Below, piece by piece: positions 1 to 64,000 of a stretch of 64,000 bases of DNA (the stretch's first letter is position 1; the number at the start of each line of letters is the position of its first letter). Source of the DNA: Bacteroidales bacterium (lineage in GTDB: Bacteria; Bacteroidota; Bacteroidia; Bacteroidales; Muribaculaceae). The notes under the pieces were generated by a model that did no database searches, had not been told where the DNA came from, and worked only from the letters and a program-made list of their open reading frames with translations. The translations under genes were made by a program, and so were the position numbers. The stretch lies in the NCBI GenBank assembly GCA_910575615.1, contig CAJTEX010000010.1, forward strand, positions 1 to 64,000, given 5' to 3'.

Positions 1-2
1 AG

Positions 3-686
3 AGCAACGAGATAAAGGCCGTACCGATACTTCTTGATAAAATAGATATCTCAGGAAAGATTGTCACAGCCGACGCCATGTCTATGCAGAAGGACATTGT
101 CGAGAAAATCAGAAAGAAAGGCGGAGACTTTCTGATAGAACTCAAAGCCAACCAGCCGTCATTGCGATACGGCATTGAGGACAGGCTAGAGGAACACACA
201 CCGGCATATTCTTACACCGAAGGTCCCGAACTGGCCCACGGCAGGATAGAGACGAGAACCTACCGCGTATATGACGGACTGGACATTATCGCAGACAAGA
301 AGAAATTGGGCGGAAACATGGCCATCATAGAGTATGGATCGTCCACAGTCAAAAAGTCAACAGGAGTACACACCTCAGGAAAACGCCTGTACGTCAGCAG
401 TATGCCCACGGATACTCCGCAGCCCGGAACCATCGTACGCAACCACTGGTCGATAGAATGCATGCACTGGGGGCTGGACCACAATCTTCAGCAGGACAAT
501 ATAAAACGCAAGTCGGCAAGAGCCGCCCGAAACCTCGACACCATACAGAGAATCGTTTACTCGGTGTTCTCAATATGGAAAGGACTTCGCAAAAAACAAT
601 CGGATAAGAATAAAGGCATGGCCGAACTGATCAGGCATATCTCGATGATCTTTACCCGACTAATGCGATTTTTAAGCCAAAAATGA
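3..686 (+). CDS. ISAs1-family transposase, 3' part (5' end outside window)
   Basis: The reading frame is open from the first bases of the window, so the gene is cut by the left edge; the first internal ATG is at 78. The visible 227 residues match the C-terminal two thirds of ISAs1/H-repeat type DDE transposases. A segment ending VTADAM lies ahead of a QKDIV helix, then comes an ELKANQ strand, and near the C terminus the HWSIE...LHW-like segment (here HWSIECMHW) carries the last catalytic acid, followed by an NL..I.R helix. These enzymes cut and join the ends of their own insertion sequence. Its lower GC content than the neighbouring genes fits a mobile origin. Whether the copy is intact cannot be judged without the missing 5' part. 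The right end of the element was not located. Confidence 0.88.
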   Translation, partial: SNEIKAVPILLDKIDISGKIVTADAMSMQKDIVEKIRKKGGDFLIELKANQPSLRYGIEDRLEEHTPAYSYTEGPELAHGRIETRTYRVYDGLDIIADKKKLGGNMAIIEYGSSTVKKSTGVHTSGKRLYVSSMPTDTPQPGTIVRNHWSIECMHWGLDHNLQQDNIKRKSARAARNLDTIQRIVYSVFSIWKGLRKKQSDKNKGMAELIRHISMIFTRLMRFLSQK

Positions 687-739
687 AAAAAATAAGATTT
701 TAACGAAGAGATAAACAGCTGAAATACAGACACAACAGA

Positions 740-766
740 TTACCCGCTTCGGGCTGAAGCGGGTAA
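740..766. terminator. Perfect 10-bp hairpin after the transposase
   Basis: TTACCCGCTT and AAGCGGGTAA form a perfect stem around a 7-nt loop, 54 bases after the transposase stop. No strong T-run follows on either strand, so it may be a terminator or part of the insertion-sequence end. Confidence 0.45.
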
Positions 767-820
767 GGGCAGGTATACGCTTTATTTTATCTTAAATGAA
801 AAAGCCGTGGCGGGGGGGCT

Positions 821-851
821 GCTCTCGCCCAGCTCTCGCCCAGCTCTCGCC
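821..851. repeat. 11-bp tandem repeat, 2.8 copies
   Basis: The unit GCTCTCGCCCA occurs twice in full and once in part, directly beside the stop codon of the sigma-factor gene. It looks like simple slippage; no function is apparent. Confidence 0.8.
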
Positions 852-856
852 GGGGC

Positions 857-1447
857 TTAGCGGGTCAGCACGATGTTTTTGTCAGAGGCGATGCGGCGCA
901 TGTTGAGGATGGCGTAGCGCATGCGACCGAGGGCGGTGTTGATGGAGACTCCGGTGGCCTCGGCGATTTCCTTGAACGACATGTTGCGGTAGAACCGCAT
1001 GTCAAGCACCTCGCGCTGCGACTCGGGCAGCGACTCCATTATGCGTTTCACGTCGGTGTGGATCTGCGAGGTCACCATCAGGTCCTCGACATTCTCCTCC
1101 GAGAGGTCGCGGCGGTTGAGCACATCTGCATCCTCCTGGTCGGTCGAGATGGTGTTCTCGCTCTTGGCCTGGCGGAAGAAATCGATGATGAGGTTGTGTG
1201 CGATGCGGGTGATCCACGCCGAGAACTTGCCCGAGTCGGTGTATCGGCCCTGCTTGATTGTGGATATCGCCTTGACGAAAGTCTCCTGGAAGATGTCGTC
1301 GGCCACATCCTTGTTCTTCACAATGTTGAAAATGTAGTTGAACACACGGTTTTCGTGCCTGCGCAGCAAAGTGTCGAAAGCTTCATTGTTTCCGGAGGCG
1401 TAGGCTGCGACCAGCTTTTCGTCGGCAAGCCGGGTAAGTTTTTGCAT
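857..1447 (-). CDS. ECF-type sigma-70 family RNA polymerase sigma factor
   Basis: The 196-aa protein has the two-domain layout of an extracytoplasmic-function sigma factor. Region 2 spans about residues 20-95, with the NKDVADDIFQETF core-binding segment and the GKFSAWITRIAHNLIIDFFR -10 recognition part. Region 4 spans about residues 135-190 (LPESQREVLDMRF, then a helix-turn-helix FKEIAEATGVSINTALGRMR). It would direct RNA polymerase to a specific promoter set. No anti-sigma factor or SusC/D genes adjoin it, unlike many Bacteroidetes ECF factors, so its control cannot be read from context. A consensus promoter lies about 150 bases upstream of the start. The family is certain; the regulon is unknown. 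Confidence 0.93.
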   Translation of the reverse strand: MQKLTRLADEKLVAAYASGNNEAFDTLLRRHENRVFNYIFNIVKNKDVADDIFQETFVKAISTIKQGRYTDSGKFSAWITRIAHNLIIDFFRQAKSENTISTDQEDADVLNRRDLSEENVEDLMVTSQIHTDVKRIMESLPESQREVLDMRFYRNMSFKEIAEATGVSINTALGRMRYAILNMRRIASDKNIVLTR

Positions 1448-1600
1448 TTCAGTCAGTGTAGTTTGGTTAAGTAGAGTTCCGGTCTATAGGCTTTGGGGTT
1501 TGGGGTTGTCTGGTTTTTAAGTTTGAAGTCTAAGTAAAGTCCGCAGGCTCTGATTGCCACAGAGGAGTGTCGCGGGCTGTCAGCTGTGTCCTGTACTATG

Positions 1601-1632
1601 CAAAATTACAAAAACGCGCGGTTTTCTCAAAA
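1601..1632 (-). promoter_or_regulatory. Bacteroidetes-type promoter of the ECF sigma gene
   Basis: On the minus strand a TTTTG box is followed after 19 bases by TAATTTTG, matching the TTTG/TAnnTTTG consensus. The predicted transcript has a leader of about 150 nt before the sigma-factor start. Confidence 0.7.
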
Positions 1633-1878
1633 TATTCCGTGCGAAATATCATTTGATTTAAGAATATTTTGCACATAAAGGGCAATATGTGGCTCCTGCT
1701 TCCCGTTCGCGCCTGCCTGCCAGGGAGGTGACGGGCCTGCCGCGACTCCCGCCGGGACGAAAAAAACGGCCTCGGCCGCATACTAAACGGCCTCCCCGCG
1801 CGTTATAGTAATGTCACCGATCTTCACTGCCGGCTCGGTGGCCGGCCTTTCCCCCAATCCAAATTTTGTAGCTTGCCT

Positions 1879-2058
1879 ATGAAAAATGATTCTACCCAAT
1901 TGTTCCCTTCAGCGATGAAATCCGCAACCCCGCGCCACCGCCGCGACCAGGGCCTGGCCCCCCGCAGGTCGACTATCCTGTTCATACGTCAGTTTGCCCG
2001 CGCCTACAGCTGCTCCCCTTCGCTCCCCGCGTCGCTCGGTTCGTTTGTCGCCAATTAG
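1879..2058 (+). CDS. Possible 59-aa small protein with FIRQFARAY motif
   Basis: An ATG at 1879 opens a 59-residue frame: a basic N-terminal half, then ILFIRQFARAY followed by a short Pro/Leu-rich segment ending LGSFVAN. A C-terminal pattern of this kind (hydrophobic-RQFAR-aromatic ... LG.F..N) resembles many tiny unannotated Bacteroidales proteins as I remember them, but I cannot confirm this by search. The gene would stand alone between the sigma factor and the M6 protease, on the opposite strand to the former. A weak -7-like sequence lies just upstream. Function unknown; it could be a chance frame in GC-rich DNA. Confidence 0.38.
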   Translation: MKNDSTQLFPSAMKSATPRHRRDQGLAPRRSTILFIRQFARAYSCSPSLPASLGSFVAN

Positions 2059-2174
2059 TCATCTCAGGGCGAGACAGGCCCGCCGGAGCCGCGCTCCTGA
2101 TTGCATTTTGCCGTCAATTGACGGTTGTCTGATAGCATAATGAGCGGCCCGCCAGAAAATTTAGCCCCCGGATA

Positions 2175-2206
2175 TTGTATGTTCGGGGGATTTTTTTGTA
2201 AATTTG
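2175..2206 (+). promoter_or_regulatory. Promoter of the M6 protease gene
   Basis: TTG and, 21 bases on, TAAATTTG. The start codon follows about 90 bases downstream. Confidence 0.65.
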
Positions 2207-2298
2207 CGCATTGCTACAATATAAGCGCCGGGTAGCCGAGCCTTCTCCCCCTGCCTTGTGATGGAAGATGGAGGCCGGACCCCCGAACATAAAACAAA

Positions 2299-4884
2299 AT
2301 GGATATGAAAAGAAAACTTCTGACGCTTGCTGTCGCCGCCCTTGCTGTGGCATCGGCCTACGCGGTTCCCGCCAGACGCCTGACCCGCACTGTCACCCAG
2401 CCCGACGGATCCGTCGTGACAGTCACCCTGACGGGTGACGAGTGGTTCCACACCTATGTCACCTCCGACGGCCTGGCTGTCGATTTCACTCCCGAGGGCC
2501 ATGTGGTCTACCGTCCCGCAGACGGCATCAGCCAGGTGTATGCCCACGAGGTCTCGGAGCGTTCGGCCGCCGAGCAGTCGTTCATCGCCGACCGCGCCGC
2601 CACCCTCGAATACGCCGCCCAGCGCGCCTCCTCCCCCAAGGTGCAGGCCCGCCAAGCCATGCGGGCCGCCGTGAAAGCCCCCATGCGCAGCGCCCAGGGA
2701 CGCGTGAGCATCGAGCAACAGGAGTCGCAGGTGCCTCACAAAGGTGTCGCCCACGTCCCCATACTCCTTGTGCAGTACGAGGATGTCAAGTTCAAGGACG
2801 GCGACGGGGCCAACGCCGTCTTCAAAGAATTTTTCACCGGCGAAGAGAAGAGCGCCAAGAAATATTTCACAGACGCATCGATGGGGAAGTATGACCCGCA
2901 GTTTCATGTCTACGGCCCCTACACAGTGTCGCAGAACCGCGTCTACTATGGCGGCACTGACTATTGGGGCAATGACGAGAGGCCCGGTCATATGGTCAAG
3001 GAAGCCATCCAGCTCGCCGACCCCGAGGTCGACTTCTCCATTTTCGACAACGACGGCGACGGCGTTTGCGACGTGGTCATCGTCCTATATGCCGGGGTGG
3101 GTCAGGCCTCTTCCGGCGTGGCCCAGGCCGTGTGGCCCTGCCAGTGGGACCTCGCGTCGTCAGGGGCCGGCTCGGTGACCTGCGACGGGGTCAGGATGAC
3201 CAAATTCGCCGTGTTCAACGAGCTCAACGGCTCATACCAGACGGAAATCGACGGAGTCGGCACATTCTGCCACGAGTTCTCCCACTGCCTCGGCCTGCCC
3301 GACTTCTATGAGACCACCTACGGCGACGGCTACTTCGGCATGGGCGACTGGTCGCTCATGGACCACGGCTGCTACAACAACGACGGCTACACTCCGATAG
3401 GCTATTCCGCCTACGAGAAAGCCTACATGGGATGGATCGACATCGTGGAAGGGGAGAAAAACACCCATTACGACCTCCCTGTGCTCAACAACAATGACAC
3501 CCCCGAGTCTTTCGCCCTCCTGCTCGCAAACGACAAGGACCCCAACGAATACTTCATCTTCGAGAACCGCGCCCGCCAAGGATGGGATGAATTCCTCCTC
3601 GACGAAGGCATGCTCATCACCCATGTCACATACAGCGCGTCGGCATGGAGCGGCAACACCGTCAACAATTACTCCCTTCAGCGCATGACAGTGGTCCCGG
3701 CCGACAACCGCCTGACAAGTTCCACCCAGAATGCCGACCTCTGGCCCAAAAGCTACGCCACGGAGTTCACCAACACGTCGACCCCGGCGGCCCGCACCAA
3801 CACCGGCACATACCTCTCCAAACCGGTAACTGAGATAACCCGCGACCCGCAGACCGGCGCCATCTCTTTCTGGGTCGACCGTCAGCCGATACCCGACACC
3901 CCTGCCCCGGTTCCCGCCGAGCCTGCCGTGGAGGAAGCCGGAAGCTTCACCGCCTCCTGGGCGCCCGTCAATGTGGAAGGCACAGAGGTCAGCTACACCC
4001 TCCAGGTGTGGCCCGCGACAGACGGCCTCCCCATGCCCGCCGTCTGGACCGATTTCGCCAAAGCTCTTGATGGCTGGACACTCGAAGGGGAATACAAGCT
4101 GCTCTCCTCCTCGATGTATCTCGGCACGGCTATGAGCGACGGCTCCATGACCTCCATCGCCCGCGTCGCGCCAGAAAACGGCGTGGCTACCGTGGTCGTG
4201 AACGCCAAACGCTACGGCGCCGACACCGACCCCGTCATCATCCTCTCCCTGCTTGACGAGGATGGCGTCCAGGCCGCCGTCGAGGTTGTTGACGCGCAGA
4301 AGTCGGCGACATACCACTCCGTGGCGTTCTCGGGCCTTGACGACTCCAAGACATACGCCGTGAAGGTGGCCAACCGAGGCAAGTCCAAGCGCGTGACCCT
4401 CTACTCGGCCATGGCTTTCAGCGGCGACTGCGCCGATTGCGACGACATCGACTACGACAAAGCCCTTGAAGGGGTGCTGTCGTCATCCTCAGCCCCAGCC
4501 AGGGCCGAGCAGACCGTCAGCGGCGAACGCATCACCATCACCGGCATCACCGACACATCCTACAAAGTGACCGGCCTGAGCAACATCATCTACCGATACA
4601 GGGTGAAAGCCGTCCCCGCCGATCCCGAGAAGGGCAAGGAGAGCCTCTGGTCGGCGACATCCGAGATTGACCTGTCGACATCCGGCGTGACCGTGCCTGT
4701 GGCTGGTGAGGCTGCCTCCGCCTTCATCCTTGTCAACGGAGAAATCGTCGCCACTCCCGGCGCGCGCCTCTACTCAGTCTCAGGTGCCGAGGTCAGCCCC
4801 TCCGCGCCGGGCCGCTTCGCCGCGTTGCCCGGGGCATACATCCTCGTCGCTCCCGGCCACCGTCCGGCCAAGATAGTCCTCTGA
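2299..4884 (+). CDS. M6-family zinc metalloprotease with C-terminal sorting-like tail
   Basis: The 861-aa product begins with a signal peptide (KRKLLTLAVAALAVASAYA). The catalytic domain, about residues 130-410, carries the zincin motif HEFSHCLGLPD at residues 325-335, that is HExxHxxGxxD, plus the NDGDGVCDVVIV calcium-site-like loop and the GMGDWSLMD segment typical of immune-inhibitor-A (M6) peptidases. Beyond residue 540 come fibronectin-III-like modules. The last 45 residues (GARLYSVSG...LPGAYILVAPG...AKIVL) resemble the C-terminal domains used for surface sorting by type IX secretion in Bacteroidetes. It is predicted to cleave proteins at the cell surface or outside the cell; the substrate is unknown. 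It stands alone with its own promoter and a hairpin downstream. An ATG two codons in (2305) is an alternative start. Confidence 0.88.
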   Translation: MDMKRKLLTLAVAALAVASAYAVPARRLTRTVTQPDGSVVTVTLTGDEWFHTYVTSDGLAVDFTPEGHVVYRPADGISQVYAHEVSERSAAEQSFIADRAATLEYAAQRASSPKVQARQAMRAAVKAPMRSAQGRVSIEQQESQVPHKGVAHVPILLVQYEDVKFKDGDGANAVFKEFFTGEEKSAKKYFTDASMGKYDPQFHVYGPYTVSQNRVYYGGTDYWGNDERPGHMVKEAIQLADPEVDFSIFDNDGDGVCDVVIVLYAGVGQASSGVAQAVWPCQWDLASSGAGSVTCDGVRMTKFAVFNELNGSYQTEIDGVGTFCHEFSHCLGLPDFYETTYGDGYFGMGDWSLMDHGCYNNDGYTPIGYSAYEKAYMGWIDIVEGEKNTHYDLPVLNNNDTPESFALLLANDKDPNEYFIFENRARQGWDEFLLDEGMLITHVTYSASAWSGNTVNNYSLQRMTVVPADNRLTSSTQNADLWPKSYATEFTNTSTPAARTNTGTYLSKPVTEITRDPQTGAISFWVDRQPIPDTPAPVPAEPAVEEAGSFTASWAPVNVEGTEVSYTLQVWPATDGLPMPAVWTDFAKALDGWTLEGEYKLLSSSMYLGTAMSDGSMTSIARVAPENGVATVVVNAKRYGADTDPVIILSLLDEDGVQAAVEVVDAQKSATYHSVAFSGLDDSKTYAVKVANRGKSKRVTLYSAMAFSGDCADCDDIDYDKALEGVLSSSSAPARAEQTVSGERITITGITDTSYKVTGLSNIIYRYRVKAVPADPEKGKESLWSATSEIDLSTSGVTVPVAGEAASAFILVNGEIVATPGARLYSVSGAEVSPSAPGRFAALPGAYILVAPGHRPAKIVL

Positions 4885-4910
4885 GCCATCCGCGCTCCCA
4901 TCCATACACC

Positions 4911-4953
4911 GCGCCGCGACTTTCGCCTGACATAAGGGCAAAAGTCGCGGCGC
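4911..4953 (+). terminator. 13-bp perfect hairpin after the M6 protease
   Basis: GCGCCGCGACTTT pairs with AAAGTCGCGGCGC around a 17-nt loop, 27 bases after the stop codon. The T-run after the stem is poor (GGCTTGTTTCC). Confidence 0.65.
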
Positions 4954-5233
4954 GGCTTGTTTCCCCGGTGTGATATTCGGCTGATTTTTTGCCTGTTTGG
5001 ATTTTTTTTCGTCAGGTCAGATGTGTCCAAATCGGCCAATATCGCCTCTCGTGATTAAGATTGTTAACTTGTGTGAAAATCCATCTCCGGCCAGCCAGCA
5101 TCCATAGAATCAAGAGGATAAACGTCTTGTGTTGCATTTTGTCATCTGAATTGGTGTAATTAATATAAATGATTTTGGCGGCTTTAACGCTGATTAGTTG
5201 TTTTTTTTGATTATTGAAAATATTTCACAAATA

Positions 5234-5265
5234 TTTGGAAAGTAAAAATAATTATTCTAAATTTG
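5234..5265 (+). promoter_or_regulatory. Promoter of the 1494-aa surface protein
   Basis: TTTG and TAAATTTG separated by exactly 20 bases, in an AT-rich tract. The coding start is about 300 bases downstream, giving an unusually long leader. Confidence 0.75.
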
Positions 5266-5271
5266 CGACAT

Positions 5272-5571
5272 AAACAGGCTGTGTGTTCGCAGTGGATGTT
5301 TTAGCGCTTTGATGCTGGCATTCTGTCATAGAATATGCGGTTGTGGAAAATTTTATGCGCCTATGATGATGTGTAATCTTACAAATCAGGGATGCGGTCC
5401 GGGGGCGCGGGGCCGACAGTACGATCAGACATAAAAGACTTCAAAAACAATCATAAATCAATTTCGAGAGGGAAAAGGATAAATTAGCGGATTCATTTAT
5501 CCATGACATCGGCCCAGGCCGGTAAATGCCCGATCAGGAGTGTTTAACTTAGAATCCAATGTAGACACGTT
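5272..5571 (+). promoter_or_regulatory. Long 5' leader of about 300 nt, no gene
   Basis: The stretch between the predicted transcription start and the ATG at 5572 holds no convincing reading frame and no riboswitch class I recognise. Its length alone suggests possible control at the RNA level. Confidence 0.4.
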
Positions 5572-8500
5572 ATGAGAAAATCAGTATCTCTGATGCTATC
5601 AGCAGCGTTGACCCTCGGGTCAGCAGTCTCCTCTTACGCCGCTCCTTTGGCGAAGAAGGCAGGGGGTGTCACCGCGGAGAATCAGTTGGCGGCCAAAGTC
5701 GCTGCCCCGGGTGACCAGAAGGGAAAAATCATGCTCACAAACCCAAGGCTTGCAAAAACAGTCCAGGTCTCTGGCCTGCACAAGGTGAAATCACAGCTCC
5801 AGGCCAAGCGGCAGGCGGCTTTGAAGTCGGCCACCGCGGCCCAGCGGGCAGCTGCCGCAGGCATTGACCTGCGGGGCAATGTGGTCTATTCCGACACATG
5901 GGGCGAAGCCTCTCTGCCTAACGTCTCCACGATTCCCACCTCCGAAGGGGGGGCGTTCGGGCAGATAGCGCCCCTGAACAACAGCTACATGTATGGCAGC
6001 GTCGACAACGGCGACGGCCTCTACTACTGTGTCAGCCATATGTCTATCTTTGGGATGGATTTAATGACCCTCGACACATATGACACTGACACCTGGGAGA
6101 AAATCAGCTCCAAGAGTGTCAACTATGACTGTATGTCGCTTGGATGCGCCCTCGATCCCGTTTCCGGCGATATCTACGGCGTGTACTATGCCGTGGAGGG
6201 GCAAAGCCTTGTCTTGAAATGGGCAAAGGCCGACTACGAGAACGGCATCAGCATACCGATTGCCGACTTCCCGGTGGGTGTGATGAGCGTCGGAGCAGCC
6301 GACGACGGCACTTTCTACGCCCTCGGTGTTGACCTTATCCTTTACAAGGTCGACAAGACAACCGGACAGACCGAAGCGGTCGCCCAGGCCGACCTGCCTT
6401 CCCAATATCTTTCCGGAGGTTGTGTCAACACCGCCAACAACACATACCTGCAGGCTTACTCGACCGACACTGAAGCAGGTCTGGTGGAAATCAACCTTGA
6501 GACCGGCGAGACAGTCGAATTGTGCCAGTATCCCGACGGCGAAGAGATTATGGGCCTTTACATCCCCAAGCCTGCCGCGGCAGACAAGGCGCCCGCAGCC
6601 CCCGGCCTGACCGTGGTATGCGATAACGGCTCGATGGATGTCGCCATCAAAGTGACAATGCCCACGACCCTCTTCGACGGCACCCCCGCTTCGGGCCAGA
6701 CATTCTCTTACAAGGTGGAGACCGGCGACGGAGCGACCGTTGCATCAGGCACAGCAGCCGCAGGGGCTGAGGTGACAGAGACCGCCACCCTGGCCGCATC
6801 GGGCATGACCAAATTCATCGCCACCGTCTCCAACGACGCCGGCACGTCGCCCAAGGCAAAGGCTGAATGCTTCGTGGGCAAGGGCGCGCCCTCGGCTCCC
6901 GCCAATGTGAAGCTCGCATGGGCCAACGGCACAGCCACCCTCACCTGGAATGCCGTCACCGCATCTTCCGACGGCGGATTCCTTGATCCCGCGGCAGTGA
7001 CATACACCGTGGCCGGCGCCGACGGCGAAATCATCGCCTCTGGCCTCACCGCCACCACATTCACCCAGGCCGTGCCCCTTCCCGCCAGCTACACCGCCCT
7101 GTCATATTCCGTCAAAGCCGAATATGATGGCAAGAGCTCGGCCTTCGTGGCCTCCAACGTGGTGGGCCTCGGCGAGTTCACCACCCCGCTCACCATGGAC
7201 ATGACCGATGCCGCCAACTTCGCAATCCACACCATCGAGGATGTCAACGGCGACGGCAAGACCTGGAACTTCTCCAGCGGCACCCGCTACACATACCACT
7301 CCTCCAATGCCGCCAATGACTGGCTGTTCTCCCCCGCCGTGAAACTTGAAGGCGGCAAGTCCTACAAGATCTCAGCCGTCGTGGCTGCCCAGGCCAACAG
7401 CTATGCCGAGCGCATCGAGGTGTTCATGGGACAGCAGCCCTCCTCCGCAGCCATGACTCTCGAGGTGATTCCCTCGACAGATGTTGTCGGCACCGCCGAC
7501 ACCGAGATTGAGGCATATGTCACCCCCTCCGCCACCGGAATCTACCATGTCGGCTTCCATGCCATCTCCGATGCCAACAAATATTACCTCCACCTGAAAT
7601 CATACTCGATTTCCGCCCCCATCTCGGCCTCCGCTCCCGAAGCCGTGGAGAATGTGTCTGTCAAGGCCAGCTCCTCTGACTGCTTCAAGGCTGAAATCTC
7701 CTTCAAGGCTCCCTCCAAGACCATCGCAGGCGACGCCCTGACCGGAAATGTCAAAGTCAAAGTGCTTCGCGGCGAGACTCTCGTCGCTGAGGAGTCACTC
7801 GCCCCCGGCGCGACAAAGAGCCTGGTGGATAACACCGTTGTCAATTCCGACACATACATCTACTCCTTCATCCCCGTCAATGCAGCAGGCGAAGAGGGCA
7901 AGACCGTCACGGTCGCTGCCTTCATCGGGGCCGCCAAGCCCGGCCAGGCTGGCGACTTCGCAGGCTATTCGGCAGGCAACAAAGTCAACCTCTCCTGGAC
8001 CGCTCCCACGGTTGACGCTGACGGCAACGCTCTCGTCGCCCCCAGCCTTACCTACAATGTCTGGTCTGTCGAGGGCGGCTATCTCGCAGAAGTACTCAAC
8101 GATGCCCCCATCACCTCCACCAGCTACTCGCTTGACATCGACGTGCCCGCCGAGCAAGATTTCGTGCAGTATGCCATCCAGGCTGTCAACTACGACGTTG
8201 AGGGCGGCGCATCCGGAGCCCTTGTCTCTGTCGGTCCCGCTTATGTGATGCCGGTGCTTTACAGCGGAGGCGCCTCTCTCGAGAGCTATATCCTTGGAAT
8301 CTCCGGCACAGGTGACGCCAGCCTCGGCGACGCGAGCATGGGTGTCGCGCCTTATGCGGGTGAGGACTTCTTCTACGCCAAGTTCACCGCCATCGGCCAG
8401 ACAGAGTCGTTTATAACCGGCAAAATCGCTGTCACAGGGGAGGCCCCCGTGGTCATGTTCCGCGAATACAAGCTTTCTGACCAAGACACCAACGGTACTG

Positions 8501-10056
8501 TCGTCTCTGTCATATGTGAGGGTGTGACCACCGAACTTGCTTCCTACACCCATGCCGACCTCGACACCGATGTCTGGAGCAAGCGCAAGTGCTCCCTCGC
8601 CCAGTTCAAGGGCAAAGAAGTGCAGCTCTTGATCACCGCTGTCTGCAACGGTGTGGCCTACAATCTGTATGATGAAATCAACATCTGCGAGGACATCAAC
8701 TACGACCTCCAGGCCGCCATTTCAGCTCCCGCCACAGTCGAGACCGGCGCAGAGTTCAATGTCTCCGTCACCATCGTGAATGACGGGGCCGAGGACTCCG
8801 ACTCATACACCGTCAACCTCTACCGCAACGGCGAGATCGTCGACACCAAGACCAACAACTACGGCCTGGCCGAAGGCGAGTCTGATGTGATGACCTTCAA
8901 GCAGACCCTCGGGCTCCACGACGGCGATTCCGCCGAGTACAAGGCTGTCGTTGTCTACGAGGCTGACGAGGTGCCAGACAACAACACCACCGCTACAGTC
9001 GTTGTCACCCGCAAACGATCGACCCTCCCCGCTGTCACCGGCCTCGCCGGCGAGAAGACCGCAGACGGCAACTCCCTGACATGGGATGAAATTGTGATCG
9101 CAGATGCCATGCCGATGGATGTCACCGAAGACTTCGAGTCAGCCGAGCCGTTCGCCAAGGAGTTTGAAGGTTGGACCTTCGTCGATGGTGACGGCAAGGC
9201 AGTGGGAGGATTCGAGGGCATCGACCTCCCGGGCATTGAACCCGGAACCACCACGGGCTCGTTCTTCATCTTCGACAATGCCGACAACACCTTCAACGAG
9301 TCTTACAACACCTCCAGCGGCACCAAGTTCCTGGCCGCGCTCTTCAATTTTGATGACAGCCAGGTGGATGACTGGGCGATCTCGCCCCTCCTGACCGGCG
9401 AAGCCCAGACCATCTCCTTCCAGGCCCGCAGCTATTCCGCCGACTATCCCGAGAAGATTGAGGTGTGGTACACCACCGATGACTCCGCCAATCCCAACGA
9501 CTTCGTGAAGGTGGAGGCGTTCGGCACCAAGACCCTTTCTGATGAGTTCCTCCTCTGCACCGCCGACCTCCCTGCCGGAGCCAAGCACTTCGCCATCCGC
9601 TCATGTGCAGCAGGCGCGTTCATGCTGATGATTGACGATGTCACCTACAAGGCGATTGTCGGATTCAACGGCCAGCTCCAGGGCTACAACGTGTATTGCG
9701 ACGGAGTCAAGCTCAACGACGCTCCCGTGGCCCAGGCTTCCTACCTCCACGCCACCGAGGATGACGCGGCCCACACCTACCATGTGACCGCCGTCTACGA
9801 CAAGGGGGAATCTGAACTCTCAGACCCCGTGACCGTAGGCCAATCTGGTGTCGACTCAGTACTCGCCGCAGGCCTCAAGATTTCAGTCGAAGGCCAGTCG
9901 ATCGTAGTGACCGGTGCCGAAGGCAAGCTTGTCACCATCAACTCCGTTGACGGCAAGACCATCTACGCCGCCCAGGGCGACGCCCGCGTGGCAGTCAACG
10001 CCGCCATCTACCTGGTGACCGTCGACCGCAAGACCGTCAAGGTCGCCGTCCGCTGA
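5572..10056 (+). CDS. Large multidomain surface protein (choice-of-anchor J / cleaved-adhesin, FN3, CARDB)
   Basis: This 1494-aa protein starts with a signal peptide ending near SSYAAP. Residues ~100-340 form a repeat-rich, propeller-like region, followed by fibronectin-III-like modules (~345-535). A choice-of-anchor J/cleaved-adhesin domain (~535-685) has the DVNGDGKTW...NDWLFSPAVKL signature. More FN3-like modules follow, then a CARDB-like module (~1045-1145, ISAPATVETGAEFNVSVTI). A second anchor-J domain (~1175-1340) carries DDWAISPLL. The protein ends with a final FN3 and a C-terminal tail (VTINSVDGKTIY...AIYLVTVDRKTVKVAV) like type IX sorting domains. It is probably an exported adhesin or binding protein at the cell surface. 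It is a full-length paralogue of the gene at 19929. The ligand is unknown. A strong terminator follows. Confidence 0.85.
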   Translation: MRKSVSLMLSAALTLGSAVSSYAAPLAKKAGGVTAENQLAAKVAAPGDQKGKIMLTNPRLAKTVQVSGLHKVKSQLQAKRQAALKSATAAQRAAAAGIDLRGNVVYSDTWGEASLPNVSTIPTSEGGAFGQIAPLNNSYMYGSVDNGDGLYYCVSHMSIFGMDLMTLDTYDTDTWEKISSKSVNYDCMSLGCALDPVSGDIYGVYYAVEGQSLVLKWAKADYENGISIPIADFPVGVMSVGAADDGTFYALGVDLILYKVDKTTGQTEAVAQADLPSQYLSGGCVNTANNTYLQAYSTDTEAGLVEINLETGETVELCQYPDGEEIMGLYIPKPAAADKAPAAPGLTVVCDNGSMDVAIKVTMPTTLFDGTPASGQTFSYKVETGDGATVASGTAAAGAEVTETATLAASGMTKFIATVSNDAGTSPKAKAECFVGKGAPSAPANVKLAWANGTATLTWNAVTASSDGGFLDPAAVTYTVAGADGEIIASGLTATTFTQAVPLPASYTALSYSVKAEYDGKSSAFVASNVVGLGEFTTPLTMDMTDAANFAIHTIEDVNGDGKTWNFSSGTRYTYHSSNAANDWLFSPAVKLEGGKSYKISAVVAAQANSYAERIEVFMGQQPSSAAMTLEVIPSTDVVGTADTEIEAYVTPSATGIYHVGFHAISDANKYYLHLKSYSISAPISASAPEAVENVSVKASSSDCFKAEISFKAPSKTIAGDALTGNVKVKVLRGETLVAEESLAPGATKSLVDNTVVNSDTYIYSFIPVNAAGEEGKTVTVAAFIGAAKPGQAGDFAGYSAGNKVNLSWTAPTVDADGNALVAPSLTYNVWSVEGGYLAEVLNDAPITSTSYSLDIDVPAEQDFVQYAIQAVNYDVEGGASGALVSVGPAYVMPVLYSGGASLESYILGISGTGDASLGDASMGVAPYAGEDFFYAKFTAIGQTESFITGKIAVTGEAPVVMFREYKLSDQDTNGTVVSVICEGVTTELASYTHADLDTDVWSKRKCSLAQFKGKEVQLLITAVCNGVAYNLYDEINICEDINYDLQAAISAPATVETGAEFNVSVTIVNDGAEDSDSYTVNLYRNGEIVDTKTNNYGLAEGESDVMTFKQTLGLHDGDSAEYKAVVVYEADEVPDNNTTATVVVTRKRSTLPAVTGLAGEKTADGNSLTWDEIVIADAMPMDVTEDFESAEPFAKEFEGWTFVDGDGKAVGGFEGIDLPGIEPGTTTGSFFIFDNADNTFNESYNTSSGTKFLAALFNFDDSQVDDWAISPLLTGEAQTISFQARSYSADYPEKIEVWYTTDDSANPNDFVKVEAFGTKTLSDEFLLCTADLPAGAKHFAIRSCAAGAFMLMIDDVTYKAIVGFNGQLQGYNVYCDGVKLNDAPVAQASYLHATEDDAAHTYHVTAVYDKGESELSDPVTVGQSGVDSVLAAGLKISVEGQSIVVTGAEGKLVTINSVDGKTIYAAQGDARVAVNAAIYLVTVDRKTVKVAVR

Positions 10057-10078
10057 CCCATACCCTTATCTTAACGTA

Positions 10079-10119
10079 ACCGCCCCGGAGCTTCACCGCA
10101 AGCCGCCGGGGCGGTTTTC
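10079..10119 (+). terminator. Rho-independent terminator
   Basis: ACCGCCCCGG pairs with CCGGGGCGGT, followed directly by TTTCTT, 22 bases after the stop of the 1494-aa gene. Confidence 0.9.
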
Positions 10120-10160
10120 TTCGCATCCATCCGAAAGAATCCTTCCATAACACCCCAAGA

Positions 10161-10290
10161 ATCACCGAAAATCACCGAAAATCTGCGCATCTGCGGAATC
10201 AACGCATCTGCGGCATTTGTGTATCTGCAGAATCCTCTGCGCTCCCGAGACTCACGCAGATTCCGCAGATACGCAGATTTCCCGCAGATA
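10161..10290. repeat. Patch of degenerate GCAGAT/ATCTGCG repeats
   Basis: ATCACCGAAA occurs twice in tandem, then ATCTGCGC/ATCTGCGG units, then the same word in inverted orientation (CCGCAGAT, ACGCAGAT, CCCGCAGAT). The right-hand part closely resembles 48925-48950. The DNA up to 10420 continues as looser GATT-rich repeats. No gene is seen here. Confidence 0.6.
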
Positions 10291-10420
10291 ATTTGGGTCG
10301 CTTCGCTCCCGCGTGGATTCCACAGATTAAAATTGATTCCAAGGATTGGGGTCGATTTCACGGATGGGGGTGGATGCCAAGGATTGAGGTTGATTACGCA
10401 GATAAGACAGGAGGCCTGGG

Positions 10421-10526
10421 GAATCCGGAGGATTCCTTAACTATTAGCCGGGGGTTGGCGGCCGTAGGCCGGTAACCCCCGGTGAATGCGTCAGGCGGGG
10501 GATTCTGAAAGAATCTTTTATAGATG
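10421..10526 (+). repeat. Three-hairpin intergenic element, copy A
   Basis: Three hairpins follow one another. H1 is GAATCC-GGA-GGATTC (10421-10435). H2 pairs CCGGGGGTT (10448-10456) with AACCCCCGG (10474-10482) around a GC-rich centre. H3 is GATTCT-GAA-AGAATC (10501-10515), followed by TTTTATA. The same order recurs at 24719 and, inverted, at 24849. The element stops about 9 bases from the tatC stop codon. Confidence 0.8.
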
Positions 10527-10534
10527 AATGTCGG

Positions 10535-11326
10535 TCAGGAGGAGGGGAGCAGCCGCGCGGAAAGCTCCCAGAGAAGGTATAGGGGTAGGAAGACGGCGGC
10601 GAGGGTGAAGGGGTCGGAGGTAGGGGTGATCACTGCGGCGGCTATCACAAGCGCCACGATCGCGTGGCGGCGGTAGCGCGTGAAGAATCCCCGGGTCATT
10701 ATTCCGGCGCGCCCCAGGGCCCATGTCAGGAGAGGAATCTCGAATGTGACCCCCATGACGAAAAGCATCGACATGAAATTGTCCATATAGGAGTCGAGCG
10801 TGATGGTGTTGGGGATGTCAGCCGAGAGCTGGTATCCGGCGAGGAAACGCAGGGTCAGCGGGAAGACGAGGTAATAGGCCGTGGCCATCCCGAGATAGAA
10901 GAGCATGATGCCGGAGATGAACGCCGCCGAGGCGTTGCGCCGTTCGTGGGGGTAAAGGGCGGGTGAGATGAATCCCCAGAGCTGGTAGACGAGCAGCGGG
11001 AAGGTCACCACCAGGGCGAGCTGGAAAGAGAGGGTCAGGTGGATGAAAAATTGCGAGGCGAGCTGGGTGTTGATGAGGCTCACCGCGAAGTCGGCAGTGT
11101 CGGCCGGGGTCTCGCCGGCCATCGCCGAGAGCCGGTCAAAGAGGGAGTAGAGGGGGAAAGAGCCGTGACACGGGGCGAGAATCACGGAGTCGAAAATCCG
11201 TGGCATCAGGCAGAACATGGCGATGGCGGCCACAGTCAACGTGGCCGCCATCCGGAACAGCACCCCGCGCAGCGCGTCGAGATGGTCCCAGAATGTCATT
11301 TCTCGGGAGTCCGGTGTGGTGGGCAA
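10535..11326 (-). CDS. tatC: Twin-arginine translocase subunit TatC
   Basis: The 263-aa protein shows the TatC layout: an N-terminal cytoplasmic segment (MTFWDHLDALRGVLFR, equivalent to the conserved HL.ELR.R motif) and six membrane segments. The first periplasmic loop is followed by a conserved FxxPAL-like stretch (FISPALYPHERR). TatC is the receptor that binds the twin-arginine signal of folded proteins and, with TatA, moves them across the inner membrane. It lies 42 bases downstream of tatA in the same direction, so the two form a minimal tatAC operon without tatB, as is usual in Bacteroidetes. The loop from about residue 35 to 90 is longer than in E. coli TatC. Confidence 0.95.
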   Translation of the reverse strand: MPTTPDSREMTFWDHLDALRGVLFRMAATLTVAAIAMFCLMPRIFDSVILAPCHGSFPLYSLFDRLSAMAGETPADTADFAVSLINTQLASQFFIHLTLSFQLALVVTFPLLVYQLWGFISPALYPHERRNASAAFISGIMLFYLGMATAYYLVFPLTLRFLAGYQLSADIPNTITLDSYMDNFMSMLFVMGVTFEIPLLTWALGRAGIMTRGFFTRYRRHAIVALVIAAAVITPTSDPFTLAAVFLPLYLLWELSARLLPSS

Positions 11327-11368
11327 GAAGTTTTGGGGCTTAAGCGTGGCGGCCGGGCCGTCGCGGGG

Positions 11369-11590
11369 TTATTTGCTCGGCTCTTCCGTCTCCTTCGCAG
11401 AGTCGGCGGCGTCTTTTATCTCACGGGAAGCGTCGTTGAGCCCCTCCTTGAAGGAGCGGACCCCTTTGCCGAGGCCCTTCATCAGCTCGGGGATTTTCTT
11501 GCCGCCGAAAAGCAGCAGCACCACCAGGGCGATGATGATCCATTCTGAGCCGCCGGGAAGGCTGAGCAGGGGGATGAGGCAGGATGTCAT
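11369..11590 (-). CDS. tatA: Twin-arginine translocase subunit TatA
   Basis: This 73-aa protein has a short N terminus, one membrane helix ([16 protein letters not shown]), then the hallmark [23 protein letters not shown] amphipathic helix and an acidic, charged tail. TatA oligomers form the passage for folded twin-arginine substrates. It is the first gene of the tatAC pair. A TAACTTTG element lies about 75 bases upstream on the minus strand, back to back with the fabD promoter. No tatB is present, so this TatA probably does both jobs. Confidence 0.95.
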
Positions 11591-11665
11591 ATGTCAGGGG
11601 GTTGGGAAAATCAGAAATGTTGGAAAAAGATGGGCCGTGATATGAGATTGGCCTTTAGCGGATAG

Positions 11666-11673
11666 CAAAGTTA
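11666..11673 (-). promoter_or_regulatory. -7 element of tatAC
   Basis: TAACTTTG on the minus strand; no clear -33 box. It lies 43 bases from the oppositely directed fabD element. Confidence 0.55.
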
Positions 11674-11716
11674 CGGCTTTTGGGTTGAATTTCATCGGGG
11701 TGTGGGATTTTTTTTG

Positions 11717-11724
11717 TAACTTTG
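11717..11724 (+). promoter_or_regulatory. -7 element of fabD
   Basis: TAACTTTG preceded by a T-tract, 33 bases before the fabD start codon. Confidence 0.6.
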
Positions 11725-11757
11725 CGCCCGGATTTGAATTTATTAACAGACTGACAT

Positions 11758-12636
11758 ATGAAAGCATTCGTGTTTCCCGGCCAGGGCGCGCAGTTTGTAG
11801 GTATGGGCAAAGACCTGTACGAGCAGAGCGCCGAAGCCAAGGAGATGTTTGAGAAAGCCAACGATATCCTGGGCTTCCGTATCACCGACCTCATGTTTGA
11901 CGGCACCGAAGAGGATCTCAAGCAGACAAAAGTGACCCAGCCCGCCGTGTTCCTCCATTCAGTGATTCTATCGAAGGTGATTGGCGACGAGTTCAAGCCC
12001 GAGATGGTTGCCGGACACTCGCTCGGCGAGCTTTCGGCTCTCACCGCCGCCGGAGCCCTCAGCTTCGAGGATGGCCTCAAACTGGTCAGCGCCCGTGCGC
12101 AGGCCATGCAGAAAGCCTGCGAGATCAAGCCCTCCACCATGGCTGCCATCATCGCCCTCTCTGACGAGAAGGTTGAGGAAATCTGCGAAGGTGTAGACGG
12201 CGTTGTCGTCGCCGCCAACTACAACTGCCCCGGGCAGATTGTGATTTCCGGCGAAATCGAGGCTGTCAACGCCGCCTGCGAGGCCGCCAAGGCCGCCGGT
12301 GCCAAGCGTGCCCTCCCCCTGAAGGTCGGCGGCGCGTTCCACTCCCCGCTGATGGAGCCCGCCCGTCAGGAGCTCGCCGAGGCCATCGCCGCCACCGAGT
12401 TCCACACCCCCGTATGCCCCGTTTACCAGAACGTCGATGCCGCTCCCCACACCGACCCCGCTGAAATCAAGGCCAACCTCATCGCCCAGCTGACAGCCCC
12501 CGTGCGCTGGACCCAGACCGTGGCAAACATGGTGGCCGACGGCGCTACCGAGTTCGTAGAGCTTGGTCCCGGCAAGGTGCTCCAGGGCCTGGTCAGCAAG
12601 GTGAGCCGCGATGTAGCGGTTTCCGGCAAGCAGTAA
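11758..12636 (+). CDS. fabD: Malonyl-CoA:ACP transacylase
   Basis: The 292-aa enzyme transfers malonyl groups from CoA to acyl carrier protein, supplying the elongation unit of fatty-acid synthesis in the cytoplasm. The start MKAFVFPGQGAQ is the family's N-terminal strand and oxyanion-hole motif. The nucleophile is Ser88 in GHSLGE, and the partner His195 sits in GGAFHSPLM. Length is normal. It is a single-gene unit: its own promoter upstream, a strong terminator downstream, and divergent from tatAC. The other fatty-acid genes in the window (acpP, fabF) lie 28 kb away. Confidence 0.97.
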   Translation: MKAFVFPGQGAQFVGMGKDLYEQSAEAKEMFEKANDILGFRITDLMFDGTEEDLKQTKVTQPAVFLHSVILSKVIGDEFKPEMVAGHSLGELSALTAAGALSFEDGLKLVSARAQAMQKACEIKPSTMAAIIALSDEKVEEICEGVDGVVVAANYNCPGQIVISGEIEAVNAACEAAKAAGAKRALPLKVGGAFHSPLMEPARQELAEAIAATEFHTPVCPVYQNVDAAPHTDPAEIKANLIAQLTAPVRWTQTVANMVADGATEFVELGPGKVLQGLVSKVSRDVAVSGKQ

Positions 12637-12685
12637 CCCCCGACGCAGGGACTGCCCTTAAAGAAACTTACCATAACTTTGCGAT

Positions 12686-12731
12686 AAAAATCCCGGACAG
12701 CCAAGATTGGCGATGTCCGGGATTTTTTATA
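12686..12731 (+). terminator. Terminator of fabD
   Basis: AAAAATCCCGGACA and TGTCCGGGATTTTT form a 14-bp stem running into a T-rich tail. A TAACTTTG sequence sits just before it at 12674, probably by chance. Confidence 0.9.
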
Positions 12732-12949
12732 TTGCTGTCCGGTAAAAAAAGACAAAATCATATATTCTCTACAAATATAATAAGTTACACCTGTTTTACG
12801 AAAAAGGGCTTGTCATTTGAGGCGATGTGAAATTGGTAGCATTAAGCATCAAAAAGCCCTTAAAAGACATCTATACGAGTCTGTTTTATGCTGTATGAGA
12901 TAAAAATAGTCCATTTCCTATCATGTCAAAGTTTTACCGGACAGCAATA
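12730..12949. mobile_element. MITE-like element with 18-bp inverted ends
   Basis: TATTGCTGTCCGGTAAAA at the left is the exact reverse complement of the sequence ending at 12949. The 184-bp interior is AT-rich, codes for nothing evident, and contains its own inverted repeat AAGGGCTT/AAGCCCTT (12804-12811 and 12854-12861). The size (220 bp), perfect ends and lack of a gene fit a non-autonomous transposable element or the collapsed remnant of an insertion sequence. No clear target duplication is seen. Confidence 0.65.
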
Positions 12950-13003
12950 GATTTTTTACATCACTCTGTGGCGGCAGCGGGAAGGGGCGCTGAGGGCCTC
13001 CGG

Positions 13004-13243
13004 TCATTCCCCGATGTCGAGATGATCGGAGAGGAGCTGGCGCGCGCGTGAGCCATATGATGCCGGCACCACAAGCCGGAGCGGGGTCCAGGTGTCGGTC
13101 ATCGGCATCACCGAGGCGATGGTCTGGTTGGTCACTTCGCAGGGTATTCCGTTGCTGCGCAGCATCCCGGCGGCGATTTCGGCGGCCTGCAGGGTGGGAA
13201 AGTTGCCTATGGCCGTGGTCTGGGAGTCTCGTTGGCTGTTCAT
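13004..13243 (-). CDS. DUF2007-type putative signal-transducing protein
   Basis: This small soluble protein (79 aa from the chosen start) has the DUF2007 pattern: a strand/helix start (IGNFPTLQAAEIAAGMLRSNGIPCEVTNQ) resembling a ferredoxin-like fold, then a WTPLRLVVPASYGSRARQLL segment. The molecular role of the family is unknown. The ATG at 13243 is preferred to the one at 13282, because the TATATTTG promoter element at 13267-13274 lies downstream of the latter. It stands alone between the MITE-like element and the leucine-rich-repeat gene. Confidence 0.75.
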   Translation of the reverse strand: MNSQRDSQTTAIGNFPTLQAAEIAAGMLRSNGIPCEVTNQTIASVMPMTDTWTPLRLVVPASYGSRARQLLSDHLDIGE

Positions 13244-13266
13244 ACGCGAAAGTTTGTTTGTTTCTG

Positions 13267-13274
13267 CAAATATA
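13267..13274 (-). promoter_or_regulatory. -7 element of the DUF2007 gene
   Basis: TATATTTG on the minus strand, about 24 bases before the start at 13243. It argues against the upstream ATG at 13282. Confidence 0.55.
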
Positions 13275-13397
13275 ACAAACAAATCCCTGAAAAAATCATG
13301 ACATGGCAGATACGATGCGAAATCAGCCGGGCATCGTGGCTTATGGCCGCCTCTGCCTGGCTGATTTGCTGAATTATGCTGCGGATTCAGGTATGTG

Positions 13398-15938
13398 TCA
13401 CTTGGTGAAGACCATCTTGGTCACGGTGCCGGATTTCTTCATTATCACAACCTCGCCGTCGGCAGGCTCGCTGATGCGTATGCCCTGGAGGTTGTAGTAT
13501 TCCACTGTCTGATTGTCGTCGCAGAGGATTTCCTCCACGCCAGCTCTGGTTGTGACGGTCACGGCGCACTGGGCGGTCACGTCGCCGCAGGTGGCGGTGA
13601 TTGTTGCGGTTCCGGCGGCGATGCCTTTGACGATTCCATCCTCTACGGTCGCGATTGACTCGTCAGACGATGTCCAGGTGACGGTCGGGTCGGTGGTGTC
13701 GGCGGGAGCCACGGTCGCGGTGAGGGTGAATGTCTCGTCTACCGTTATTGAAATCTCGGTGGAGTTCAGGGAGACTTCCTCGGCGGCGATGCCGTCGACG
13801 GCCACGATTTTCTCGAAGTTGCTCCACTCGTAGCCATTCTTGTACGACATGAAGTCGGCGGCTGGCACATAGAGGGTGGCGTTGGTGTAATTGTCGTTGT
13901 CAAACGCCTTGTTGGGCGAGGTGATTACAGGGGCTGTCTCAGCGTTGCAAGTGATGGATGTCAGGTTCCAGCAGCCGTAGAATGCCAGGTTGCCGAGGGC
14001 CTGGAGGGTGGAGGGGAGCTCAAGGGCTGAGAGGCTCCAGTTCCAGGCGAATGTGCGGAAGCCGATTTCGACCACACCTTCGGGGATGGTGAGGGTGCCG
14101 GTGAATCCGGGGCAGCTCACGAACGCCTGGTTGCCGATGAAGGTGACGCTCTTGCCGATGGTCAGCTTGCCCTTGAAACCTTCACACATGCCGAACGCGA
14201 GTTCGCCGATGTAGGTGACATTTTCAGGAATTGTGAGGGGGCCTGAGAACTTCTCGCATCCGTAGAACGCGTTGTCGCCGATTTTCTGGAGGGAAGAGGG
14301 GAGGGTGAGCCATCCGAAGAACTTGCTGCAGTTCTGGAAGGCCGCCTTTCCGATGGTGGTAAGGCCGCCGCCCAGTTCGAGCGAACCGTTGAAGCCTGTG
14401 CAGTTGAAGAAAGCGTTGTCGCCGATGGTGGTGACGGAAGAGGGAATCGAGAGGGTGCCGGTGAATCCCTTGCACTCATAGAAGGCGCCACGGCCGATTG
14501 CGGTGACAGAGGAGGGAATATGGAGGGTGCCGGTAAGGCCCGAGCATCCGAAGAAGAGGTTGTCGGCCAGTTCGGTGATACCCGAGGGTAGGGTCAGGGC
14601 GCCGTTCAGGCCGTTGCAGCTCATGAAAGCACCTTCGCCGATGAAAGTCACAGCTGAGGGGATGGCGAGCGCGCCGGTGAGCTTGCTGCATCCCAGGAAT
14701 GCCTGTTTGCCGATGTAGGTAAGGTTCTCGCCGAAAGTCAGTTCGCCGTCAAGGCTTGAGCAGCCAGAGAATGCTCCCTGGCCGATTTCGGTAAGCGGGG
14801 CGGGGAGGTTGAGCGCGCCGGTGAGCTTGCTGCACATCAGGAACGCGTTGTCTTTGATGATTGCCACGCTGGAGCCGATGGTGAGCGCGCCGTTCATGCT
14901 GATGCAGGCCGAGAACGCGCCCGAGCCGATGTAAGTCACCTTGTCGCCGATTGTCAGCGCGCCGGTGAGGTTCTGGCATCCGTTGAACGCGTTGTCGCCG
15001 ATTGTGACAAGGTTGTCGCCAAGGGTCAGGGAGCCGGTGAGGTTCTTGAGACCGTCGAACGCTCCATCCTTTATGGCGGTCACGGCATACTCCGTGTTGC
15101 CGCAGGTGAGGGTCGATGGAATCACAAGGTTGGCGGCCCCTTCAGTGGGGTCGGCCAGGCCGTTGACGACGGCGGTCTTGGCCGATTTGTCGAGGGTGTA
15201 GCTGAGCAGCCCCTCGGTGATGTCGGCCGACAGCAGGTTGCCGAGCGACTCGCAGGCGTTGTCGGTCACGGTCACGAAAGCATGTCCTGAGGGGATATGG
15301 GTGAAGTCAGACTCCAGCTTGAAGCCGCAGTCCTCGTTGCTGAATGTGAACTTGTATTTCTTGTTGCCCTTGGGCATGTCGTAGAGGTAGAATCCCTGGC
15401 CGTCGACATTGCCGGTGCAGCCGTACTTGGCTCCGGGATAGGGGCCAAACAGCTCTGTGCCGTCGTCAGCCACGGCGTAGACCCTCAGGCTGTTCTTGTC
15501 GGCCTCGATGGTGGTCTTGTTGTCGAGATACAGTATCATATACTCGTTGATTCCTCCGGGAGTGTACTCCTGCAGCCCCGACGGCTTGGCGATAAGGAAG
15601 TAATCCTTGTCCTCGAAGGTCACCTCGTAGTCGGGCTTGTTGTTTTTCCACGTGTCGGAATACTGGATGCTGGCTGTCACGCCGATTGCATCCTCCGGCA
15701 GTGAGAACTTGTCGTATGTGAGGCCGTCGACTGTGATCTGCCCTTCTGACACACCGTTGTACCCGAAGTCAAACCATGTTGACCAGTCGTCTGGCACGCC
15801 GAATCCGCACACAAACACGAAAGGCGCCTCGAAATTGGTCTGGTTGCTGACATACACCGTGGGCGCGGCGTTTGACTGGAGGCAACCCAGTCCGAGGGCC
15901 CCGCCCAGTCCCAGTAAGATGGTAGAAAGATGCTTCAT
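13398..15938 (-). CDS. BspA-like leucine-rich-repeat surface protein with Big2 domain
   Basis: The 846-aa exported protein has a signal peptide (KHLSTILLGLGGALGLGCLQSNA). Residues ~25-240 form two beta-rich modules; the second (NEYMILYLDNKTTIEADKNSLRVYAV) looks like a carbohydrate-binding fold. About fifteen 24-residue repeats follow (~300-660) of the LRR_5/BspA type, consensus LTGALTIPSSVTxIGDNAFxGCSG. A Big2 immunoglobulin-like domain (~715-790, EEVSLNSTEISITVDETFTL) and a C-terminal tail (YYNLQGIRISEPADGEVVIMKK) end the protein. BspA-type repeats commonly mediate adhesion to host or bacterial surfaces, so an adhesin is likely, but the ligand is unknown. It is monocistronic with a TACCTTTG promoter element. 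Confidence 0.85.
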   Translation of the reverse strand: MKHLSTILLGLGGALGLGCLQSNAAPTVYVSNQTNFEAPFVFVCGFGVPDDWSTWFDFGYNGVSEGQITVDGLTYDKFSLPEDAIGVTASIQYSDTWKNNKPDYEVTFEDKDYFLIAKPSGLQEYTPGGINEYMILYLDNKTTIEADKNSLRVYAVADDGTELFGPYPGAKYGCTGNVDGQGFYLYDMPKGNKKYKFTFSNEDCGFKLESDFTHIPSGHAFVTVTDNACESLGNLLSADITEGLLSYTLDKSAKTAVVNGLADPTEGAANLVIPSTLTCGNTEYAVTAIKDGAFDGLKNLTGSLTLGDNLVTIGDNAFNGCQNLTGALTIGDKVTYIGSGAFSACISMNGALTIGSSVAIIKDNAFLMCSKLTGALNLPAPLTEIGQGAFSGCSSLDGELTFGENLTYIGKQAFLGCSKLTGALAIPSAVTFIGEGAFMSCNGLNGALTLPSGITELADNLFFGCSGLTGTLHIPSSVTAIGRGAFYECKGFTGTLSIPSSVTTIGDNAFFNCTGFNGSLELGGGLTTIGKAAFQNCSKFFGWLTLPSSLQKIGDNAFYGCEKFSGPLTIPENVTYIGELAFGMCEGFKGKLTIGKSVTFIGNQAFVSCPGFTGTLTIPEGVVEIGFRTFAWNWSLSALELPSTLQALGNLAFYGCWNLTSITCNAETAPVITSPNKAFDNDNYTNATLYVPAADFMSYKNGYEWSNFEKIVAVDGIAAEEVSLNSTEISITVDETFTLTATVAPADTTDPTVTWTSSDESIATVEDGIVKGIAAGTATITATCGDVTAQCAVTVTTRAGVEEILCDDNQTVEYYNLQGIRISEPADGEVVIMKKSGTVTKMVFTK
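13961..15041 (-). repeat. About fifteen 72-bp in-gene repeats coding the LRR array
   Basis: Each 72-bp unit encodes one 24-residue BspA repeat. The units have diverged in sequence but keep length, so the array is old rather than a recent tandem expansion. Confidence 0.8.
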
Positions 15939-15964
15939 ATGAATAACGGTTAAAGATTACGTCC

Positions 15965-15972
15965 CAAAGGTA
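15965..15972 (-). promoter_or_regulatory. -7 element of the LRR protein gene
   Basis: TACCTTTG on the minus strand, 27 bases before the start codon. Confidence 0.55.
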
Positions 15973-16031
15973 TTAAAAAGTAAGGAAGATGGCTTTTGAT
16001 ATGAATCAATAAATTTATAAAATGCGAAATA

Positions 16032-16616
16032 TTAAGATTTGCCATAAGCTTTCCTTACCCTTGACAGTGTCTCCTGGGTGATGTTGAGGTATTGAGCGAT
16101 ATATTTCAGGGGTATGGCGTTGAGTATCTCCTGCGGTCGGCCGTTGAGCAGCGCCTCGTAGCGCGAGCGCGCGTCACCGGTGCCTAAAATCACATATCGT
16201 TTCTCCAGCACATACAGCTGCTCGATCAACACCTTGACCTCCCAGTCGCGCAACTCGATGTGTTCGCCGAGCATCGCTTTCATGTCTTCGAAGCTTATCT
16301 CATAGACGGTCATCTCGGTTATCGCCTCGATGGAGAATATCGCCGGGCCTCCGGTGCGCCAGGAGGTGATTGAGGTCACCACATCCCCGGCCGAAGCGAA
16401 CCATCGCGTGTCTTCCTTGTCCTCCTTCTCATACAGCCCCCTGCACAGGCCGTCGGCGATGAAAAAGACCGCATCGCATCTGGTGTCCTGTGTGACGAGG
16501 CGGCTGCGGCGGGGGTATCTCTTCAAGGTCGCAATCCTTTCGAGTTGGCCGGTGATGCTTTCTGGCACCGGATGAACGACCTTCAGGATTTCATGAAGGG
16601 GCATAAAGTCAGGCAT
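16032..16616 (-). CDS. Crp/Fnr-family transcription regulator
   Basis: The 194-aa protein has an N-terminal cyclic-nucleotide-binding-like beta barrel (~25-120; RRSRLVTQDTRCDAVFFIADGLCRGLYE) and a C-terminal winged helix. Its recognition part, IPLKYIAQYLNITQETLSRVRK, fits the family. There are no cysteines arranged as in Fnr, and the phosphate-binding cassette of cAMP receptors is not preserved, so the ligand is unknown. It is transcribed away from the LptD-like gene; the 250-bp gap holds promoter elements for both. Short Bacteroidetes regulators of this class often sit alone, as here. Confidence 0.88.
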   Translation of the reverse strand: MPDFMPLHEILKVVHPVPESITGQLERIATLKRYPRRSRLVTQDTRCDAVFFIADGLCRGLYEKEDKEDTRWFASAGDVVTSITSWRTGGPAIFSIEAITEMTVYEISFEDMKAMLGEHIELRDWEVKVLIEQLYVLEKRYVILGTGDARSRYEALLNGRPQEILNAIPLKYIAQYLNITQETLSRVRKAYGKS

Positions 16617-16657
16617 AAGCGATAATCTAATATAGGTTGGTCATCTGGGGGTAAGCA

Positions 16658-16665
16658 CAAAGTTA
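16658..16665 (-). promoter_or_regulatory. -7 element of the Crp/Fnr gene
   Basis: TAACTTTG on the minus strand, about 42 bases before the start codon. Confidence 0.55.
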
Positions 16666-16820
16666 GTCAAATCATCCCGAAATTCCAACCATCAGGTTTA
16701 AACTTTTTTGAGCCGGCCTCCAGAGGCTTTCCATTTGTGTGTCACAGGCGTTAAGATTATTTAATATGGGTGGAATAAGAAAAAGCATGGCCCGTTGTCT
16801 CTGGATTGGACGGAAAATCG

Positions 16821-16828
16821 TAACTTTG
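16821..16828 (+). promoter_or_regulatory. -7 element of the LptD-like gene
   Basis: TAACTTTG, 42 bases before the start codon; a TTG lies 23 bases further up. Confidence 0.6.
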
Positions 16829-16869
16829 CGGTGCTATAATGCATTGTCATCTGTCTCCGACATCCCAAA

Positions 16870-19773
16870 TTGAAACGTCTTCAATTCTATATAATATTCC
16901 TCTTGATGGCTTTCTTCGTCGCGGCCAACCTGCTGTCGCGCGACGGGGAGGGTTCGCTGCGCGACATCCGCAGCCGTGCCGACTCCGCCGTCAATGAGGC
17001 TGTGGACTCCATGGCGGCTCCAATGCCGGCTGCCCACAAAACCTTTGGGATTCAGACAGACACGGTCGACTCTATGCCGGGGATGCCCCTTGACAGCATC
17101 GCCTCGCCCGGGGCCGACAGCCTGGCCACGGCAGGCCGTAAGCCGGCGGCATTCGGTGTGGACTCGACATTCTTCACCGTCCACGACTCCGTCAAAGGCT
17201 CGCGCATACGCCGCACAAAGGCCGACCTCGACAACCAGGTGGTCTTCTCATCGAAAGACTCGATGATAATGGTCGGGCGCGAGATGACCTATATGTATGG
17301 CGACGGCCAGATTGACTACGGCGACCTCAAGCTGACCGCCGAGGACATAGAGCTTGATATGGCGAAATCAGAGGTCTACGCCGTCGGTGTCGAAGACTCG
17401 CTCGGGGAGGTGATAGGTTCACCTGTGTTCGAGGAGGGGGGCACAGCCTATGAGTCAGGCACGATGCGCTACAACTTCAAGAGCAAGCGCGGCTACATCA
17501 CCAATGTCATCACCCAGCAGGGAGAGGGGTATCTCACCGGAGGCACCACCAAGAAGACCGACGGCGAGGACTTCTATGTCGAGAACGGCCGTTACACTAC
17601 ATGCGACGACCATGAGTGTCCCCACTTCTACCTCCAGCTGACACGCGCCAAGGTCAGGCCGAAGAAAAACATCGTCACAGGGCCCGCCTACATGGTGCTG
17701 GCCGGATTGCCGCTCCCCCTGGCTGTGCCGTTCGGATATTTCCCGTTCAGCGACAAATACGCCTCGGGAGTCATCGTGCCGACATTCGGCGATGACTACA
17801 ACCGTGGATTCTATCTCAGCGACGGCGGATATTACTTCGCAATAAACGATTATGTCGACCTCGCCCTGACCGGGGAAATCTACACGAAAGGCTCGTGGGG
17901 ACTGTCGGCCCAGTCGACATATGCCAAGAGATACAAGTTCAACGGTCGCTTCAACATCAACTATCTCAAGACCATCAACGGCGAGAAGGGGGATCCCGAC
18001 TACGCCACCGCCACTAACTTCCAGGTGTTGTGGAGCCACTCCCAGGATGCCAAGGCCAACCCCAACATGACCCTCTCGGCATCGGTCAACTTCACTACCT
18101 CGGGATATTCGCGCAGCAGCGTAAATTCTTACTATTCAAGCGCGTTCACCGAGAACACCAAGAGCTCTACGGTCAATATGACCTACCGCTTCCCCGACTC
18201 AAAGTGGCAGCTGTCGACATCGCTCAATGTCTCGCAGCGCACCCAGGACTCCACCCTGGCTGTCTCATTCCCGAACGTGAATGTCTCCATGTCGCAGACC
18301 TACCCCTTCAAGCGCAAGAAGGCCGTCGGAGATGAGAAGTGGTATGAGAAAATCCGCATTTCTTATTCCGGACAGCTCCAGAACTCGCTGACCGCCAAGC
18401 AGGATGAATTCTTCAAGAAGTCCCTGGTAAAGGACTGGCGCAACGGAATGAAGCACTATATCCCAATCTCGGCGACATTCAACCTCTTCAAGTATTTCAA
18501 CCTCACGCCGTCGATCAATGTGACCGACCGCATGTACACCTCCAAGATACGCCGCGACTGGGATCCCGCGAAGTCGGCAGAAATCGCCGACACCACATAC
18601 AGCTTCTACAACGTGTGGGACTTCACCTCCTCCGTTTCGCTCGACACGAAAATCTACGGATTCTTCCAGCCGCTGCCTTTCCTGGGCGACAAGGTGAAGA
18701 TGATCCGCCACGTGCTTACCCCGACCGTCTCCTTCTCCTACGCCCCTGACTTCTCGTCGCCATGGTTCGGATATTACGGCCAGTACTCTTATGTCGACCC
18801 CGACGGCCGCGCCCAGAGCCGCAAGTACTCGATGTTTCCCAACGGCTTGTTCGGGGTTCCCGACCAGGGCGAGACAGGAGCCGTGTCGGTCTCCCTGTCA
18901 AACAACCTGGAGATGAAGGTCAAGACCAACGACTCCATCGGAGAGAAGAAAGTCTCGCTGATCGAGAACTTCACAATATCGCAGAGCTACAACTTCGCCG
19001 CCGACTCGCTCAACTGGAGCAACATCAACACCTCGATTCTGTTGCGCCTGACCAAGCAGTTCAACCTCAACCTCAACGCCACCTGGGATGTCTACACCTA
19101 CCAACTCAACTCCGCCGGAAATCCGGTGAGGGTCAACATCCCGCGCTGGAAAGCCGGAAAGGGGTGGGGTAAGCTCTCCTCGACCGGAACATCATTCTCC
19201 TACACCTTCAACAACGACACATTCAAGCGTGGCGACAAGAAGGACAAGGGGAACGGAAAGGGTAAAAATGGCAACGACAACACCGGTGGCACAGATGATG
19301 ACGGCAATTCGTCATTCGACAATCCCGGCACCGACGGCCGCCCGCGCAGTCCGCGCGACAACTCCGGAGGGGATGACGACCTGCAGCTCGACAGCGACGG
19401 GTATGCCGCCTGGAGTGTGCCATGGAGCCTGACACTCAACTATTCCATCAACTATGCCTATGGCGACTTCAATTACGAGAAGATGGAATACAACGGGAAG
19501 TTCACACAAAACCTCAGCCTCTCGGGCAACATCCGCCCGACAAAGAACTGGGAACTGTCGGCGACAGCGTCATATGACTTCCAGCAACACAAACTCGCGT
19601 ATATGAACCTCAACGTGTCGCGCGACCTCCATTGCTTCACGATGAGGGCCTCGATAATACCGGTCGGTCCATACAAAAGCTACAATTTCCACATCTCCGT
19701 GAAATCGTCGCTGCTGTCCGACCTCAAGTATGACAAACGTTCCTCTCAGTCCAACGGTGTCCAATGGTACTGA
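16870..19773 (+). CDS. LptD-like LPS-assembly outer-membrane protein
   Basis: The 967-aa protein starts with a membrane or signal segment (LQFYIIFLLMAFFVAANLL) and a Ser/Asp/Ala-rich linker. An OstA/LptA-like beta-jellyroll follows (~115-260; QVVFSSKDSMIMVGREMTYMYG...) with the CDDHECPHFYL cysteine segment seen in Bacteroidetes LptD. A long beta-barrel region runs to the end, with alternating aromatic strands and a final aromatic residue (GVQWY). A low-complexity Asp/Gly/Asn/Lys insert sits at ~790-860. LptD inserts lipopolysaccharide into the outer leaflet with LptE; LptE was not seen here. Bacteroidetes carry more than one LptD-like protein, so it may be the essential one or a paralogue. 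Confidence 0.8.
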   Translation: MKRLQFYIIFLLMAFFVAANLLSRDGEGSLRDIRSRADSAVNEAVDSMAAPMPAAHKTFGIQTDTVDSMPGMPLDSIASPGADSLATAGRKPAAFGVDSTFFTVHDSVKGSRIRRTKADLDNQVVFSSKDSMIMVGREMTYMYGDGQIDYGDLKLTAEDIELDMAKSEVYAVGVEDSLGEVIGSPVFEEGGTAYESGTMRYNFKSKRGYITNVITQQGEGYLTGGTTKKTDGEDFYVENGRYTTCDDHECPHFYLQLTRAKVRPKKNIVTGPAYMVLAGLPLPLAVPFGYFPFSDKYASGVIVPTFGDDYNRGFYLSDGGYYFAINDYVDLALTGEIYTKGSWGLSAQSTYAKRYKFNGRFNINYLKTINGEKGDPDYATATNFQVLWSHSQDAKANPNMTLSASVNFTTSGYSRSSVNSYYSSAFTENTKSSTVNMTYRFPDSKWQLSTSLNVSQRTQDSTLAVSFPNVNVSMSQTYPFKRKKAVGDEKWYEKIRISYSGQLQNSLTAKQDEFFKKSLVKDWRNGMKHYIPISATFNLFKYFNLTPSINVTDRMYTSKIRRDWDPAKSAEIADTTYSFYNVWDFTSSVSLDTKIYGFFQPLPFLGDKVKMIRHVLTPTVSFSYAPDFSSPWFGYYGQYSYVDPDGRAQSRKYSMFPNGLFGVPDQGETGAVSVSLSNNLEMKVKTNDSIGEKKVSLIENFTISQSYNFAADSLNWSNINTSILLRLTKQFNLNLNATWDVYTYQLNSAGNPVRVNIPRWKAGKGWGKLSSTGTSFSYTFNNDTFKRGDKKDKGNGKGKNGNDNTGGTDDDGNSSFDNPGTDGRPRSPRDNSGGDDDLQLDSDGYAAWSVPWSLTLNYSINYAYGDFNYEKMEYNGKFTQNLSLSGNIRPTKNWELSATASYDFQQHKLAYMNLNVSRDLHCFTMRASIIPVGPYKSYNFHISVKSSLLSDLKYDKRSSQSNGVQWY

Positions 19774-19928
19774 TATGTCTCGGTTGGGGAGGCCCACGGC
19801 GTGAACCGTCATTCTCCCCGGCTTGATTCCATACCCCATTCCGGCCGCGACGGCCGCGATGACCTTTATCGTCTTAAGAAGACATGCATTTAATTTAACA
19901 CTAATCGATTAATATTATCATAGTATCA

Positions 19929-22900
19929 ATGAAGAAAAGCAATTCGCTGATGTTTGCCGCGTTTCTGGCAGCAGTGACAGTATCATCCTCCACAGGAGCC
20001 CCGCTGTCACCATCCCCTGCCAGGACGGGCATAGGCTCCGCTTATGAAAGCGCGATGCCTGCAAAAGCTCCGGCCTCTGTTCTGCCGAAGATGAAGACTG
20101 TGTCATCCGCTCCCGTCTCAGGTCTGCGACGGGTGGCCTCTCCCTCCGACCTCAAACGCAAGGCCGCTTTGCGCTCGGCCACGGCCGCCTCGCGTTCGAT
20201 TGCCGCGGATGTCGACCTGCGCGGATGCGTGCTGTATCCCAACTCGTTGCTGGGATTCCACACCCTGCCCAAGACCGACGGGGGTGAGTTTGTGCCCTAC
20301 GGCACCACCGACCTGGTGGCTGTCATCAACGGCGGCGGTTACGACGACGGAGAGGGTCAGTATCACGGCGTTTTCTACCAGGCTTCCTCTTCGGGCAGCC
20401 TGTCATCCGTGACCATCTACCATCTCGACAGCCAGTCGCTCGACATCATATACAGCCAGACCCTTTCTGACGGCGGGATGATGGTGGCCGATGACGTTGC
20501 CATGGACCCTGTCACAGGCGATGTCTACGGATGTTATCTCACCGGCGAGGGCCGTTGTTGGGGTAAAGGTGACTACGCCGCCGGTACCCGCACCGCCATC
20601 CGGGACCTTCAGACATACGAGTGGCTCGCAGGTGTAGGCTGCGACGCTGACGGCCAGTTCTACGGTGTGACCGTCGGAGGTGATTTCGTCAGGATCAACA
20701 AGCATACCGGTGAGTTCCAGACCATCTCCCACGCCAATATCCCCTATGAGTATATGGCCGGCGGATGTGTCGACACCGCCCATGGCAAGTTCCTTGTCTC
20801 CTACAACACATCAGGCGACGGGGCCGGAATATATGAGATCGACCTCGCCACAGGCGTGGCCTCGCGTGCTGTCGACTTTCAGAAGGATGTCGTCGCCGTC
20901 GGGCTTTACGTGGCTCCCGCTGCCGCCGATGAGAAATCGCCAGCAGCGCCCGCGCTGACCGTGTCGGCTCCCGAGGGGACTATGACGGTGATGTACACCG
21001 TCGCGATTCCCGATGTGTTGCGTGACGGCACACCTGTTACCGGCGACCTCGGCTACACCCTGTGGGCCGACGGCGAGGTTGTGGCTGAAGGATCCGCCCC
21101 CGCCGGTACTACTGTGACCGGTCAGATTGTTGCCTCGAAGAGCGGCATGACCGATTTTGTCGCCCAGGTTTCCAACGCCGCAGGCAAGTCGCCCCGCGTG
21201 CGCCAGACCATATATGTCGGCAAGGGGCTTCCCTCCGTGCCCGGCAATGTCACCGCCTCCTGGGCCGACGGCAAGATGAAGATTACCTGGGATGCCGTCA
21301 CCGAGTCGATGGACGGCGGTTATCTTGATCCTGCGGCTGTCACCTACACGGTGTCTGAAGGGGCCGATGTCATAGCTTCGGGCCTGACCGCCCCGGAATA
21401 TGAGTTTGATTTCCCCTCGCCCGAGGTGCGCTCCTCCCACAGCTATGATGTCGTTGCCGAGTATGGCGGCAAGACCTCAGGTGTGGCCGCGTCTAATGTC
21501 GTATGGGTGGGTGCATACGCCGCGCCGTTCGAGACCCAGTTCAACACATACACCGTCCTTGACGATTACGGTTACACCATCGTGGACGCCAACGAGGATG
21601 GAAAGGTCTGGTCGATGAGAGGATTCGCCAAAGGTGTGTTCCTCCCCTATAACTCCTCCAAACCCGCTGATGACTGGCTGATTGCCCCGCCGGTAAAGAT
21701 GGAGGCCGGTAAGGTGTATCCCGTCACCATTGTGGCCCATGCCGAAAGCAACTATGACCAGGAGCGCCTGGAGGTCAAGGCCGGACGCGGCGTTACCCCC
21801 GAGGCAATGACCCTCGAGGTAATCGCGCCTGTGGAGGTCAGGAATCTTTCAGGCAACCCCCATGTCTTCACCGGATTCGTGGTTCCTGATGCAGACGGTG
21901 AGTACAATATCGGTGTGCATGGCATATCTGATGCTTACAAATATTGGCTTACCGTGCTTTCCCTTTCGGTAGGCGAAGGGGTCGACGCTGACGCTCCCGT
22001 GGCTGTCGACCAACTGACCCTGGTGCCTGAGCCGTCAGGCTTGACAACACTTTCAGGAAGCTTCCGCCTCCCAGTGAAGACCATATCGGGTGGCGATGTC
22101 ACTTCCTCCTCCGTGAACGCCGAGGTGAGGTGTGGCGACCGTATTGTGGCCACTCTGTCGGGCGCGCCCGGAGCTGTGGTGAAGTTTGATGACACTCTCC
22201 CTGAAAAGGGCACCTACACTTACACCGTGACACCGTCAATCGGCGAAATCACCGGTGTGTCGGCTTCTGCATCGGTCTTTGTCGGCCCGTATGCCGCAGC
22301 CTCCCCCGAATCGGCCACCGTGGTCGAGACTGCCGAGGCCGGCAGCGTTACTGTCTCATGGGCCCCTGTGACAACCGATGTCAATGGCAATGCGCTCGAC
22401 GCGGCCAATGTGTCATACATGGTCTACACTATTGATGAGGACATGAACCTTGTCGCTGTGTTCGAAAGCAATGTCACCGGCGAGTCGGTGACCTTCAAGG
22501 CTGTCGCTGACGCCTCTAAGCAGCAGTTCGTGCAGTATGCCGTCAAGGCGTTCAACCGCGACGCCGTTTCTGAAAACGCCGCCACCACCGCCATGGTGCC
22601 TGTCGGCCAGGGATATGCCCTCCCCGTGGTATATTCGGGCAGCGCCGAACTGTCATACCAGATAATCAACACCAACGCTCAGGGCCGTGGTTTCTGGGAT
22701 GTGTACAGCCCCGAGAACCTTGAGGATGCTCCCGATCCTGTCGCTTCGTTTGACTACTTCGGATGCTATGCCGGGTCGAGCGAGGCTTACGGCGACCTCT
22801 CGACCGGAAAAATCGACCTCACATCGGCCTCGCGTCCCGAGCTGTCGTTCTACACCTATTGTCTCAACGACGGTGACGAGAATTTCGTGGAAGTATTCGT

Positions 22901-24449
22901 TGTCGCCGACGGTCAGACCGAGCGTCTTGGCAGCGCGCTCCACAGCGCTATGCAGCCCGGCAAATGGACCAAGGTGCGTTACAGCCTCCAGGCCTATGCC
23001 GGCAAGAACATCCAGGTGATGGTTCGTGCCGTCACCAAGACGATGGCTTACACATTTGTCGATGAGATAGCTGTCAAGGAGACCCCCGACAAAGACCTGG
23101 CCGCCATCTCGATTTCCGCTCCCGCGACAGTCAAGGCCGGCGAGAAATTCGACATCAATGTCGATGTGGCCAACTGGGGCTACGAGACCGCGGCTGGCTT
23201 CCAGGTCAACCTCTACCGCGACGGCGACCTGATGGAGACACGCGACATCGCGTCGCTCGAGCCTGACGGGCTTATGACAGTGGTGTTCAACGACGTGCTG
23301 TCTTACTTCGACGCCGCCGGCGAGGCTCTTTATTCCGCCGAGGTTGTTTTCGACGGAGACAAGGACATAACCAATAATGCGACCGAGGAGATTGCCGTGA
23401 GCCGTCCGGTTTCCAGTTTGCCAGCCGTGACCGATCTCGCGGGTGAGCCGACCGAAGCCGGAAACAAGCTTACCTGGAGCGTCTATGAGACAGGCGAGCT
23501 GCAGGGCACTGAAATCACCGAGGACTTCGAGGGAGCCACCCCGTGGGCCCACGAGTTCGGAGACTGGACTTTCCTTGATGTCGACCAGAAACCTGTCAGC
23601 GATTTCTATCCCGTGACATTCCCCGGCATCGTCTCCGGAGTGACCAAGTCTTCATTCTTCGTCTTCAACCGCGAGGAGTCTATGCCCGGCAACACATCCC
23701 TTGCCGGACACAGCGGCGAGCAGTATCTTGTCGCCCTCTATAACGCCAACCGTGAGGACAACGACGACTGGGCCATCTCGCCCCGGCTGAGCGGCGAGGC
23801 GCAGACAATCTCGTTCTACGCCCAGAGCTACAGCCAGGCACATCCTGAGTCCATCGAGATTCTTTACACCACCAAGGATTCGTTTGACCCTGCCGATTAT
23901 ATCGAGATTGACTCCGACGGAGCGGTGCCCGACACCTGGACCAAGTATGAATACGACCTCCCCGCCGGGACGCTCCACTTCGCCATCCGATATGTCTCCA
24001 ATGACACATACATGCTGATGGTCGACGATGTCACCTTCACCCCCGATCCATACCTCAGTGTGCCGACCCTCGTCGGTTACGACATCTACCGCGACGGGGT
24101 TAAAATCAACGATTCCCCCGTCACCGGTGGAGAATACCTCGACACTGAGGCTTTTGACGGCAGCCACACCTACCATGTGGTGGCCAAGTATGCCGAAGGG
24201 GACTCCGAGCTTTCCAACGCCGTCACCCTTGACCGTTCGGGAGTAGACAGTGCGCTGGCTGCCAGCCTGTATGTCGGGGTTGAAGGCCGCGACATCGTTG
24301 TCATCGGTGCCGGCGACCAGCCTGTGGCAGTCGTGAGTGTCGACGGCAAGGTGCTGCGCCGCGTCACCGGCGACCTGCGCCTGACCGTCACCCCGGCAGT
24401 CTATCTCGTGACCGTAGGCAACAACACCTTCAAGCTGCTCGTCAGGTAA
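19929..24449 (+). CDS. Large multidomain surface protein, paralogue of the 5572 gene
   Basis: This 1506-aa protein follows the same plan as the 1494-aa product: a signal peptide (KKSNSLMFAAFLAAVTVSSSTGAP), a ~300-residue repeat region with matching motifs (DPVTGDVYG, AGGCVDTAHGKFL), FN3-like modules, and an anchor-J domain with DDWLIAPPVKM near residue 580. FN3-like modules, a CARDB-like module (ISAPATVKAGEKFDINVDV) and a second anchor-J domain with DDWAISPRL follow, then a sorting-like tail (VAVVSVDGKVLRRV...AVYLVTVGNNTFKLLV). It is predicted to be exported and held at the surface; its ligand is unknown. No clear promoter element was found in the 155-bp gap before it, so it may share transcription with the LptD-like gene. 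Confidence 0.85.
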   Translation: MKKSNSLMFAAFLAAVTVSSSTGAPLSPSPARTGIGSAYESAMPAKAPASVLPKMKTVSSAPVSGLRRVASPSDLKRKAALRSATAASRSIAADVDLRGCVLYPNSLLGFHTLPKTDGGEFVPYGTTDLVAVINGGGYDDGEGQYHGVFYQASSSGSLSSVTIYHLDSQSLDIIYSQTLSDGGMMVADDVAMDPVTGDVYGCYLTGEGRCWGKGDYAAGTRTAIRDLQTYEWLAGVGCDADGQFYGVTVGGDFVRINKHTGEFQTISHANIPYEYMAGGCVDTAHGKFLVSYNTSGDGAGIYEIDLATGVASRAVDFQKDVVAVGLYVAPAAADEKSPAAPALTVSAPEGTMTVMYTVAIPDVLRDGTPVTGDLGYTLWADGEVVAEGSAPAGTTVTGQIVASKSGMTDFVAQVSNAAGKSPRVRQTIYVGKGLPSVPGNVTASWADGKMKITWDAVTESMDGGYLDPAAVTYTVSEGADVIASGLTAPEYEFDFPSPEVRSSHSYDVVAEYGGKTSGVAASNVVWVGAYAAPFETQFNTYTVLDDYGYTIVDANEDGKVWSMRGFAKGVFLPYNSSKPADDWLIAPPVKMEAGKVYPVTIVAHAESNYDQERLEVKAGRGVTPEAMTLEVIAPVEVRNLSGNPHVFTGFVVPDADGEYNIGVHGISDAYKYWLTVLSLSVGEGVDADAPVAVDQLTLVPEPSGLTTLSGSFRLPVKTISGGDVTSSSVNAEVRCGDRIVATLSGAPGAVVKFDDTLPEKGTYTYTVTPSIGEITGVSASASVFVGPYAAASPESATVVETAEAGSVTVSWAPVTTDVNGNALDAANVSYMVYTIDEDMNLVAVFESNVTGESVTFKAVADASKQQFVQYAVKAFNRDAVSENAATTAMVPVGQGYALPVVYSGSAELSYQIINTNAQGRGFWDVYSPENLEDAPDPVASFDYFGCYAGSSEAYGDLSTGKIDLTSASRPELSFYTYCLNDGDENFVEVFVVADGQTERLGSALHSAMQPGKWTKVRYSLQAYAGKNIQVMVRAVTKTMAYTFVDEIAVKETPDKDLAAISISAPATVKAGEKFDINVDVANWGYETAAGFQVNLYRDGDLMETRDIASLEPDGLMTVVFNDVLSYFDAAGEALYSAEVVFDGDKDITNNATEEIAVSRPVSSLPAVTDLAGEPTEAGNKLTWSVYETGELQGTEITEDFEGATPWAHEFGDWTFLDVDQKPVSDFYPVTFPGIVSGVTKSSFFVFNREESMPGNTSLAGHSGEQYLVALYNANREDNDDWAISPRLSGEAQTISFYAQSYSQAHPESIEILYTTKDSFDPADYIEIDSDGAVPDTWTKYEYDLPAGTLHFAIRYVSNDTYMLMVDDVTFTPDPYLSVPTLVGYDIYRDGVKINDSPVTGGEYLDTEAFDGSHTYHVVAKYAEGDSELSNAVTLDRSGVDSALAASLYVGVEGRDIVVIGAGDQPVAVVSVDGKVLRRVTGDLRLTVTPAVYLVTVGNNTFKLLVR

Positions 24450-24479
24450 CCCCGGCGACAGCCCTCCGTCCCTGAATTT

Positions 24480-24526
24480 TCCCGGCCTGGTTGCTTCCCC
24501 GCGAAGCAATCAAGCCGGGATTTTTC
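24480..24526 (+). terminator. Terminator after the 1506-aa surface protein
   Basis: TCCCGGC pairs with GCCGGGA, with an inner stem TTGCTTC/GAAGCAA, followed by TTTTTCTTGG. Confidence 0.88.
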
Positions 24527-24718
24527 TTGGCTTGGTCAATGCGCACCCCCAAAAATCATCAGAGAAGAATGGAGTGATGCGTTGATACTCATTTTATGAG
24601 TATTGCCCTGGAGATAGTCTGTTTGTGTTTGTTGGTGTCCGATAAGTATGTTTAACCGGCTGTTTTTGATTGGTTTAGGAATAACGCCTCGATTGTGGTT
24701 CGTGTATGGTTCGCCCAC
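24527..24718. other. AT-rich spacer without a recognised gene
   Basis: The only structure seen is a small hairpin ATACTCA/TGAGTAT (24585-24603). No promoter or supportable reading frame was found. Confidence 0.4.
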
Positions 24719-24825
24719 GAATCCGTAGGATTCATTAATTATTAGCCGGGGGTTGGCGGCCGATAGGCCGGTAACCCCCGGTAAATACGCCAGACGTGAG
24801 ATTCTGAAAGAATCTTTTATAGATG
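24719..24825 (+). repeat. Three-hairpin intergenic element, copy B
   Basis: H1 is GAATCC-GTA-GGATTC (24719-24733). H2 pairs CCGGGGGTT (24746-24754) with AACCCCCGG (24773-24781). H3 is GATTCT-GAA-AGAATC (24800-24814), followed by TTTTATA. It has the same orientation as copy A, is nearly identical in the H2 and H3 regions, and faces copy C. Confidence 0.8.
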
Positions 24826-24848
24826 TTGCCTTTAAATGAGGTTGCCTA

Positions 24849-24969
24849 TATAAAAGATTCTTTCAGAATCTCACGCCTGATGTCGACGACCCCGGGTTGC
24901 CGCTTGGTCGCCCGCAAGGGGCTCCATCGCGCCAACCCGGGGCTAATGGTTAATGAATCCTCCGGATTC
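24849..24969 (-). repeat. Three-hairpin intergenic element, copy C (inverted)
   Basis: Read on the minus strand, H1 is GAATCC-GGA-GGATTC (24955-24969). H2 pairs CCCGGGTT-type arms (24890-24898 with 24934-24942) around a longer and different centre. H3 occupies 24856-24870, followed by TTTTATA. The hairpin order and the sequences between them are kept, while the H2 core has changed with compensating pairs. Confidence 0.78.
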
Positions 24970-25119
24970 GCGGGACGGGGCCGATGCCAGACGGGATAGA
25001 ATCAATGCCACCCGGGACGGCCTAGATGCCAGTTTTCCGGGATGGCTTCTGATTGTCTGAGAGGATATGCATGTCAATGCCTGGTGCCTTGGGCGGCGGG
25101 TGGCGGCAGGGTGGCCCGG

Positions 25120-26031
25120 TCAGTGGGAGTTCTGGAAGGCGGTGGGGGAGAGGCCGGTAAGGTTCTTGAAGTATTTGCCGAACGACGACTGGTTTGAGAA
25201 GTTCAGCTCATAGGCTATCTGCTGCACATTCTTGCCGGAGTAGCGCAGCAGGTTCTTGGCCTCCTGTATGACATACTGGTCGATCCACTCTCCGGCTGAT
25301 TTGCCGGTGGCCTCCTTGATTACCAGGGAGAGATATTTGGGGGATATGTACATCTTCTCGGCGTAGAAGCTGATGGCGCGTTGCGAGCGGTGGTATTCGC
25401 GTACAAGCCGGAGGAATTTCTGCACGTATATGAGCTTGCGGGAGTGGGTGTGGCGGCTGGTGTCGCGCTCAGTGGCCTCCTCTCCGAATGCCATTATCTG
25501 GTAGCCTGCGGCCGAGACGAGGGCGCGGGCTATGTAGCGGTTGTAGTTGTTCTGCTCGGCGGCGTTGAGATGGAGCAGGTCGAAATAGCGCAGCAGCAGC
25601 GCCACCTTCTCCGGGTCAAGTTCCAGCACCGGCGATGAGGGGGTGAACACAGAGGTGTTTATCGCGTTGAGGTCGATGTTGATGTCATGGGCAAACCGGT
25701 TGGAGAGAAACAGCAGGTAGGCCTCAAGTTCCTCACCCTGCCAGTCAAGCACCTTGAAGACGGTGTCGGGGGGGATGAAGAGCAGCGAGTTGGGCGCGAC
25801 ATCTATCTCGTCGAGGTTGATGATGATGCGGACATGCCCTTTGGCGCAGATACACATTGTCATGCCGTCGAACCGGCGCGCCACCGGAGCCTCGAACTTG
25901 TCGTTCGAGCTTGTGACGCGTGTCAGTATGTAGTCGTCTCCCAGGTGGATGTAGTTGTCTGACACCTTCTCAAGCACTGACAGCTGGGAGAATCTTATCG
26001 GGGTTTCCCGAAATTTCGGAGTATGCTTCAT
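25120..26031 (-). CDS. AraC-family transcription regulator
   Basis: The protein (303 aa from the chosen start) has an N-terminal cupin-like sensing domain (~1-170; DGMTMCICAKGHVRIIINLDE...NSLLFIPPDTVF) and a C-terminal pair of helix-turn-helix motifs (~205-300). The second contains the family signature IAYELNFSNQSSFGKYFKNLTGLSPTAF. It probably activates or represses a small set of genes in response to an unknown ligand; no obvious target adjoins it. The ATG at 26031 (MKHTPKFRETPI) is preferred over one at 26043, because it gives the N terminus usual for Bacteroidetes members; neither has a clear ribosome-binding site. Confidence 0.9.
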   Translation of the reverse strand: MKHTPKFRETPIRFSQLSVLEKVSDNYIHLGDDYILTRVTSSNDKFEAPVARRFDGMTMCICAKGHVRIIINLDEIDVAPNSLLFIPPDTVFKVLDWQGEELEAYLLFLSNRFAHDINIDLNAINTSVFTPSSPVLELDPEKVALLLRYFDLLHLNAAEQNNYNRYIARALVSAAGYQIMAFGEEATERDTSRHTHSRKLIYVQKFLRLVREYHRSQRAISFYAEKMYISPKYLSLVIKEATGKSAGEWIDQYVIQEAKNLLRYSGKNVQQIAYELNFSNQSSFGKYFKNLTGLSPTAFQNSH

Positions 26032-26071
26032 AAGGCAATGCAATGAATTGGTTCGCGAAACAAAACCGATG

Positions 26072-26079
26072 CAAAGTTA
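26072..26079 (-). promoter_or_regulatory. -7 element of the AraC-type gene
   Basis: TAACTTTG on the minus strand, about 40 bases before the start, between this gene and the YbhN-like gene. Confidence 0.55.
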
Positions 26080-26136
26080 ATCGTTTATTCCCGGAATGGC
26101 CAATAAATTTGCTTAAAAATCCACAAACGGGCATTT

Positions 26137-27225
26137 TCAGGCCGCTGCGGCGTTGCGTCGGCGGTCGGCGGCGATGAGCAGGAAGACTATTATGCCCCCG
26201 ACGATGAAAGTCAGGGTCTGGGCGGCGATGACGGTGTTGCCGAAGGCGGCGCCGGCGGTGATGAATGCCTTGTGTGCCACCGGGTCGACTGCCTGGGAGA
26301 CTGCCGCCGGAGCGAACAGCTGCAGGCCGAAGAGCAGCGCGGTCTGGTATGGCCCGATGCCGCCGTTTGACGGGATGCCCATGGCTATGGTGGTCAGCAT
26401 GTAGCAGATGACGGCTACGATTATGCCGTGGGTCTCAAGCAGCCCGCGGGTCATCGGGAAAGCGAAGAAGGCCACGTAAAGCTGCAGGAAATAGCAGCTC
26501 CAGAGTATGGCCGTCAGCAGCAGCCACCGGCCTTTGCCGTCCATCCGTGCTATGGCGGCGAAACCCTCCCAGATTCCTTTGAAGAAGTTGCGGATACTGG
26601 CCATGAGTTTCCCCTTGCCGAATCTGAGCAACGCCCAGAATCCGATTGCCGCCACGATGACGCAGCCCCACATGAGGGGGGAGGTCAGCAGCGCCTCTAT
26701 CTTGGCGTAAGCCGCCGGATAGGTGTGGACAAACTTGATGAACGGGGCCGAGGCGAAAGCGAAGGTCAGAAGTGTCAGCAGGGCCACAACCACTGTGTCG
26801 GCCAGCCGGTCGGCGATCATCGACCCGAAGACCGCCGGGAAGGGCGCTTTCTGGCGGTAGGCGATGTAGCCCGACCGCCATACCTCTCCAAGGCGGGGGA
26901 AGACGACGTTGAAGGCGTAGGTGCCGAAGATGGAGTAGAAAAGTATCCTGAAGGGGGGCCTGACATCTATCGCCTTGAGCTGGATGCCCCAGCGGGCCGC
27001 CCTGACGATGATGGGGATGATGCCTATGAGCAGGTTGAGGCCGATAAACCAGAAGTTGCAGTCTTCGCGTATGATTCTCATCATCTCCCCGAAATCGATG
27101 TCGCGGAAGAGGGCCACGCAAAGTCCCACGCTGATGGCCAGCGGAATCCCGAATTTCAGGAGCCTGCCTCCCAGGCTCCCTTTCTTGAGCTGGTCGGATG
27201 GCTTGTTTGTCGCTGAGTTGGTCAT
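26137..27225 (-). CDS. Lysylphosphatidylglycerol-synthase-type transmembrane protein (YbhN/UPF0104)
   Basis: This 362-aa polytopic membrane protein has about eight hydrophobic segments. It carries the family marks: the RAARWGIQLKAIDVRPPFRILFYSIFGTYAFNVVFPRLGEVWRSGYI stretch (residues ~58-103) and a late GIPSNGGIGPYQ motif. These proteins form the membrane domain found in MprF and in stand-alone flippase-like proteins; the exact substrate is unknown. It follows tadA by 42 bases in the same direction and is probably co-transcribed with it. Confidence 0.85.
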   Translation of the reverse strand: MTNSATNKPSDQLKKGSLGGRLLKFGIPLAISVGLCVALFRDIDFGEMMRIIREDCNFWFIGLNLLIGIIPIIVRAARWGIQLKAIDVRPPFRILFYSIFGTYAFNVVFPRLGEVWRSGYIAYRQKAPFPAVFGSMIADRLADTVVVALLTLLTFAFASAPFIKFVHTYPAAYAKIEALLTSPLMWGCVIVAAIGFWALLRFGKGKLMASIRNFFKGIWEGFAAIARMDGKGRWLLLTAILWSCYFLQLYVAFFAFPMTRGLLETHGIIVAVICYMLTTIAMGIPSNGGIGPYQTALLFGLQLFAPAAVSQAVDPVAHKAFITAGAAFGNTVIAAQTLTFIVGGIIVFLLIAADRRRNAAAA

Positions 27226-27267
27226 TCTTGTCTGTTGTCTTGAAGTGTCGTCGTCAGCCGGGCGCGG

Positions 27268-27714
27268 TCATCGGCGGCTGGCGAAAAAGGATTTCATCAG
27301 CTCGCCGCACTCGTCGGCAAGCACTCCGCGCGTCACCGTGGCCTTGGGGTGGAACGGGCCGCGGGGGGCTCCGGCGGTCATTGTGGCGTAGCCGCGCTTG
27401 GGGTCGTCGGCCCCATAGACCACGCGCCCCACCTGGGCCCAGCCTATTGCGCCGGCACACATCAGGCATGGCTCGACGGTGACATAAAGGGTGGCTTCCG
27501 GCAGGTATTTCCCTCCCAAGGTCTGGGCGGCAGCCGTCAGGGCGAGCATCTCGGCGTGGGCGGTGACATCGGTCAGCTGCTCGGTCAGGTTGTGGCCACG
27601 GCCGATGATGCGGCCCCCGGCCACAACCACGGCCCCCACGGGAATCTCCCCGGCGTCAAACGCCGCCCGGGCCTCGGCCAATGCCGCAAGCATGAACTTC
27701 TCGTCGTCTGTCAT
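27268..27714 (-). CDS. tadA: tRNA-specific adenosine deaminase TadA (nucleoside deaminase)
   Basis: The 148-aa enzyme has the cytidine-deaminase fold zinc site: His53-Ala-Glu55 and Pro82-Cys83-Leu-Met-Cys86 in VTVEPCLMCAGAI. It is expected to convert adenosine-34 of tRNA-Arg(ACG) to inosine in the cytoplasm, letting one tRNA read several codons. The following VYGADDPKRGYATM segment is typical of TadA rather than of guanine or cytosine deaminases. Length is close to the family norm. It leads a two-gene unit with the YbhN-like gene and has a TAACTTTG promoter element about 45 bases upstream. Confidence 0.9.
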   Translation of the reverse strand: MTDDEKFMLAALAEARAAFDAGEIPVGAVVVAGGRIIGRGHNLTEQLTDVTAHAEMLALTAAAQTLGGKYLPEATLYVTVEPCLMCAGAIGWAQVGRVVYGADDPKRGYATMTAGAPRGPFHPKATVTRGVLADECGELMKSFFASRR

Positions 27715-27755
27715 AACCTGGAGCTGATGATGTTGAAAAATATATATTACGGGGA

Positions 27756-27763
27756 CAAAGTTA
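27756..27763 (-). promoter_or_regulatory. -7 element of tadA
   Basis: TAACTTTG on the minus strand, divergent from the branching-enzyme promoter. Confidence 0.55.
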
Positions 27764-27793
27764 CGAAATAAGTTGAAATTTCCCGGGATATAC

Positions 27794-27824
27794 TTGTTGA
27801 ATCAGAGGAATTTGTTTAATTTTG
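27794..27824 (+). promoter_or_regulatory. Promoter of the branching-enzyme gene
   Basis: TTG, 20 bases, then TAATTTTG; the start codon is 34 bases downstream. Confidence 0.68.
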
Positions 27825-27857
27825 GCTTTCCAACGCCTTACCTGAATTATAAACCCG

Positions 27858-29888
27858 ATGAAAAAAAAATTAGCAATCTACAAGAATGACCCTTGGCTTG
27901 AACCGTATGCTCCGGCCATCGACGGACGCCACCAGGATGTCCTCCGCAAGGAGGCAGAGCTTACCCAGGCCTGCGGCACGCTTAATGATTTTGCGAACGC
28001 ACATAAATATTTCGGCCTCCACCGAGTGAGCCCGCGAGGAGGATGGGTCTTCCGCGAGTGGGCCCCCAACGCCACTTCAATCTGCCTGGTCGGAGATTTC
28101 TCAAACTGGGAGGAACGCCCCGACTACCAGCTGTCTCTCGTTGGCAACGGGGTCTGGGAGCTTAAACTGCCCGCCAAGGCCCTGAAAAACGGTCAGCTTT
28201 ACAAGATGAGGGTACACTGGCCGGGTGGCCAGGGTGACCGCATCCCGGCCTACGCCAACAGGGTGGTGCAGGATGACCAGACCAAGATTTTCTCCGCGCA
28301 GGTGTGGCAGCCTGCCCCCTATGAGTGGAAAGTCAAGGAGTTTCATCCCGACACTCGCCCGCTGCTCATCTACGAATGCCATATCGGCATGGCCCAGCAG
28401 GAGGAGAAGGTGGGAACCTATGTCGAATTCCGCGACAAGATACTTCCCCGAATCGCCGCCGACGGCTACAACGCCATACAGGTGATGGCCATACAGGAGC
28501 ATCCATATTACGGCTCGTTTGGCTACCATGTCTCTTCTTTCTTCGCCCCCTCGTCACGCTTCGGCACTCCTGAGGAGCTGAAGAGCCTCATCGACCGGGC
28601 CCATGAGATGGGAATCGCCGTGATTATGGACATCGTCCATTCCCACGCCGTGAAGAATGAGAACGAGGGGCTGGGCCGTCTCGACGGCACCCGCAGTCTC
28701 TACTTTTATCCCGACCAGCGGGGGGAGCATCCCGCCTGGGACTCACTCTGTTTCGACTACGGGAAAAACGAGGTGCTGCACTTCCTGCTCTCCAACTGCA
28801 AATACTGGCTGGAGGAGTTCAAGTTTGACGGGTTCCGCTTTGATGGCGTGACCTCGATGCTCTATTACGACCACGGCCTGGGGAAGGCTTTCGGCGGATA
28901 TGGCGACTATTACGACGGCGGACAGGACACCAACGCGATAACCTACCTCACTCTGGCCAACAAGATCATCCACACCGTGAATCCCCACGCGATAACCATC
29001 GCCGAGGAGATGAGCGGCATGCCGGGCCTGGCCATCCGATTCAAGGATGGCGGCATTGGGTTCGACTATCGCATGGCGATGGGAATACCCGACTACTGGA
29101 TCAAGACCCTCAAGGAGAAGAAGGATGAGGACTGGCACCCGACCTCGATTTTCTGGGAGCTTACCAACCGCCGCGACGAGGAGAAGACAATCTCTTATGT
29201 CGAGAGCCACGACCAGGCGCTTGTCGGTGACAAGACGGTGATTTTCCGCCTTATTGACAAGGAGATGTACTGGCATATGATGGTCGGCGACGAGAATATG
29301 ATGGTGACCCGAGGCATCGCCCTCCATAAGATGATACGTCTTGTCACCTTGGCCACCATCAATGGCGGATACCTCAACTTCATGGGCAACGAGTTCGGCC
29401 ATCCAGAGTGGATTGACTTCCCGCGCGAGGGCAACGGCTGGAGTTACAAGTATGCCCGCCGCCAGTGGGATCTTGTCGACCGCGAGGAGCTGCAGTACAA
29501 GTTCCTCAACGCGTTTGACAACGCGATGGTCGAACTTGTCTCGGGTGTCAACAACTTCCAGGCGCTCGCCATCGAGAAGCTCTGGGAGAAGGATGACGAC
29601 CAGGTATTGGCCTTCAGGCGCGGAAACCTTGTGTTTGTGTTCAACTTCTCCCCCGACAAGTCGTTCAACGGCTACGGCATCCTCGCCCCCGCCGGGAAAT
29701 ACAAGGTGGTTCTCTCCTCCGACTCCCCGGCATTCGGCGGATTCGGCAACATCGACGAGAAGGTGGAGCATCTCACCATCCACGACCCGCTCTACCAGCC
29801 CATCGGCAAGGAGTGGCTGAAACTTTACCTCCCGGCTCGTTCGGCCCAGGTGTTGCGTATGGTGCGCAGTCCGCGCAAAAAATCCTGA
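27858..29888 (+). CDS. glgB: 1,4-alpha-glucan branching enzyme (GH13)
   Basis: The 676-aa enzyme makes alpha-1,6 branches in glycogen. A CBM48-like N-terminal domain (~45-155; FREWAPNATSICLVGDFSNW) precedes the GH13 barrel. The nucleophile Asp329 lies in GFRFDGVTSM, the acid/base Glu383 in TIAEEMSGMPG, and Asp452 in the ESHDQ transition-state motif. A C-terminal beta domain ends the protein. The sequence style (DGFRFDGVTSMLYYDHG) is that of the eukaryote-like GH13_8 group found in Bacteroidetes. It is followed after 6 bases by the TIGR02757 gene, so the two are probably one transcript. No other glycogen gene is in the window. Confidence 0.95.
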   Translation: MKKKLAIYKNDPWLEPYAPAIDGRHQDVLRKEAELTQACGTLNDFANAHKYFGLHRVSPRGGWVFREWAPNATSICLVGDFSNWEERPDYQLSLVGNGVWELKLPAKALKNGQLYKMRVHWPGGQGDRIPAYANRVVQDDQTKIFSAQVWQPAPYEWKVKEFHPDTRPLLIYECHIGMAQQEEKVGTYVEFRDKILPRIAADGYNAIQVMAIQEHPYYGSFGYHVSSFFAPSSRFGTPEELKSLIDRAHEMGIAVIMDIVHSHAVKNENEGLGRLDGTRSLYFYPDQRGEHPAWDSLCFDYGKNEVLHFLLSNCKYWLEEFKFDGFRFDGVTSMLYYDHGLGKAFGGYGDYYDGGQDTNAITYLTLANKIIHTVNPHAITIAEEMSGMPGLAIRFKDGGIGFDYRMAMGIPDYWIKTLKEKKDEDWHPTSIFWELTNRRDEEKTISYVESHDQALVGDKTVIFRLIDKEMYWHMMVGDENMMVTRGIALHKMIRLVTLATINGGYLNFMGNEFGHPEWIDFPREGNGWSYKYARRQWDLVDREELQYKFLNAFDNAMVELVSGVNNFQALAIEKLWEKDDDQVLAFRRGNLVFVFNFSPDKSFNGYGILAPAGKYKVVLSSDSPAFGGFGNIDEKVEHLTIHDPLYQPIGKEWLKLYLPARSAQVLRMVRSPRKKS

Positions 29889-29894
29889 CCCGCG

Positions 29895-30695
29895 ATGGTG
29901 AAAAAACAGTCAGCCCCCCTCTTCGAGGGGAGTGAGGATGACCTCAGGGAATTGCTCGACCGGGAGGCGGCGCGGTTCAACACCCCGGATTTCATCGCCG
30001 CCGACCCGGTGCAGTTTCCGCGCCGCTTCGACAGCCTCGCCGACATAGAGATTGCCTCGTTGCTGGCCTCCACAGTCGCCTGGGGCAACCGCAAGATGAT
30101 TTGCGCCAACATCAACAAGATGCTGGCGCTGATGGAGTGGGCCCCGGCGGCATACCTGCTTGACAAGGGGTATGAGGATCTGCCCGATATGAACATCCAC
30201 CGCACATTCTTCGCCCGCGACCTGCGCGCTTTCCTGCGCGGGCTGTATCCGATATACAGCCGCCACGGGTCGCTGCATGAGTTTGCCCGCGCCAAAGGGG
30301 TGGGCAAAGCCGAGCATCCGGCGTGGGCCTTGGCCGCCGCCATAAACGCCTCCCTTGAGGAGGCCAATAGGGGTCACGACGATGTGAACCTCTCGCGGTG
30401 TCTCCCACAGAACCTGAGGACAACCGCCCTGAAACGCCTTAACATGGCCCTGCGGTGGCTTGTGCGAGACGACGGCATTGTCGACCTCGGGGTGTGGGAT
30501 GTGATAAAGCCCTCACAGCTTTACATCCCCCTGGATGTGCATGTGGGCGACACGTCACGCGAACTGGGGTTGCTGTCGCGCAACGCCAATGACCGGCGGT
30601 CGGTGGAGGAGCTGACGGCTACGCTGCGCCGCTTCAACCCCGCCGACCCTGTCATCTACGACTACGCCCTCTTCTCGCTCGGGCTTCCCTCGTGA
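29895..30695 (+). CDS. TIGR02757 (DUF2400) family protein
   Basis: The 266-aa soluble protein matches the TIGR02757 family, common in Bacteroidetes: ASLLASTVAWGNRKMICANINKM near the N terminus and the closing VWDVIKPSQLYIPLDVHVGDTSRELGLL segment. The all-helical pattern with a helix-hairpin-helix-like motif recalls DNA glycosylases, but the catalytic residues are not obvious and the function is unknown. It sits 6 bases behind glgB and runs convergently into the sulfatase-fold gene, with only 8 bases between the stop codons and no terminator in between. Confidence 0.85.
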   Translation: MVKKQSAPLFEGSEDDLRELLDREAARFNTPDFIAADPVQFPRRFDSLADIEIASLLASTVAWGNRKMICANINKMLALMEWAPAAYLLDKGYEDLPDMNIHRTFFARDLRAFLRGLYPIYSRHGSLHEFARAKGVGKAEHPAWALAAAINASLEEANRGHDDVNLSRCLPQNLRTTALKRLNMALRWLVRDDGIVDLGVWDVIKPSQLYIPLDVHVGDTSRELGLLSRNANDRRSVEELTATLRRFNPADPVIYDYALFSLGLPS

Positions 30696-30703
30696 GGGGA
30701 GGC

Positions 30704-32533
30704 TCAGCGCAGCATGTCGGCGCGGATGATGGTAGAGGAGACTCCGTAAGAGCGGCGCAGATGGTCGGCCATTGCGGCAGGGATGCTGTCGCTGGCCCCT
30801 GTCATGCGGCCTGTGATGTCGATTGCCGCGCCCGGAGCCGAGGGGGAGAGCGCCGAGAATCCCAGGCCTGGGAAGATGCCCTGGGTGTGCGGTATTCCGG
30901 CAAGGTCAAGGATGGTAGGGTAGATGTCAACCTGCCCCATCACCGGTTCATACCGTCCGGCTACAGGGGAGTTTACCACAATCATCGGCACGAATGACTC
31001 TGCGTCGACAAGAGAGGCGAGCTGCGGGCAGGCAGCGCGTATCGGGTCGCGCCATGAGGCGAGACCTTCGTGGTCGCCGACTATGACAATCATAGTCTCC
31101 GCCGCGTCGCTGCGTGACCGCAGGTAGCTGATGAACTCCCCGACGGCGTGGTCGGTGTAGTTGATGGCCGTCATATAGTCTCCCAGCGGTGCCGGATAAT
31201 CGGCCGACAGCCTCAGGCGGCGGTGCTCCTCGGGGATGGTGAACGGGAAATGGCTTGAATAAGTGATTACCTCAACTAAGGCCCTTTCCCCCTCGGGCCA
31301 TATCTCTCCTTTCTTCATACAGTCGGCGACCTGTCGCAGGAAACTGCCGTCGGATGGGTTGCGGGGATGGCCGAATGATTCCGAAGAGTCCCAGCTGTCG
31401 CGGAAACGGGTCTCATCTATGCCGAATGACTTCGCGACGGCCCCTTGGTTCCAGGTGGTGGCGCGGTCGCCACTCAGCAGGTAGCTTTTCATGCCGCTGT
31501 CGGCGCGCAAGGTCTGCGCGAGATGGGGATAGGTGTGGTCGGGGAAACGCATGGAATAGACATAGTCGGCCATCGGCAGAAGCCCCGTTGTCATCAGCAG
31601 CTGTCCGTCGATGCTGCGTCCCGGGCCTACCTGCGACAGCACGCGTGGAGCCATCCATGTCGTGGCGGTGTCGGCGAGCAGCCTGTTGAGGCAGGGGGTG
31701 ATTTCCTGCCCCTCGACACTCTTGCCCAGGGGCCATGCTTCCAGCGACTCCACGATTATCATTACCACATTGCCGGGCTTGTAAGCCAGGTTGGCTGCAG
31801 GCTCGCTGCGCAGCATGTCCCCTTCCCGGAGCCATTGGCGGGCGTCGGCCAGCTCTTGGTCTGATATGGGGCGGTTGCTTTCGAGCAGGTCGGCCAGTAT
31901 GCTCACTGGCAGTGTGTAGGCCACAGGGGGCGTGGCGCGGTAATAGCATTCCTCTTTAAGGTGGGTGATATGGCTCAGCACCCCGCCTCCTTGGAGGGCG
32001 CCGCATGCCTGGCATGCGGCCACCCCGGCGGCGAGGGCCGCCAGGGTGGCCTTCAGGCGCTTGCGTGCAGGAGGCTCCGGGCTGTCAATAGATTTGACGG
32101 TAGACAATAGAAGAGTCAGTATTGTTATCGCGGGGAAAACCAGGTCAGAGAGCCGGAGTGAATGGCGTATCGCGTCGCCGAATTCCGCCACATTCCCTCC
32201 AAGCAGGTAGCTCGCCGGGGGAATCGGACCGAAGTATGTGCGGCAATACATGAGGTTGGCGATTGCCAGCAGGTCGGCGGCCACAAGGATGATGGCCGAG
32301 GGCCAGCGGCTGCGCCAGATTGCAGCCGGGGCCGCCATGGCCAGGGCGAGCGTCGCCCCGAAGATGTAGGTCGAGGCGAAGCCGAGACCGCGGAATGAGG
32401 TCGCCATGCTCCACAGCAGGTCGAATGCCAGCACCGTGGCGAAGCAGCCTGCCCATATGATGGTGAACCGGCGGCTCCACAGCGCGCGGGGGAATATCTT
32501 GCGTAACCAGCTGTTGTCGTCGCTTTTTGTCAT
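30704..32533 (-). CDS. LtaS/MdoB-like membrane-bound sulfatase-fold phosphotransferase
   Basis: The 609-aa protein has about five N-terminal membrane helices (~25-190) and a periplasmic alkaline-phosphatase-superfamily domain (~255-580). Metal-site motifs seen are NVVMIIVESLEAW (Glu), the nucleophile region QVGPGRSIDGQ, TYSSHFPF and VIVGDHEG. Relatives move phosphoglycerol or phosphoethanolamine onto glycans or lipids in the periplasm, so an envelope-decorating role is likely; the exact reaction is unknown. The nucleophile position usually holds Thr in LtaS, and here the alignment offers Ser (GRS). It is a single-gene unit with a TAACTTTG element upstream. Confidence 0.82.
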   Translation of the reverse strand: MTKSDDNSWLRKIFPRALWSRRFTIIWAGCFATVLAFDLLWSMATSFRGLGFASTYIFGATLALAMAAPAAIWRSRWPSAIILVAADLLAIANLMYCRTYFGPIPPASYLLGGNVAEFGDAIRHSLRLSDLVFPAITILTLLLSTVKSIDSPEPPARKRLKATLAALAAGVAACQACGALQGGGVLSHITHLKEECYYRATPPVAYTLPVSILADLLESNRPISDQELADARQWLREGDMLRSEPAANLAYKPGNVVMIIVESLEAWPLGKSVEGQEITPCLNRLLADTATTWMAPRVLSQVGPGRSIDGQLLMTTGLLPMADYVYSMRFPDHTYPHLAQTLRADSGMKSYLLSGDRATTWNQGAVAKSFGIDETRFRDSWDSSESFGHPRNPSDGSFLRQVADCMKKGEIWPEGERALVEVITYSSHFPFTIPEEHRRLRLSADYPAPLGDYMTAINYTDHAVGEFISYLRSRSDAAETMIVIVGDHEGLASWRDPIRAACPQLASLVDAESFVPMIVVNSPVAGRYEPVMGQVDIYPTILDLAGIPHTQGIFPGLGFSALSPSAPGAAIDITGRMTGASDSIPAAMADHLRRSYGVSSTIIRADMLR

Positions 32534-32561
32534 GATTTTGTCGGGAAATGTGAATCTCGTG

Positions 32562-32569
32562 CAAAGTTA
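32562..32569 (-). promoter_or_regulatory. -7 element of the sulfatase-fold gene
   Basis: TAACTTTG on the minus strand, 28 bases before the start. Confidence 0.55.
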
Positions 32570-32652
32570 CGAATTTCTCGGCAAACAGGCTCCCCGCCGT
32601 GGCGTGTGACGCTTGCGGCGGGGAGCTGGAAAAGGTGGATTATGGCCGGATG

Positions 32653-33954
32653 CTATCGCAGGCGGAGGTAGGAGTAACCGAACCGCTCGGCGGCGGCGCG
32701 GTCGAGTTCCTCGCGGAAAGCGGGGTCGGCTATCGAGATGAGCAGTTTGGCACGTTCGGGCAACGACTTGCCACGAAGGTTGACGGCTCCGTGTTCGGTC
32801 ACAATGTAATTGGTCTGGAACCGGGTGGTCACCACACCGGCTCCCGGGGTAAGCACCGGCTTGATTTTGGAGATGCCTTTGGTCGAGGATGTCATCGCCA
32901 GGAATGAGAGCCCTCCTTCGCTGCGCGACGCGCCATAGACGAAATCGTGCTGGCCTCCCACGCCTGAGAAGAGGCGCTGGCCGATGGAGTCGGCGCATAT
33001 CTGGCCGGTGAGGTCAATCTCAAGGCAAGAGTTGATTGACATCACTTTGGGGTTCTGGGAGATGATAAACGGGTCGTTGGTCCACGCGACATCCTTGAAT
33101 ATCATGCCCTGGTTGTAGTCCATCAGGTCGTAGAGCCGGCGCGAGCCCAGGGCGAGACATGCCACTGATTTGCCGGGATAGATTTTCTTCAGGGAGTTGT
33201 CGATGATGCCTTTCTCGATCAGCGGCAACACACCGTCGGTCATCGCCTCGGTGTGCAGCCCCAGATGCTTGTGGTTCTCCAGGGCGCGAATCACGGCGTT
33301 GGGGATGCCTCCCACCCCGATCTGCAGGGTGGCTCCGTCGGGGATGATCTCAGCGATGGCGTTGCCGATGGCGGTCTCTTTCTCGCCGGGTATGGCGGTC
33401 GGCACCTCCACCAGGGGATCGTCGACCTCCACAGCCGCGTCTATCTTTGAGACGTGGATTACAGGGTCTCCGTAGGAGAATGGCATGTGGGGGTTAATCT
33501 GGGCTATGATGACACGGGCACATTTGGTGGCTGAGGTGGCCAGGTCGGCCGACACTCCGTAGCTGACATAACCCTCGTCGTTGGGACGCGAGCAGTTGAG
33601 CAGCACCACATCCACCGGCCAGGTGCCGTCGCGGAACAGTGCCGGAACCTCGCCGAGGAAGCGGGGAGTGGTGGCTCCGTAGCCCTCGTTTATCCATTTG
33701 CGGACATTGTTTGACACGAAGCAGGTGTCGACCAGGAAGGAGTCTTTGTATTCCGGACGGCAATACGGGGCCTCGCGGTCGGTGACCGAGAAACCTGAGT
33801 ACAGCACCACACCCCTGAGCTGGTCGCCCCGGCGTGTCATGGCCGCCACCAGTGTCTCGGGTATGGAGGTGGAGCCTTGTATGTAGACGTGGTCTCCGCT
33901 CTTTATCAGCCTGACGGCCTCGTCGGCTGAGCAAGTCTTGAGTTCGTGGTTCAT
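32653..33954 (-). CDS. Acetyl-CoA hydrolase/transferase family CoA-transferase
   Basis: The 433-aa enzyme belongs to the family of 4-hydroxybutyrate and succinyl-CoA:acetate CoA-transferases. The IGVGGIPNAVIRALENH glycine-rich loop is followed by LGLHTEAMTDG, whose Glu is the expected catalytic residue. Later motifs GQHDFVYGASRSEGG and YIVTEHGAVNLRGKS are also typical. The start is MNHELKTCSADEAV at 33954; the frame stays open further upstream but overlaps the aminotransferase gene and lacks family similarity. As last gene of the iorA-iorB-aminotransferase set, it probably moves CoA from an acyl- or aryl-acetyl-CoA to a small acid such as acetate or succinate, conserving the thioester. Confidence 0.88.
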   Translation of the reverse strand: MNHELKTCSADEAVRLIKSGDHVYIQGSTSIPETLVAAMTRRGDQLRGVVLYSGFSVTDREAPYCRPEYKDSFLVDTCFVSNNVRKWINEGYGATTPRFLGEVPALFRDGTWPVDVVLLNCSRPNDEGYVSYGVSADLATSATKCARVIIAQINPHMPFSYGDPVIHVSKIDAAVEVDDPLVEVPTAIPGEKETAIGNAIAEIIPDGATLQIGVGGIPNAVIRALENHKHLGLHTEAMTDGVLPLIEKGIIDNSLKKIYPGKSVACLALGSRRLYDLMDYNQGMIFKDVAWTNDPFIISQNPKVMSINSCLEIDLTGQICADSIGQRLFSGVGGQHDFVYGASRSEGGLSFLAMTSSTKGISKIKPVLTPGAGVVTTRFQTNYIVTEHGAVNLRGKSLPERAKLLISIADPAFREELDRAAAERFGYSYLRLR

Positions 33955-34010
33955 AAATTCTGTGACATCAAAATGTGAATCATCCGTGTTTCCCGGAGTC
34001 AGGCCGGGTT

Positions 34011-35324
34011 TCAGCCAGCGGGATGGTCTCGGTGAAACAGCGCCAGGCGCTGGCCGAGGCGGTCGAGAATCTCGGGTGAGTTGAGCAGGGAGACGCATAC
34101 GCGCACACCTTGCTGGCGGCTGCCTGTCGACGGCAGGGAGATGGTCGACACCCCGTAGCGGAGAAGCTCGCTCTGCAGCTCGGCACCGGTGAGTCCGGGG
34201 TAACCGACCGTGAAGAAGAATCCGTCGGAGATCGGTTCTTCCCCGTCGAGGGCGTAGACAAGGTGGAAACCGTTGTCGAGGAACAGTTTCTTGGCCAGCG
34301 CGGCGCGGCGGCCATATTCGCGGGTCTCGGCCACGAAGTCGAGCTCGCCGTCGACCGCCTTGCGGAGCATCGCCGCGTAGGCGTGCTGGGCCGAGTGGGC
34401 GGTTCCTGACGAGGCGCAATACAACACTCCGTAAATGTAAGCGTCGAGCAGCGTCGGCATCTCGTAGAATTGCTCGAAGAACTCATACCGGCGGTCGGCC
34501 ACGGCGGGGGAGACGCAGACAATCGAGATTCGCTGCCCGGCGTAGGAGAATATCTTGGAGGCCGACACGAGCAGTATGCAGCGGTCGGTGTACTTGGCCA
34601 CGGTGGGGATGAACGGGGCCTGCCCGGGGATGCCGTATCGGCGGCGGAAGTCCATGCCGAGATAGGCGTTGTCCTCGATGAGGATGATGTCATGTTTCTC
34701 GGCCATGCGGGCGAGAATCCTGAACTCGGTCTCGGTGAGGTTGGTCCACGCCGGGTTGTTGGGATTACTGTATATGATGGCGGAAACCTTGCCGTCGGCC
34801 AGGGCCTCTTCGAGGCGTCGCTCAAGCAGTTCGCCCCGGCAGTCGTATATGTCGACCGAGCGTTGCTCCAGTCCGAGGAGCTTCACCTGGTTGTGTTGCG
34901 CGGGGAAGCCGGGGTCAAGGAAGAGGATGGTGTCCTTCCCCTTTATGCGCTGTCCCATGAGCAGGAACAGGGTGAATGTGCCTTGCATGGAGCCGACAGT
35001 GGGCACTATGCAGCGGCCGGGGATGTCGATGTCGAAGAACGCCTTGAGAAAATCGCTCCCGGCGTCTTTGAGTGGCTTGATTCCGGCGATGTTGGGATAC
35101 ATGTTGGCCACGCCGTTGGCCAGGGCCTCGCGCTCGGCCTCGATTCCGGCCTCGGAGGCTGGCAGGCCGGGGTTGCCCATCTCGAGATGGACAAACTCCT
35201 CGCCCAACGGTTCCTGGAGGTGGGAGGCGAGCGCCATGATCTGGCGTATGGTCGCGGAGGCTATGTTGGGTATGTTCATCATGTCCAGGGCCTGCCTGAA
35301 CATGTCAGTTGAAACGGGTATCAT
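34011..35324 (-). CDS. PLP-dependent class I/II aminotransferase
   Basis: The 437-aa enzyme shows the fold-type I pattern. The substrate-binding segment is HLEMGNPGLPASEAG, the phosphate and ring-stacking region VGSMQGTFTLFLL, then IIYSNPNNPAWTNL and DNAYLGMDF. The PLP lysine is in LVSASKIFSYAGQRI, followed by a conserved Arg late in the sequence. Given the indolepyruvate oxidoreductase genes upstream and the CoA-transferase downstream, it most likely removes the amino group from an amino acid (aromatic or branched) to give the 2-oxo acid used by IorAB. The start at 35324 fits; an ATG six codons in is possible. Substrate choice is inferred from context only. Confidence 0.88.
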   Translation of the reverse strand: MIPVSTDMFRQALDMMNIPNIASATIRQIMALASHLQEPLGEEFVHLEMGNPGLPASEAGIEAEREALANGVANMYPNIAGIKPLKDAGSDFLKAFFDIDIPGRCIVPTVGSMQGTFTLFLLMGQRIKGKDTILFLDPGFPAQHNQVKLLGLEQRSVDIYDCRGELLERRLEEALADGKVSAIIYSNPNNPAWTNLTETEFRILARMAEKHDIILIEDNAYLGMDFRRRYGIPGQAPFIPTVAKYTDRCILLVSASKIFSYAGQRISIVCVSPAVADRRYEFFEQFYEMPTLLDAYIYGVLYCASSGTAHSAQHAYAAMLRKAVDGELDFVAETREYGRRAALAKKLFLDNGFHLVYALDGEEPISDGFFFTVGYPGLTGAELQSELLRYGVSTISLPSTGSRQQGVRVCVSLLNSPEILDRLGQRLALFHRDHPAG

Positions 35325-35383
35325 AAGTGTCGGGGTAAAAACGCTTGCGATTGTATGTCTGTGAGGGCGGTTGACGCGTGGTG

Positions 35384-35962
35384 TCAGAGCGAGAGGGCGG
35401 TCTCCCGGCCTGCGCGGAACGCGGCGATGTTTGTCTCCACCATCTTTTCACCCTTGGGCCCGAAGACGGCCTGTATGCCGGCTTCGATTTTCTCAGGGGA
35501 GAGGTCGATGTAGGGGGAGGCGGCTCCCAGCAGCACCATGTTGGAGGCGCGCAGGGTGGCTTTCTCCTTGGCCACCTGCTCCATATCGAACGCCGTCACA
35601 TTGGGCAGCTTGCCGAGTGTGTCGAGTATCCTGGCGGTGTCGGGATAGGTCGGAATGTTGACAAACGGCACAGTGGATGTCACCACGCGTCCGGCGGGTG
35701 AGAGCCAGCCGATGTGGCGCAGGGCCTCCATGGGTTCGAGGGCCACGATGAGGTCGGCCTTCCCTGTCGGGATGAGGTCTGACGCTATCGGGTCGGAGCT
35801 GAGGCGGAGGCATGACATCACGTCGCCGCCGCGCTGGCTCATACCATGCACCTCGGCTTGTTTGAGATGGAGATTCTCGCGCAGGGCTGCTGCGCCGAGA
35901 ATGGTGGCTATCGAGAGGATTCCCTGGCCGCCGACCCCTGCCAGGATTATGTCGCATTTCAT
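35384..35962 (-). CDS. iorB: Indolepyruvate:ferredoxin oxidoreductase, beta subunit
   Basis: The 192-aa subunit belongs to the pyruvate-ferredoxin oxidoreductase gamma-domain family: it opens with CDIILAGVGGQGILS and continues with the QAEVHGMSQRGGDVMSCLRLS motif of IorB. With IorA it oxidises aryl-pyruvates (from Trp, Phe, Tyr) to aryl-acetyl-CoA, reducing ferredoxin. It lies 52 bases downstream of iorA. Length matches the family. Confidence 0.93.
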   Translation of the reverse strand: MKCDIILAGVGGQGILSIATILGAAALRENLHLKQAEVHGMSQRGGDVMSCLRLSSDPIASDLIPTGKADLIVALEPMEALRHIGWLSPAGRVVTSTVPFVNIPTYPDTARILDTLGKLPNVTAFDMEQVAKEKATLRASNMVLLGAASPYIDLSPEKIEAGIQAVFGPKGEKMVETNIAAFRAGRETALSL

Positions 35963-36014
35963 GATTGACGTTGTTTTGTGGTTAGGGATTGTGGTTGCCT
36001 TGCCAGCCGGGGCG

Positions 36015-37688
36015 TCATGCCTTCTTGGCGTGACGTCGGGCTGTCTGGATGCACTCGCGGCGCGCCACTATGACGGAGAGGCCCTTGTGCTCAAACTCGG
36101 ATAGGAACAGTGATTTCATCTCCTCGACAGTCTTTGGCAGGGAGTCGATGGTGTGGAGGTGGGCCGGGTCGACACCGAGGCCGAGGCATATCTGCTCCAG
36201 CTTGCCTGTGCCTTGCGAGTCCTGGCCGCCGGTCATGCCGGTGGTGAGGTTGTCGGAGATGATCACCGTCATGGGGGTGCCTTCGTTGACTGCGTCGAGC
36301 AGGCCGGTCATTCCGGAGTGGGTGAATGTGGAGTCGCCGATGATGGCCACCGAGGGATGCTGTCCGGCATCAGCCGCGCCCTTGGCCATGGTTATCGAGG
36401 CTCCCATGTCGAGACATGTGTCGATGGCGTTGAAGGGGGAGAGCCATCCGAGGGTGTAGCAGCCGATGTCGCCAAACACTTTGGGGGCCTCATACATCTT
36501 CATCGCAGCTGTCAGGGCCGCGTAAACGTCGCGGTGGCCGCAACCCTGGCAGAGGGCGGGCGGACGGGCGACGACGAGGTCTTTAAGCTCGGCCTGAACA
36601 GAGGAGGCTGCGGGGGCCTCCACGCTGTCGGTGCGCAGCGAGGGGACTGCCTTCACCAGGGCTTCCATCACGGAGTCGGGGCTGAGTTCGCCTGTGCGGG
36701 GCAGGTGGCCGTCAAGTTTGCCGAGAACCGGGCGTGAGGGAGTGTCGAGCAGGCCACGGAGCATCTCCTCGATGACCGGCTGCCCCTCTTCGGCCACCAT
36801 CACTCGGTCGACCTTCGCGAAAAGTTCGCTTATCAGTTTCTTGGGCAGGGGGTACTGTGATATTTTCAGCACCGGGAAGGGGCATCCCTGCGGGAAGCAC
36901 TCCATCACGTAGTTGTAGGCTATTCCTGACGCGATTATGCCCAGGGAGTTGTCGCTGCCCTGGCTCAGGCGGTTGAAGGGGGACTCGACAGATTCCTGCT
37001 CCATCTTCTCGCGGTCGGCGATGAGCTCGCGGTAGCGCACACGCGAGTTGCCGGGCATCAGCACCCACTGGCGTGGATTCTGCGGGTAGCTCAGGGTGTT
37101 CTCTGCGGCCGCTTCCGGCTCGGTGGCAACTTGGGCGCGAGAGTGGCTCAGGCGGGTCACCAGGCGCACCATCACGGGGATGCGGAGCCGCTCAGACAGA
37201 CCGAACCCGTAGGCCGCCATGTCGTAGGCTTCCTGCTGGTTGGAGGGCTCAAGGCAGGGTGTCATAGCAAACCGGGCGTAGAAACGGGAGTCCTGCTCGT
37301 TCTGGGATGAGTGCATCGAGGGGTCGTCGGCCGAAATCACCAGCATGCCGCCGTTGGCTCCGGTCATCGCGGAGTTGACAAACGCGTCGGCGGCCACGTT
37401 GAGGCCGACATGTTTCATCGACACCATAGACCGTTTGCCGCAGAAACTCATTCCGAGGGCTTCCTCCACGGCTGTCTTCTCGTTGGATGACCAGTGGGAG
37501 TGGAGGCCGCGCTCGCGGGCGGTCGGGTTGGCTTGTACGAACTCAAGGATTTCTGTGGAGGGCGTGCCGGGATAGGCGTATGCGCCGGACAGGCCGGCAT
37601 TGATGGCTCCCAGGGCGAGGGCTTCGTCGCCGAGGAGGAGCTTCATCACTTTTGAGGCACTGTGGTCGGTAGGCTTGTTCTCGTTCAT
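36015..37688 (-). CDS. iorA: Indolepyruvate:ferredoxin oxidoreductase, alpha subunit, without ferredoxin domain
   Basis: The 557-aa thiamine-diphosphate enzyme has an N-terminal pyrimidine-binding domain (GAYAYPGTPSTEILEF, SMKHVGLNVAADAF) and a C-terminal diphosphate-binding domain (LCQGCGHRDVYAAL, GDIGCYTLG, then IIGDSTFTHSGMTGLLDAV ending DNLTTGMTGGQ). The start MNENKPTDHSASK at 37688 is preferred to an upstream ATG at 37745, which precedes the TAAATTTG promoter element. Archaeal IorA ends with two 4Fe-4S clusters; here the protein stops at ARRECIQTARRHAKKA and lacks that module, so electrons must leave by another route. First gene of the four-gene operon. Confidence 0.92.
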   Translation of the reverse strand: MNENKPTDHSASKVMKLLLGDEALALGAINAGLSGAYAYPGTPSTEILEFVQANPTARERGLHSHWSSNEKTAVEEALGMSFCGKRSMVSMKHVGLNVAADAFVNSAMTGANGGMLVISADDPSMHSSQNEQDSRFYARFAMTPCLEPSNQQEAYDMAAYGFGLSERLRIPVMVRLVTRLSHSRAQVATEPEAAAENTLSYPQNPRQWVLMPGNSRVRYRELIADREKMEQESVESPFNRLSQGSDNSLGIIASGIAYNYVMECFPQGCPFPVLKISQYPLPKKLISELFAKVDRVMVAEEGQPVIEEMLRGLLDTPSRPVLGKLDGHLPRTGELSPDSVMEALVKAVPSLRTDSVEAPAASSVQAELKDLVVARPPALCQGCGHRDVYAALTAAMKMYEAPKVFGDIGCYTLGWLSPFNAIDTCLDMGASITMAKGAADAGQHPSVAIIGDSTFTHSGMTGLLDAVNEGTPMTVIISDNLTTGMTGGQDSQGTGKLEQICLGLGVDPAHLHTIDSLPKTVEEMKSLFLSEFEHKGLSVIVARRECIQTARRHAKKA

Positions 37689-37732
37689 GCTGATGGAAAT
37701 TTGTAGCGCCGGGAGTGTTCTCCCCGACGCTA

Positions 37733-37740
37733 CAAATTTA
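37733..37740 (-). promoter_or_regulatory. -7 element of the ior operon
   Basis: TAAATTTG on the minus strand, about 44 bases before the iorA start at 37688. It lies inside the alternative upstream reading frame and so rules against that start. Confidence 0.6.
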
Positions 37741-37810
37741 CTCAAATTTCAAGAGCTTTCCAGAAAACCGCTTATGTTTAAAAACATGCCTTGCGGAAAT
37801 CCGGCATGAA

Positions 37811-38401
37811 TCACTTGAACTGGAATTTCGGAACAAGCCGCAGGTCGGTCATCCCCTGGTACCATTTTTCCCTCTGCGCGGGTATGGACTCGATGAACGG
37901 GAGGATGTCGTCGCCGTAGGCCCGGCGCGAATAGAAGAGCAGCACCGATGCCTTGTGCCCCTCGATCACCAGGTCACGGTAGTAATGGATGTCGGCCTCC
38001 ACACAGTCGAGGCGGCCGTCTTTGCCGTCGCTGACGATGAAGTCGAGGATTTTCTCCCCGTCATTCTCGGCCACGACCCAGTTGCATATCTTGTCGGTCT
38101 TCTTGCGTTCGGTCAGTTCGGCGATTTTCATGTCTATGGCTTTGGCGGAGTTGTAGGGGGCGTCGCCATAGAAGATGACGCTGACGGTGAACATCTGGGT
38201 GTAATTGTCGAGTGTCTCTCCTTCGGGCAGGTATTCCTGGAGTATGTAGAAGTCGTAGGGGCGCGTGCTCCAGGCCAAGTGGAATTTCTCGCCGCAATAG
38301 GTGATGGGATTGCCCGCGTCGAAATATTGCACGGCGGTCTCGGCTGATGCCCATGACACAGCGGCCAGGCACAGCGACAGGAAAAAGAGGATACGTTTCA
38401 T
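37811..38401 (-). CDS. Exported protein of unknown function
   Basis: The 196-aa protein begins with a signal peptide (KRILFFLSLCLAAVSWASA) and is otherwise a mixed alpha/beta soluble domain with several aromatic residues (ILQEYLPEGETLDNYTQMFTV, ADIHYYRDLVIEGHKASVLLFYSRRAYGDD). I recognise no family with confidence. It follows the DUF4919 gene by 63 bases in the same direction and is likely co-transcribed with it, so the two may act together in the periplasm. Confidence 0.75.
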   Translation of the reverse strand: MKRILFFLSLCLAAVSWASAETAVQYFDAGNPITYCGEKFHLAWSTRPYDFYILQEYLPEGETLDNYTQMFTVSVIFYGDAPYNSAKAIDMKIAELTERKKTDKICNWVVAENDGEKILDFIVSDGKDGRLDCVEADIHYYRDLVIEGHKASVLLFYSRRAYGDDILPFIESIPAQREKWYQGMTDLRLVPKFQFK

Positions 38402-38464
38402 TGGTGTATGATTTAAGGTTGGATATGGAGGGGGAGGTGGAGGCGCGTGGGTGTCGCGCAGGCA

Positions 38465-39190
38465 TCACTCCCCCTCGGGGAACTTGCGGTAGTATTCCTC
38501 CAGGAGGTTCTTGATGTTGAAGTAGTAGGTCTCGCTTGAGGCTTTCCCCTTGGAGTCTTTTTTCTCCACCTCGATGAGGTCGTAATATGGCTCCTCGTAA
38601 TGTTGCCCTTTGACCACGGCGTTCTGGAAGTTGACGATGTCATACTCGTGGCGCGGGTTGATGACATACCAGGCATGGTCTGCGTCGGCCCCTGTGCCCG
38701 ATGATATGATTGCCTGGATGAGGTGGTTGAGGCGGTATTGCCATATGTTGGCCCTGTTCACCTTGCCACGGGCGCGCAGGGCGTAGATTAGGAAGTTCAT
38801 CTGCGACAGGTCGAAGGGGTTGTCTTCGAGGGCTGTCTCGGCGTATGAGATTATGGAGTCGAGCTCGGCGCGGGTATGGGTGCTTTTGTAATAAAGGCTC
38901 TCGTTTTTGGTCGACGCCTCGTTGTGGCGGTAGGGGTTGAAATCCTCCTGGAAGAGGTAGCCGTAATAGAGGTGACGGTAGTCGTCGAGGTTCATGATGG
39001 TCTCGTTCTGCTCATAGCGGCCCATGAGTCTGGGGTAGTAATACCGTGAGGCCGGGTCGGTCACCTCCCGCCTTATCTGGTCGAGGTCGGGGGTCTCTGT
39101 GACGGTCCCCTTTTTCTGTGAGGCGGGGGCTGCCAGCAATGCTCCTGACAGGAGCAGCAACGCCGTTATTGCAAAAATGAGCTTTCTCAT
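38465..39190 (-). CDS. Exported DUF4919 family protein
   Basis: This 241-aa protein has a signal peptide (RKLIFAITALLLLSGALLAAP). Its body carries the DUF4919 pattern: DPASRYYYPRLMGRYEQNETIMNLDDYRHLYYGYLFQEDFNPYRH, then a helical-repeat-like section (SYAETALEDNPFDLSQMNFLIYALRARGK) and DHAWYVINPRHEYDIVNFQN near the end. The family is a Bacteroidetes-restricted exported protein without known function. It lies between the unknown exported protein and a small membrane protein, all in the same direction. Confidence 0.82.
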   Translation of the reverse strand: MRKLIFAITALLLLSGALLAAPASQKKGTVTETPDLDQIRREVTDPASRYYYPRLMGRYEQNETIMNLDDYRHLYYGYLFQEDFNPYRHNEASTKNESLYYKSTHTRAELDSIISYAETALEDNPFDLSQMNFLIYALRARGKVNRANIWQYRLNHLIQAIISSGTGADADHAWYVINPRHEYDIVNFQNAVVKGQHYEEPYYDLIEVEKKDSKGKASSETYYFNIKNLLEEYYRKFPEGE

Positions 39191-39243
39191 TGTCGGGTCA
39201 GGTTAATGGTTCATGGCGATGGACGGATTGGCCGCGCGGGGAG

Positions 39244-39729
39244 TCATTGGAGGGATGCGCGGAGAAGGATGCCCTGGAGGCTGATGGCGACAAGGGCCAT
39301 AGTGACCACTGCCGGCAGACCTATGGCTACCGTCCAGCGTCCGAGGCGGCGGAGGTCGGCTTGCCGTGAGAGTCCCCTGTAAGCCGCTGCGCCGAGAATC
39401 GCCCCGGTGGCAGCCCCGAGAATCGCTCCGGCCTGATGGAATGTCAGCCCGGCGGTAACTGTCCCGACGATTGCGCCCCCCACGATGAAATAGCGGGCGC
39501 GCCGGGGCGCTCCAACCGGCGACCTGCGGGTCATGTCGATGCATACCACTATCATCACCGCGATGGCCCAGAAGAGCAGCAGGGTGGAATCGATGGGCGC
39601 ATAGCCTGACGCCCGCATTGCCCACGCCCCTGCGTAGGCGGTCACCGCGCCTCCGGAGGAGGTGCGGAACGCCATCACTATGGCGGCGCTCATCAGCAAG
39701 GCTCCGGATATGAGGTAAAATTCGTCCAT
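39244..39729 (-). CDS. Small integral membrane protein, unknown function
   Basis: The 161-aa protein from MDEFYLISGALLM has about four to five hydrophobic segments: ISGALLMSAAIVMA, STLLLFWAIAVMIVVCIDM, a glycine/alanine-rich pair around AGAILGAATGAILGAAAY, and a C-terminal VVTMALVAISLQGILL. A basic loop (TRRSPVGAPRRAR) suggests a cytoplasmic turn. The ATG at 39729 is chosen because the TAAATTTG element at 39745-39752 would lie inside a longer version from 39756. No family recognised. Confidence 0.65.
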   Translation of the reverse strand: MDEFYLISGALLMSAAIVMAFRTSSGGAVTAYAGAWAMRASGYAPIDSTLLLFWAIAVMIVVCIDMTRRSPVGAPRRARYFIVGGAIVGTVTAGLTFHQAGAILGAATGAILGAAAYRGLSRQADLRRLGRWTVAIGLPAVVTMALVAISLQGILLRASLQ

Positions 39730-39744
39730 TGTGAAGTTTGACAA

Positions 39745-39752
39745 CAAATTTA
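39745..39752 (-). promoter_or_regulatory. -7 element of the small membrane protein gene
   Basis: TAAATTTG on the minus strand, 15 bases before the start codon, which predicts a very short leader. Confidence 0.5.
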
Positions 39753-39932
39753 ACAAATTCCGGCGGATTATTCCTCCGGGAATAAAGCCATTTACATAAT
39801 TTTAAATATTTTTTGCTCTCATTTTTCACGCTCTCCCGCTGGATATGTTCGTTGTTGTAACTGATATGTAACATAATTGGGCGCTTTCAGGCCCAAAATA
39901 AGCCGATTAAGGAATTTTTTCAGCATATTATA

Positions 39933-39962
39933 TTGCCGTTTGGGCTACTTTTTGTAATTTTG
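39933..39962 (+). promoter_or_regulatory. Promoter of acpP
   Basis: TTG, 19 bases, then TAATTTTG, in an AT-rich region; the start codon follows about 88 bases later. Confidence 0.7.
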
Positions 39963-40050
39963 CATCCGAAAAGTAAGGCACCAGTCTTTTTTTCAGCCAT
40001 GCTTTTCTCCCGCAAAACTGAACATTCAAAAATTAAACACCTTATTTATT

Positions 40051-40287
40051 ATGTCAGAAATCGCATCTCGAGTTAAAGCCATCATCGTCGACAAGCTCGG
40101 CGTGGACGAAAACCAGGTAACCGAAACCGCCGCTTTCACCACCGACCTCGGCGCAGACAGCCTCGACACCGTTGAGCTCATCATGGAGTTCGAAAAGGAA
40201 TTCGGCATCACCATCCCCGATGACAAGGCAGAGACCATCTCTACCGTGGGCGACGCCATCAACTACATCGAGGCAGCAAAGCAGTAA
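40051..40287 (+). CDS. acpP: Acyl carrier protein
   Basis: The 78-aa acidic protein has the DSL motif ([10 protein letters not shown]) whose Ser37-equivalent carries the 4'-phosphopantetheine arm. It shuttles growing acyl chains through fatty-acid synthesis in the cytoplasm. Length and charge are typical. fabF follows 73 bases downstream, with a hairpin and T-run between them, suggesting that acpP is made in excess over fabF from one promoter. Confidence 0.97.
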
Positions 40288-40316
40288 GCGAGTTTCTGGC
40301 TCCGATAACCGAATAC

Positions 40317-40343
40317 AATGCGCCCAAGGGCGCATTGCGTTTT
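40317..40343 (+). terminator. Attenuator hairpin between acpP and fabF
   Basis: AATGCGCCC pairs with GGGCGCATT with a two-base loop in the strict count, followed by GCGTTTTTT. It lies inside an otherwise co-directional gene pair, so it probably stops only part of transcription. Confidence 0.7.
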
Positions 40344-40360
40344 TTACCCATATTGATACA

Positions 40361-41626
<1,266 letters not shown>

Positions 41627-41658
41627 TCAGCCACTGACTTCATTGCCCATAAACGACC

Positions 41659-41727
41659 GTGGGCTGCCCTGATGGAAACGGTTAATCACCTTTCCGCCAG
41701 GACAGCCCACAGTTGCTGTTGTTTTTT
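41659..41727 (+). terminator. Terminator after fabF
   Basis: GTGGGCTG-C-CCTG (41659-41671) pairs with CAGG-A-CAGCCCAC (41698-41710), 13 positions with one mismatch, followed by a T-rich tail near 41720. Confidence 0.75.
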
Positions 41728-41744
41728 GTCGCGTATCACGGCGG

Positions 41745-43706
41745 TCAGCTGATGCGGCGTATCTTGCGGTGTGGCACTCCCGAGTTGAGTATCAGCGGCA
41801 CCTGCTCGACGCTGACCGATGAGGTGTCAAGCCCGAGGGCCTCGTCGGTGGCCACCCCGAAGCGGCGCAGACGCTCATAAAACGACATCACAAACTGCTC
41901 GTAGGCTGTGCAGTTGCTCGACGGGGAGAAGACGCGATGGATGACAGTGAAATGGAAATCGCCCGGAATCCCCTCCTGCCGCAGGGAAGGGTAGGTGGAG
42001 GTCAGGTCGACGCGCCCCTCCTTGACGAGGTCGTTGATGACCTGGCGCAGATAGACATTTATCTTCGGGTCGATGCGGAAACCGAGTTTGAGCCCGACGG
42101 AGAAGAGGCAGCCGGGAATCAGCTCGTCGACCGTGTAGTCGAGCGTGGAGGGCTCGTCGGTGTACTCCACGCGTATCAGCCAGTAATGGTCGGCCCTTTT
42201 GGGATGTTTGTTGATGATGGAGTAGAGAATCTTGGTCTCGATGAGGGTCGGGTCTGGCGACTCGCTTATGTAGACCATGTTTGAGGCCGACTTGGGAATC
42301 TCTTTGTCGCGGCTTATCCCCGCGATCAGGCCGAGGCTTTTGCGTATGTCGGCATACTGGAAATAACGGCGGCGTATCTTGCTTGCGTTGAACCACAGGT
42401 ATATGACCGTCATCAGCAGGCTGGCAATCAGCAGGGTGTACCATCCGCCATGGAGGAATTTGAACAGGTTGGCACACAGGAATGTGGTCTCGATGCCGGC
42501 GAACACCAGAAGGAAGGCCGCCACAAGCCACAGGGGCATGCGCCGCCGTCTCATCCAGAAAGCTATGAGGATGGTGGTCATCAGCATCGTAACGGTGATT
42601 GCAAGGCCATACGCCCCCTCCATATGGGCAGACGAGCCGAAGATGACCACCGTGAGCACGCAGCCGACAAACAGGAAGAGGTTGACCGAGGGGATGTAAA
42701 GCTGCCCCTTGACGGTCGAGGGGTATTTGATTTTCAGACGTGGCCAGAAATTGAGGTTGACAGCCTCGGAGAAGATAGTGAACGAGCCGCTGATGAGTGC
42801 CTGCGACGCGATGATGGAGGCCCCCGCCGACATTATGATGCCGATCAGGACGAACCATCCGGGCATTATGGCGTAGAAGGGGTTGACGCTGCCCGCAGCC
42901 GCCTCAGAGTGGTGTGACATTATCCACGCCCCCTGCCCGAGGTAATTAAGCACAAGCATTATCTTCACAAACAGCCACGCTATCGATATGTTCCAACGGC
43001 CGCAATGCCCCAGGTCGGAGTAAAGAGCCTCCGCGCCGGTGGTGCAGAGGAAGACCGCCCCGAGGACAAGGAACCATCCCGGGTAGTCGATCAGAATCTT
43101 CACGGCATACCACGGGTTGAAGGCTTTGAGTATCGACGGCTCAAGCCCGATGTTGCATACTCCGAGGATTCCGAGCATCAGGAACCACAGCAGCATGAAT
43201 GGGCCGAAGCACCGTCCTATGGCCGATGTGCCAAACCGTTGCGCGGCGAATATCAGTGTGATTATAAGCAAGGTCACAGGAATGACAGGCGGGTCGGGCA
43301 TGATGGCCGACAGCCCCTCAATTGAGGTGGTGACGGTGATTGCTGGGGTTATCACGCCATCGGCAATCAACGTGGCTGCCCCGAGCGCGGCAAGCAGGTA
43401 TAGCCACTTCTTGCCTTTTGACTTGACAAGGGAATACAGGGCCAGGATGCCTCCCTCCCCTTTGTTGTCGGCCCGCAAGGCTATCAGCACATATTTGATG
43501 GTGGTCTGTAGGGTGAGCGTCCAGAACACGAGCGACACCGCCCCAAGGATGTAATCTGGGCCGAAAGCGGGGTTGGCGTGGCAGATGGTCTTCATCACAT
43601 ACAGCGGCGATGTCCCGATGTCGCCGAAGACGATTCCGAGTGTCACAAGTAGTCCCAGGGCTGTCACCGGGTGGGCGTTGTGGGGGATGTTGCGGTCTGT
43701 TGTCAT
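41745..43706 (-). CDS. kup: Kup-type potassium uptake transporter
   Basis: The 653-aa inner-membrane protein has about twelve membrane helices in its first 440 residues and a hydrophilic C-terminal domain. The opening ALGLLVTLGIVFGDIGTSPLYVMKTI is the Kup/HAK/KT signature, followed by FWTLTLQTTIKYVLIALRADNKGEGGILALYSLV. These proteins take up potassium with protons. It is a single gene; no consensus promoter was identified in the 147-bp gap upstream, which mainly holds the terminator of the preceding gene. Confidence 0.95.
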   Translation of the reverse strand: MTTDRNIPHNAHPVTALGLLVTLGIVFGDIGTSPLYVMKTICHANPAFGPDYILGAVSLVFWTLTLQTTIKYVLIALRADNKGEGGILALYSLVKSKGKKWLYLLAALGAATLIADGVITPAITVTTSIEGLSAIMPDPPVIPVTLLIITLIFAAQRFGTSAIGRCFGPFMLLWFLMLGILGVCNIGLEPSILKAFNPWYAVKILIDYPGWFLVLGAVFLCTTGAEALYSDLGHCGRWNISIAWLFVKIMLVLNYLGQGAWIMSHHSEAAAGSVNPFYAIMPGWFVLIGIIMSAGASIIASQALISGSFTIFSEAVNLNFWPRLKIKYPSTVKGQLYIPSVNLFLFVGCVLTVVIFGSSAHMEGAYGLAITVTMLMTTILIAFWMRRRRMPLWLVAAFLLVFAGIETTFLCANLFKFLHGGWYTLLIASLLMTVIYLWFNASKIRRRYFQYADIRKSLGLIAGISRDKEIPKSASNMVYISESPDPTLIETKILYSIINKHPKRADHYWLIRVEYTDEPSTLDYTVDELIPGCLFSVGLKLGFRIDPKINVYLRQVINDLVKEGRVDLTSTYPSLRQEGIPGDFHFTVIHRVFSPSSNCTAYEQFVMSFYERLRRFGVATDEALGLDTSSVSVEQVPLILNSGVPHRKIRRIS

Positions 43707-43796
43707 AGGTGTATTCCACGGCTTGCAAGCGATTCCGTGATGATTATATATTAAACGGCTGTGTGCGTCGGATTGTTGAATGCCGTGTGAAACACA

Positions 43797-43829
43797 GCAG
43801 CCCCGCCGGATTGTGTCCGGCGGGGCTGC
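43797..43829 (-). terminator. 14-bp perfect hairpin after the PpiD-like gene
   Basis: GCAGCCCCGCCGGA and TCCGGCGGGGCTGC pair perfectly around a 5-nt loop, 25 bases beyond the stop codon on the minus strand. The T-run is short (TGTGTTT). Confidence 0.75.
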
Positions 43830-43853
43830 GTTATGTGATATTGAAGAATTGTC

Positions 43854-45917
43854 TTACTGACGGTCGGAGTAGAACTTCTGGATGCGGTTCTTCACCTTCT
43901 TGTTGCCAAGGAGGATGCCCGACATCGAGTTCTGGAGGGCGATTGCGCCTTCACGCTGGTTGAACACCATGGCGTCGTTCTGGAAGTCGAACGGACGGCC
44001 CTGGTTGTCGACATTGACCACCTCGAAGACAACCACTGAGTTGTTGAGGGCCACGGGGCCTACGAGCTGGCCTTTCTGGGCGACGGCCACGTTGGCGTTG
44101 AGGGCTGACTCATACGGGGGGAAGTTGCGGACCATGGCCTGGCCGAAGGTCACCTGGGTGGTGTCAACCGATGTCTTCATCACAGAGGCGAAGCCTGCCA
44201 CGTTGGAGGCCTTGCCCTTGAAGTCGGCCACGAGCTTCTCGCCCTTCATGCGGTTGCGGGCCTTGTCTTCGAGGTATGTGCGTACGCGGCTGTATGAGGA
44301 GGGGATGAAATCACCCTTGAAGACCTCCTTGATGGCCACTGCCATGAGGCGGCTTTCGGTGTCGTCGGTGAAGATTCCTGAAACGTTGCCCTTCTTGTTG
44401 TCGATGGTCCATTTGGCGGCGTTGCGGCTTTCGGGGAGGTTGTTGACCGAAAGGGTGGAGGGGGTCACGAGACCTTCCATCACGTTGTAGCCGGCCTTGG
44501 GAGCTTCGGCGGCGAATTTCTCGGGGGTGTTGTTGGCCTCGAGGAACTTGCGGAAGTCGCTGTTGAGCTGGTTGACGGTGGCGGCAGAGGGAATCACGTC
44601 GTAGGTGATTTCGGCAATCTCATACACGGCCACGGGAGCCTTGCGTGAGCGTACCTTCATTGCCACTCCGGGGTTGTTCTTCGACATGAAGTAGGTGCCG
44701 GTCTGCGCGCCGGTGATGTCATCCTTCACGAGGGCGAGCTGGGGGTCGACGAGCGACACCCACACGCTGTCCTGGCTCTGGGCGATGAGCTTCTCGCCGA
44801 GGTCGGCGGGGGTGGCTCCGGTGTTGAGGCGGTTGAGGACGGAGTCGGCGGCTGCGCCTTCGGCGAATACAGCCATATCGAGCAGCACTGAGTCGGTGTC
44901 CTCTGTCACGGAGAGGAGCTTGGCCAGTGTGTACTTGTTGTCAAAGAAAGATACCTGTACCACGGTGTCGGCGGTGATTTTGTCAAGCGCGCGGCTCAGC
45001 GTGGGGGCGAGCTTGCTCTTGGGGGCGTTGACGCGGTTGACATAGAACTTGGAGTTGCCGGCGATGGCCTCGGTGCCTTCGGTGAGCTTCAGGTCGGCGA
45101 GGGCCTTGTTCACGTCGGCGGCCGCGAGGTCGAGGTCGGCCTTCGAGGGGGCGATGTCTACGGTGATGTAGTCAATCACAAACTGGTTCTCGTCGATGCG
45201 GAAGCGGTTTTTCTCCTCGTTGTAGATTGCCTCGATGTCTGCGTCGGTGGGCTTGAAGTCGTCATCGGCGAGGGTCGAGTAGTCTTTGCGGACATATGCG
45301 ATGGTCGAGGTCGAGGCGTTGTCTTCGTAGTAAGCCTTGGCGTCGAGCTTGTTGGCGGGGAGCGCGCCGGAGAAGAGGTTGCTGAACTTCTGGCTCAGGA
45401 GCATCTTCTCGGTGTCCTGCTCGAGCGACTGCCAGGCCTGCTGGAGCTGCTGCGACTGGGCGGGCTCGAGGCCGTATTTCTGGGGGTTGTAGGCGTAGTC
45501 GTAGAGAACCTGTGCGGAGGGGAAGCCCCACTGCTGCACCATACGGGCCACCATGGGATGGGGTGTCTCGCCGAGCATGGCTTTTGAGAGTTCGTTGTCG
45601 GTCACTACCAGGCCGAGGTCTTCGAATTCCTGGTTGAGGAGGGTCTCGTTGACCATCTGCTGCAACACCATTGTCTGGATGCGGGCGTTGTCGATGTTGG
45701 TGTAGCCCTGGTTGCGCATCTGCTCGGACTGCTGCTCGACGCGGCGCTGGAAGTCCATATAGTCGATTTTCTTGCCGCCGACTTCAGCGACGGTGTGGTT
45801 GTCTGAGAATAGTTCTCCCGGGCGGTCGACCGCGGTGAGGATAAACAACAGAAGCGCGATTCCAAGTATGGAAATAATCAGTATGGGCCTCTGTCGAATT
45901 TGTTCGAGTGCTGACAT
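43854..45917 (-). CDS. PpiD/SurA-like periplasmic folding chaperone
   Basis: The 687-aa protein is anchored by one N-terminal membrane helix (ILIISILGIALLLFILTAV) and has the SurA_N-like chaperone segment (VAEVGGKKIDYMDFQRRVEQQ through ~200). The middle region, where PpiD carries a parvulin domain, keeps only traces of that fold, and the usual SHIL and GG/GWF motifs are missing. A helical C-terminal part follows. PpiD helps newly secreted outer-membrane proteins fold at the Sec exit; here the protein is probably a chaperone without isomerase activity. Long members of this kind are usual in Bacteroidetes. A consensus promoter lies upstream. Confidence 0.85.
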   Translation of the reverse strand: MSALEQIRQRPILIISILGIALLLFILTAVDRPGELFSDNHTVAEVGGKKIDYMDFQRRVEQQSEQMRNQGYTNIDNARIQTMVLQQMVNETLLNQEFEDLGLVVTDNELSKAMLGETPHPMVARMVQQWGFPSAQVLYDYAYNPQKYGLEPAQSQQLQQAWQSLEQDTEKMLLSQKFSNLFSGALPANKLDAKAYYEDNASTSTIAYVRKDYSTLADDDFKPTDADIEAIYNEEKNRFRIDENQFVIDYITVDIAPSKADLDLAAADVNKALADLKLTEGTEAIAGNSKFYVNRVNAPKSKLAPTLSRALDKITADTVVQVSFFDNKYTLAKLLSVTEDTDSVLLDMAVFAEGAAADSVLNRLNTGATPADLGEKLIAQSQDSVWVSLVDPQLALVKDDITGAQTGTYFMSKNNPGVAMKVRSRKAPVAVYEIAEITYDVIPSAATVNQLNSDFRKFLEANNTPEKFAAEAPKAGYNVMEGLVTPSTLSVNNLPESRNAAKWTIDNKKGNVSGIFTDDTESRLMAVAIKEVFKGDFIPSSYSRVRTYLEDKARNRMKGEKLVADFKGKASNVAGFASVMKTSVDTTQVTFGQAMVRNFPPYESALNANVAVAQKGQLVGPVALNNSVVVFEVVNVDNQGRPFDFQNDAMVFNQREGAIALQNSMSGILLGNKKVKNRIQKFYSDRQ

Positions 45918-46064
45918 TTAGAGTTAAATGGTTTATGTTATTGTTTTTTCTTTTGCAAAAAATGGCGGGATGGCTTGCTAATCGCAGGCCCGACGGCCGG
46001 CAAAGCCGCGCTCCGGCATTGCGCCGAGGCGTTTTTGGTGCTGTTTTGGCCGTTAAATAATGCG

Positions 46065-46096
46065 CAAAGATACGTTTTTTCTGCAAGTTGCCCAAA
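46065..46096 (-). promoter_or_regulatory. Promoter of the PpiD-like gene
   Basis: TTTG, exactly 20 bases, then TATCTTTG on the minus strand. The leader is about 140 nt. Confidence 0.75.
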
Positions 46097-46211
46097 TAAT
46101 TGGCCTTTTTTGTGACGGTTTTCATCCGACATCGGTTGCAAATGTGGCGCGACGGGTGTGGATGGTTTGATTCATTCGTGGCCCGGGGGATGGAAATATA
46201 ATGGGCGGCGA

Positions 46212-46243
46212 TTGGCGGAAGACGCGGAAAAGTCGTAACTTTG
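46212..46243 (+). promoter_or_regulatory. Promoter of the MBOAT/SGNH operon
   Basis: TTGG, 20 bases, then TAACTTTG. A reading frame opening at 46201 would start upstream of this promoter, so the ATG at 46300 is used. Confidence 0.7.
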
Positions 46244-46299
46244 CAGCCGAGTTACGAGATACCCCACATTTTGTTTCCACTTATCTGTTACGATTCCCG

Positions 46300-47748
46300 A
46301 TGTTGTTCAACTCGATAGAGTTCGCTGTTTTTCTGGTTGTCGTGTTCCTGCTCTACTGGTTTGTGTTCAATCGCCAGGAGCGGGTGCGCAATCTGTTTGT
46401 GATTGCCGTCAGCTATCTGTTTTACGGATGGTGGGACTGGCGTTTCCTGTTGCTCATCGCCTTCACGTCGCTGTGCAGCTTTGTCAGCGGCCTTGTGATA
46501 AGCAGCAGCCACCGGCTTGGGCGTCAGGGCAAAGCCCGTTGGGTCTGCGGGTTGAACGTGGCGGTCAACCTGACCATCCTCTGCCTGTTCAAGTATTACA
46601 ACTTCTTCATGACTGAGTTTGCCGCGAGGTTTCTTGATGGAGACACGTCAGGGCTGCTGGTCAAGCTGGTGCTGCCGGTGGGAATCTCATTCTACACATT
46701 CCAGGCCCTGAGCTATTCGATTGATGTATATCGCCGCAAGCTTGAGGCGACCTCTGACGTCACGGCATTCTTCGCCTACATCGCTTTTTTTCCGCAGCTT
46801 GTGGCCGGGCCTATCGAGCGCGCCACAAACCTGCTGCCGCAGTTTTACAGCCTGCGCGCCTTTGATTACGAGGGAGCGGTCGACGGGATGCGCCGCATCC
46901 TGTGGGGTTTGTTCAAGAAGGTGGTTGTCGCCGACAGCTGTGCCGTCATGGTCAACACGGTCTTCGCCGATTACTCCACGCTGCCGGGCAGCACGTTGCT
47001 GATAGGGGCAGTGTTGTTCGCGTTCCAGATTTACGGCGATTTCTCGGGCTATTCCGACATCGCCATCGGCACGGCGCGCCTCTTCGGGTTCAGCCTGATG
47101 CAGAACTTCCGCAACCCTTATTTCTCGCGCGACATAGGTGAGTTCTGGCGCAGGTGGCACATTTCGCTCAACACCTGGTTTCGCGACTATGTCTATATCC
47201 CGCTTGGCGGGAGCCGGACAAGCAAGCACAAGGTGGTGCGCAACACCTTTGTCATCTTCCTGCTCAGCGGGTTGTGGCACGGGGCCAACTGGACCTTCCT
47301 GGTGTGGGGCGGCTACCACGCCCTGCTCTTCGTGCCTCTTATCGTGTCAAAGCGCAACCGCAAGCACACAGACACTGTGGCCCAGGACAGGCGGCTGCCA
47401 TCGTTTGCCGAGGTGCGCGGTATGGCGGTGACATTCTGCCTGGTGGTGGTCGGCTGGATTTTCTTCAGGGCTGAGACCATCGCCGATGCCTGGCATTACC
47501 TCTGTGGGATTTTCAGCCGCTCGCTGTTTGCCAAGCCTACGGGTTACGGGCGCGAGCATGACCTGTGGGTGACCATCGCATGGATTGTGGTGATGCTGGC
47601 GGTGGAATGGATTCAGCGGCGACGCGACCACGGGCTGGCGCTCGGACTTGTCAAGCCACGCTGGCTGCGGTGGATAGTGTATTACGCGATACTTGTCAGC
47701 CTCCTTTTCGGCGAGGGGGTGGAGACATTCATCTATTTCCAGTTTTGA
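46300..47748 (+). CDS. MBOAT family membrane O-acyltransferase (AlgI-like)
   Basis: The 482-aa protein has ten or more membrane helices. Diagnostic motifs are LPVGISFYTFQALSYSIDVYR, FFPQLVAGPIERATNLLPQ, IYGDFSGYSDIAIGTARLFGF, FWRRWHISLNTWFRDYVYIPLGGSR and LWHGANWTFLVWGGYHAL with the catalytic His. Such proteins pass acyl groups, commonly acetyl, across the inner membrane for attachment to exported polymers, as AlgI does for alginate. The next gene starts 6 bases after its stop and encodes the expected periplasmic partner. The polymer modified here is unknown. Confidence 0.93.
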   Translation: MLFNSIEFAVFLVVVFLLYWFVFNRQERVRNLFVIAVSYLFYGWWDWRFLLLIAFTSLCSFVSGLVISSSHRLGRQGKARWVCGLNVAVNLTILCLFKYYNFFMTEFAARFLDGDTSGLLVKLVLPVGISFYTFQALSYSIDVYRRKLEATSDVTAFFAYIAFFPQLVAGPIERATNLLPQFYSLRAFDYEGAVDGMRRILWGLFKKVVVADSCAVMVNTVFADYSTLPGSTLLIGAVLFAFQIYGDFSGYSDIAIGTARLFGFSLMQNFRNPYFSRDIGEFWRRWHISLNTWFRDYVYIPLGGSRTSKHKVVRNTFVIFLLSGLWHGANWTFLVWGGYHALLFVPLIVSKRNRKHTDTVAQDRRLPSFAEVRGMAVTFCLVVVGWIFFRAETIADAWHYLCGIFSRSLFAKPTGYGREHDLWVTIAWIVVMLAVEWIQRRRDHGLALGLVKPRWLRWIVYYAILVSLLFGEGVETFIYFQF

Positions 47749-47754
47749 AACACC

Positions 47755-48807
47755 ATGGAATCAGGCAACAACATAGGTCTTGTGAAATTCCTGCGCCGTC
47801 TGCTCATAGGCGCGATTCCCGCGATGGTTTTCTGTGTGGCGATACTCTACTTCGCCCTCTTTCTGCGGCCGCAGATGGTGGGAGACCTCGGCGAACTCGG
47901 GAAGATACGGTTTGACCGCGCGTATTGCGACAGCATGTATCGTCCGGTGCTGCCAAACGGCATGCCATTGATTTACCAGCCCGGCGACTCACTTGCGGCT
48001 GTGGTCACGATCGGCGACTCATTCAGCCAGCAGCGTCCCAACGGCTACCAGGCGTTCCTGGCAGAGCGCATCGGGATGCCGGTCAGCAACATCGCGCTGG
48101 ATCACCATCAGGTGTCTCCCGAGCAGGCTGTGTGGGACATGGTGAATTCCGGATTTTTCGACAGCCATCCCGCCGTTGAGTGGGTCGTGGTCGAGACCGT
48201 CGAGAGGGAGTTCATAAGCCGCTGGCTGGCAGTCGACACGGCCCGCACGACAAGCCATTATCCTGTTGTCCGTCAGAAATCTCCTGATGAGGGTGCTGAT
48301 TCCCGCGGACTGGCCGGACGGATTTTCCGACAAGGGGTCGACTGGCTGAAACTGTCGGCCGGGCTGGCCGACAGTCCCGTCAAGTCGGTGAGACTTGACA
48401 GGGAATGTTTCACCCTGCCTGGCAAGGAGGCGATGCTCTATTTTTATCAGAACGATCTGGTTTGCCTGTCGGCCACCGACGGGGAAATCGCGGAAGTGGC
48501 GGCGAGGCTTTCAGCCCTCCACCGCCGTTTCGCCGCACGGGGAATCGGGATGCTCTTTATGCTCGCGCCTGACAAATATGAGCTTTATCAGCATCTTGCG
48601 GTTGACAATCCATATCCGGCGCGTCCGCTCGGCTCCCAGCTTCTGGTTCTCGACTCGCTCGGCTTCGTGGTGAATCCGCTCCCTGAGCTTTCGCGCCGTC
48701 TTGAGGCCGGGGAGAAAGACCTATTCATGGCGGATGACAGCCATTGGTCGGCCAAAAGCGCGCAGACGGCGGCTTCGCTTGTCGCCGCGAAGATGCTGGC
48801 GCGGTGA
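47755..48807 (+). CDS. AlgJ/AlgX-like SGNH acyltransferase partner of the MBOAT protein
   Basis: This 350-aa protein has one N-terminal membrane anchor (~17-38) and a periplasmic SGNH-hydrolase-like domain. The nucleophile Ser89 lies in TIGDSFSQ; the acid and base are Asp327 and His330 in ADDSHWS near the C terminus, the arrangement of AlgJ, AlgX and PatB. It probably takes acetyl groups delivered by the MBOAT protein and places them on a cell-surface glycan. It is translationally close to that gene (6-base gap). A solitary transposon-end sequence lies 40 bases after its stop. Confidence 0.85.
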   Translation: MESGNNIGLVKFLRRLLIGAIPAMVFCVAILYFALFLRPQMVGDLGELGKIRFDRAYCDSMYRPVLPNGMPLIYQPGDSLAAVVTIGDSFSQQRPNGYQAFLAERIGMPVSNIALDHHQVSPEQAVWDMVNSGFFDSHPAVEWVVVETVEREFISRWLAVDTARTTSHYPVVRQKSPDEGADSRGLAGRIFRQGVDWLKLSAGLADSPVKSVRLDRECFTLPGKEAMLYFYQNDLVCLSATDGEIAEVAARLSALHRRFAARGIGMLFMLAPDKYELYQHLAVDNPYPARPLGSQLLVLDSLGFVVNPLPELSRRLEAGEKDLFMADDSHWSAKSAQTAASLVAAKMLAR

Positions 48808-48846
48808 GTCCCCTGTGTTTTGTGTAACAACCAGTTAAACACGTTT

Positions 48847-48859
48847 CCGGACAGCAATA
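48847..48859. repeat. Solitary copy of the MITE end sequence
   Basis: CCGGACAGCAATA is identical to the right end of the element at 12730-12949 (12937-12949). No matching left end was found nearby, so this is a remnant or a one-ended relic of an insertion. Confidence 0.55.
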
Positions 48860-48909
48860 ATCTATTGAAACCTTAATTGGTGGAATCCTATCGGGAGCGA
48901 GGCGACCTT

Positions 48910-49022
48910 TAATCCACGAGTAATCCGCAGATACACGGATTTCCGCAGATGCTTTTACGATTAAGAGGATTAAATGGATTAAGGGGTAAGGACTTACATA
49001 TTACGCAGATTACACAGATTCC
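48910..49022. repeat. Second patch of degenerate GCAGAT/GATT repeats
   Basis: CCGCAGATAC, ACGGATTTCCGCAGAT, GATTAAGAGGATTAAATGGATT and TTACGCAGATTACACAGATT follow one another. The first part resembles 10265-10290. No gene is seen between 48808 and 49200. Confidence 0.55.
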
Positions 49023-49097
49023 ATTCGGGTGGTGCTATGCCAGACACCAATATTCCTGATTCTTGGATGATAGCATGGGGGAAGGGGTAGATGCACT

Positions 49098-49138
49098 GCA
49101 CCCCGGCTTCGGTGATTTTGTCATCAAAGCCGGGGTGC
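49098..49138 (-). terminator. 12-bp hairpin after the inositol-phosphate synthase gene
   Basis: GCACCCCGGCTT pairs with AAGCCGGGGTGC around a 17-nt loop that can extend the stem. It lies 63 bases beyond the stop codon on the minus strand; no strong T-run. Confidence 0.65.
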
Positions 49139-49200
49139 GGTTGGTTATCTGTCATCCCTGCGGGGCTTGTGGGAGCTTCCGCGAGGGGGAAGATGCGGGA

Positions 49201-50535
49201 TTAGTCGATGGTCTCGTCAGCGGGGTAGCCTCCCATCTCGCGGATGGCGTTCTTCAGCATCACATACTGCTGGAAGAGGTGGTTGACAGGTACCTCGTTC
49301 TTGGTGTAGTCGTGCATCGGGCTCTTGAGGAAGAAGCTCAGGAAGCGCTGGATGCCGTAACGGCCGTTGCGGGCAGCGAGGTCGCTGAGCAGCACGAGGT
49401 CGAGGCAGAGGGGAGCTGCGAGGATTGAGTCGCGGCAGAGGAAGTTGATCTTGATCTGCATTGGGTAGCCCATCCAGCCGAAGATGTCGATGTTGTCCCA
49501 TCCCTCCTTGTTGTCGTTGCGGGGGGGATAGTAGTTGATGCGCACTTTGTGGTAGTAGCCGTTGTGGTCGTTGCCTTCGCCGCCGCAGTTTACGCCGTAG
49601 AGGTCGGGCTGCTCTTCGGGGACGAGGATGGACTCGAGTGTGGAGAGCTTGGAAACTTCCTTGGTGCGGAAGTTGGCGGGCTCGTCAAGCACGAGGCCGT
49701 CGCGGTTGCCGAGGATGTTGGTGGAGAACCAGCCGTTGAGGCCGAGGCAACGGGTGCCGATGATGGGGGCGAATCCCGACTTCACGAGGGTCTGGCCGGT
49801 CTTGAAGTCCTTGCCGGCGATGGGCATCTTGGTCTTCTCGGCGAGCTCCCACATGGCGGGGATGTCGACGGTGGTGTTGGGGGCGCCCATGATGAAGGGA
49901 GCGCCTTCGGTGAGGGCTGCGTATGCGTAGCACATCGAGGGGGCGATATGCTCCTTGTCGTCGGCCTTCATGGCGGCCTCGAGCTGGTCGAGGGTCATGT
50001 GGACGTTCTCGTCGACGGGAACGTACACCTCGGTGGATGCGGCCCAGAGGACAACCACGCGGTCAACGCCGTTTTCCTTCTTGAAGTTGCGGATGTCTTC
50101 GCGGAGCTGCTCTGTCATCTCCCAGCGGGTCTTGCCGACCATGATATTGTCGCCGTGGAGACGCTTGGCGTAGTTGTGGTCGAAAGCGGCCTTCATAGGC
50201 TTGATGTTCTCAAGCTCATCCTTCACCGGGTTGATGTCCTTCTCTTTGAGAACCTCGGCGTTGATGGCAGCCTCGTATGCGTTGGCGGGATAAACGTCCC
50301 ATGCGCCGAACACGATGTCGTTGAGATCTGCGATGGGGACAATCTCGTTATATTTGAGGTATTTTTTGTTTTCGCCTTCTCCGACACGGATTTTGTCGTA
50401 CTGGGTCATTGAGCCGACAGGCTTGGAAAGACCTTTGCGGGCCATCAACACACCGGTCATGAAGGTGCTGGTGACAGCGCCGAGACCAACGACTAATACG
50501 CCGAGTTTGCCCTCGGCCTTCTTAACGTTACTCAT
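49201..50535 (-). CDS. myo-Inositol-1-phosphate synthase
   Basis: The 444-aa enzyme turns glucose 6-phosphate into 1L-myo-inositol 1-phosphate with NAD. The N-terminal Rossmann segment GVLVVGLGAVTSTFMTG, the VVVLWAASTEV strand, GAPFIMGAPNTTVDIP, the active-site stretch PIAGKDFKTGQTLVKSGFAPII and GWMGYPMQIKINFLCRDSILAAPL all match the family. Bacteria rarely need this enzyme except to make inositol lipids or osmolytes; four genes just upstream for lipid-headgroup transfer make the lipid route likely. It has its own promoter element, 345 bp after the PAP2 gene, so it can be set independently of the membrane enzymes. Confidence 0.95.
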   Translation of the reverse strand: MSNVKKAEGKLGVLVVGLGAVTSTFMTGVLMARKGLSKPVGSMTQYDKIRVGEGENKKYLKYNEIVPIADLNDIVFGAWDVYPANAYEAAINAEVLKEKDINPVKDELENIKPMKAAFDHNYAKRLHGDNIMVGKTRWEMTEQLREDIRNFKKENGVDRVVVLWAASTEVYVPVDENVHMTLDQLEAAMKADDKEHIAPSMCYAYAALTEGAPFIMGAPNTTVDIPAMWELAEKTKMPIAGKDFKTGQTLVKSGFAPIIGTRCLGLNGWFSTNILGNRDGLVLDEPANFRTKEVSKLSTLESILVPEEQPDLYGVNCGGEGNDHNGYYHKVRINYYPPRNDNKEGWDNIDIFGWMGYPMQIKINFLCRDSILAAPLCLDLVLLSDLAARNGRYGIQRFLSFFLKSPMHDYTKNEVPVNHLFQQYVMLKNAIREMGGYPADETID

Positions 50536-50654
50536 TTTAAATAGTATGGTTTGTTTTTTTCAGTTGGCAACTTTAGAGTCGTGATGATTGGCTGTCGGTT
50601 GCCCGTTTTGCCGGGGAAGAGAGAGGAATCGACTGGCCAAAGCAAAATTGCCCC

Positions 50655-50662
50655 CAAAAGTA
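50655..50662 (-). promoter_or_regulatory. -7 element of the inositol-phosphate synthase gene
   Basis: TACTTTTG on the minus strand, giving a leader of about 110 nt. The rest of 50663-50879 is AT-rich with no gene; only a weak GGAGG/CCTCC-type hairpin near 50833-50856 is visible. Confidence 0.5.
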
Positions 50663-50879
50663 CGGAGATATTTCGGATTGTGAAAATATTTTTGGTGAAA
50701 TATTTGTTTTGTTTCGTGAATAAATATTTAATATACCGCTATATGGTTAAAATGAGTTAATGATGGCCTTTGTGTGGTTGTGTGTGTTAAAATGTATTAA
50801 TATAGTTTTGGCCAAAAATCACATATTCAGCCCTCCTTTTAGGGGGAAGAGGAGGTGTCAGGCAGGGGAACCATCCTGG

Positions 50880-51848
50880 TTAAGGTTTGTTAACTTTGGC
50901 CGGATTCACATATCGGGCGTAACGGTCGATGAACCGCGAGAATGCCGGGATGCGCATCAGGCCGTGTTCAAACAGCGCGTATGCCAGGAGGCTGCAGAGT
51001 ATGCCCAGGGTCACGTCGATGATGTAATGATGGGAGGAGTAGACGGCGGTGAACCATATGCCGACAGTGATCACGGCCAGAAGGAGGCGAATCCAGAGGG
51101 GGGATTTGGATTTGAGCGAGTAGATGAACGCCACGAAGGTGTAGGCCGAGTGGAGCGACGGCACGGCGGCGAACACATTGGCGTTGCGCCCGTAAAGGCC
51201 GTGGAAAATCCCCAGGCTGGTCATCTCGTCGAACCTCCCGAGTCCGGCCACTTCGCCGGGGGTGGCGAGGTCGAGCCCGAATCCGTGGAGGGCCACATAC
51301 CATGGAGGCGCGGCGGGATGGATGTAATATCCGGCGAAGCCGATGAAGTTGACAAGCAGGAACACCAGGGCGAAATGGAGATATGCTTTGCTTTGTCCAC
51401 CGAAGTAGAGCCAAAGGCCGAAGAGTATCGGCACCGGCACCCAGCAGAGGTAGAATACACCCCCGAGGAAGTCCATCAGCGGTGTGGTGTGGAGGGCGAA
51501 GAACTCGTTGGGGGTCAGCAGTGTGCCATCGGTGGCAGTGATGCCGAAGAGGTTTTTCTCGGCGTTGTATATCCCCTCGATGTCGACAGGGTTGACCTCG
51601 TAGTTGTGGACGATGTTCATCCAGTCGTATGAGATGCCGAAGATTATGAACGGCAGCAGGGCCACGACCGCCTTGCGTGAGACAGGGCAGGCAAAGAAAA
51701 GCGCAGCAAGCAGCAGGGCCATCCACAGGTGCTCCGGACGGAATCCGACACACAGGGCTGTGACCGCCAGCCATATGGCCAGTGCGGCCACCACGATTGC
51801 CGACTCGCGGCGTGAGGGTAATGCCTTCGTCATCCTGCGGTGGGTCAT
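50880..51848 (-). CDS. AUR1-like PAP2 enzyme, probable inositol phosphorylceramide synthase
   Basis: The 322-aa membrane protein has about six to seven helices and the PAP2 catalytic motifs in the AUR1 arrangement: PSLHSA with His233 and SSHHYIID with His274 and Asp278, plus the AUR1-type HPAAPPWY (177-184) and GLGRFDE segments. AUR1 moves phosphoinositol from phosphatidylinositol to ceramide; here the same reaction, giving a bacterial inositol phosphosphingolipid, is inferred. The start codon at 51848 overlaps the stop of the preceding phosphotransferase gene by 4 bases (ATGA), so the two are translationally coupled. A frame open further upstream lies inside that gene and is not homologous. 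Confidence 0.85.
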   Translation of the reverse strand: MTHRRMTKALPSRRESAIVVAALAIWLAVTALCVGFRPEHLWMALLLAALFFACPVSRKAVVALLPFIIFGISYDWMNIVHNYEVNPVDIEGIYNAEKNLFGITATDGTLLTPNEFFALHTTPLMDFLGGVFYLCWVPVPILFGLWLYFGGQSKAYLHFALVFLLVNFIGFAGYYIHPAAPPWYVALHGFGLDLATPGEVAGLGRFDEMTSLGIFHGLYGRNANVFAAVPSLHSAYTFVAFIYSLKSKSPLWIRLLLAVITVGIWFTAVYSSHHYIIDVTLGILCSLLAYALFEHGLMRIPAFSRFIDRYARYVNPAKVNKP

Positions 51849-52555
51849 TTGTCTGCTTTCTTGTCGGCCGACAGTGTGGCGCGGCAGACACCTACGCGGG
51901 CGAAAGCCGTGATGTTGGCGAAGATGGCGATTATGGCCATGGCGATGACGAGTATCATCATCGCGGCGTAGGGGGTATTGGGCGAAGCCAGGCCTGTGAT
52001 GCCGCACGCGAGGCATCCGACAGAGGTCACCACCACTCGCTCGGGGCGTTGCATGAATCCGACCTTGCACTCTATCCCAACGCCTTCGGCGCGGGCGCGG
52101 ACGTAGCTGACCATGATGGAGCCGACCAGGGCCACGAAAGTGACCAGGGCACCGACGGGGTAGCCTGCCATGATGAGGAAATAGCTCAGCGCGCCCAGGG
52201 TTAGCAACTCGCAGTAGCGGTCAAGCACAGAGTCGTATAGCGCGCCGAACCTTGACTCCATGTTGCCAAGCCGCGCGACCTGCCCGTCGAGCATGTCGAA
52301 AAGCGAGAAGAGTATGGTCACGGCCCCTCCCCATGTGATGAGGTCGAATCTAAGGTGGGTCGGGTCGATGGCGGCCAGGTAGCCTGCCCAGGCTATGATG
52401 CAGGCTGCGGCGAGGTTGCCGAGCAGACCGATGGTGGTCACCATGTTGGGGGTGACTCCGATGCGGATGAGGAATTTGACAAAGGGGTTGATGATGAAGT
52501 AGATGCCCTTCTGTATTCCGTCGCGTTTTTTCTTGAAGGTATTCTTGGCGGTCAT
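51845..52555 (-). CDS. CDP-alcohol phosphotransferase, probable phosphatidylinositol-phosphate synthase
   Basis: The 236-aa protein has about six membrane helices. It carries the complete family signature D(x2)DG(x2)AR(x8)G(x3)D(x3)D with Asp87, Asp90, Gly91, Ala94, Arg95, Gly104, Asp108 and Asp112, which bind the metal and CDP. A later QRPER segment resembles phosphatidylinositol- and archaetidylinositol-phosphate synthases. Next to an inositol-phosphate synthase, the likely reaction is CDP-diacylglycerol plus inositol phosphate giving phosphatidylinositol phosphate. It overlaps the GtrA-like gene before it and the PAP2 gene after it by 4 bases each. Confidence 0.88.
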   Translation of the reverse strand: MTAKNTFKKKRDGIQKGIYFIINPFVKFLIRIGVTPNMVTTIGLLGNLAAACIIAWAGYLAAIDPTHLRFDLITWGGAVTILFSLFDMLDGQVARLGNMESRFGALYDSVLDRYCELLTLGALSYFLIMAGYPVGALVTFVALVGSIMVSYVRARAEGVGIECKVGFMQRPERVVVTSVGCLACGITGLASPNTPYAAMMILVIAMAIIAIFANITAFARVGVCRATLSADKKADK

Positions 52556-53142
52556 TTGTCGCTTGTATTTTTCTTCTTTTTCAAGGTCAGCGCGTCGACC
52601 ATCCTTATGGCGAAGGGGTCGAAACGGGTCGGCCGGTAGACGAAGTTCTTCTGCATGACGAAATTCCAGGCCAGGGAGACGATGAGCGACACCGACAAGC
52701 GGGCGAATGCGAAAATCCCGTCAGGCTTTATCCAATGTATGTTGGTTATCAGTTCGAAACGTTGCAGCCCCTGCTCGAGGAGGGTGGTGCCCCCGAGGTT
52801 GAGGATGAAGCTGCCTCCCCAGATGAGGAGGTATTTGATTGCCACCGCCTTGACCGAGCAGTTGTCGGCCTGGAAGGTGAACTTGTAGTTGACGATGCAG
52901 TTGACGATGCCTCCTACCACGAGGCCGATGGCTGTGGCCAGGAAGGTGCGCATGGGGGCCGAGCCGAGCGGAGAGAATACCCAGGCGTAGAACACGAAGC
53001 ATACCCCCATATCGGTCCACGACGCGATTTGGGATGAAACCGATGAGCGGAGGAAGGTGAAGATGCCTTTCCCGTGCAGAAACTTGTCGGCGATTTTGTT
53101 TGACAGTGTCTTTATGCCCATCTGATTTGTCTGGGGTTGCAT
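52552..53142 (-). CDS. GtrA-like small membrane protein
   Basis: The 196-aa protein has four hydrophobic segments in the GtrA pattern: SQIASWTDMGVCFVFYAWVF, TFLATAIGLVVGGIVNCIVNYKFTF (with the conserved NY.FTF), AIKYLLIWGGSFILNLGGTTLL and LSVSLIVSLAWNFVMQKNFVYR (with the matching N..F..K..F). GtrA proteins are thought to help flip polyprenyl-linked sugars or otherwise assist membrane glycosylation. The start at 53142 lies 26 bases after the ATP-grasp-like gene; an ATG at 53121 is possible. Placed inside the lipid operon, it might move an inositol-lipid intermediate across the membrane, which is speculation. Confidence 0.82.
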   Translation of the reverse strand: MQPQTNQMGIKTLSNKIADKFLHGKGIFTFLRSSVSSQIASWTDMGVCFVFYAWVFSPLGSAPMRTFLATAIGLVVGGIVNCIVNYKFTFQADNCSVKAVAIKYLLIWGGSFILNLGGTTLLEQGLQRFELITNIHWIKPDGIFAFARLSVSLIVSLAWNFVMQKNFVYRPTRFDPFAIRMVDALTLKKKKNTSDK

Positions 53143-53168
53143 TTTTTGTGTTGGGTGTGAGTCGATTG

Positions 53169-54014
53169 TTACTGGCGTCGCTCTTTGATGGCGGCCATTA
53201 CTGCCTTGGCGATGTTGGTGGCGGCCTCGGCGCGGCAGGCCGAGAAGCTTGGCCAGTCGTTGAAGTCGATTATGCTGAGCGAGCCGTCTTCGGCCTGGAT
53301 GCACTCCCCGCCGTAGACGATGAGGTTCAGCTCCTTGGCTGCGCGGCGGCATATCGCCTTGAGGGCCTCATCGGTGCGGCGGGTCTCCTCGTCCTTGGGC
53401 TTGATGGTCTCAGGCTCGTAGGGGCGGAACCAATGGAAGAAGGGGGTGTCGGCGACACCGTAGAATTTCACGAGCTTGCCGGTGAGATGGCGCGAGATGA
53501 CGGCTCTCTTGAATCCGCGCAGGAAATACTCCTGGAGGACATCCTGAGCCTCGGCGGGGGTGCGCACATAGCTGACATCCTCGGCATGCTGGGCGTGGAA
53601 GTCGCCGCGCTTTATCCAGCACTGGCTGAAGCCGAGTTTCTGGAGGCGGCCTTTGACCACCTCGTCGGTGTCGACGATGATGCTGGCGGGGTAGGGGATG
53701 TTGGAGCCGAGCAATATGCGGGCCTGGCGCTCACGGATGCAGTTCTCGATGCCATAGCCTGAGTTTATGACCAGCTGCCCCTGCTCCTCGAGCTGCTGCA
53801 GCAGGTCGGTCGAACGGCGTTCGCGACACATATTTATGATCACCGGCTCGGTGACAGCCCCCGAGCAGAATTGCTCCTCGGAGTAAATGCGCACCTCGCA
53901 GCCGCGTTTGCGCAGCTGCTCGGCCACGGTGTTGAGTATCGTGGCGTCGTTTCCGACATGGTTGGGGGAGAATGCCCCAGCTCGCATTATGGCGGCTATC
54001 TTCGTGGTGGCCAT
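53169..54014 (-). CDS. ATP-grasp-like protein in the inositol-lipid operon
   Basis: This 281-aa soluble protein starts with a Rossmann-like domain (~1-95, TTKIAAIMRAGAFSPNHVGND...). The next part resembles an ATP-grasp enzyme: a nucleotide-binding strand (SQCWIKRGDFHAQ), a turn GFKRAVISRHLTGKLVKFYGVAD, and a C-terminal metal-site strand SLSIIDFNDWPSF with Asp and Asn in the expected places. ATP-grasp enzymes join a carboxylate to an amine, thiol or similar group with ATP. No precise family is recognised. It is the first gene after a consensus promoter and leads GtrA, the CDP-alcohol enzyme and PAP2, so a role in making or decorating the lipid headgroup is plausible. Confidence 0.7.
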   Translation of the reverse strand: MATTKIAAIMRAGAFSPNHVGNDATILNTVAEQLRKRGCEVRIYSEEQFCSGAVTEPVIINMCRERRSTDLLQQLEEQGQLVINSGYGIENCIRERQARILLGSNIPYPASIIVDTDEVVKGRLQKLGFSQCWIKRGDFHAQHAEDVSYVRTPAEAQDVLQEYFLRGFKRAVISRHLTGKLVKFYGVADTPFFHWFRPYEPETIKPKDEETRRTDEALKAICRRAAKELNLIVYGGECIQAEDGSLSIIDFNDWPSFSACRAEAATNIAKAVMAAIKERRQ

Positions 54015-54037
54015 CGCAAAATCAGTTTTCCAGAGTG

Positions 54038-54069
54038 CAAAGGTAGCTCATTTCGGTCAAAATCGCAAA
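54038..54069 (-). promoter_or_regulatory. Promoter of the inositol-lipid operon
   Basis: TTTG, exactly 20 bases, then TACCTTTG on the minus strand; the start codon at 54014 follows about 24 bases later. Confidence 0.75.
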
Positions 54070-54148
54070 TTTTTGTCGGGGTGACGGCTCCCACGCCTAT
54101 GATACGAGATGGTGGCCGCCGTGTCCCGGCATTGCCGGCGCGAGGCCG

Positions 54149-54427
54149 TCATTTCTTCTTTTTCTTTGAGAAATAATCGTTGTGCATCTTGATGGCGAAC
54201 ACCGTCGCCGAGCATGCCAGGGTGATGAGGTTGGTGATGATCAGCGGCCAGTTGACGGGGTCGCTCAGGAATCCCTGGGCGACGAAGAAGGCCGATCCGA
54301 GGCCCATTAGCATGAATGTCGGCAAGGCGATGGAGTCGGTCTCGCGGGTGCGGATGGTGTAGATGGCCTGGGGGAGGTAGCCGAAAATCATGCAGAGGGC
54401 GGCTGCGTATCCAATGATGTTGAACAT
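54149..54427 (-). CDS. SemiSWEET-type sugar transporter
   Basis: This 92-aa protein has three membrane helices forming one triple-helix bundle. The signature is GYLPQAIYTIRTRETDSIALPTF in helix 1 (PQ motif) and NWPLIITNLITLACSATVFAIKM in helix 3, followed by a lysine-rich tail. SemiSWEETs work as dimers and let small sugars pass down their gradient. It has its own promoter and is followed, after an 80-base gap, by the inositol-lipid operon promoter. Whether it carries inositol or another polyol is only suggested by position. Confidence 0.87.
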   Translation of the reverse strand: MFNIIGYAAALCMIFGYLPQAIYTIRTRETDSIALPTFMLMGLGSAFFVAQGFLSDPVNWPLIITNLITLACSATVFAIKMHNDYFSKKKKK

Positions 54428-54516
54428 AAAATGTCAGGGTTTTCAGGGTTGTGTTATTGATTCTTCCGGCGATTTATTTCCCGGGAATGCCCGAGAGAAA
54501 AAGGCCGAAAGGGCTG

Positions 54517-54546
54517 CAAAGTTAACAAATTAAGATGACAAAACAA
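54517..54546 (-). promoter_or_regulatory. Promoter of the SemiSWEET gene
   Basis: TTG, 19 bases, then TAACTTTG on the minus strand; leader about 85 nt. Confidence 0.65.
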
Positions 54547-54588
54547 GCCTTCGTGGCCCGGAAGCTCTCAGCCGGAAGGCCGTATGTC

Positions 54589-54619
54589 AAAAATAAAGCC
54601 GTGGCGCGGGGCCACGGCT
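54589..54619 (-). terminator. Strong terminator ending the 54.6-55.1 kb transcript
   Basis: On the minus strand AGCCGTGGC pairs with GCCACGGCT around a 5-nt loop, followed by TTTATTTTT. Confidence 0.85.
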
Positions 54620-55074
54620 TGGTTGGAAATCACATGGTTGCAAAAGATTTGATTCAAGCGCATCCGCTCCGGTTTTGAGAGAGGAGTGAGTTCCGAAAGG
54701 ATTTAAACGCCGGAAATGAACTCGTTTCATCGCGAAGCTTGGTCACCATTCCGTTTCTTTTGGCGGCCGGTTCCCCCAACACACATACATATCATCATGA
54801 AAACTTAAGCATATTGCCTTGTTCACTATCACTATGACAATTTGTCCGGGGAGATGCCCTCGACGGGCCTCGCCGGGGACATGGAGTCAAAAGAACCGAA
54901 AGTCAAAGTTCGACATAAGAAGCCTCACGGATTCCATATAATTGGAACCGGCCGGCCATGGCTGCCTGTCTTGCGGAGAGAGTGGGCCTTTTAAGGAGTT
55001 GACCCCAGGAGTGTGCCAAGTGGTCAATCCGGAAGGCGACAGGAGAGACCATAGAAAACGGTCCGTTGCCAAAT
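54590..55074 (-). ncRNA. Candidate structured non-coding RNA, about 480 nt
   Basis: A near-perfect promoter (55081-55113) and a strong terminator (54589-54619), both on the minus strand, bracket DNA with no convincing protein gene. Two short overlapping frames exist (54903-55052, 49 codons; 54887-55111, 74 codons). They disagree in frame, and the second starts upstream of the predicted transcription start. The sequence can form local hairpins, among them a long imperfect one around 54852-54887 (GTCC...GGAC ends) and TTCCA/TGGAA near 54934-54949. It does not match tmRNA, RNase P RNA or SRP RNA as I know them. It could be a regulatory RNA or a small-protein mRNA. Confidence 0.55.
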
Positions 55075-55080
55075 CCACTA

Positions 55081-55113
55081 CAAAATTACCTCTTTGTTTT
55101 GAAATTTCCAAAA
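55081..55113 (-). promoter_or_regulatory. Promoter of the candidate ncRNA
   Basis: TTTTG, exactly 20 bases, then TAATTTTG on the minus strand. It is among the best consensus matches in the window, and lies about 100 bases beyond the sensor-kinase stop. Confidence 0.78.
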
Positions 55114-55213
55114 CATAATGGGTTGACTTCTTGAATTTTAACCAAAAGGGGTGGTTTTTAGCATTTGTTTTCCAATGATACGTTAAAATTAAGAATGTCG
55201 GCCGGCGGCATGC

Positions 55214-56425
55214 TCAAGGTCGCTGGAGCGGCAGCTCGATGCGGAAGGTGGTGCCGCGCGATGGCTCGGACCATGCCACGAAGATGCGCCCCCGGTGGTA
55301 TTGCTCTACGATGCGTTTGGCCAAGGCGAGTCCAAGGCCCCATCCCCGCTTCTTGGTGGTGAATCCGGGGTTGAACACGGTCTTGTGGTTCTTGCGCGGG
55401 ATTCCTTTCCCGGTGTCGGTCACGGTGACGCAGGCGCGGTTGCCTTCAGTCGAGGTGGTGACATCGATTGAGCCCGAGCCTTCCATGGCGTCGACCGCGT
55501 TCTTTATCAGGTTTTCCATGACCCATTCAAAAAGCGGTGCGCTCATGTCGACGGGTAATGGTTGCGGCGACAGGCTGGTGGTGAGGCTTATGCGCGATGA
55601 TATGCGTGTCTGCATGTAGCCGGTGGCACGGGCCACGACATCGTTGAGGTCTTCTCGCTCCATGTTGGGGCGCGACCCGATTTTTGAGAAGCGCGAGGCT
55701 ATCATCGACAGGCGGCTGATGTCTTTGTCCATCTCCCTGACCATCTCCTCGTCTGTGCCGGTCGAGCGGAGCAGTTCGGTCCAGGCCATCAGCGACGAGA
55801 TTGGAGTGCCGAGCTGGTGGGCGGTCTCCTTCGACAGCCCCACCCATACCTTGTTTTGCTCGGCCTTGCGGGTGGAGTTGACGGCGAAATAGACGATGGC
55901 GATGAACGCCAGCATCACCAGCAACTGTATGTAGGGGTAGTAGCTGAGCCGTCGGAGCAGCTTGGAGTCGTCGTAATAGAGATGCTGCAGGTTGTCAGGG
56001 GAGATGATGATGTGAATCACATTAGCCCTCTTCTCGAGCGACGCCAGCTTGCCCCGCAGGTAGCTCTCGTTGGCCGGGGATATGATCCAGGGTGTCAGCG
56101 AATCGACATCTTCCGGCAGGTCGAAGTTGCGGTGGAGCAGTATGTTGCCCTCGTCGTCGGTGAGCAGCACGGGGATGGTGTGGTTCTGCTCTATTATCCC
56201 GAAAAGGAACTCGAGGTTTTCGGGCGACACATCCGGCGCGTCGGGATTCTGGCCGATGTCGGCAATCTGCTTTGTCGCGTCGGCCCATATCTGCATGCGC
56301 TCTCTCTCCTGGGCCGACAGGTCGGTCACCAGGCTGTTGGACACAAGCACGAAGACCACCACCACGGTGATGGATACCACGAAGAAAAGCACGGTGCCGA
56401 AGCGTCGGATGTCGTAGATGTTCAT
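55214..56425 (-). CDS. Membrane sensor histidine kinase without adjacent regulator
   Basis: The 403-aa protein has two membrane helices (~10-30 and ~163-183) enclosing a ~130-residue periplasmic sensor domain. The dimerisation segment follows with phospho-acceptor His203 in SKETAHQLGTPISSL, then a HATPase domain: N box ENLIKNAVDAM, G1 DTGKGIPRKN, F box NPGFTTKKRG and G2 WGLGLALAKRI. It should autophosphorylate in response to an envelope signal. No response regulator adjoins; the gene is last in a run after xseB (20-base gap). The partner is therefore unknown. Confidence 0.92.
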   Translation of the reverse strand: MNIYDIRRFGTVLFFVVSITVVVVFVLVSNSLVTDLSAQERERMQIWADATKQIADIGQNPDAPDVSPENLEFLFGIIEQNHTIPVLLTDDEGNILLHRNFDLPEDVDSLTPWIISPANESYLRGKLASLEKRANVIHIIISPDNLQHLYYDDSKLLRRLSYYPYIQLLVMLAFIAIVYFAVNSTRKAEQNKVWVGLSKETAHQLGTPISSLMAWTELLRSTGTDEEMVREMDKDISRLSMIASRFSKIGSRPNMEREDLNDVVARATGYMQTRISSRISLTTSLSPQPLPVDMSAPLFEWVMENLIKNAVDAMEGSGSIDVTTSTEGNRACVTVTDTGKGIPRKNHKTVFNPGFTTKKRGWGLGLALAKRIVEQYHRGRIFVAWSEPSRGTTFRIELPLQRP

Positions 56426-56444
56426 CTGAGGAGGGTCGGCGCTG

Positions 56445-56660
56445 TCAGTTCTCGAGCTGGGTTAGGATGGAGCGCAGCTCCTCGTCGGTGGCGGTGAGCC
56501 TTGCGCGGCATTCGGCGATCAGCTCTGTGGCGCGTCGGGTGAGCGCGGCCAGGCGGTCGATGTCACACTGGTCGCTCTGCATCGTCTTGAGAATCGTCGA
56601 GAGTTCCTCGAAAGCTTCGTTGTAGGTCAGTTCTTTTACAGGTCTGTTATTTTCAGGCAT
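56445..56660 (-). CDS. xseB: Exonuclease VII small subunit
   Basis: The 71-aa helical protein has the XseB pattern: TYNEAFEELSTILKTMQSDQCDIDRLAALTRRATELIAECRARL. Several XseB copies wrap the long helices of XseA to form exonuclease VII, which degrades single-stranded DNA from both ends to oligonucleotides. It follows xseA with a 14-base gap. Confidence 0.95.
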   Translation of the reverse strand: MPENNRPVKELTYNEAFEELSTILKTMQSDQCDIDRLAALTRRATELIAECRARLTATDEELRSILTQLEN

Positions 56661-56674
56661 GGTGGATTGAGGTT

Positions 56675-57970
56675 TTAAGGGGTGTGGGCGAGGAATGAGC
56701 CGTCTGCAAGGGTGATTTCGAGCAGCGCGCCCAGAGGCACATCCTTGACAGAGGTCACGGCGTGGCCGTCGATGCGGGTGATGGAGTAGCCCCGGGCCAA
56801 GGTGGCGGCAGGCGACAGCACCTCAAGCAGCTGCGCCGAGGCATCGAGCCGTTCGGCGTGGCGGCGCAGCAGGTCGCGGGTAGCGTTGGAGATGGTGTTG
56901 ACCGCCATGTCGAGGCGCGAGCGCGATGGCTCGATTTTCACGGCTGAGAGGCCGTAGAGCGACGCGACGGCGCGTGTCATAGCGGCTTTGGAGCGTTCGA
57001 CGGCTCCTCGGGCGGCCACCGGCAACAGCGCCTCGGCCTGGGCGAGCTGCTCCTTGTCGCCCGCTATGCGTTGGGTGGCGAACTGCACTATCCTGTTTCC
57101 GGCGGCCATCAGCGCGCCAAGCACCGCCTCACCTTTGCCGATGAGCCATTCGGCCACGGCTGTGGGGGTTTTCAGGCGGATGTTGGTCACCCAGTCGAGA
57201 ACGGTCACATCGCGTTCGTGGCCGATGCCTATCGCCACCGGTAGCGGGAACTGGGCCACAGACGCGGCCAGGTCGTAGTCCTCGAATGCCTGCAGGTCTG
57301 AGGTCGCGCCTCCCCCACGGATTATCACCACCCCGTCCCATGCGCCTTGCTCTTCGGCCACCCTCTCCAGTGCGGCGATAATGGAGCGCGGAGCCGAGGC
57401 CCCTTGCATCACCGCCGGGAAAAGCTTGGTGGTGAACTTGATGCGCGACGGGTTGTTGGCGAGCTGGTTCATGAAGTCGCCGTATCCGGCGGCTCCGGGG
57501 GCAGAGATGACAGCCACGCGCTGGACTACCGTGGGCCATTTCAGCGAACGGTTGTCTTCGAGTATCCCCTCATCCTGAAGCTTGCGCAGGATTTCGTTGC
57601 GGCGGCGCACAAGGTCGCCCATGGTGTATTCGGGGTTTGCCTCATGTATCACAAGGGACAGCCCGAAGACGGAATGCAACGACGCGGACACGCGGAGCAT
57701 CACTTTCAGGCCCGAGGCGAACGGCTGCCCGGTGGCCTCCAGAAAACGACGGCTCAGCGGGCCGAAGACATTGGCCCAGCAACACCCGCGTATGCGGGCG
57801 AGCTGCCGTCCGCCGTCATCCTTCTGCAGCAGCTCCATATAGCAATGGCCGCCCCGCGACGCGACATCCTGCAGCTCCGCCGTGATCCAGACATTCTGGG
57901 TCTCAGGCTGCTGGACGAGGCAGGATATGCGATTTGTGAGTTCGAGGAGTGAGATCGGGTTGCGGTTCAT
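56675..57970 (-). CDS. xseA: Exonuclease VII large subunit
   Basis: This 431-aa protein has an N-terminal OB fold that binds single-stranded DNA (~1-105; ISCLVQQPETQNVWITAELQDV). The catalytic domain (~115-310) includes AVISAPGAAGYGDFMNQLANN, VVIIRGGGATSDLQAFEDYDLA and PVAIGIGHERDVTVLDWV, and a coiled-coil section ends in the LARGYSITRIDG motif. It forms the nuclease core with XseB and acts in DNA repair and recombination. It lies 37 bases after the DUF3256 gene in the same direction. Confidence 0.95.
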   Translation of the reverse strand: MNRNPISLLELTNRISCLVQQPETQNVWITAELQDVASRGGHCYMELLQKDDGGRQLARIRGCCWANVFGPLSRRFLEATGQPFASGLKVMLRVSASLHSVFGLSLVIHEANPEYTMGDLVRRRNEILRKLQDEGILEDNRSLKWPTVVQRVAVISAPGAAGYGDFMNQLANNPSRIKFTTKLFPAVMQGASAPRSIIAALERVAEEQGAWDGVVIIRGGGATSDLQAFEDYDLAASVAQFPLPVAIGIGHERDVTVLDWVTNIRLKTPTAVAEWLIGKGEAVLGALMAAGNRIVQFATQRIAGDKEQLAQAEALLPVAARGAVERSKAAMTRAVASLYGLSAVKIEPSRSRLDMAVNTISNATRDLLRRHAERLDASAQLLEVLSPAATLARGYSITRIDGHAVTSVKDVPLGALLEITLADGSFLAHTP

Positions 57971-58007
57971 CGTTTTGGAAGCGGAAGGCAGCAGGCTCGG
58001 GCGGTGG

Positions 58008-58829
58008 TCATTTTTCCATCACCAGGCGTTTGCCGTTCCAGTGGAAGGTTATCGACTTGCGTATCGAAGACTCGGCCATGCCCAGAGATTCCTCCGGGAT
58101 ATAGCCGGGCAGATTGTTGGTGAAAACGGCTGACCTGCTTTCAGGGAAATATTCGAGCTTTGCCAGGACGAAAGGCACGGCATTCTCCACGTCGTCGCGT
58201 TTCTTTTCCCCCTCGGGAAGCATCCAGTCGTCAAGGGTCGGCACTGTGAAAAGGCCTTTGATTGCTTTCCAGTCTGTGTCGTAGAATTTCACTGTCGAGT
58301 CTTCAGCCGGGGTCTTGAGGGTGCGGGCAAGCATTATCACCGCATCGCCTTTCCTCCCGTGGGAGGGGAGCAGGACGAGGGTGTATTCCGATACCGGCGA
58401 TGTCGTGAACACAAGTTTCTCCGCTGTCTCCTCCAGGATGCGGCATTCCCCCCCGATAAGGTTCTTCGAAGCCTTGTCAGACCCGGCCTTGAAGTAGTCG
58501 ATCATGTCCATGCGTGTCATGGGGTCGATGGTCGGGAACACAGACAGCGGTGCGCTGACAAAGAAGTCGGCGGCGGTCGAGGCCTCCTCGACCTTTTCGG
58601 TCTTGTCGGAATCGGGGGCCTTGTAGATGCCTGACGCGAGGGCTGCCGCTGCCTCCTGGGGAGACATGGCCTCCACCGAGTCGGCCTCGGCGGTGGTGAC
58701 AGCCGCGGGGTGCTGCTCAGCCGGAGTCTCCCCGGCGGCCCGGAATCCGCAGGCCGCGGTCGCCACCGCCAGGGCGGCGGCGACCATCGGGGCTATGCGG
58801 TATGAAGCGGCGGTTGGTTTGTGTCTCAT
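58008..58829 (-). CDS. Exported DUF3256 family protein
   Basis: The 273-aa protein has an N-terminal membrane-export segment (APMVAAALAVATAACGF; a cysteine sits at the cleavage region but the lipobox is poor), a low-complexity linker rich in Ala, Glu and Thr, and a C-terminal DUF3256 domain (~90-270; FPTIDPMTRMDMIDYFKAG, NLIGGECRILEET, TLVLLPSHGRKGDAVIMLARTL). The family is confined to Bacteroidetes and has no known function. It sits between the helicase and xseA with short gaps, so it is probably co-transcribed. Confidence 0.8.
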   Translation of the reverse strand: MRHKPTAASYRIAPMVAAALAVATAACGFRAAGETPAEQHPAAVTTAEADSVEAMSPQEAAAALASGIYKAPDSDKTEKVEEASTAADFFVSAPLSVFPTIDPMTRMDMIDYFKAGSDKASKNLIGGECRILEETAEKLVFTTSPVSEYTLVLLPSHGRKGDAVIMLARTLKTPAEDSTVKFYDTDWKAIKGLFTVPTLDDWMLPEGEKKRDDVENAVPFVLAKLEYFPESRSAVFTNNLPGYIPEESLGMAESSIRKSITFHWNGKRLVMEK

Positions 58830-58857
58830 ATCGTCTGGTCTTTAAAAAGTGCGCGGG

Positions 58858-60609
58858 TCATTTGCGGCGCGATTTCTTTTTGAAGATTGCGTAGTGGTCC
58901 TCCTCGGCCTCCACGCCACGGCGTTCCTTGCTGCGGCGGGTGGCGGCGTGGGCGTAGTCCTTGTCAGCCTCGGCGATTTCGCTGTAAAGGCGTTTTCCGA
59001 AGAATTCCGCGCCCTTGAGGCTGTTGACCACACGCTTGGCGTCGGATTTCTTCACATCGAAGAGCGAGTAGGAGGGCATCAGGTCTATGCGGCCGACATC
59101 CACCCTGGGGCCTGCGACATTCTTGTTGAGCGTCTCGATGAGGTTGCCCGCGAAGAAACCGTCGCGCTTGCCGACATTGACATACACGCGTTCCATGCCT
59201 TTCGAGGCGGTGCGGCGGTCTTTCTCCTCCATCGAGCGCGGCTCCTCTTTTTTCTTGTCCTTGCGGTTCTTGGCCGGTTTCTCGTCGATGAGGTCGATTT
59301 TGGGCGCGTCCTTGTAATATTCGAGCAACCTGCGGAACTCGAGTGACAGCACCCGCTTGATGAGGTCTTCCGAGGTGAGCCATCCCAGTTTCTTCATCAC
59401 TCCGGGGAGGTATTTCTCCATCTCGCTGTCATTGACCTCTACGCGTTCTATGCGGTCGGCCAGCGAGAAGAGCTGCTTCTCTATGATATGCTCGGGGGTC
59501 GGCACCTCCTTGCGCTCGAATGTCTTGCCGATGATGCGCTCGATTTCACGCAGGCGCCCTTTCTCGCGGGAGTGGATGATGGCCACTGACACGCCTGACT
59601 TGCCGGCGCGTCCGGTGCGGCCCGAGCGGTGGGTGTAGACCGCCGCGTCGTCGGGCAGACCGTAGTTGATGACGTGGGTGAGGTCGTCGACATCGAGGCC
59701 TCGGGCTGCCACGTCGGTGGCCACCAGCATGGTGATCACCCTGTCGCGGAATTTCTGCATCACCATGTCGCGCTGCTGCTGCGAGAGGTCGCCGTGGAGC
59801 GAGTCGGCGTTGTAACCGTCGCGGATTAGGTTCTCGGCGATTTCCTGGGTGTCGCGGCGGGTGCGGCAGAAAATGATGGCGTAGATGTTGGGGCTGTCGT
59901 CGGCGATGCGTTTCAGGGCAAGGTATTTGTCGCGCGCGTTGACCATATAGTACACATGGCGCACGTTTGCGGCTCCCTCGTTGCGGGTGCCGACGACAAA
60001 CTCCTGCGGGTTGTGCATGTACTTGCTGGCGATGCGGGCGATTTCCTTGGGCATGGTTGCCGAGAACATCAGCATCTTGCGGTTGTCGGGCACATGGTCG
60101 AGGATTTCGTTGATGGAGTCGAGGAAGCCCATGTTGAGCATCTCGTCAGCCTCGTCGAGTATCACGGTGTGTACATCCTCGAGTTTCACCACCCCACGGT
60201 TGATGAGGTCGATCAGTCGGCCCGGGGTGGCCACAATCACCTGCGCGCCGCTCTTGAGGGCCTTTATCTGGCTCTGTATGCTTGACCCGCCGTAGACTGG
60301 AATCACCTTGATGTCGGGCATGTACTTCGAGAAGTCGGCAAGGTCTGACGCGATCTGCAGGCAAAGCTCGCGGGTGGGGGAGAGTATGAGGGCCTGGGGC
60401 TTGTTCAGCTCCGGGTCGAGGCGCTGGAGCACCGGTATGCCGAAAGCGGCAGTCTTTCCGGTGCCGGTCTGGGCAAGGGCAACCACATCTCCGTCTTCGT
60501 TGAGGAGATGGGGGATTACCCGTTCCTGTACGGGCATGGGGGTTTCAAAACCGAGTTCTTCGACAGCTTTTCTTAAAGGCTCGCTGACGCCTAATTCTTC
60601 AAATGTCAT
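58858..60609 (-). CDS. DEAD-box RNA helicase (DeaD/CsdA-like) with DbpA-type RNA-binding domain
   Basis: The 583-aa enzyme unwinds RNA with ATP. Motifs in order: Q motif (TPMPVQERVIP), AQTGTGKT (I), PTRELC (Ia), TPGRLID (Ib), DEAD (II), SAT (III), IIFCRTRRD (IV), ATDVAARGLD (V) and HRSGRTGRAG (VI). Then come a helical linker with a Lys/Glu-rich stretch and a DbpA-like RNA-recognition domain (~470-550; RVYVNVGKRDGFFAGNLIETLN). Such proteins help ribosome assembly and RNA turnover, especially in the cold. The start at 60609 (MTFEELGVSEPLRKAV) is the family N terminus; the open frame upstream is not homologous. Probably first gene of the run down to the sensor kinase. Confidence 0.93.
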   Translation of the reverse strand: MTFEELGVSEPLRKAVEELGFETPMPVQERVIPHLLNEDGDVVALAQTGTGKTAAFGIPVLQRLDPELNKPQALILSPTRELCLQIASDLADFSKYMPDIKVIPVYGGSSIQSQIKALKSGAQVIVATPGRLIDLINRGVVKLEDVHTVILDEADEMLNMGFLDSINEILDHVPDNRKMLMFSATMPKEIARIASKYMHNPQEFVVGTRNEGAANVRHVYYMVNARDKYLALKRIADDSPNIYAIIFCRTRRDTQEIAENLIRDGYNADSLHGDLSQQQRDMVMQKFRDRVITMLVATDVAARGLDVDDLTHVINYGLPDDAAVYTHRSGRTGRAGKSGVSVAIIHSREKGRLREIERIIGKTFERKEVPTPEHIIEKQLFSLADRIERVEVNDSEMEKYLPGVMKKLGWLTSEDLIKRVLSLEFRRLLEYYKDAPKIDLIDEKPAKNRKDKKKEEPRSMEEKDRRTASKGMERVYVNVGKRDGFFAGNLIETLNKNVAGPRVDVGRIDLMPSYSLFDVKKSDAKRVVNSLKGAEFFGKRLYSEIAEADKDYAHAATRRSKERRGVEAEEDHYAIFKKKSRRK

Positions 60610-60712
60610 AAATAAAACGTAACTATGTGTCGGGGTTTCATCCGGAGGCGTATCGCGCGAAACTGTCGAATATCGAAAATCGGGAAATATCCTCATCCGG
60701 GAAACATCTTTG

Positions 60713-60720
60713 CAAAGATA
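60713..60720 (-). promoter_or_regulatory. -7 element of the helicase gene
   Basis: TATCTTTG on the minus strand, giving a leader of about 95 nt. It would fall inside a longer reading frame beginning at 60726, which supports the start at 60609. Confidence 0.55.
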
Positions 60721-60779
60721 CAACAAATGAGACCCACGAAAAGAATCGCAGGCCTCATTTTTTTAATATAAATTGTTAA

Positions 60780-60825
60780 GCGGGGTATGACAGCCCTCAT
60801 TTTCCCAAGCTCGGGGCTGCCCCGC
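60780..60825 (-). terminator. Probable terminator after the DJ-1 family gene
   Basis: GCGGGG...CAGCCC pairs with GGGCTG-CCCCGC with a 5-nt bulge. It begins 20 bases beyond the stop codon on the minus strand; the T-run is weak. Confidence 0.5.
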
Positions 60826-60844
60826 ATAATCGTATGATGGCGGG

Positions 60845-61417
60845 TCAGAAATAGAAATTCATGCTTTTGGGGTAGAAGAGCATTCCTGAACCAACCTCCT
60901 GGGCCACAGCCTCTCCCATGGAGTTGGCCACGATGGCCAGAGCGAAGCGCATGGCGGCCGAGGGGCCGTTGGCGGTGATAAGGTTGTTGAGCGCGATCAC
61001 CGGGGAGTCGCGTAGTATGGAGGCACCCATCTTTTTCTCGAAACCGGGATAGCATGTGGCCTCTTTGCCGTCAAGTATGCCTAAAGGACCAAGCACCACG
61101 GCGGGGGCGGCGCATATCGCGGCAATCTTTCCTGAGGCCGACTGGTTGATGAGCAGGGTGTTGAGGGGGGCGAACTTTGACAGGTTCTCGGCCCCAGGCA
61201 TCCCGCCTGGGATTATCAGCCATTCGGGGGTGACGAAATCGGTCTTGTCATAAAGCAGGTCGGTGGTCACGGGGATTCCGTGGGCGCCTATGACTGTGTG
61301 GCTGTCTGTGATGGAGACGGTCTTGATGTCCATTCCCGCGCGGCGCATCACGTCTACCACGGTCAGGGCCTCTATTTCCTCGAAGCCCGCGGCAAGAAAA
61401 ATGTAAGAAGTGTTCAT
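60845..61417 (-). CDS. DJ-1/PfpI family protein (YajL/DJ-1 type)
   Basis: The 190-aa protein has the DJ-1 fold marks: FLAAGFEEIEALTVVDVMRRAG with Glu15, LIIPGGMPGAENL, and the nucleophile-elbow Cys102 in AAICAAPAVVLG. DJ-1 relatives act on damaged or glycated proteins or as redox sensors; which applies here is unknown. It is transcribed alone from a consensus promoter and diverges from the ApbE gene. Confidence 0.92.
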   Translation of the reverse strand: MNTSYIFLAAGFEEIEALTVVDVMRRAGMDIKTVSITDSHTVIGAHGIPVTTDLLYDKTDFVTPEWLIIPGGMPGAENLSKFAPLNTLLINQSASGKIAAICAAPAVVLGPLGILDGKEATCYPGFEKKMGASILRDSPVIALNNLITANGPSAAMRFALAIVANSMGEAVAQEVGSGMLFYPKSMNFYF

Positions 61418-61517
61418 GACAAAATCGGTTTTGGTTGGTTGCAGTTAGGTTTGTTGTTAAGAGACATAAGGGGTGGAGAAAGAGCCCTTTTTTGAAGTAC
61501 GTCTTGTTAGATAACAC

Positions 61518-61548
61518 AAAATTACTAATGTTTGTTCTGAGATGCAAG
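61518..61548 (-). promoter_or_regulatory. Promoter of the DJ-1 family gene
   Basis: TTG, 20 bases, then TAATTTTG on the minus strand; leader about 95 nt. Confidence 0.7.
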
Positions 61549-61559
61549 AAAAAAATCAT

Positions 61560-61567
61560 AATTTTGT
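61560..61567 (+). promoter_or_regulatory. -7 element of the ApbE gene
   Basis: TAATTTTG, 26 bases before the ATG at 61594. It rules out the upstream ATG at 61435 as start. Confidence 0.55.
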
Positions 61568-61593
61568 GGTATCAATCATATGACGATACCTGT

Positions 61594-62634
61594 ATGAGGC
61601 TTATGAAAAGGCGGCCAGTCATGGCCGTGAATTTTTTTTTGGGGGGCGCTTTGACATTCGCGCTCGCGTTTGCTGCGGTCTTGTCGGGATGCTCCAGGGG
61701 GGCAGAATGGCGGCAGGCGCGTGGGGCCGTGTGGAATACTGTCTATACCATAACATATGAGGGGAACCGTGACATGTCAGACTCCATCCAGCGGATTTTC
61801 CGTGAAGTGGAACTGTCATTGTCGCCATTCAACGACAGCTCTCTTGTGTCGCGGGTCAACCGTTGTGAGACCACGGCCACCGACAGCCTCTTGCGCCATG
61901 TGTTCATGGTCTCGTCGGAGGTCTGCCGCCGGTCGGGTGGCCGGTTTGACCCTACGGTGTCTCCGGCTGTGAACCTGTGGAAATTCGGCTATACCGGAAA
62001 GGTCGGCGCTGAGGAGAGCTGGGAGCCGTCGCAGGCTGAAATCGACAGCGTGATGGCGTATGTCGGCATCCTTGACTGCCGGATAGATTCCGCCGGGGCC
62101 GTGCACAAGAAGCACCCTTTGACCACTTTCAATTTCTCTGCCGTCACAAAAGGCTATGCCTGCGACCTGATTGCCGACATGCTCCGGCGCAACGGCGTGG
62201 AGAACGCGATGGTGGAAATCGGAGGGGAGGTGGCCGTCAGGGGCAGTAGCCCGCGTGGCGGACTGTGGCGGCTGCAGATAGATGCCCCGGTGGAGGAGAT
62301 GGATGGAGTCCCGAGCCATGAGCGGCTTGAGACGGTCGAGGTCACCGATTGCGGTGTCGCCACCTCGGGCAACTATCGCAACTTCCATCAAAGCTCGCGT
62401 GGCAAGGTCGGCCACACAATCGACCCTCTGACCGGGCAGCCATGTTCAAGCCCATTGCTGTCGGTCACCGTCATAGCCCCGTCATGCGCCGAGGCCGACG
62501 CCTACGCCACCGCGGCCATGGCTTCGCCAGGAGTGGAGGAGGCCGCCTCTATGCTCTCGTCGGCAAGCCTGAGGGGGATGCTGGTGTCGGCCGTCCCCGG
62601 AGATTCCCTCTTCACTGTCAGGCGCGTGGAATGA
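61594..62634 (+). CDS. apbE: FAD:protein FMN transferase, lipoprotein (ApbE)
   Basis: The 346-aa protein has a lipoprotein signal peptide with lipobox LSGC (Cys33) and an ApbE domain: VWNTVYTITYEG near the start, FNFSAVTKGYACDLIADML, NAMVEIGGEVAVRGSS, TDCGVATSGNYRNF, and the metal-site motif HTIDPLTGQP. It attaches FMN from FAD to threonine residues of partner proteins, such as Rnf or NQR subunits, on the outer face of the inner membrane. No such partner gene is in the window. A second ATG three codons on (61603, MKRRPVMAVNF) is equally possible. A strong hairpin terminator follows. Confidence 0.93.
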   Translation: MRLMKRRPVMAVNFFLGGALTFALAFAAVLSGCSRGAEWRQARGAVWNTVYTITYEGNRDMSDSIQRIFREVELSLSPFNDSSLVSRVNRCETTATDSLLRHVFMVSSEVCRRSGGRFDPTVSPAVNLWKFGYTGKVGAEESWEPSQAEIDSVMAYVGILDCRIDSAGAVHKKHPLTTFNFSAVTKGYACDLIADMLRRNGVENAMVEIGGEVAVRGSSPRGGLWRLQIDAPVEEMDGVPSHERLETVEVTDCGVATSGNYRNFHQSSRGKVGHTIDPLTGQPCSSPLLSVTVIAPSCAEADAYATAAMASPGVEEAASMLSSASLRGMLVSAVPGDSLFTVRRVE

Positions 62635-62656
62635 ACAGAGGGCAGAGGGATATATG

Positions 62657-62692
62657 CAACAAGGGCTGTCTCACGACAGCCCTTGTTGTTTA
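62657..62692 (+). terminator. Terminator after apbE
   Basis: CAACAAGGGCTGTC and GACAGCCCTTGTTG form a perfect 14-bp stem with a 4-nt loop, followed by TTTATCTTT. Confidence 0.88.
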
Positions 62693-62731
62693 TCTTTAAC
62701 CTTAAATCTAATACCATGAAAAAACACAGTG

Positions 62732-62739
62732 CAAATATA
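62732..62739 (-). promoter_or_regulatory. Leftward -7 element facing the apbE terminator
   Basis: TATATTTG on the minus strand. A transcript from here would run about 70 nt and end in the same hairpin at 62657-62688. No clear -33 box. Confidence 0.4.
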
Positions 62740-62851
62740 GTCTTTATACCATCAAAACATCCTTGGGCGGGGATGGTTCATCGCGACAGTGGGTTTAACT
62801 TTCTTTAACAGCGGGAAGTTTTCCCGCTTCGTGAAAACTGCCTAACTTTAT

Positions 62852-62873
62852 GTCGCGAAAACAGACTCGCGAC
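62852..62873. promoter_or_regulatory. Inverted repeat upstream of the response regulator
   Basis: GTCGCG pairs with CGCGAC over a 10-nt spacer, directly after TAACTTTA (62843-62850), a near-match to the -7 element. It could be an operator or a leader hairpin. Confidence 0.4.
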
Positions 62874-62955
62874 AACACGGAAACATAACAAGGCGTTCCC
62901 CGGGGCAGCGTTGCCTCCCGAGGGACACGTTATCATATAAATATTACTGACAGCA

Positions 62956-63663
62956 ATGAGAATCAGAATCCTTGTGATTGATGATGAGGAATCTTACTGC
63001 GAGATTCTTAAATATAACCTCCAGCGCGAAGGTTACGAGGTGGACACCGCCGAGTCGGCCGAGGAGGCCCTTAGGCTTGACTTGTCGATTTACCAGCTGA
63101 TGATTGTCGACATCATGATGGAGCGGCTCAGCGGATTCGACTTCGCCAAACGGGTGCGCAACAATCCTGCCACCGAGAACACCCCCATAATCTTCTGCTC
63201 CGCCCTCAACGGGGAGGATGACACTGTCATGGGGCTTAACATCGGCGCTGACGACTACATCACCAAGCCTTTCACCATCGGAGAGGTGATCGCCAGGGTC
63301 AGGGCCGTGTTGAGGCGCACCCAGGCTTCTCAGCAGGTGGCCTACAACGCCTCACAGAGCAACTACGAGCCTGACATCACTTTCAAGACACTGCGCCTCG
63401 ACCGCAACAACAAGATCTGCTATATCGACGGCAAGGAGGTGGTGCTGACAAAAAAGGAGATACAGCTGTTGCTGTTCTTCCTCACCCACCGCGAGCGCAT
63501 TCATTCGCGTGATGAGATAATGAACCAGGTATGGGGCCACCAGGAGGTCTCAAACCGGGCCATCGACACCAACATCACCCGTCTGCGCCAGAAAATCGGG
63601 CAGTATGGCGACCATATCGTCACCCGCCTCGGTTTCGGCTATGGCTTCAAGGCAGAAATCTGA
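62956..63663 (+). CDS. OmpR/PhoB-family response regulator
   Basis: The 235-aa regulator has a receiver domain (1-122) with acidic pocket Asp9-Asp10-Glu11, phospho-acceptor Asp52 (MIVDIMMERL) and Lys104 (ITKPFT), then a winged-helix DNA-binding domain (~140-233) with the transactivation loop and recognition helix around SNRAIDTNITRLRQKIG. It is similar in layout to RprY-type Bacteroides regulators. The partner sensor kinase begins directly after it. Targets are unknown. Confidence 0.94.
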   Translation: MRIRILVIDDEESYCEILKYNLQREGYEVDTAESAEEALRLDLSIYQLMIVDIMMERLSGFDFAKRVRNNPATENTPIIFCSALNGEDDTVMGLNIGADDYITKPFTIGEVIARVRAVLRRTQASQQVAYNASQSNYEPDITFKTLRLDRNNKICYIDGKEVVLTKKEIQLLLFFLTHRERIHSRDEIMNQVWGHQEVSNRAIDTNITRLRQKIGQYGDHIVTRLGFGYGFKAEI

Positions 63664-63665
63664 CA

Positions 63666-64000
63666 GTGGACACCAGCAAGACCAACATCACCTCAGGCAA
63701 GCATCTCTTCCAGGGCAAACGGCGGATAAGATACCATCTGAAGCTTTTCCTTATCGCCATAGTCTGTCTATGGGGAGTCGTGGGTGTCTTCGCCGGGCTG
63801 GAATACCGCAACGTGAAGCATTACCGCATCGCGTCGCTCGCGAACAGCGTCGACCTCGCGGTGGGAAACATCCTCGCCGGACATGAAGACGGGCGCGACA
63901 TGAGGCCGTTCATGAATTTCCTCGAAAGCTACCTTGAGGACTCCCCCCTGAATGGTATGAGCATGACGGTGTATGACGCCGCGTCAGGGCGCCTGCTTTA
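63666..64000 (+). CDS. Sensor histidine kinase, N-terminal part (runs off the window)
   Basis: From a GTG at 63666 the frame is open to the right edge. It gives a basic N terminus (GKRRIRYHLK), a membrane helix (LFLIAIVCLWGVVGVFAGL) and the beginning of a periplasmic sensor domain (EYRNVKHYRIASLANSVDLAVGNILAG...). The GTG is 2 bases after the response-regulator stop, so the genes are probably translationally coupled. No kinase motif lies within the visible 111 residues; the assignment rests on the response-regulator neighbour and the membrane topology. Confidence 0.72.
   Translation, partial: MDTSKTNITSGKHLFQGKRRIRYHLKLFLIAIVCLWGVVGVFAGLEYRNVKHYRIASLANSVDLAVGNILAGHEDGRDMRPFMNFLESYLEDSPLNGMSMTVYDAASGRLL

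Follow-up and report, generated by a model that had tools for sequence, protein, structure and literature searches.

The stretch of DNA analysed here (64,000 nucleotides in full, referred to as the window) contains a group of six genes, all of them encoded on the minus strand (Table 1). Their coordinates, strand and profile matches agree with a preliminary description that had named six leftward genes and their families. It had also pointed to the motifs PSLHSA, HHYIID and APPWY, all of which are present in the translation of the PAP2/AUR1-like protein, and to 4-base overlaps within the GtrA/CDP-alcohol/PAP2 series, which we find as ATGA at both the GtrA/PIPS and the PIPS/PAP2 junction. Comparison with a relative (L031) places the true start of the GtrA gene probably at 53121 (MGIK), and with this start the GtrA and ATP-grasp genes do not overlap. 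The ATP-grasp gene is the first of the operon, its start codon lying 23 bp from the end of a promoter whose pattern occurs six times in the window as opposed to 0.34 matches expected, and the gene for myo-inositol-phosphate synthase (MIPS) follows downstream of the module after a gap of 344 bp. No Rfam RNAs were found in 48000-56000.

Table 1. Features of the inositol-lipid locus and its surroundings, with the evidence used for each assignment.
Feature	Position	Strand	Evidence
MIPS, myo-inositol-phosphate synthase, BT_1526 type	49201..50535	-	PF07994 347 bits, PF01658 103 bits
PI-dihydroceramide (inositol phosphorylceramide) synthase (IPCS), BT_1522/AUR1 type, PAP2 fold	50880..51848	-	NF052609 500.5 bits
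Phosphatidylinositol-phosphate synthase (PIPS), BT_1523 type	51845..52555	-	PF01066; NF052561 274.9 bits
GtrA-like membrane protein, BT_1524 type	52552..53121	-	PF04138 35 bits; start inferred from relative L031
ATP-grasp enzyme, candidate inositol(-phosphate/-lipid) kinase	53169..54014	-	neighbourhoods, AF2 model, PDB profile searches, conserved residues
Bacteroidales-type promoter TTTG-N20-TACCTTTG	54038..54069	-	pattern search
SemiSWEET/PQ-loop protein, neighbour gene	54149..54427	-	PF04193 40 bits

The family matches identify the locus as an inositol-lipid one of the Bacteroides thetaiotaomicron type, for which BT_1522-1526 represent the characterised cluster (PMC9246714, PMC8791184). By homology, MIPS, PIPS, the PI-dihydroceramide synthase and GtrA correspond to members of BT_1522-1526, with the GtrA-PIPS-IPCS module in the same order, which bears out the earlier proposal that the core trio follows the B. 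thetaiotaomicron route. The PAP2/AUR1-like protein scores above the cut-off (480 bits) of the phosphoinositol dihydroceramide synthase model. For the CDP-alcohol enzyme, the best NCBIfam match is NF052561 ('PIPSynBT1523'), below its cut-off of 350 bits, and the full signature attributed to this enzyme at the outset is indeed there, its translation carrying DMLDGQVAR...GALYDSVLD in keeping with DX2DGX2AR...GX3DX3D. Because it scores 274.9 bits with the BT1523 model versus 27.5 bits with pgsA, the enzyme is PIP-synthase-like, and on these model scores we reject a PGP synthase; the source genome contains only two CDP-alcohol transferases, PssA and PIPS, and no PgsA was found in it. GtrA was previously regarded, together with the ATP-grasp, as lying outside this route. 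This holds for the ATP-grasp but not for GtrA, which is no unexplained extra because it is BT_1524 of the characterised cluster (PMC9246714, PMC8791184). Inositol lipids of gut Bacteroidota are known to influence bacterial fitness within the host and capsule expression (PMC9246714).

Compared with BT_1522-1526, the window differs in its leading ATP-grasp gene, in the position of MIPS beyond the downstream gap and in the PgpA-type PIP phosphatase (BT_1525), which is absent from the locus, a point that the preliminary description overlooked. The source genome encodes a single PgpA, unlinked to the locus (G000:C21:18262-18702), and the gene is likewise unlinked in 19 other genomes of the family. 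PgpA and the PI-dihydroceramide synthase occur together in 44 of 44 genomes of the family and 11 of 11 of the order, with none discordant. Since every genome with the synthase thus retains a PgpA, the ATP-grasp does not stand in for the phosphatase.

The ATP-grasp protein matched no Pfam family. Gene-neighbourhood comparison, a check proposed at the outset, identifies its gene as a constant, unannotated member of the alternative (B. vulgatus/Prevotella-type) inositol-lipid cluster; we found no mention of it in the main text on that cluster (PMC9246714). It is present in 20 of the 21 genomes carrying the cytidylyltransferase (NTP transferase) of that cluster, is fused to it in three loci (L045, L049 and L050), and forms part of the constant set of the alternative route, namely MIPS, NTP transferase, ATP-grasp, CDP-alcohol transferase and HAD hydrolase. 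The window shares with the alternative cluster the ATP-grasp and MIPS, whereas the other three members are absent and the BT-type module is found instead. In the source genome, only generic NTP transferases were detected (best E 1.3e-8), and PssA and PIPS leave no alternative CDP-alcohol transferase; similarly, in 15 genomes with reduced loci like that of the window, no alternative cytidylyltransferase was found at E<1e-30, and the CDP-alcohol transferases numbered just two. Composite loci also occur, with the order NTP-ATPg-[PgpA-GtrA-PIPS-IPCS]-altCDP-HAD-MIPS. In the ATP-grasp tree, the reduced loci are nested within the composite ones, with at least two forced changes, and the window's protein (49% identical to that of L004 and 61% to that of L030) falls into the same tree as the members from alternative clusters. 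Its MIPS is 85% identical to that of a sister genus with an alternative cluster, as opposed to 55-63% for MIPS from BT-type clusters.

What the ATP-grasp protein does may be approached through its relatives. The AF2 model (pLDDT 90.5) has a three-domain ATP-grasp fold closest to those of the ligases RimK (Z 22.1, rmsd 3.2 over 254 residues), LysX (21.9) and Ddl (20.6); no ITPK appears in the 50 structure matches listed, which need not speak against a relationship. ITPKs rank first in each of three profile searches of the PDB, and in one hhalign comparison PsnB and ArgX ranked above ITPK. The likeness to ITPK (PDB 1z2n, 2q7d, 7pup) extends to a lysine, K183 (119 of 121 sequences), at the position of ITPK K199, to the shared DxN (D250 in 114, N252 in 116), as compared with 1z2n and human ITPK1, to a P-S/G-aromatic end, and to a His-containing loop. 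H143 (110/121) lies in this loop and may correspond to ITPK H167, but the loop is shorter and the alignment unsure. The K...DxN arrangement also matches PPIP5K. On the other hand, the protein is bacterial, shorter and of very low identity to ITPKs, and where ITPK1 has Arg212, which makes a conserved contact to the inositol phosphate, 112 of the 121 sequences have F or Y (residue 196), with Y, F or R following at position 197. With this arginine lacking and the cut-off of the Pfam ITPK model PF05770 not reached (one of 40 members touches it, E 0.0048), we have not filed the protein as an ITPK.

The fold as such would suit a ligase of the RimK, LysX or peptide-ligase type, which could add an amino acid or other carboxylate to the inositol headgroup once the lipid has been made. 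The NCBIfam rimK_fam model (TIGR00768) does match 31 of 32 members weakly, and the aminotransferase and inositol-dehydrogenase-like gene that are added to the loci of far relatives could provide an amino-inositol. However, RimK, LysX, ArgX and PsnB carry R...ExN, and it is precisely the acyl-phosphate arginine and the ExN that are replaced here; the window's protein scores 32.5 bits where the rimK_fam cut-off is 143.4, and in two far relatives (L253, L254) the ATP-grasp is accompanied by neither the aminotransferase nor the dehydrogenase. We have therefore not filed the protein as a RimK, and consider such a ligase role somewhat unlikely.

We favour instead, at a probability of roughly 0.55, the view that the window, from a Muribaculaceae-type bacterium of the kind found in the mouse gut, carries a reduced hybrid inositol-phosphorylceramide operon, whose ATP-grasp is a relic kept from an alternative cluster and most probably a kinase acting on inositol, an inositol phosphate or an inositol lipid, a candidate function for which we infer both activity and exact substrate. 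By homology to characterised enzymes, MIPS would make Ins3P from glucose-6-phosphate, PIPS would couple it to CDP-diacylglycerol, the unlinked phosphatase on contig C21 would strip the phosphate to give PI, and the AUR1-like synthase would transfer phosphoinositol onto dihydroceramide, with GtrA assisting, as BT_1524 does, perhaps by moving the lipid. The ATP-grasp would use ATP to phosphorylate a substrate common to both routes, be it free inositol, one of its phosphates or the headgroup of the inositol lipid; ITPK1 is able to use Ins3P, which is what MIPS makes (PMC7618535, PMC12077091). In Muribaculaceae, a BT-type module may have been inserted beside the ATP-grasp of an alternative-type cluster, and the genus of the window would then have lost the cytidylyltransferase and CDP-alcohol transferase of that cluster and kept the ATP-grasp, which is under strong purifying selection. 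The distribution of the genes and the nested locus types are most simply read as a swap in this direction. That the ATP-grasp is nearly always part of the alternative route, and outlives it in Muribaculaceae, indicates a missing step or modification.

The BT-type core genes, GtrA included, were already known; what is new is the ATP-grasp in the alternative cluster, whose route in Prevotella and Phocaeicola is so far a putative one. It is quite possible, if somewhat short of probable, that ITPK-related bacterial ATP-grasp inositol kinases are widespread in the inositol-lipid pathways of gut Bacteroidales and other Bacteroidota, where they would give rise to phosphorylated inositols or phosphoinositides. 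Inositol phosphorylation by such kinases is chemistry known mainly from eukaryotes and, according to the accounts of ITPK1 and Lokiarchaeota work in PMC12077091 and PMC8024741, ITPK-like chemistry also extends to Asgard archaea, which bacteria would join if the ATP-grasp were an inositol kinase.

A more specific role can be conceived, in which the ATP-grasp is a stereochemistry-correcting inositol/Ins3P 1-kinase that, together with the HAD protein, turns Ins3P into Ins1P for the CDP-inositol of the alternative route, and whose sole remaining task in reduced loci would be to supply PIP synthase by salvage of free inositol. The constant make-up of the alternative set and the fusion with the NTP transferase would both fit, ITPK accepts Ins3P (PMC7618535), and species using the alternative route make PI-DHC (PMC9246714). 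Nevertheless, ITPK converts Ins3P via Ins(3,4)P2 and not by a single 1-phosphorylation (PMC7618535), the reduced loci have lost the HAD, and one alternative-type genome (G035), in which the NTP and CDP-alcohol enzymes form one fused protein, lacks the ATP-grasp; we hold this role to be decidedly unlikely. That the cluster is an ordinary BT-type one, in which ATP-grasp and SemiSWEET are passengers with no part in inositol-lipid metabolism, is very improbable: BT-type genomes outside the family do lack the ATP-grasp, in L131 and L132 it occurs by itself next to pdxA, and SemiSWEET adjoins the locus in only three of the nine loci of the window's genus, but the ATP-grasp is tied to inositol-lipid genes across many genera, occurs in fusions, leads the operon, is under strong purifying selection (dN/dS 0.03-0.21 within the window's genus) and keeps its active site intact in 17 of 17 reduced loci.

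Of the overall reading offered earlier, the inositol-lipid locus and an ATP-grasp unexplained by the BT route thus stand, while GtrA as an extra and SemiSWEET as a member of the unit do not. Because the promoter separates it from the operon and its adjacency is confined to those three loci, SemiSWEET probably lies outside the operon and is rejected as a conserved pathway member. Apart from its PQ-loop match, it scores 55 bits with NF037968, below the cut-off of that model.

The genes of this locus most likely serve a route that runs from MIPS through PIPS (the PIP synthase) and PgpA to IPCS (the PAP2/AUR1-like PI-dihydroceramide synthase), with the ATP-grasp protein as a candidate kinase. Ins3P would be made by MIPS, PIP by PIPS, PI by an unlinked PgpA and PI-dihydroceramide by IPCS, and the ATP-grasp protein would most likely phosphorylate either inositol itself, one of its phosphates or the headgroup of the lipid; Ins3P is accepted by ITPK1 (PMC7618535, PMC12077091).

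All six genes of the preliminary description are present on the minus strand, and its core trio does correspond to the Bacteroides thetaiotaomicron (BT-type) route, MIPS, PIPS and IPCS matching BT_1526 (MIPS), BT_1523 (PIP synthase) and BT_1522 (PI-dihydroceramide synthase) (PMC9246714). GtrA, previously placed outside that route, belongs to it as BT_1524 (PMC9246714), whose deletion lowered inositol phosphorylceramide and raised PI in one study (PMC8791184), whereas a second study saw no phenotype by TLC (PMC9246714). The 4-base overlaps GtrA/PIPS and PIPS/IPCS hold; GtrA probably starts at 53121 (MGIK..., cf. the relative locus L031), which leaves ATP-grasp free of overlap with it. Since a promoter pattern (six matches in the window versus 0.34 expected) stands just before ATP-grasp and the downstream genes overlap, the operon is best read as ATP-grasp, GtrA, PIPS, IPCS, with MIPS following after a 344-bp gap and SemiSWEET, earlier listed with the locus as a nearby gene, forming a separate unit. 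Past MIPS, on the opposite strand, lies an MBOAT and AlgX-like pair of the polysaccharide O-acetylation type, which also adjoins the locus in L075.

Every member of BT_1522-1526 is represented here except BT_1525, the PIP phosphatase of the PgpA family (PMC9246714). The window's genome holds a single, unlinked PgpA, which is most likely the PIP phosphatase because this genome lacks a PGP synthase, its only two CDP-alcohol transferases being PIPS and PssA, the latter beside a Psd-like gene. In the order sample (n=178, an even draw, not exhaustive) the genomes with PgpA over cut-off are exactly those with IPCS, 11 in all (Fisher p 1e-17), and in the family (n=118) the two genes coincide likewise in 44 genomes (p 2e-33), both tests ignoring relatedness; in the family they are linked in 24/44 and unlinked in 20/44. 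The unlinked PgpA of the window's genus reaches up to 50% identity with the PgpA proteins of BT-type clusters from other families but only 32-40% with three cluster-linked PgpA compared from its own, which suggests that its origin may differ.

Features with coordinates in the window and in related sequences
Feature	Location	Strand	Remark
Promoter pattern TTTG-N20-TACCTTTG	54038-54069		pattern search
MBOAT + AlgX-like pair	46201-48807	+	
PgpA, window genome	C21:18262-18702		
ATP-grasp beside pdxA-like gene	L131:8396-9262		
ATP-grasp beside pdxA-like gene	L132:8727-9599		
PlsC-type acyltransferase	L083:11540-12394		
YegS/DAGK-type lipid kinase	L123:7710-8705		

What kind of enzyme the ATP-grasp protein is bears directly on its main rival reading, a ligase decorating the inositol-lipid headgroup. 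Its confident AF2 model (pLDDT 90.5, pTM 0.87) matched RimK, LysX and Ddl best (Z 20.6-22.1), and no inositol phosphate kinase (ITPK) was among the 50 structure matches listed, an absence that does not count against ITPK. PDB sequence-profile searches, ahead of which ITPK was already suspected from motifs, placed an Entamoeba ITPK first with three alignments (E 2.7e-7, 6e-5, 8e-7), human and plant ITPKs being among the few other matches and PsnB and ArgX coming next. Kinship alone does not decide, because hhalign against single sequences ranks PsnB and ArgX above ITPK. However, the families compared differ at two active-site positions: in the strand that follows the hinge the ligases RimK, LysX, ArgX and PsnB carry Arg, and their metal motif is ExN, whereas ITPK and PPIP5K carry Lys and DxN. 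In the window's ATP-grasp family, Lys183 is found in 119/121 members and Asp250 in 114/121, and K135, H143, K183 and D250 are kept in 17/17 reduced loci (ATP-grasp plus BT-type module without alternative enzymes); this residue pattern speaks for transfer of phosphate rather than for ligation through an acyl phosphate. The Phe/Tyr at the ITPK R212 position and the barely touched Pfam model PF05770 argue against counting the protein as a full ITPK.

Among public genomes, the named loci nearest to this ATP-grasp come, among others, from Muribaculaceae bacterium Isolate-013, Muribaculum, Duncaniella and Paramuribaculum intestinale, which makes Muribaculaceae the very likely family of the window; tblastn also matched records of Parabacteroides, Bacteroides, Phocaeicola and Prevotella. 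In each of these tblastn records the gene is flanked by two members of the alternative inositol-lipid cluster, its 'NDP-sugar synthase' (NTP transferase) and its CDP-alcohol transferase. PMC9246714 names these two and a HAD protein and leaves the gene between the first two unnamed; no mention of the ATP-grasp was found in the inositol-lipid literature searched. In the order sample it is present in 20/21 genomes with the alternative NTP transferase, the sole exception (G035) having NTP and CDP-alcohol transferases fused. NTP transferase-ATP-grasp fusions occur in L045 and L050, and a triple fusion with the CDP-alcohol transferase in L049. The NTP transferase shows a weak resemblance to the Thermococcales inositol-1-phosphate cytidylyltransferase domain, which fits the involvement of CDP-inositol proposed in PMC9246714. 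Four plasmid-collection records (L004-L007; Bacteroides, Parabacteroides, Phocaeicola, Prevotella) carry housekeeping genes, among them mutY, ssb and ribH, and so resemble chromids or wrongly labelled parts of a chromosome.

This setting would suit a second rival, a 1-kinase that corrects stereochemistry in the alternative route. Among family genomes, 113/118 carry the ATP-grasp, many in a composite locus of both gene sets, NTP-ATPgrasp-[PgpA-GtrA-PIPS-IPCS]-altCDP-HAD-MIPS, an arrangement that looks like an insertion of the BT-type module next to the ATP-grasp. The reduced form, ATPgrasp-GtrA-PIPS-IPCS(-MIPS), is found in the window's genus (g1) and g149; gene calls in fetched loci are BLAST-labelled ORFs from draft genomes. 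In a quick ATP-grasp tree reduced loci nest inside composite ones, with four changes needed, at least two forced by starred branches, and a PIPS+IPCS tree sets the family against outside clusters, weakly (63). The window's MIPS is 85-91% identical to that of alternative and composite loci versus 55-63% to BT-type MIPS, which makes ATP-grasp and MIPS look like the older framework of the locus. In the 15 reduced-locus genomes checked (nine of g1, five of g149, one of g157), each with two CDP-alcohol transferases, no alternative NTP transferase was found at E < 1e-30, and the ATP-grasp is kept with a dN/dS of 0.03-0.21 in the window's genus, mostly lower than IPCS and GtrA; its substrate should therefore be common to both routes, either an upstream, soluble inositol compound or the downstream lipid product. 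That the gene is a passenger is the weakest reading, set against this low dN/dS, even though its linkage to inositol-lipid genes is not absolute, since in L131 and L132 it stands with none nearby.

Further genes accompany some of these loci. In far Bacteroidota lineages (L247-L252, L255, L256) the alternative cluster also holds genes for a class-III aminotransferase and an inositol-dehydrogenase-like protein. Most of these loci add an Mla lipid transporter (MlaE, ATPase, MlaD), and four have two ATP-grasp copies in tandem. The gene set suggests that an amino-inositol lipid is made and transported; its assignment rests on domains in L252 and on the order and size of genes in the other loci. In many Muribaculaceae loci a PlsC-type acyltransferase related to OlsF/GlsA adjoins altCDP (L083, L085, L088, L093, L100, L105, L128, L129, L130, L133, L141), and L123 has a gene for a YegS/DAGK-type lipid kinase, flanked by those for the ATP-grasp and the CDP-alcohol transferase.
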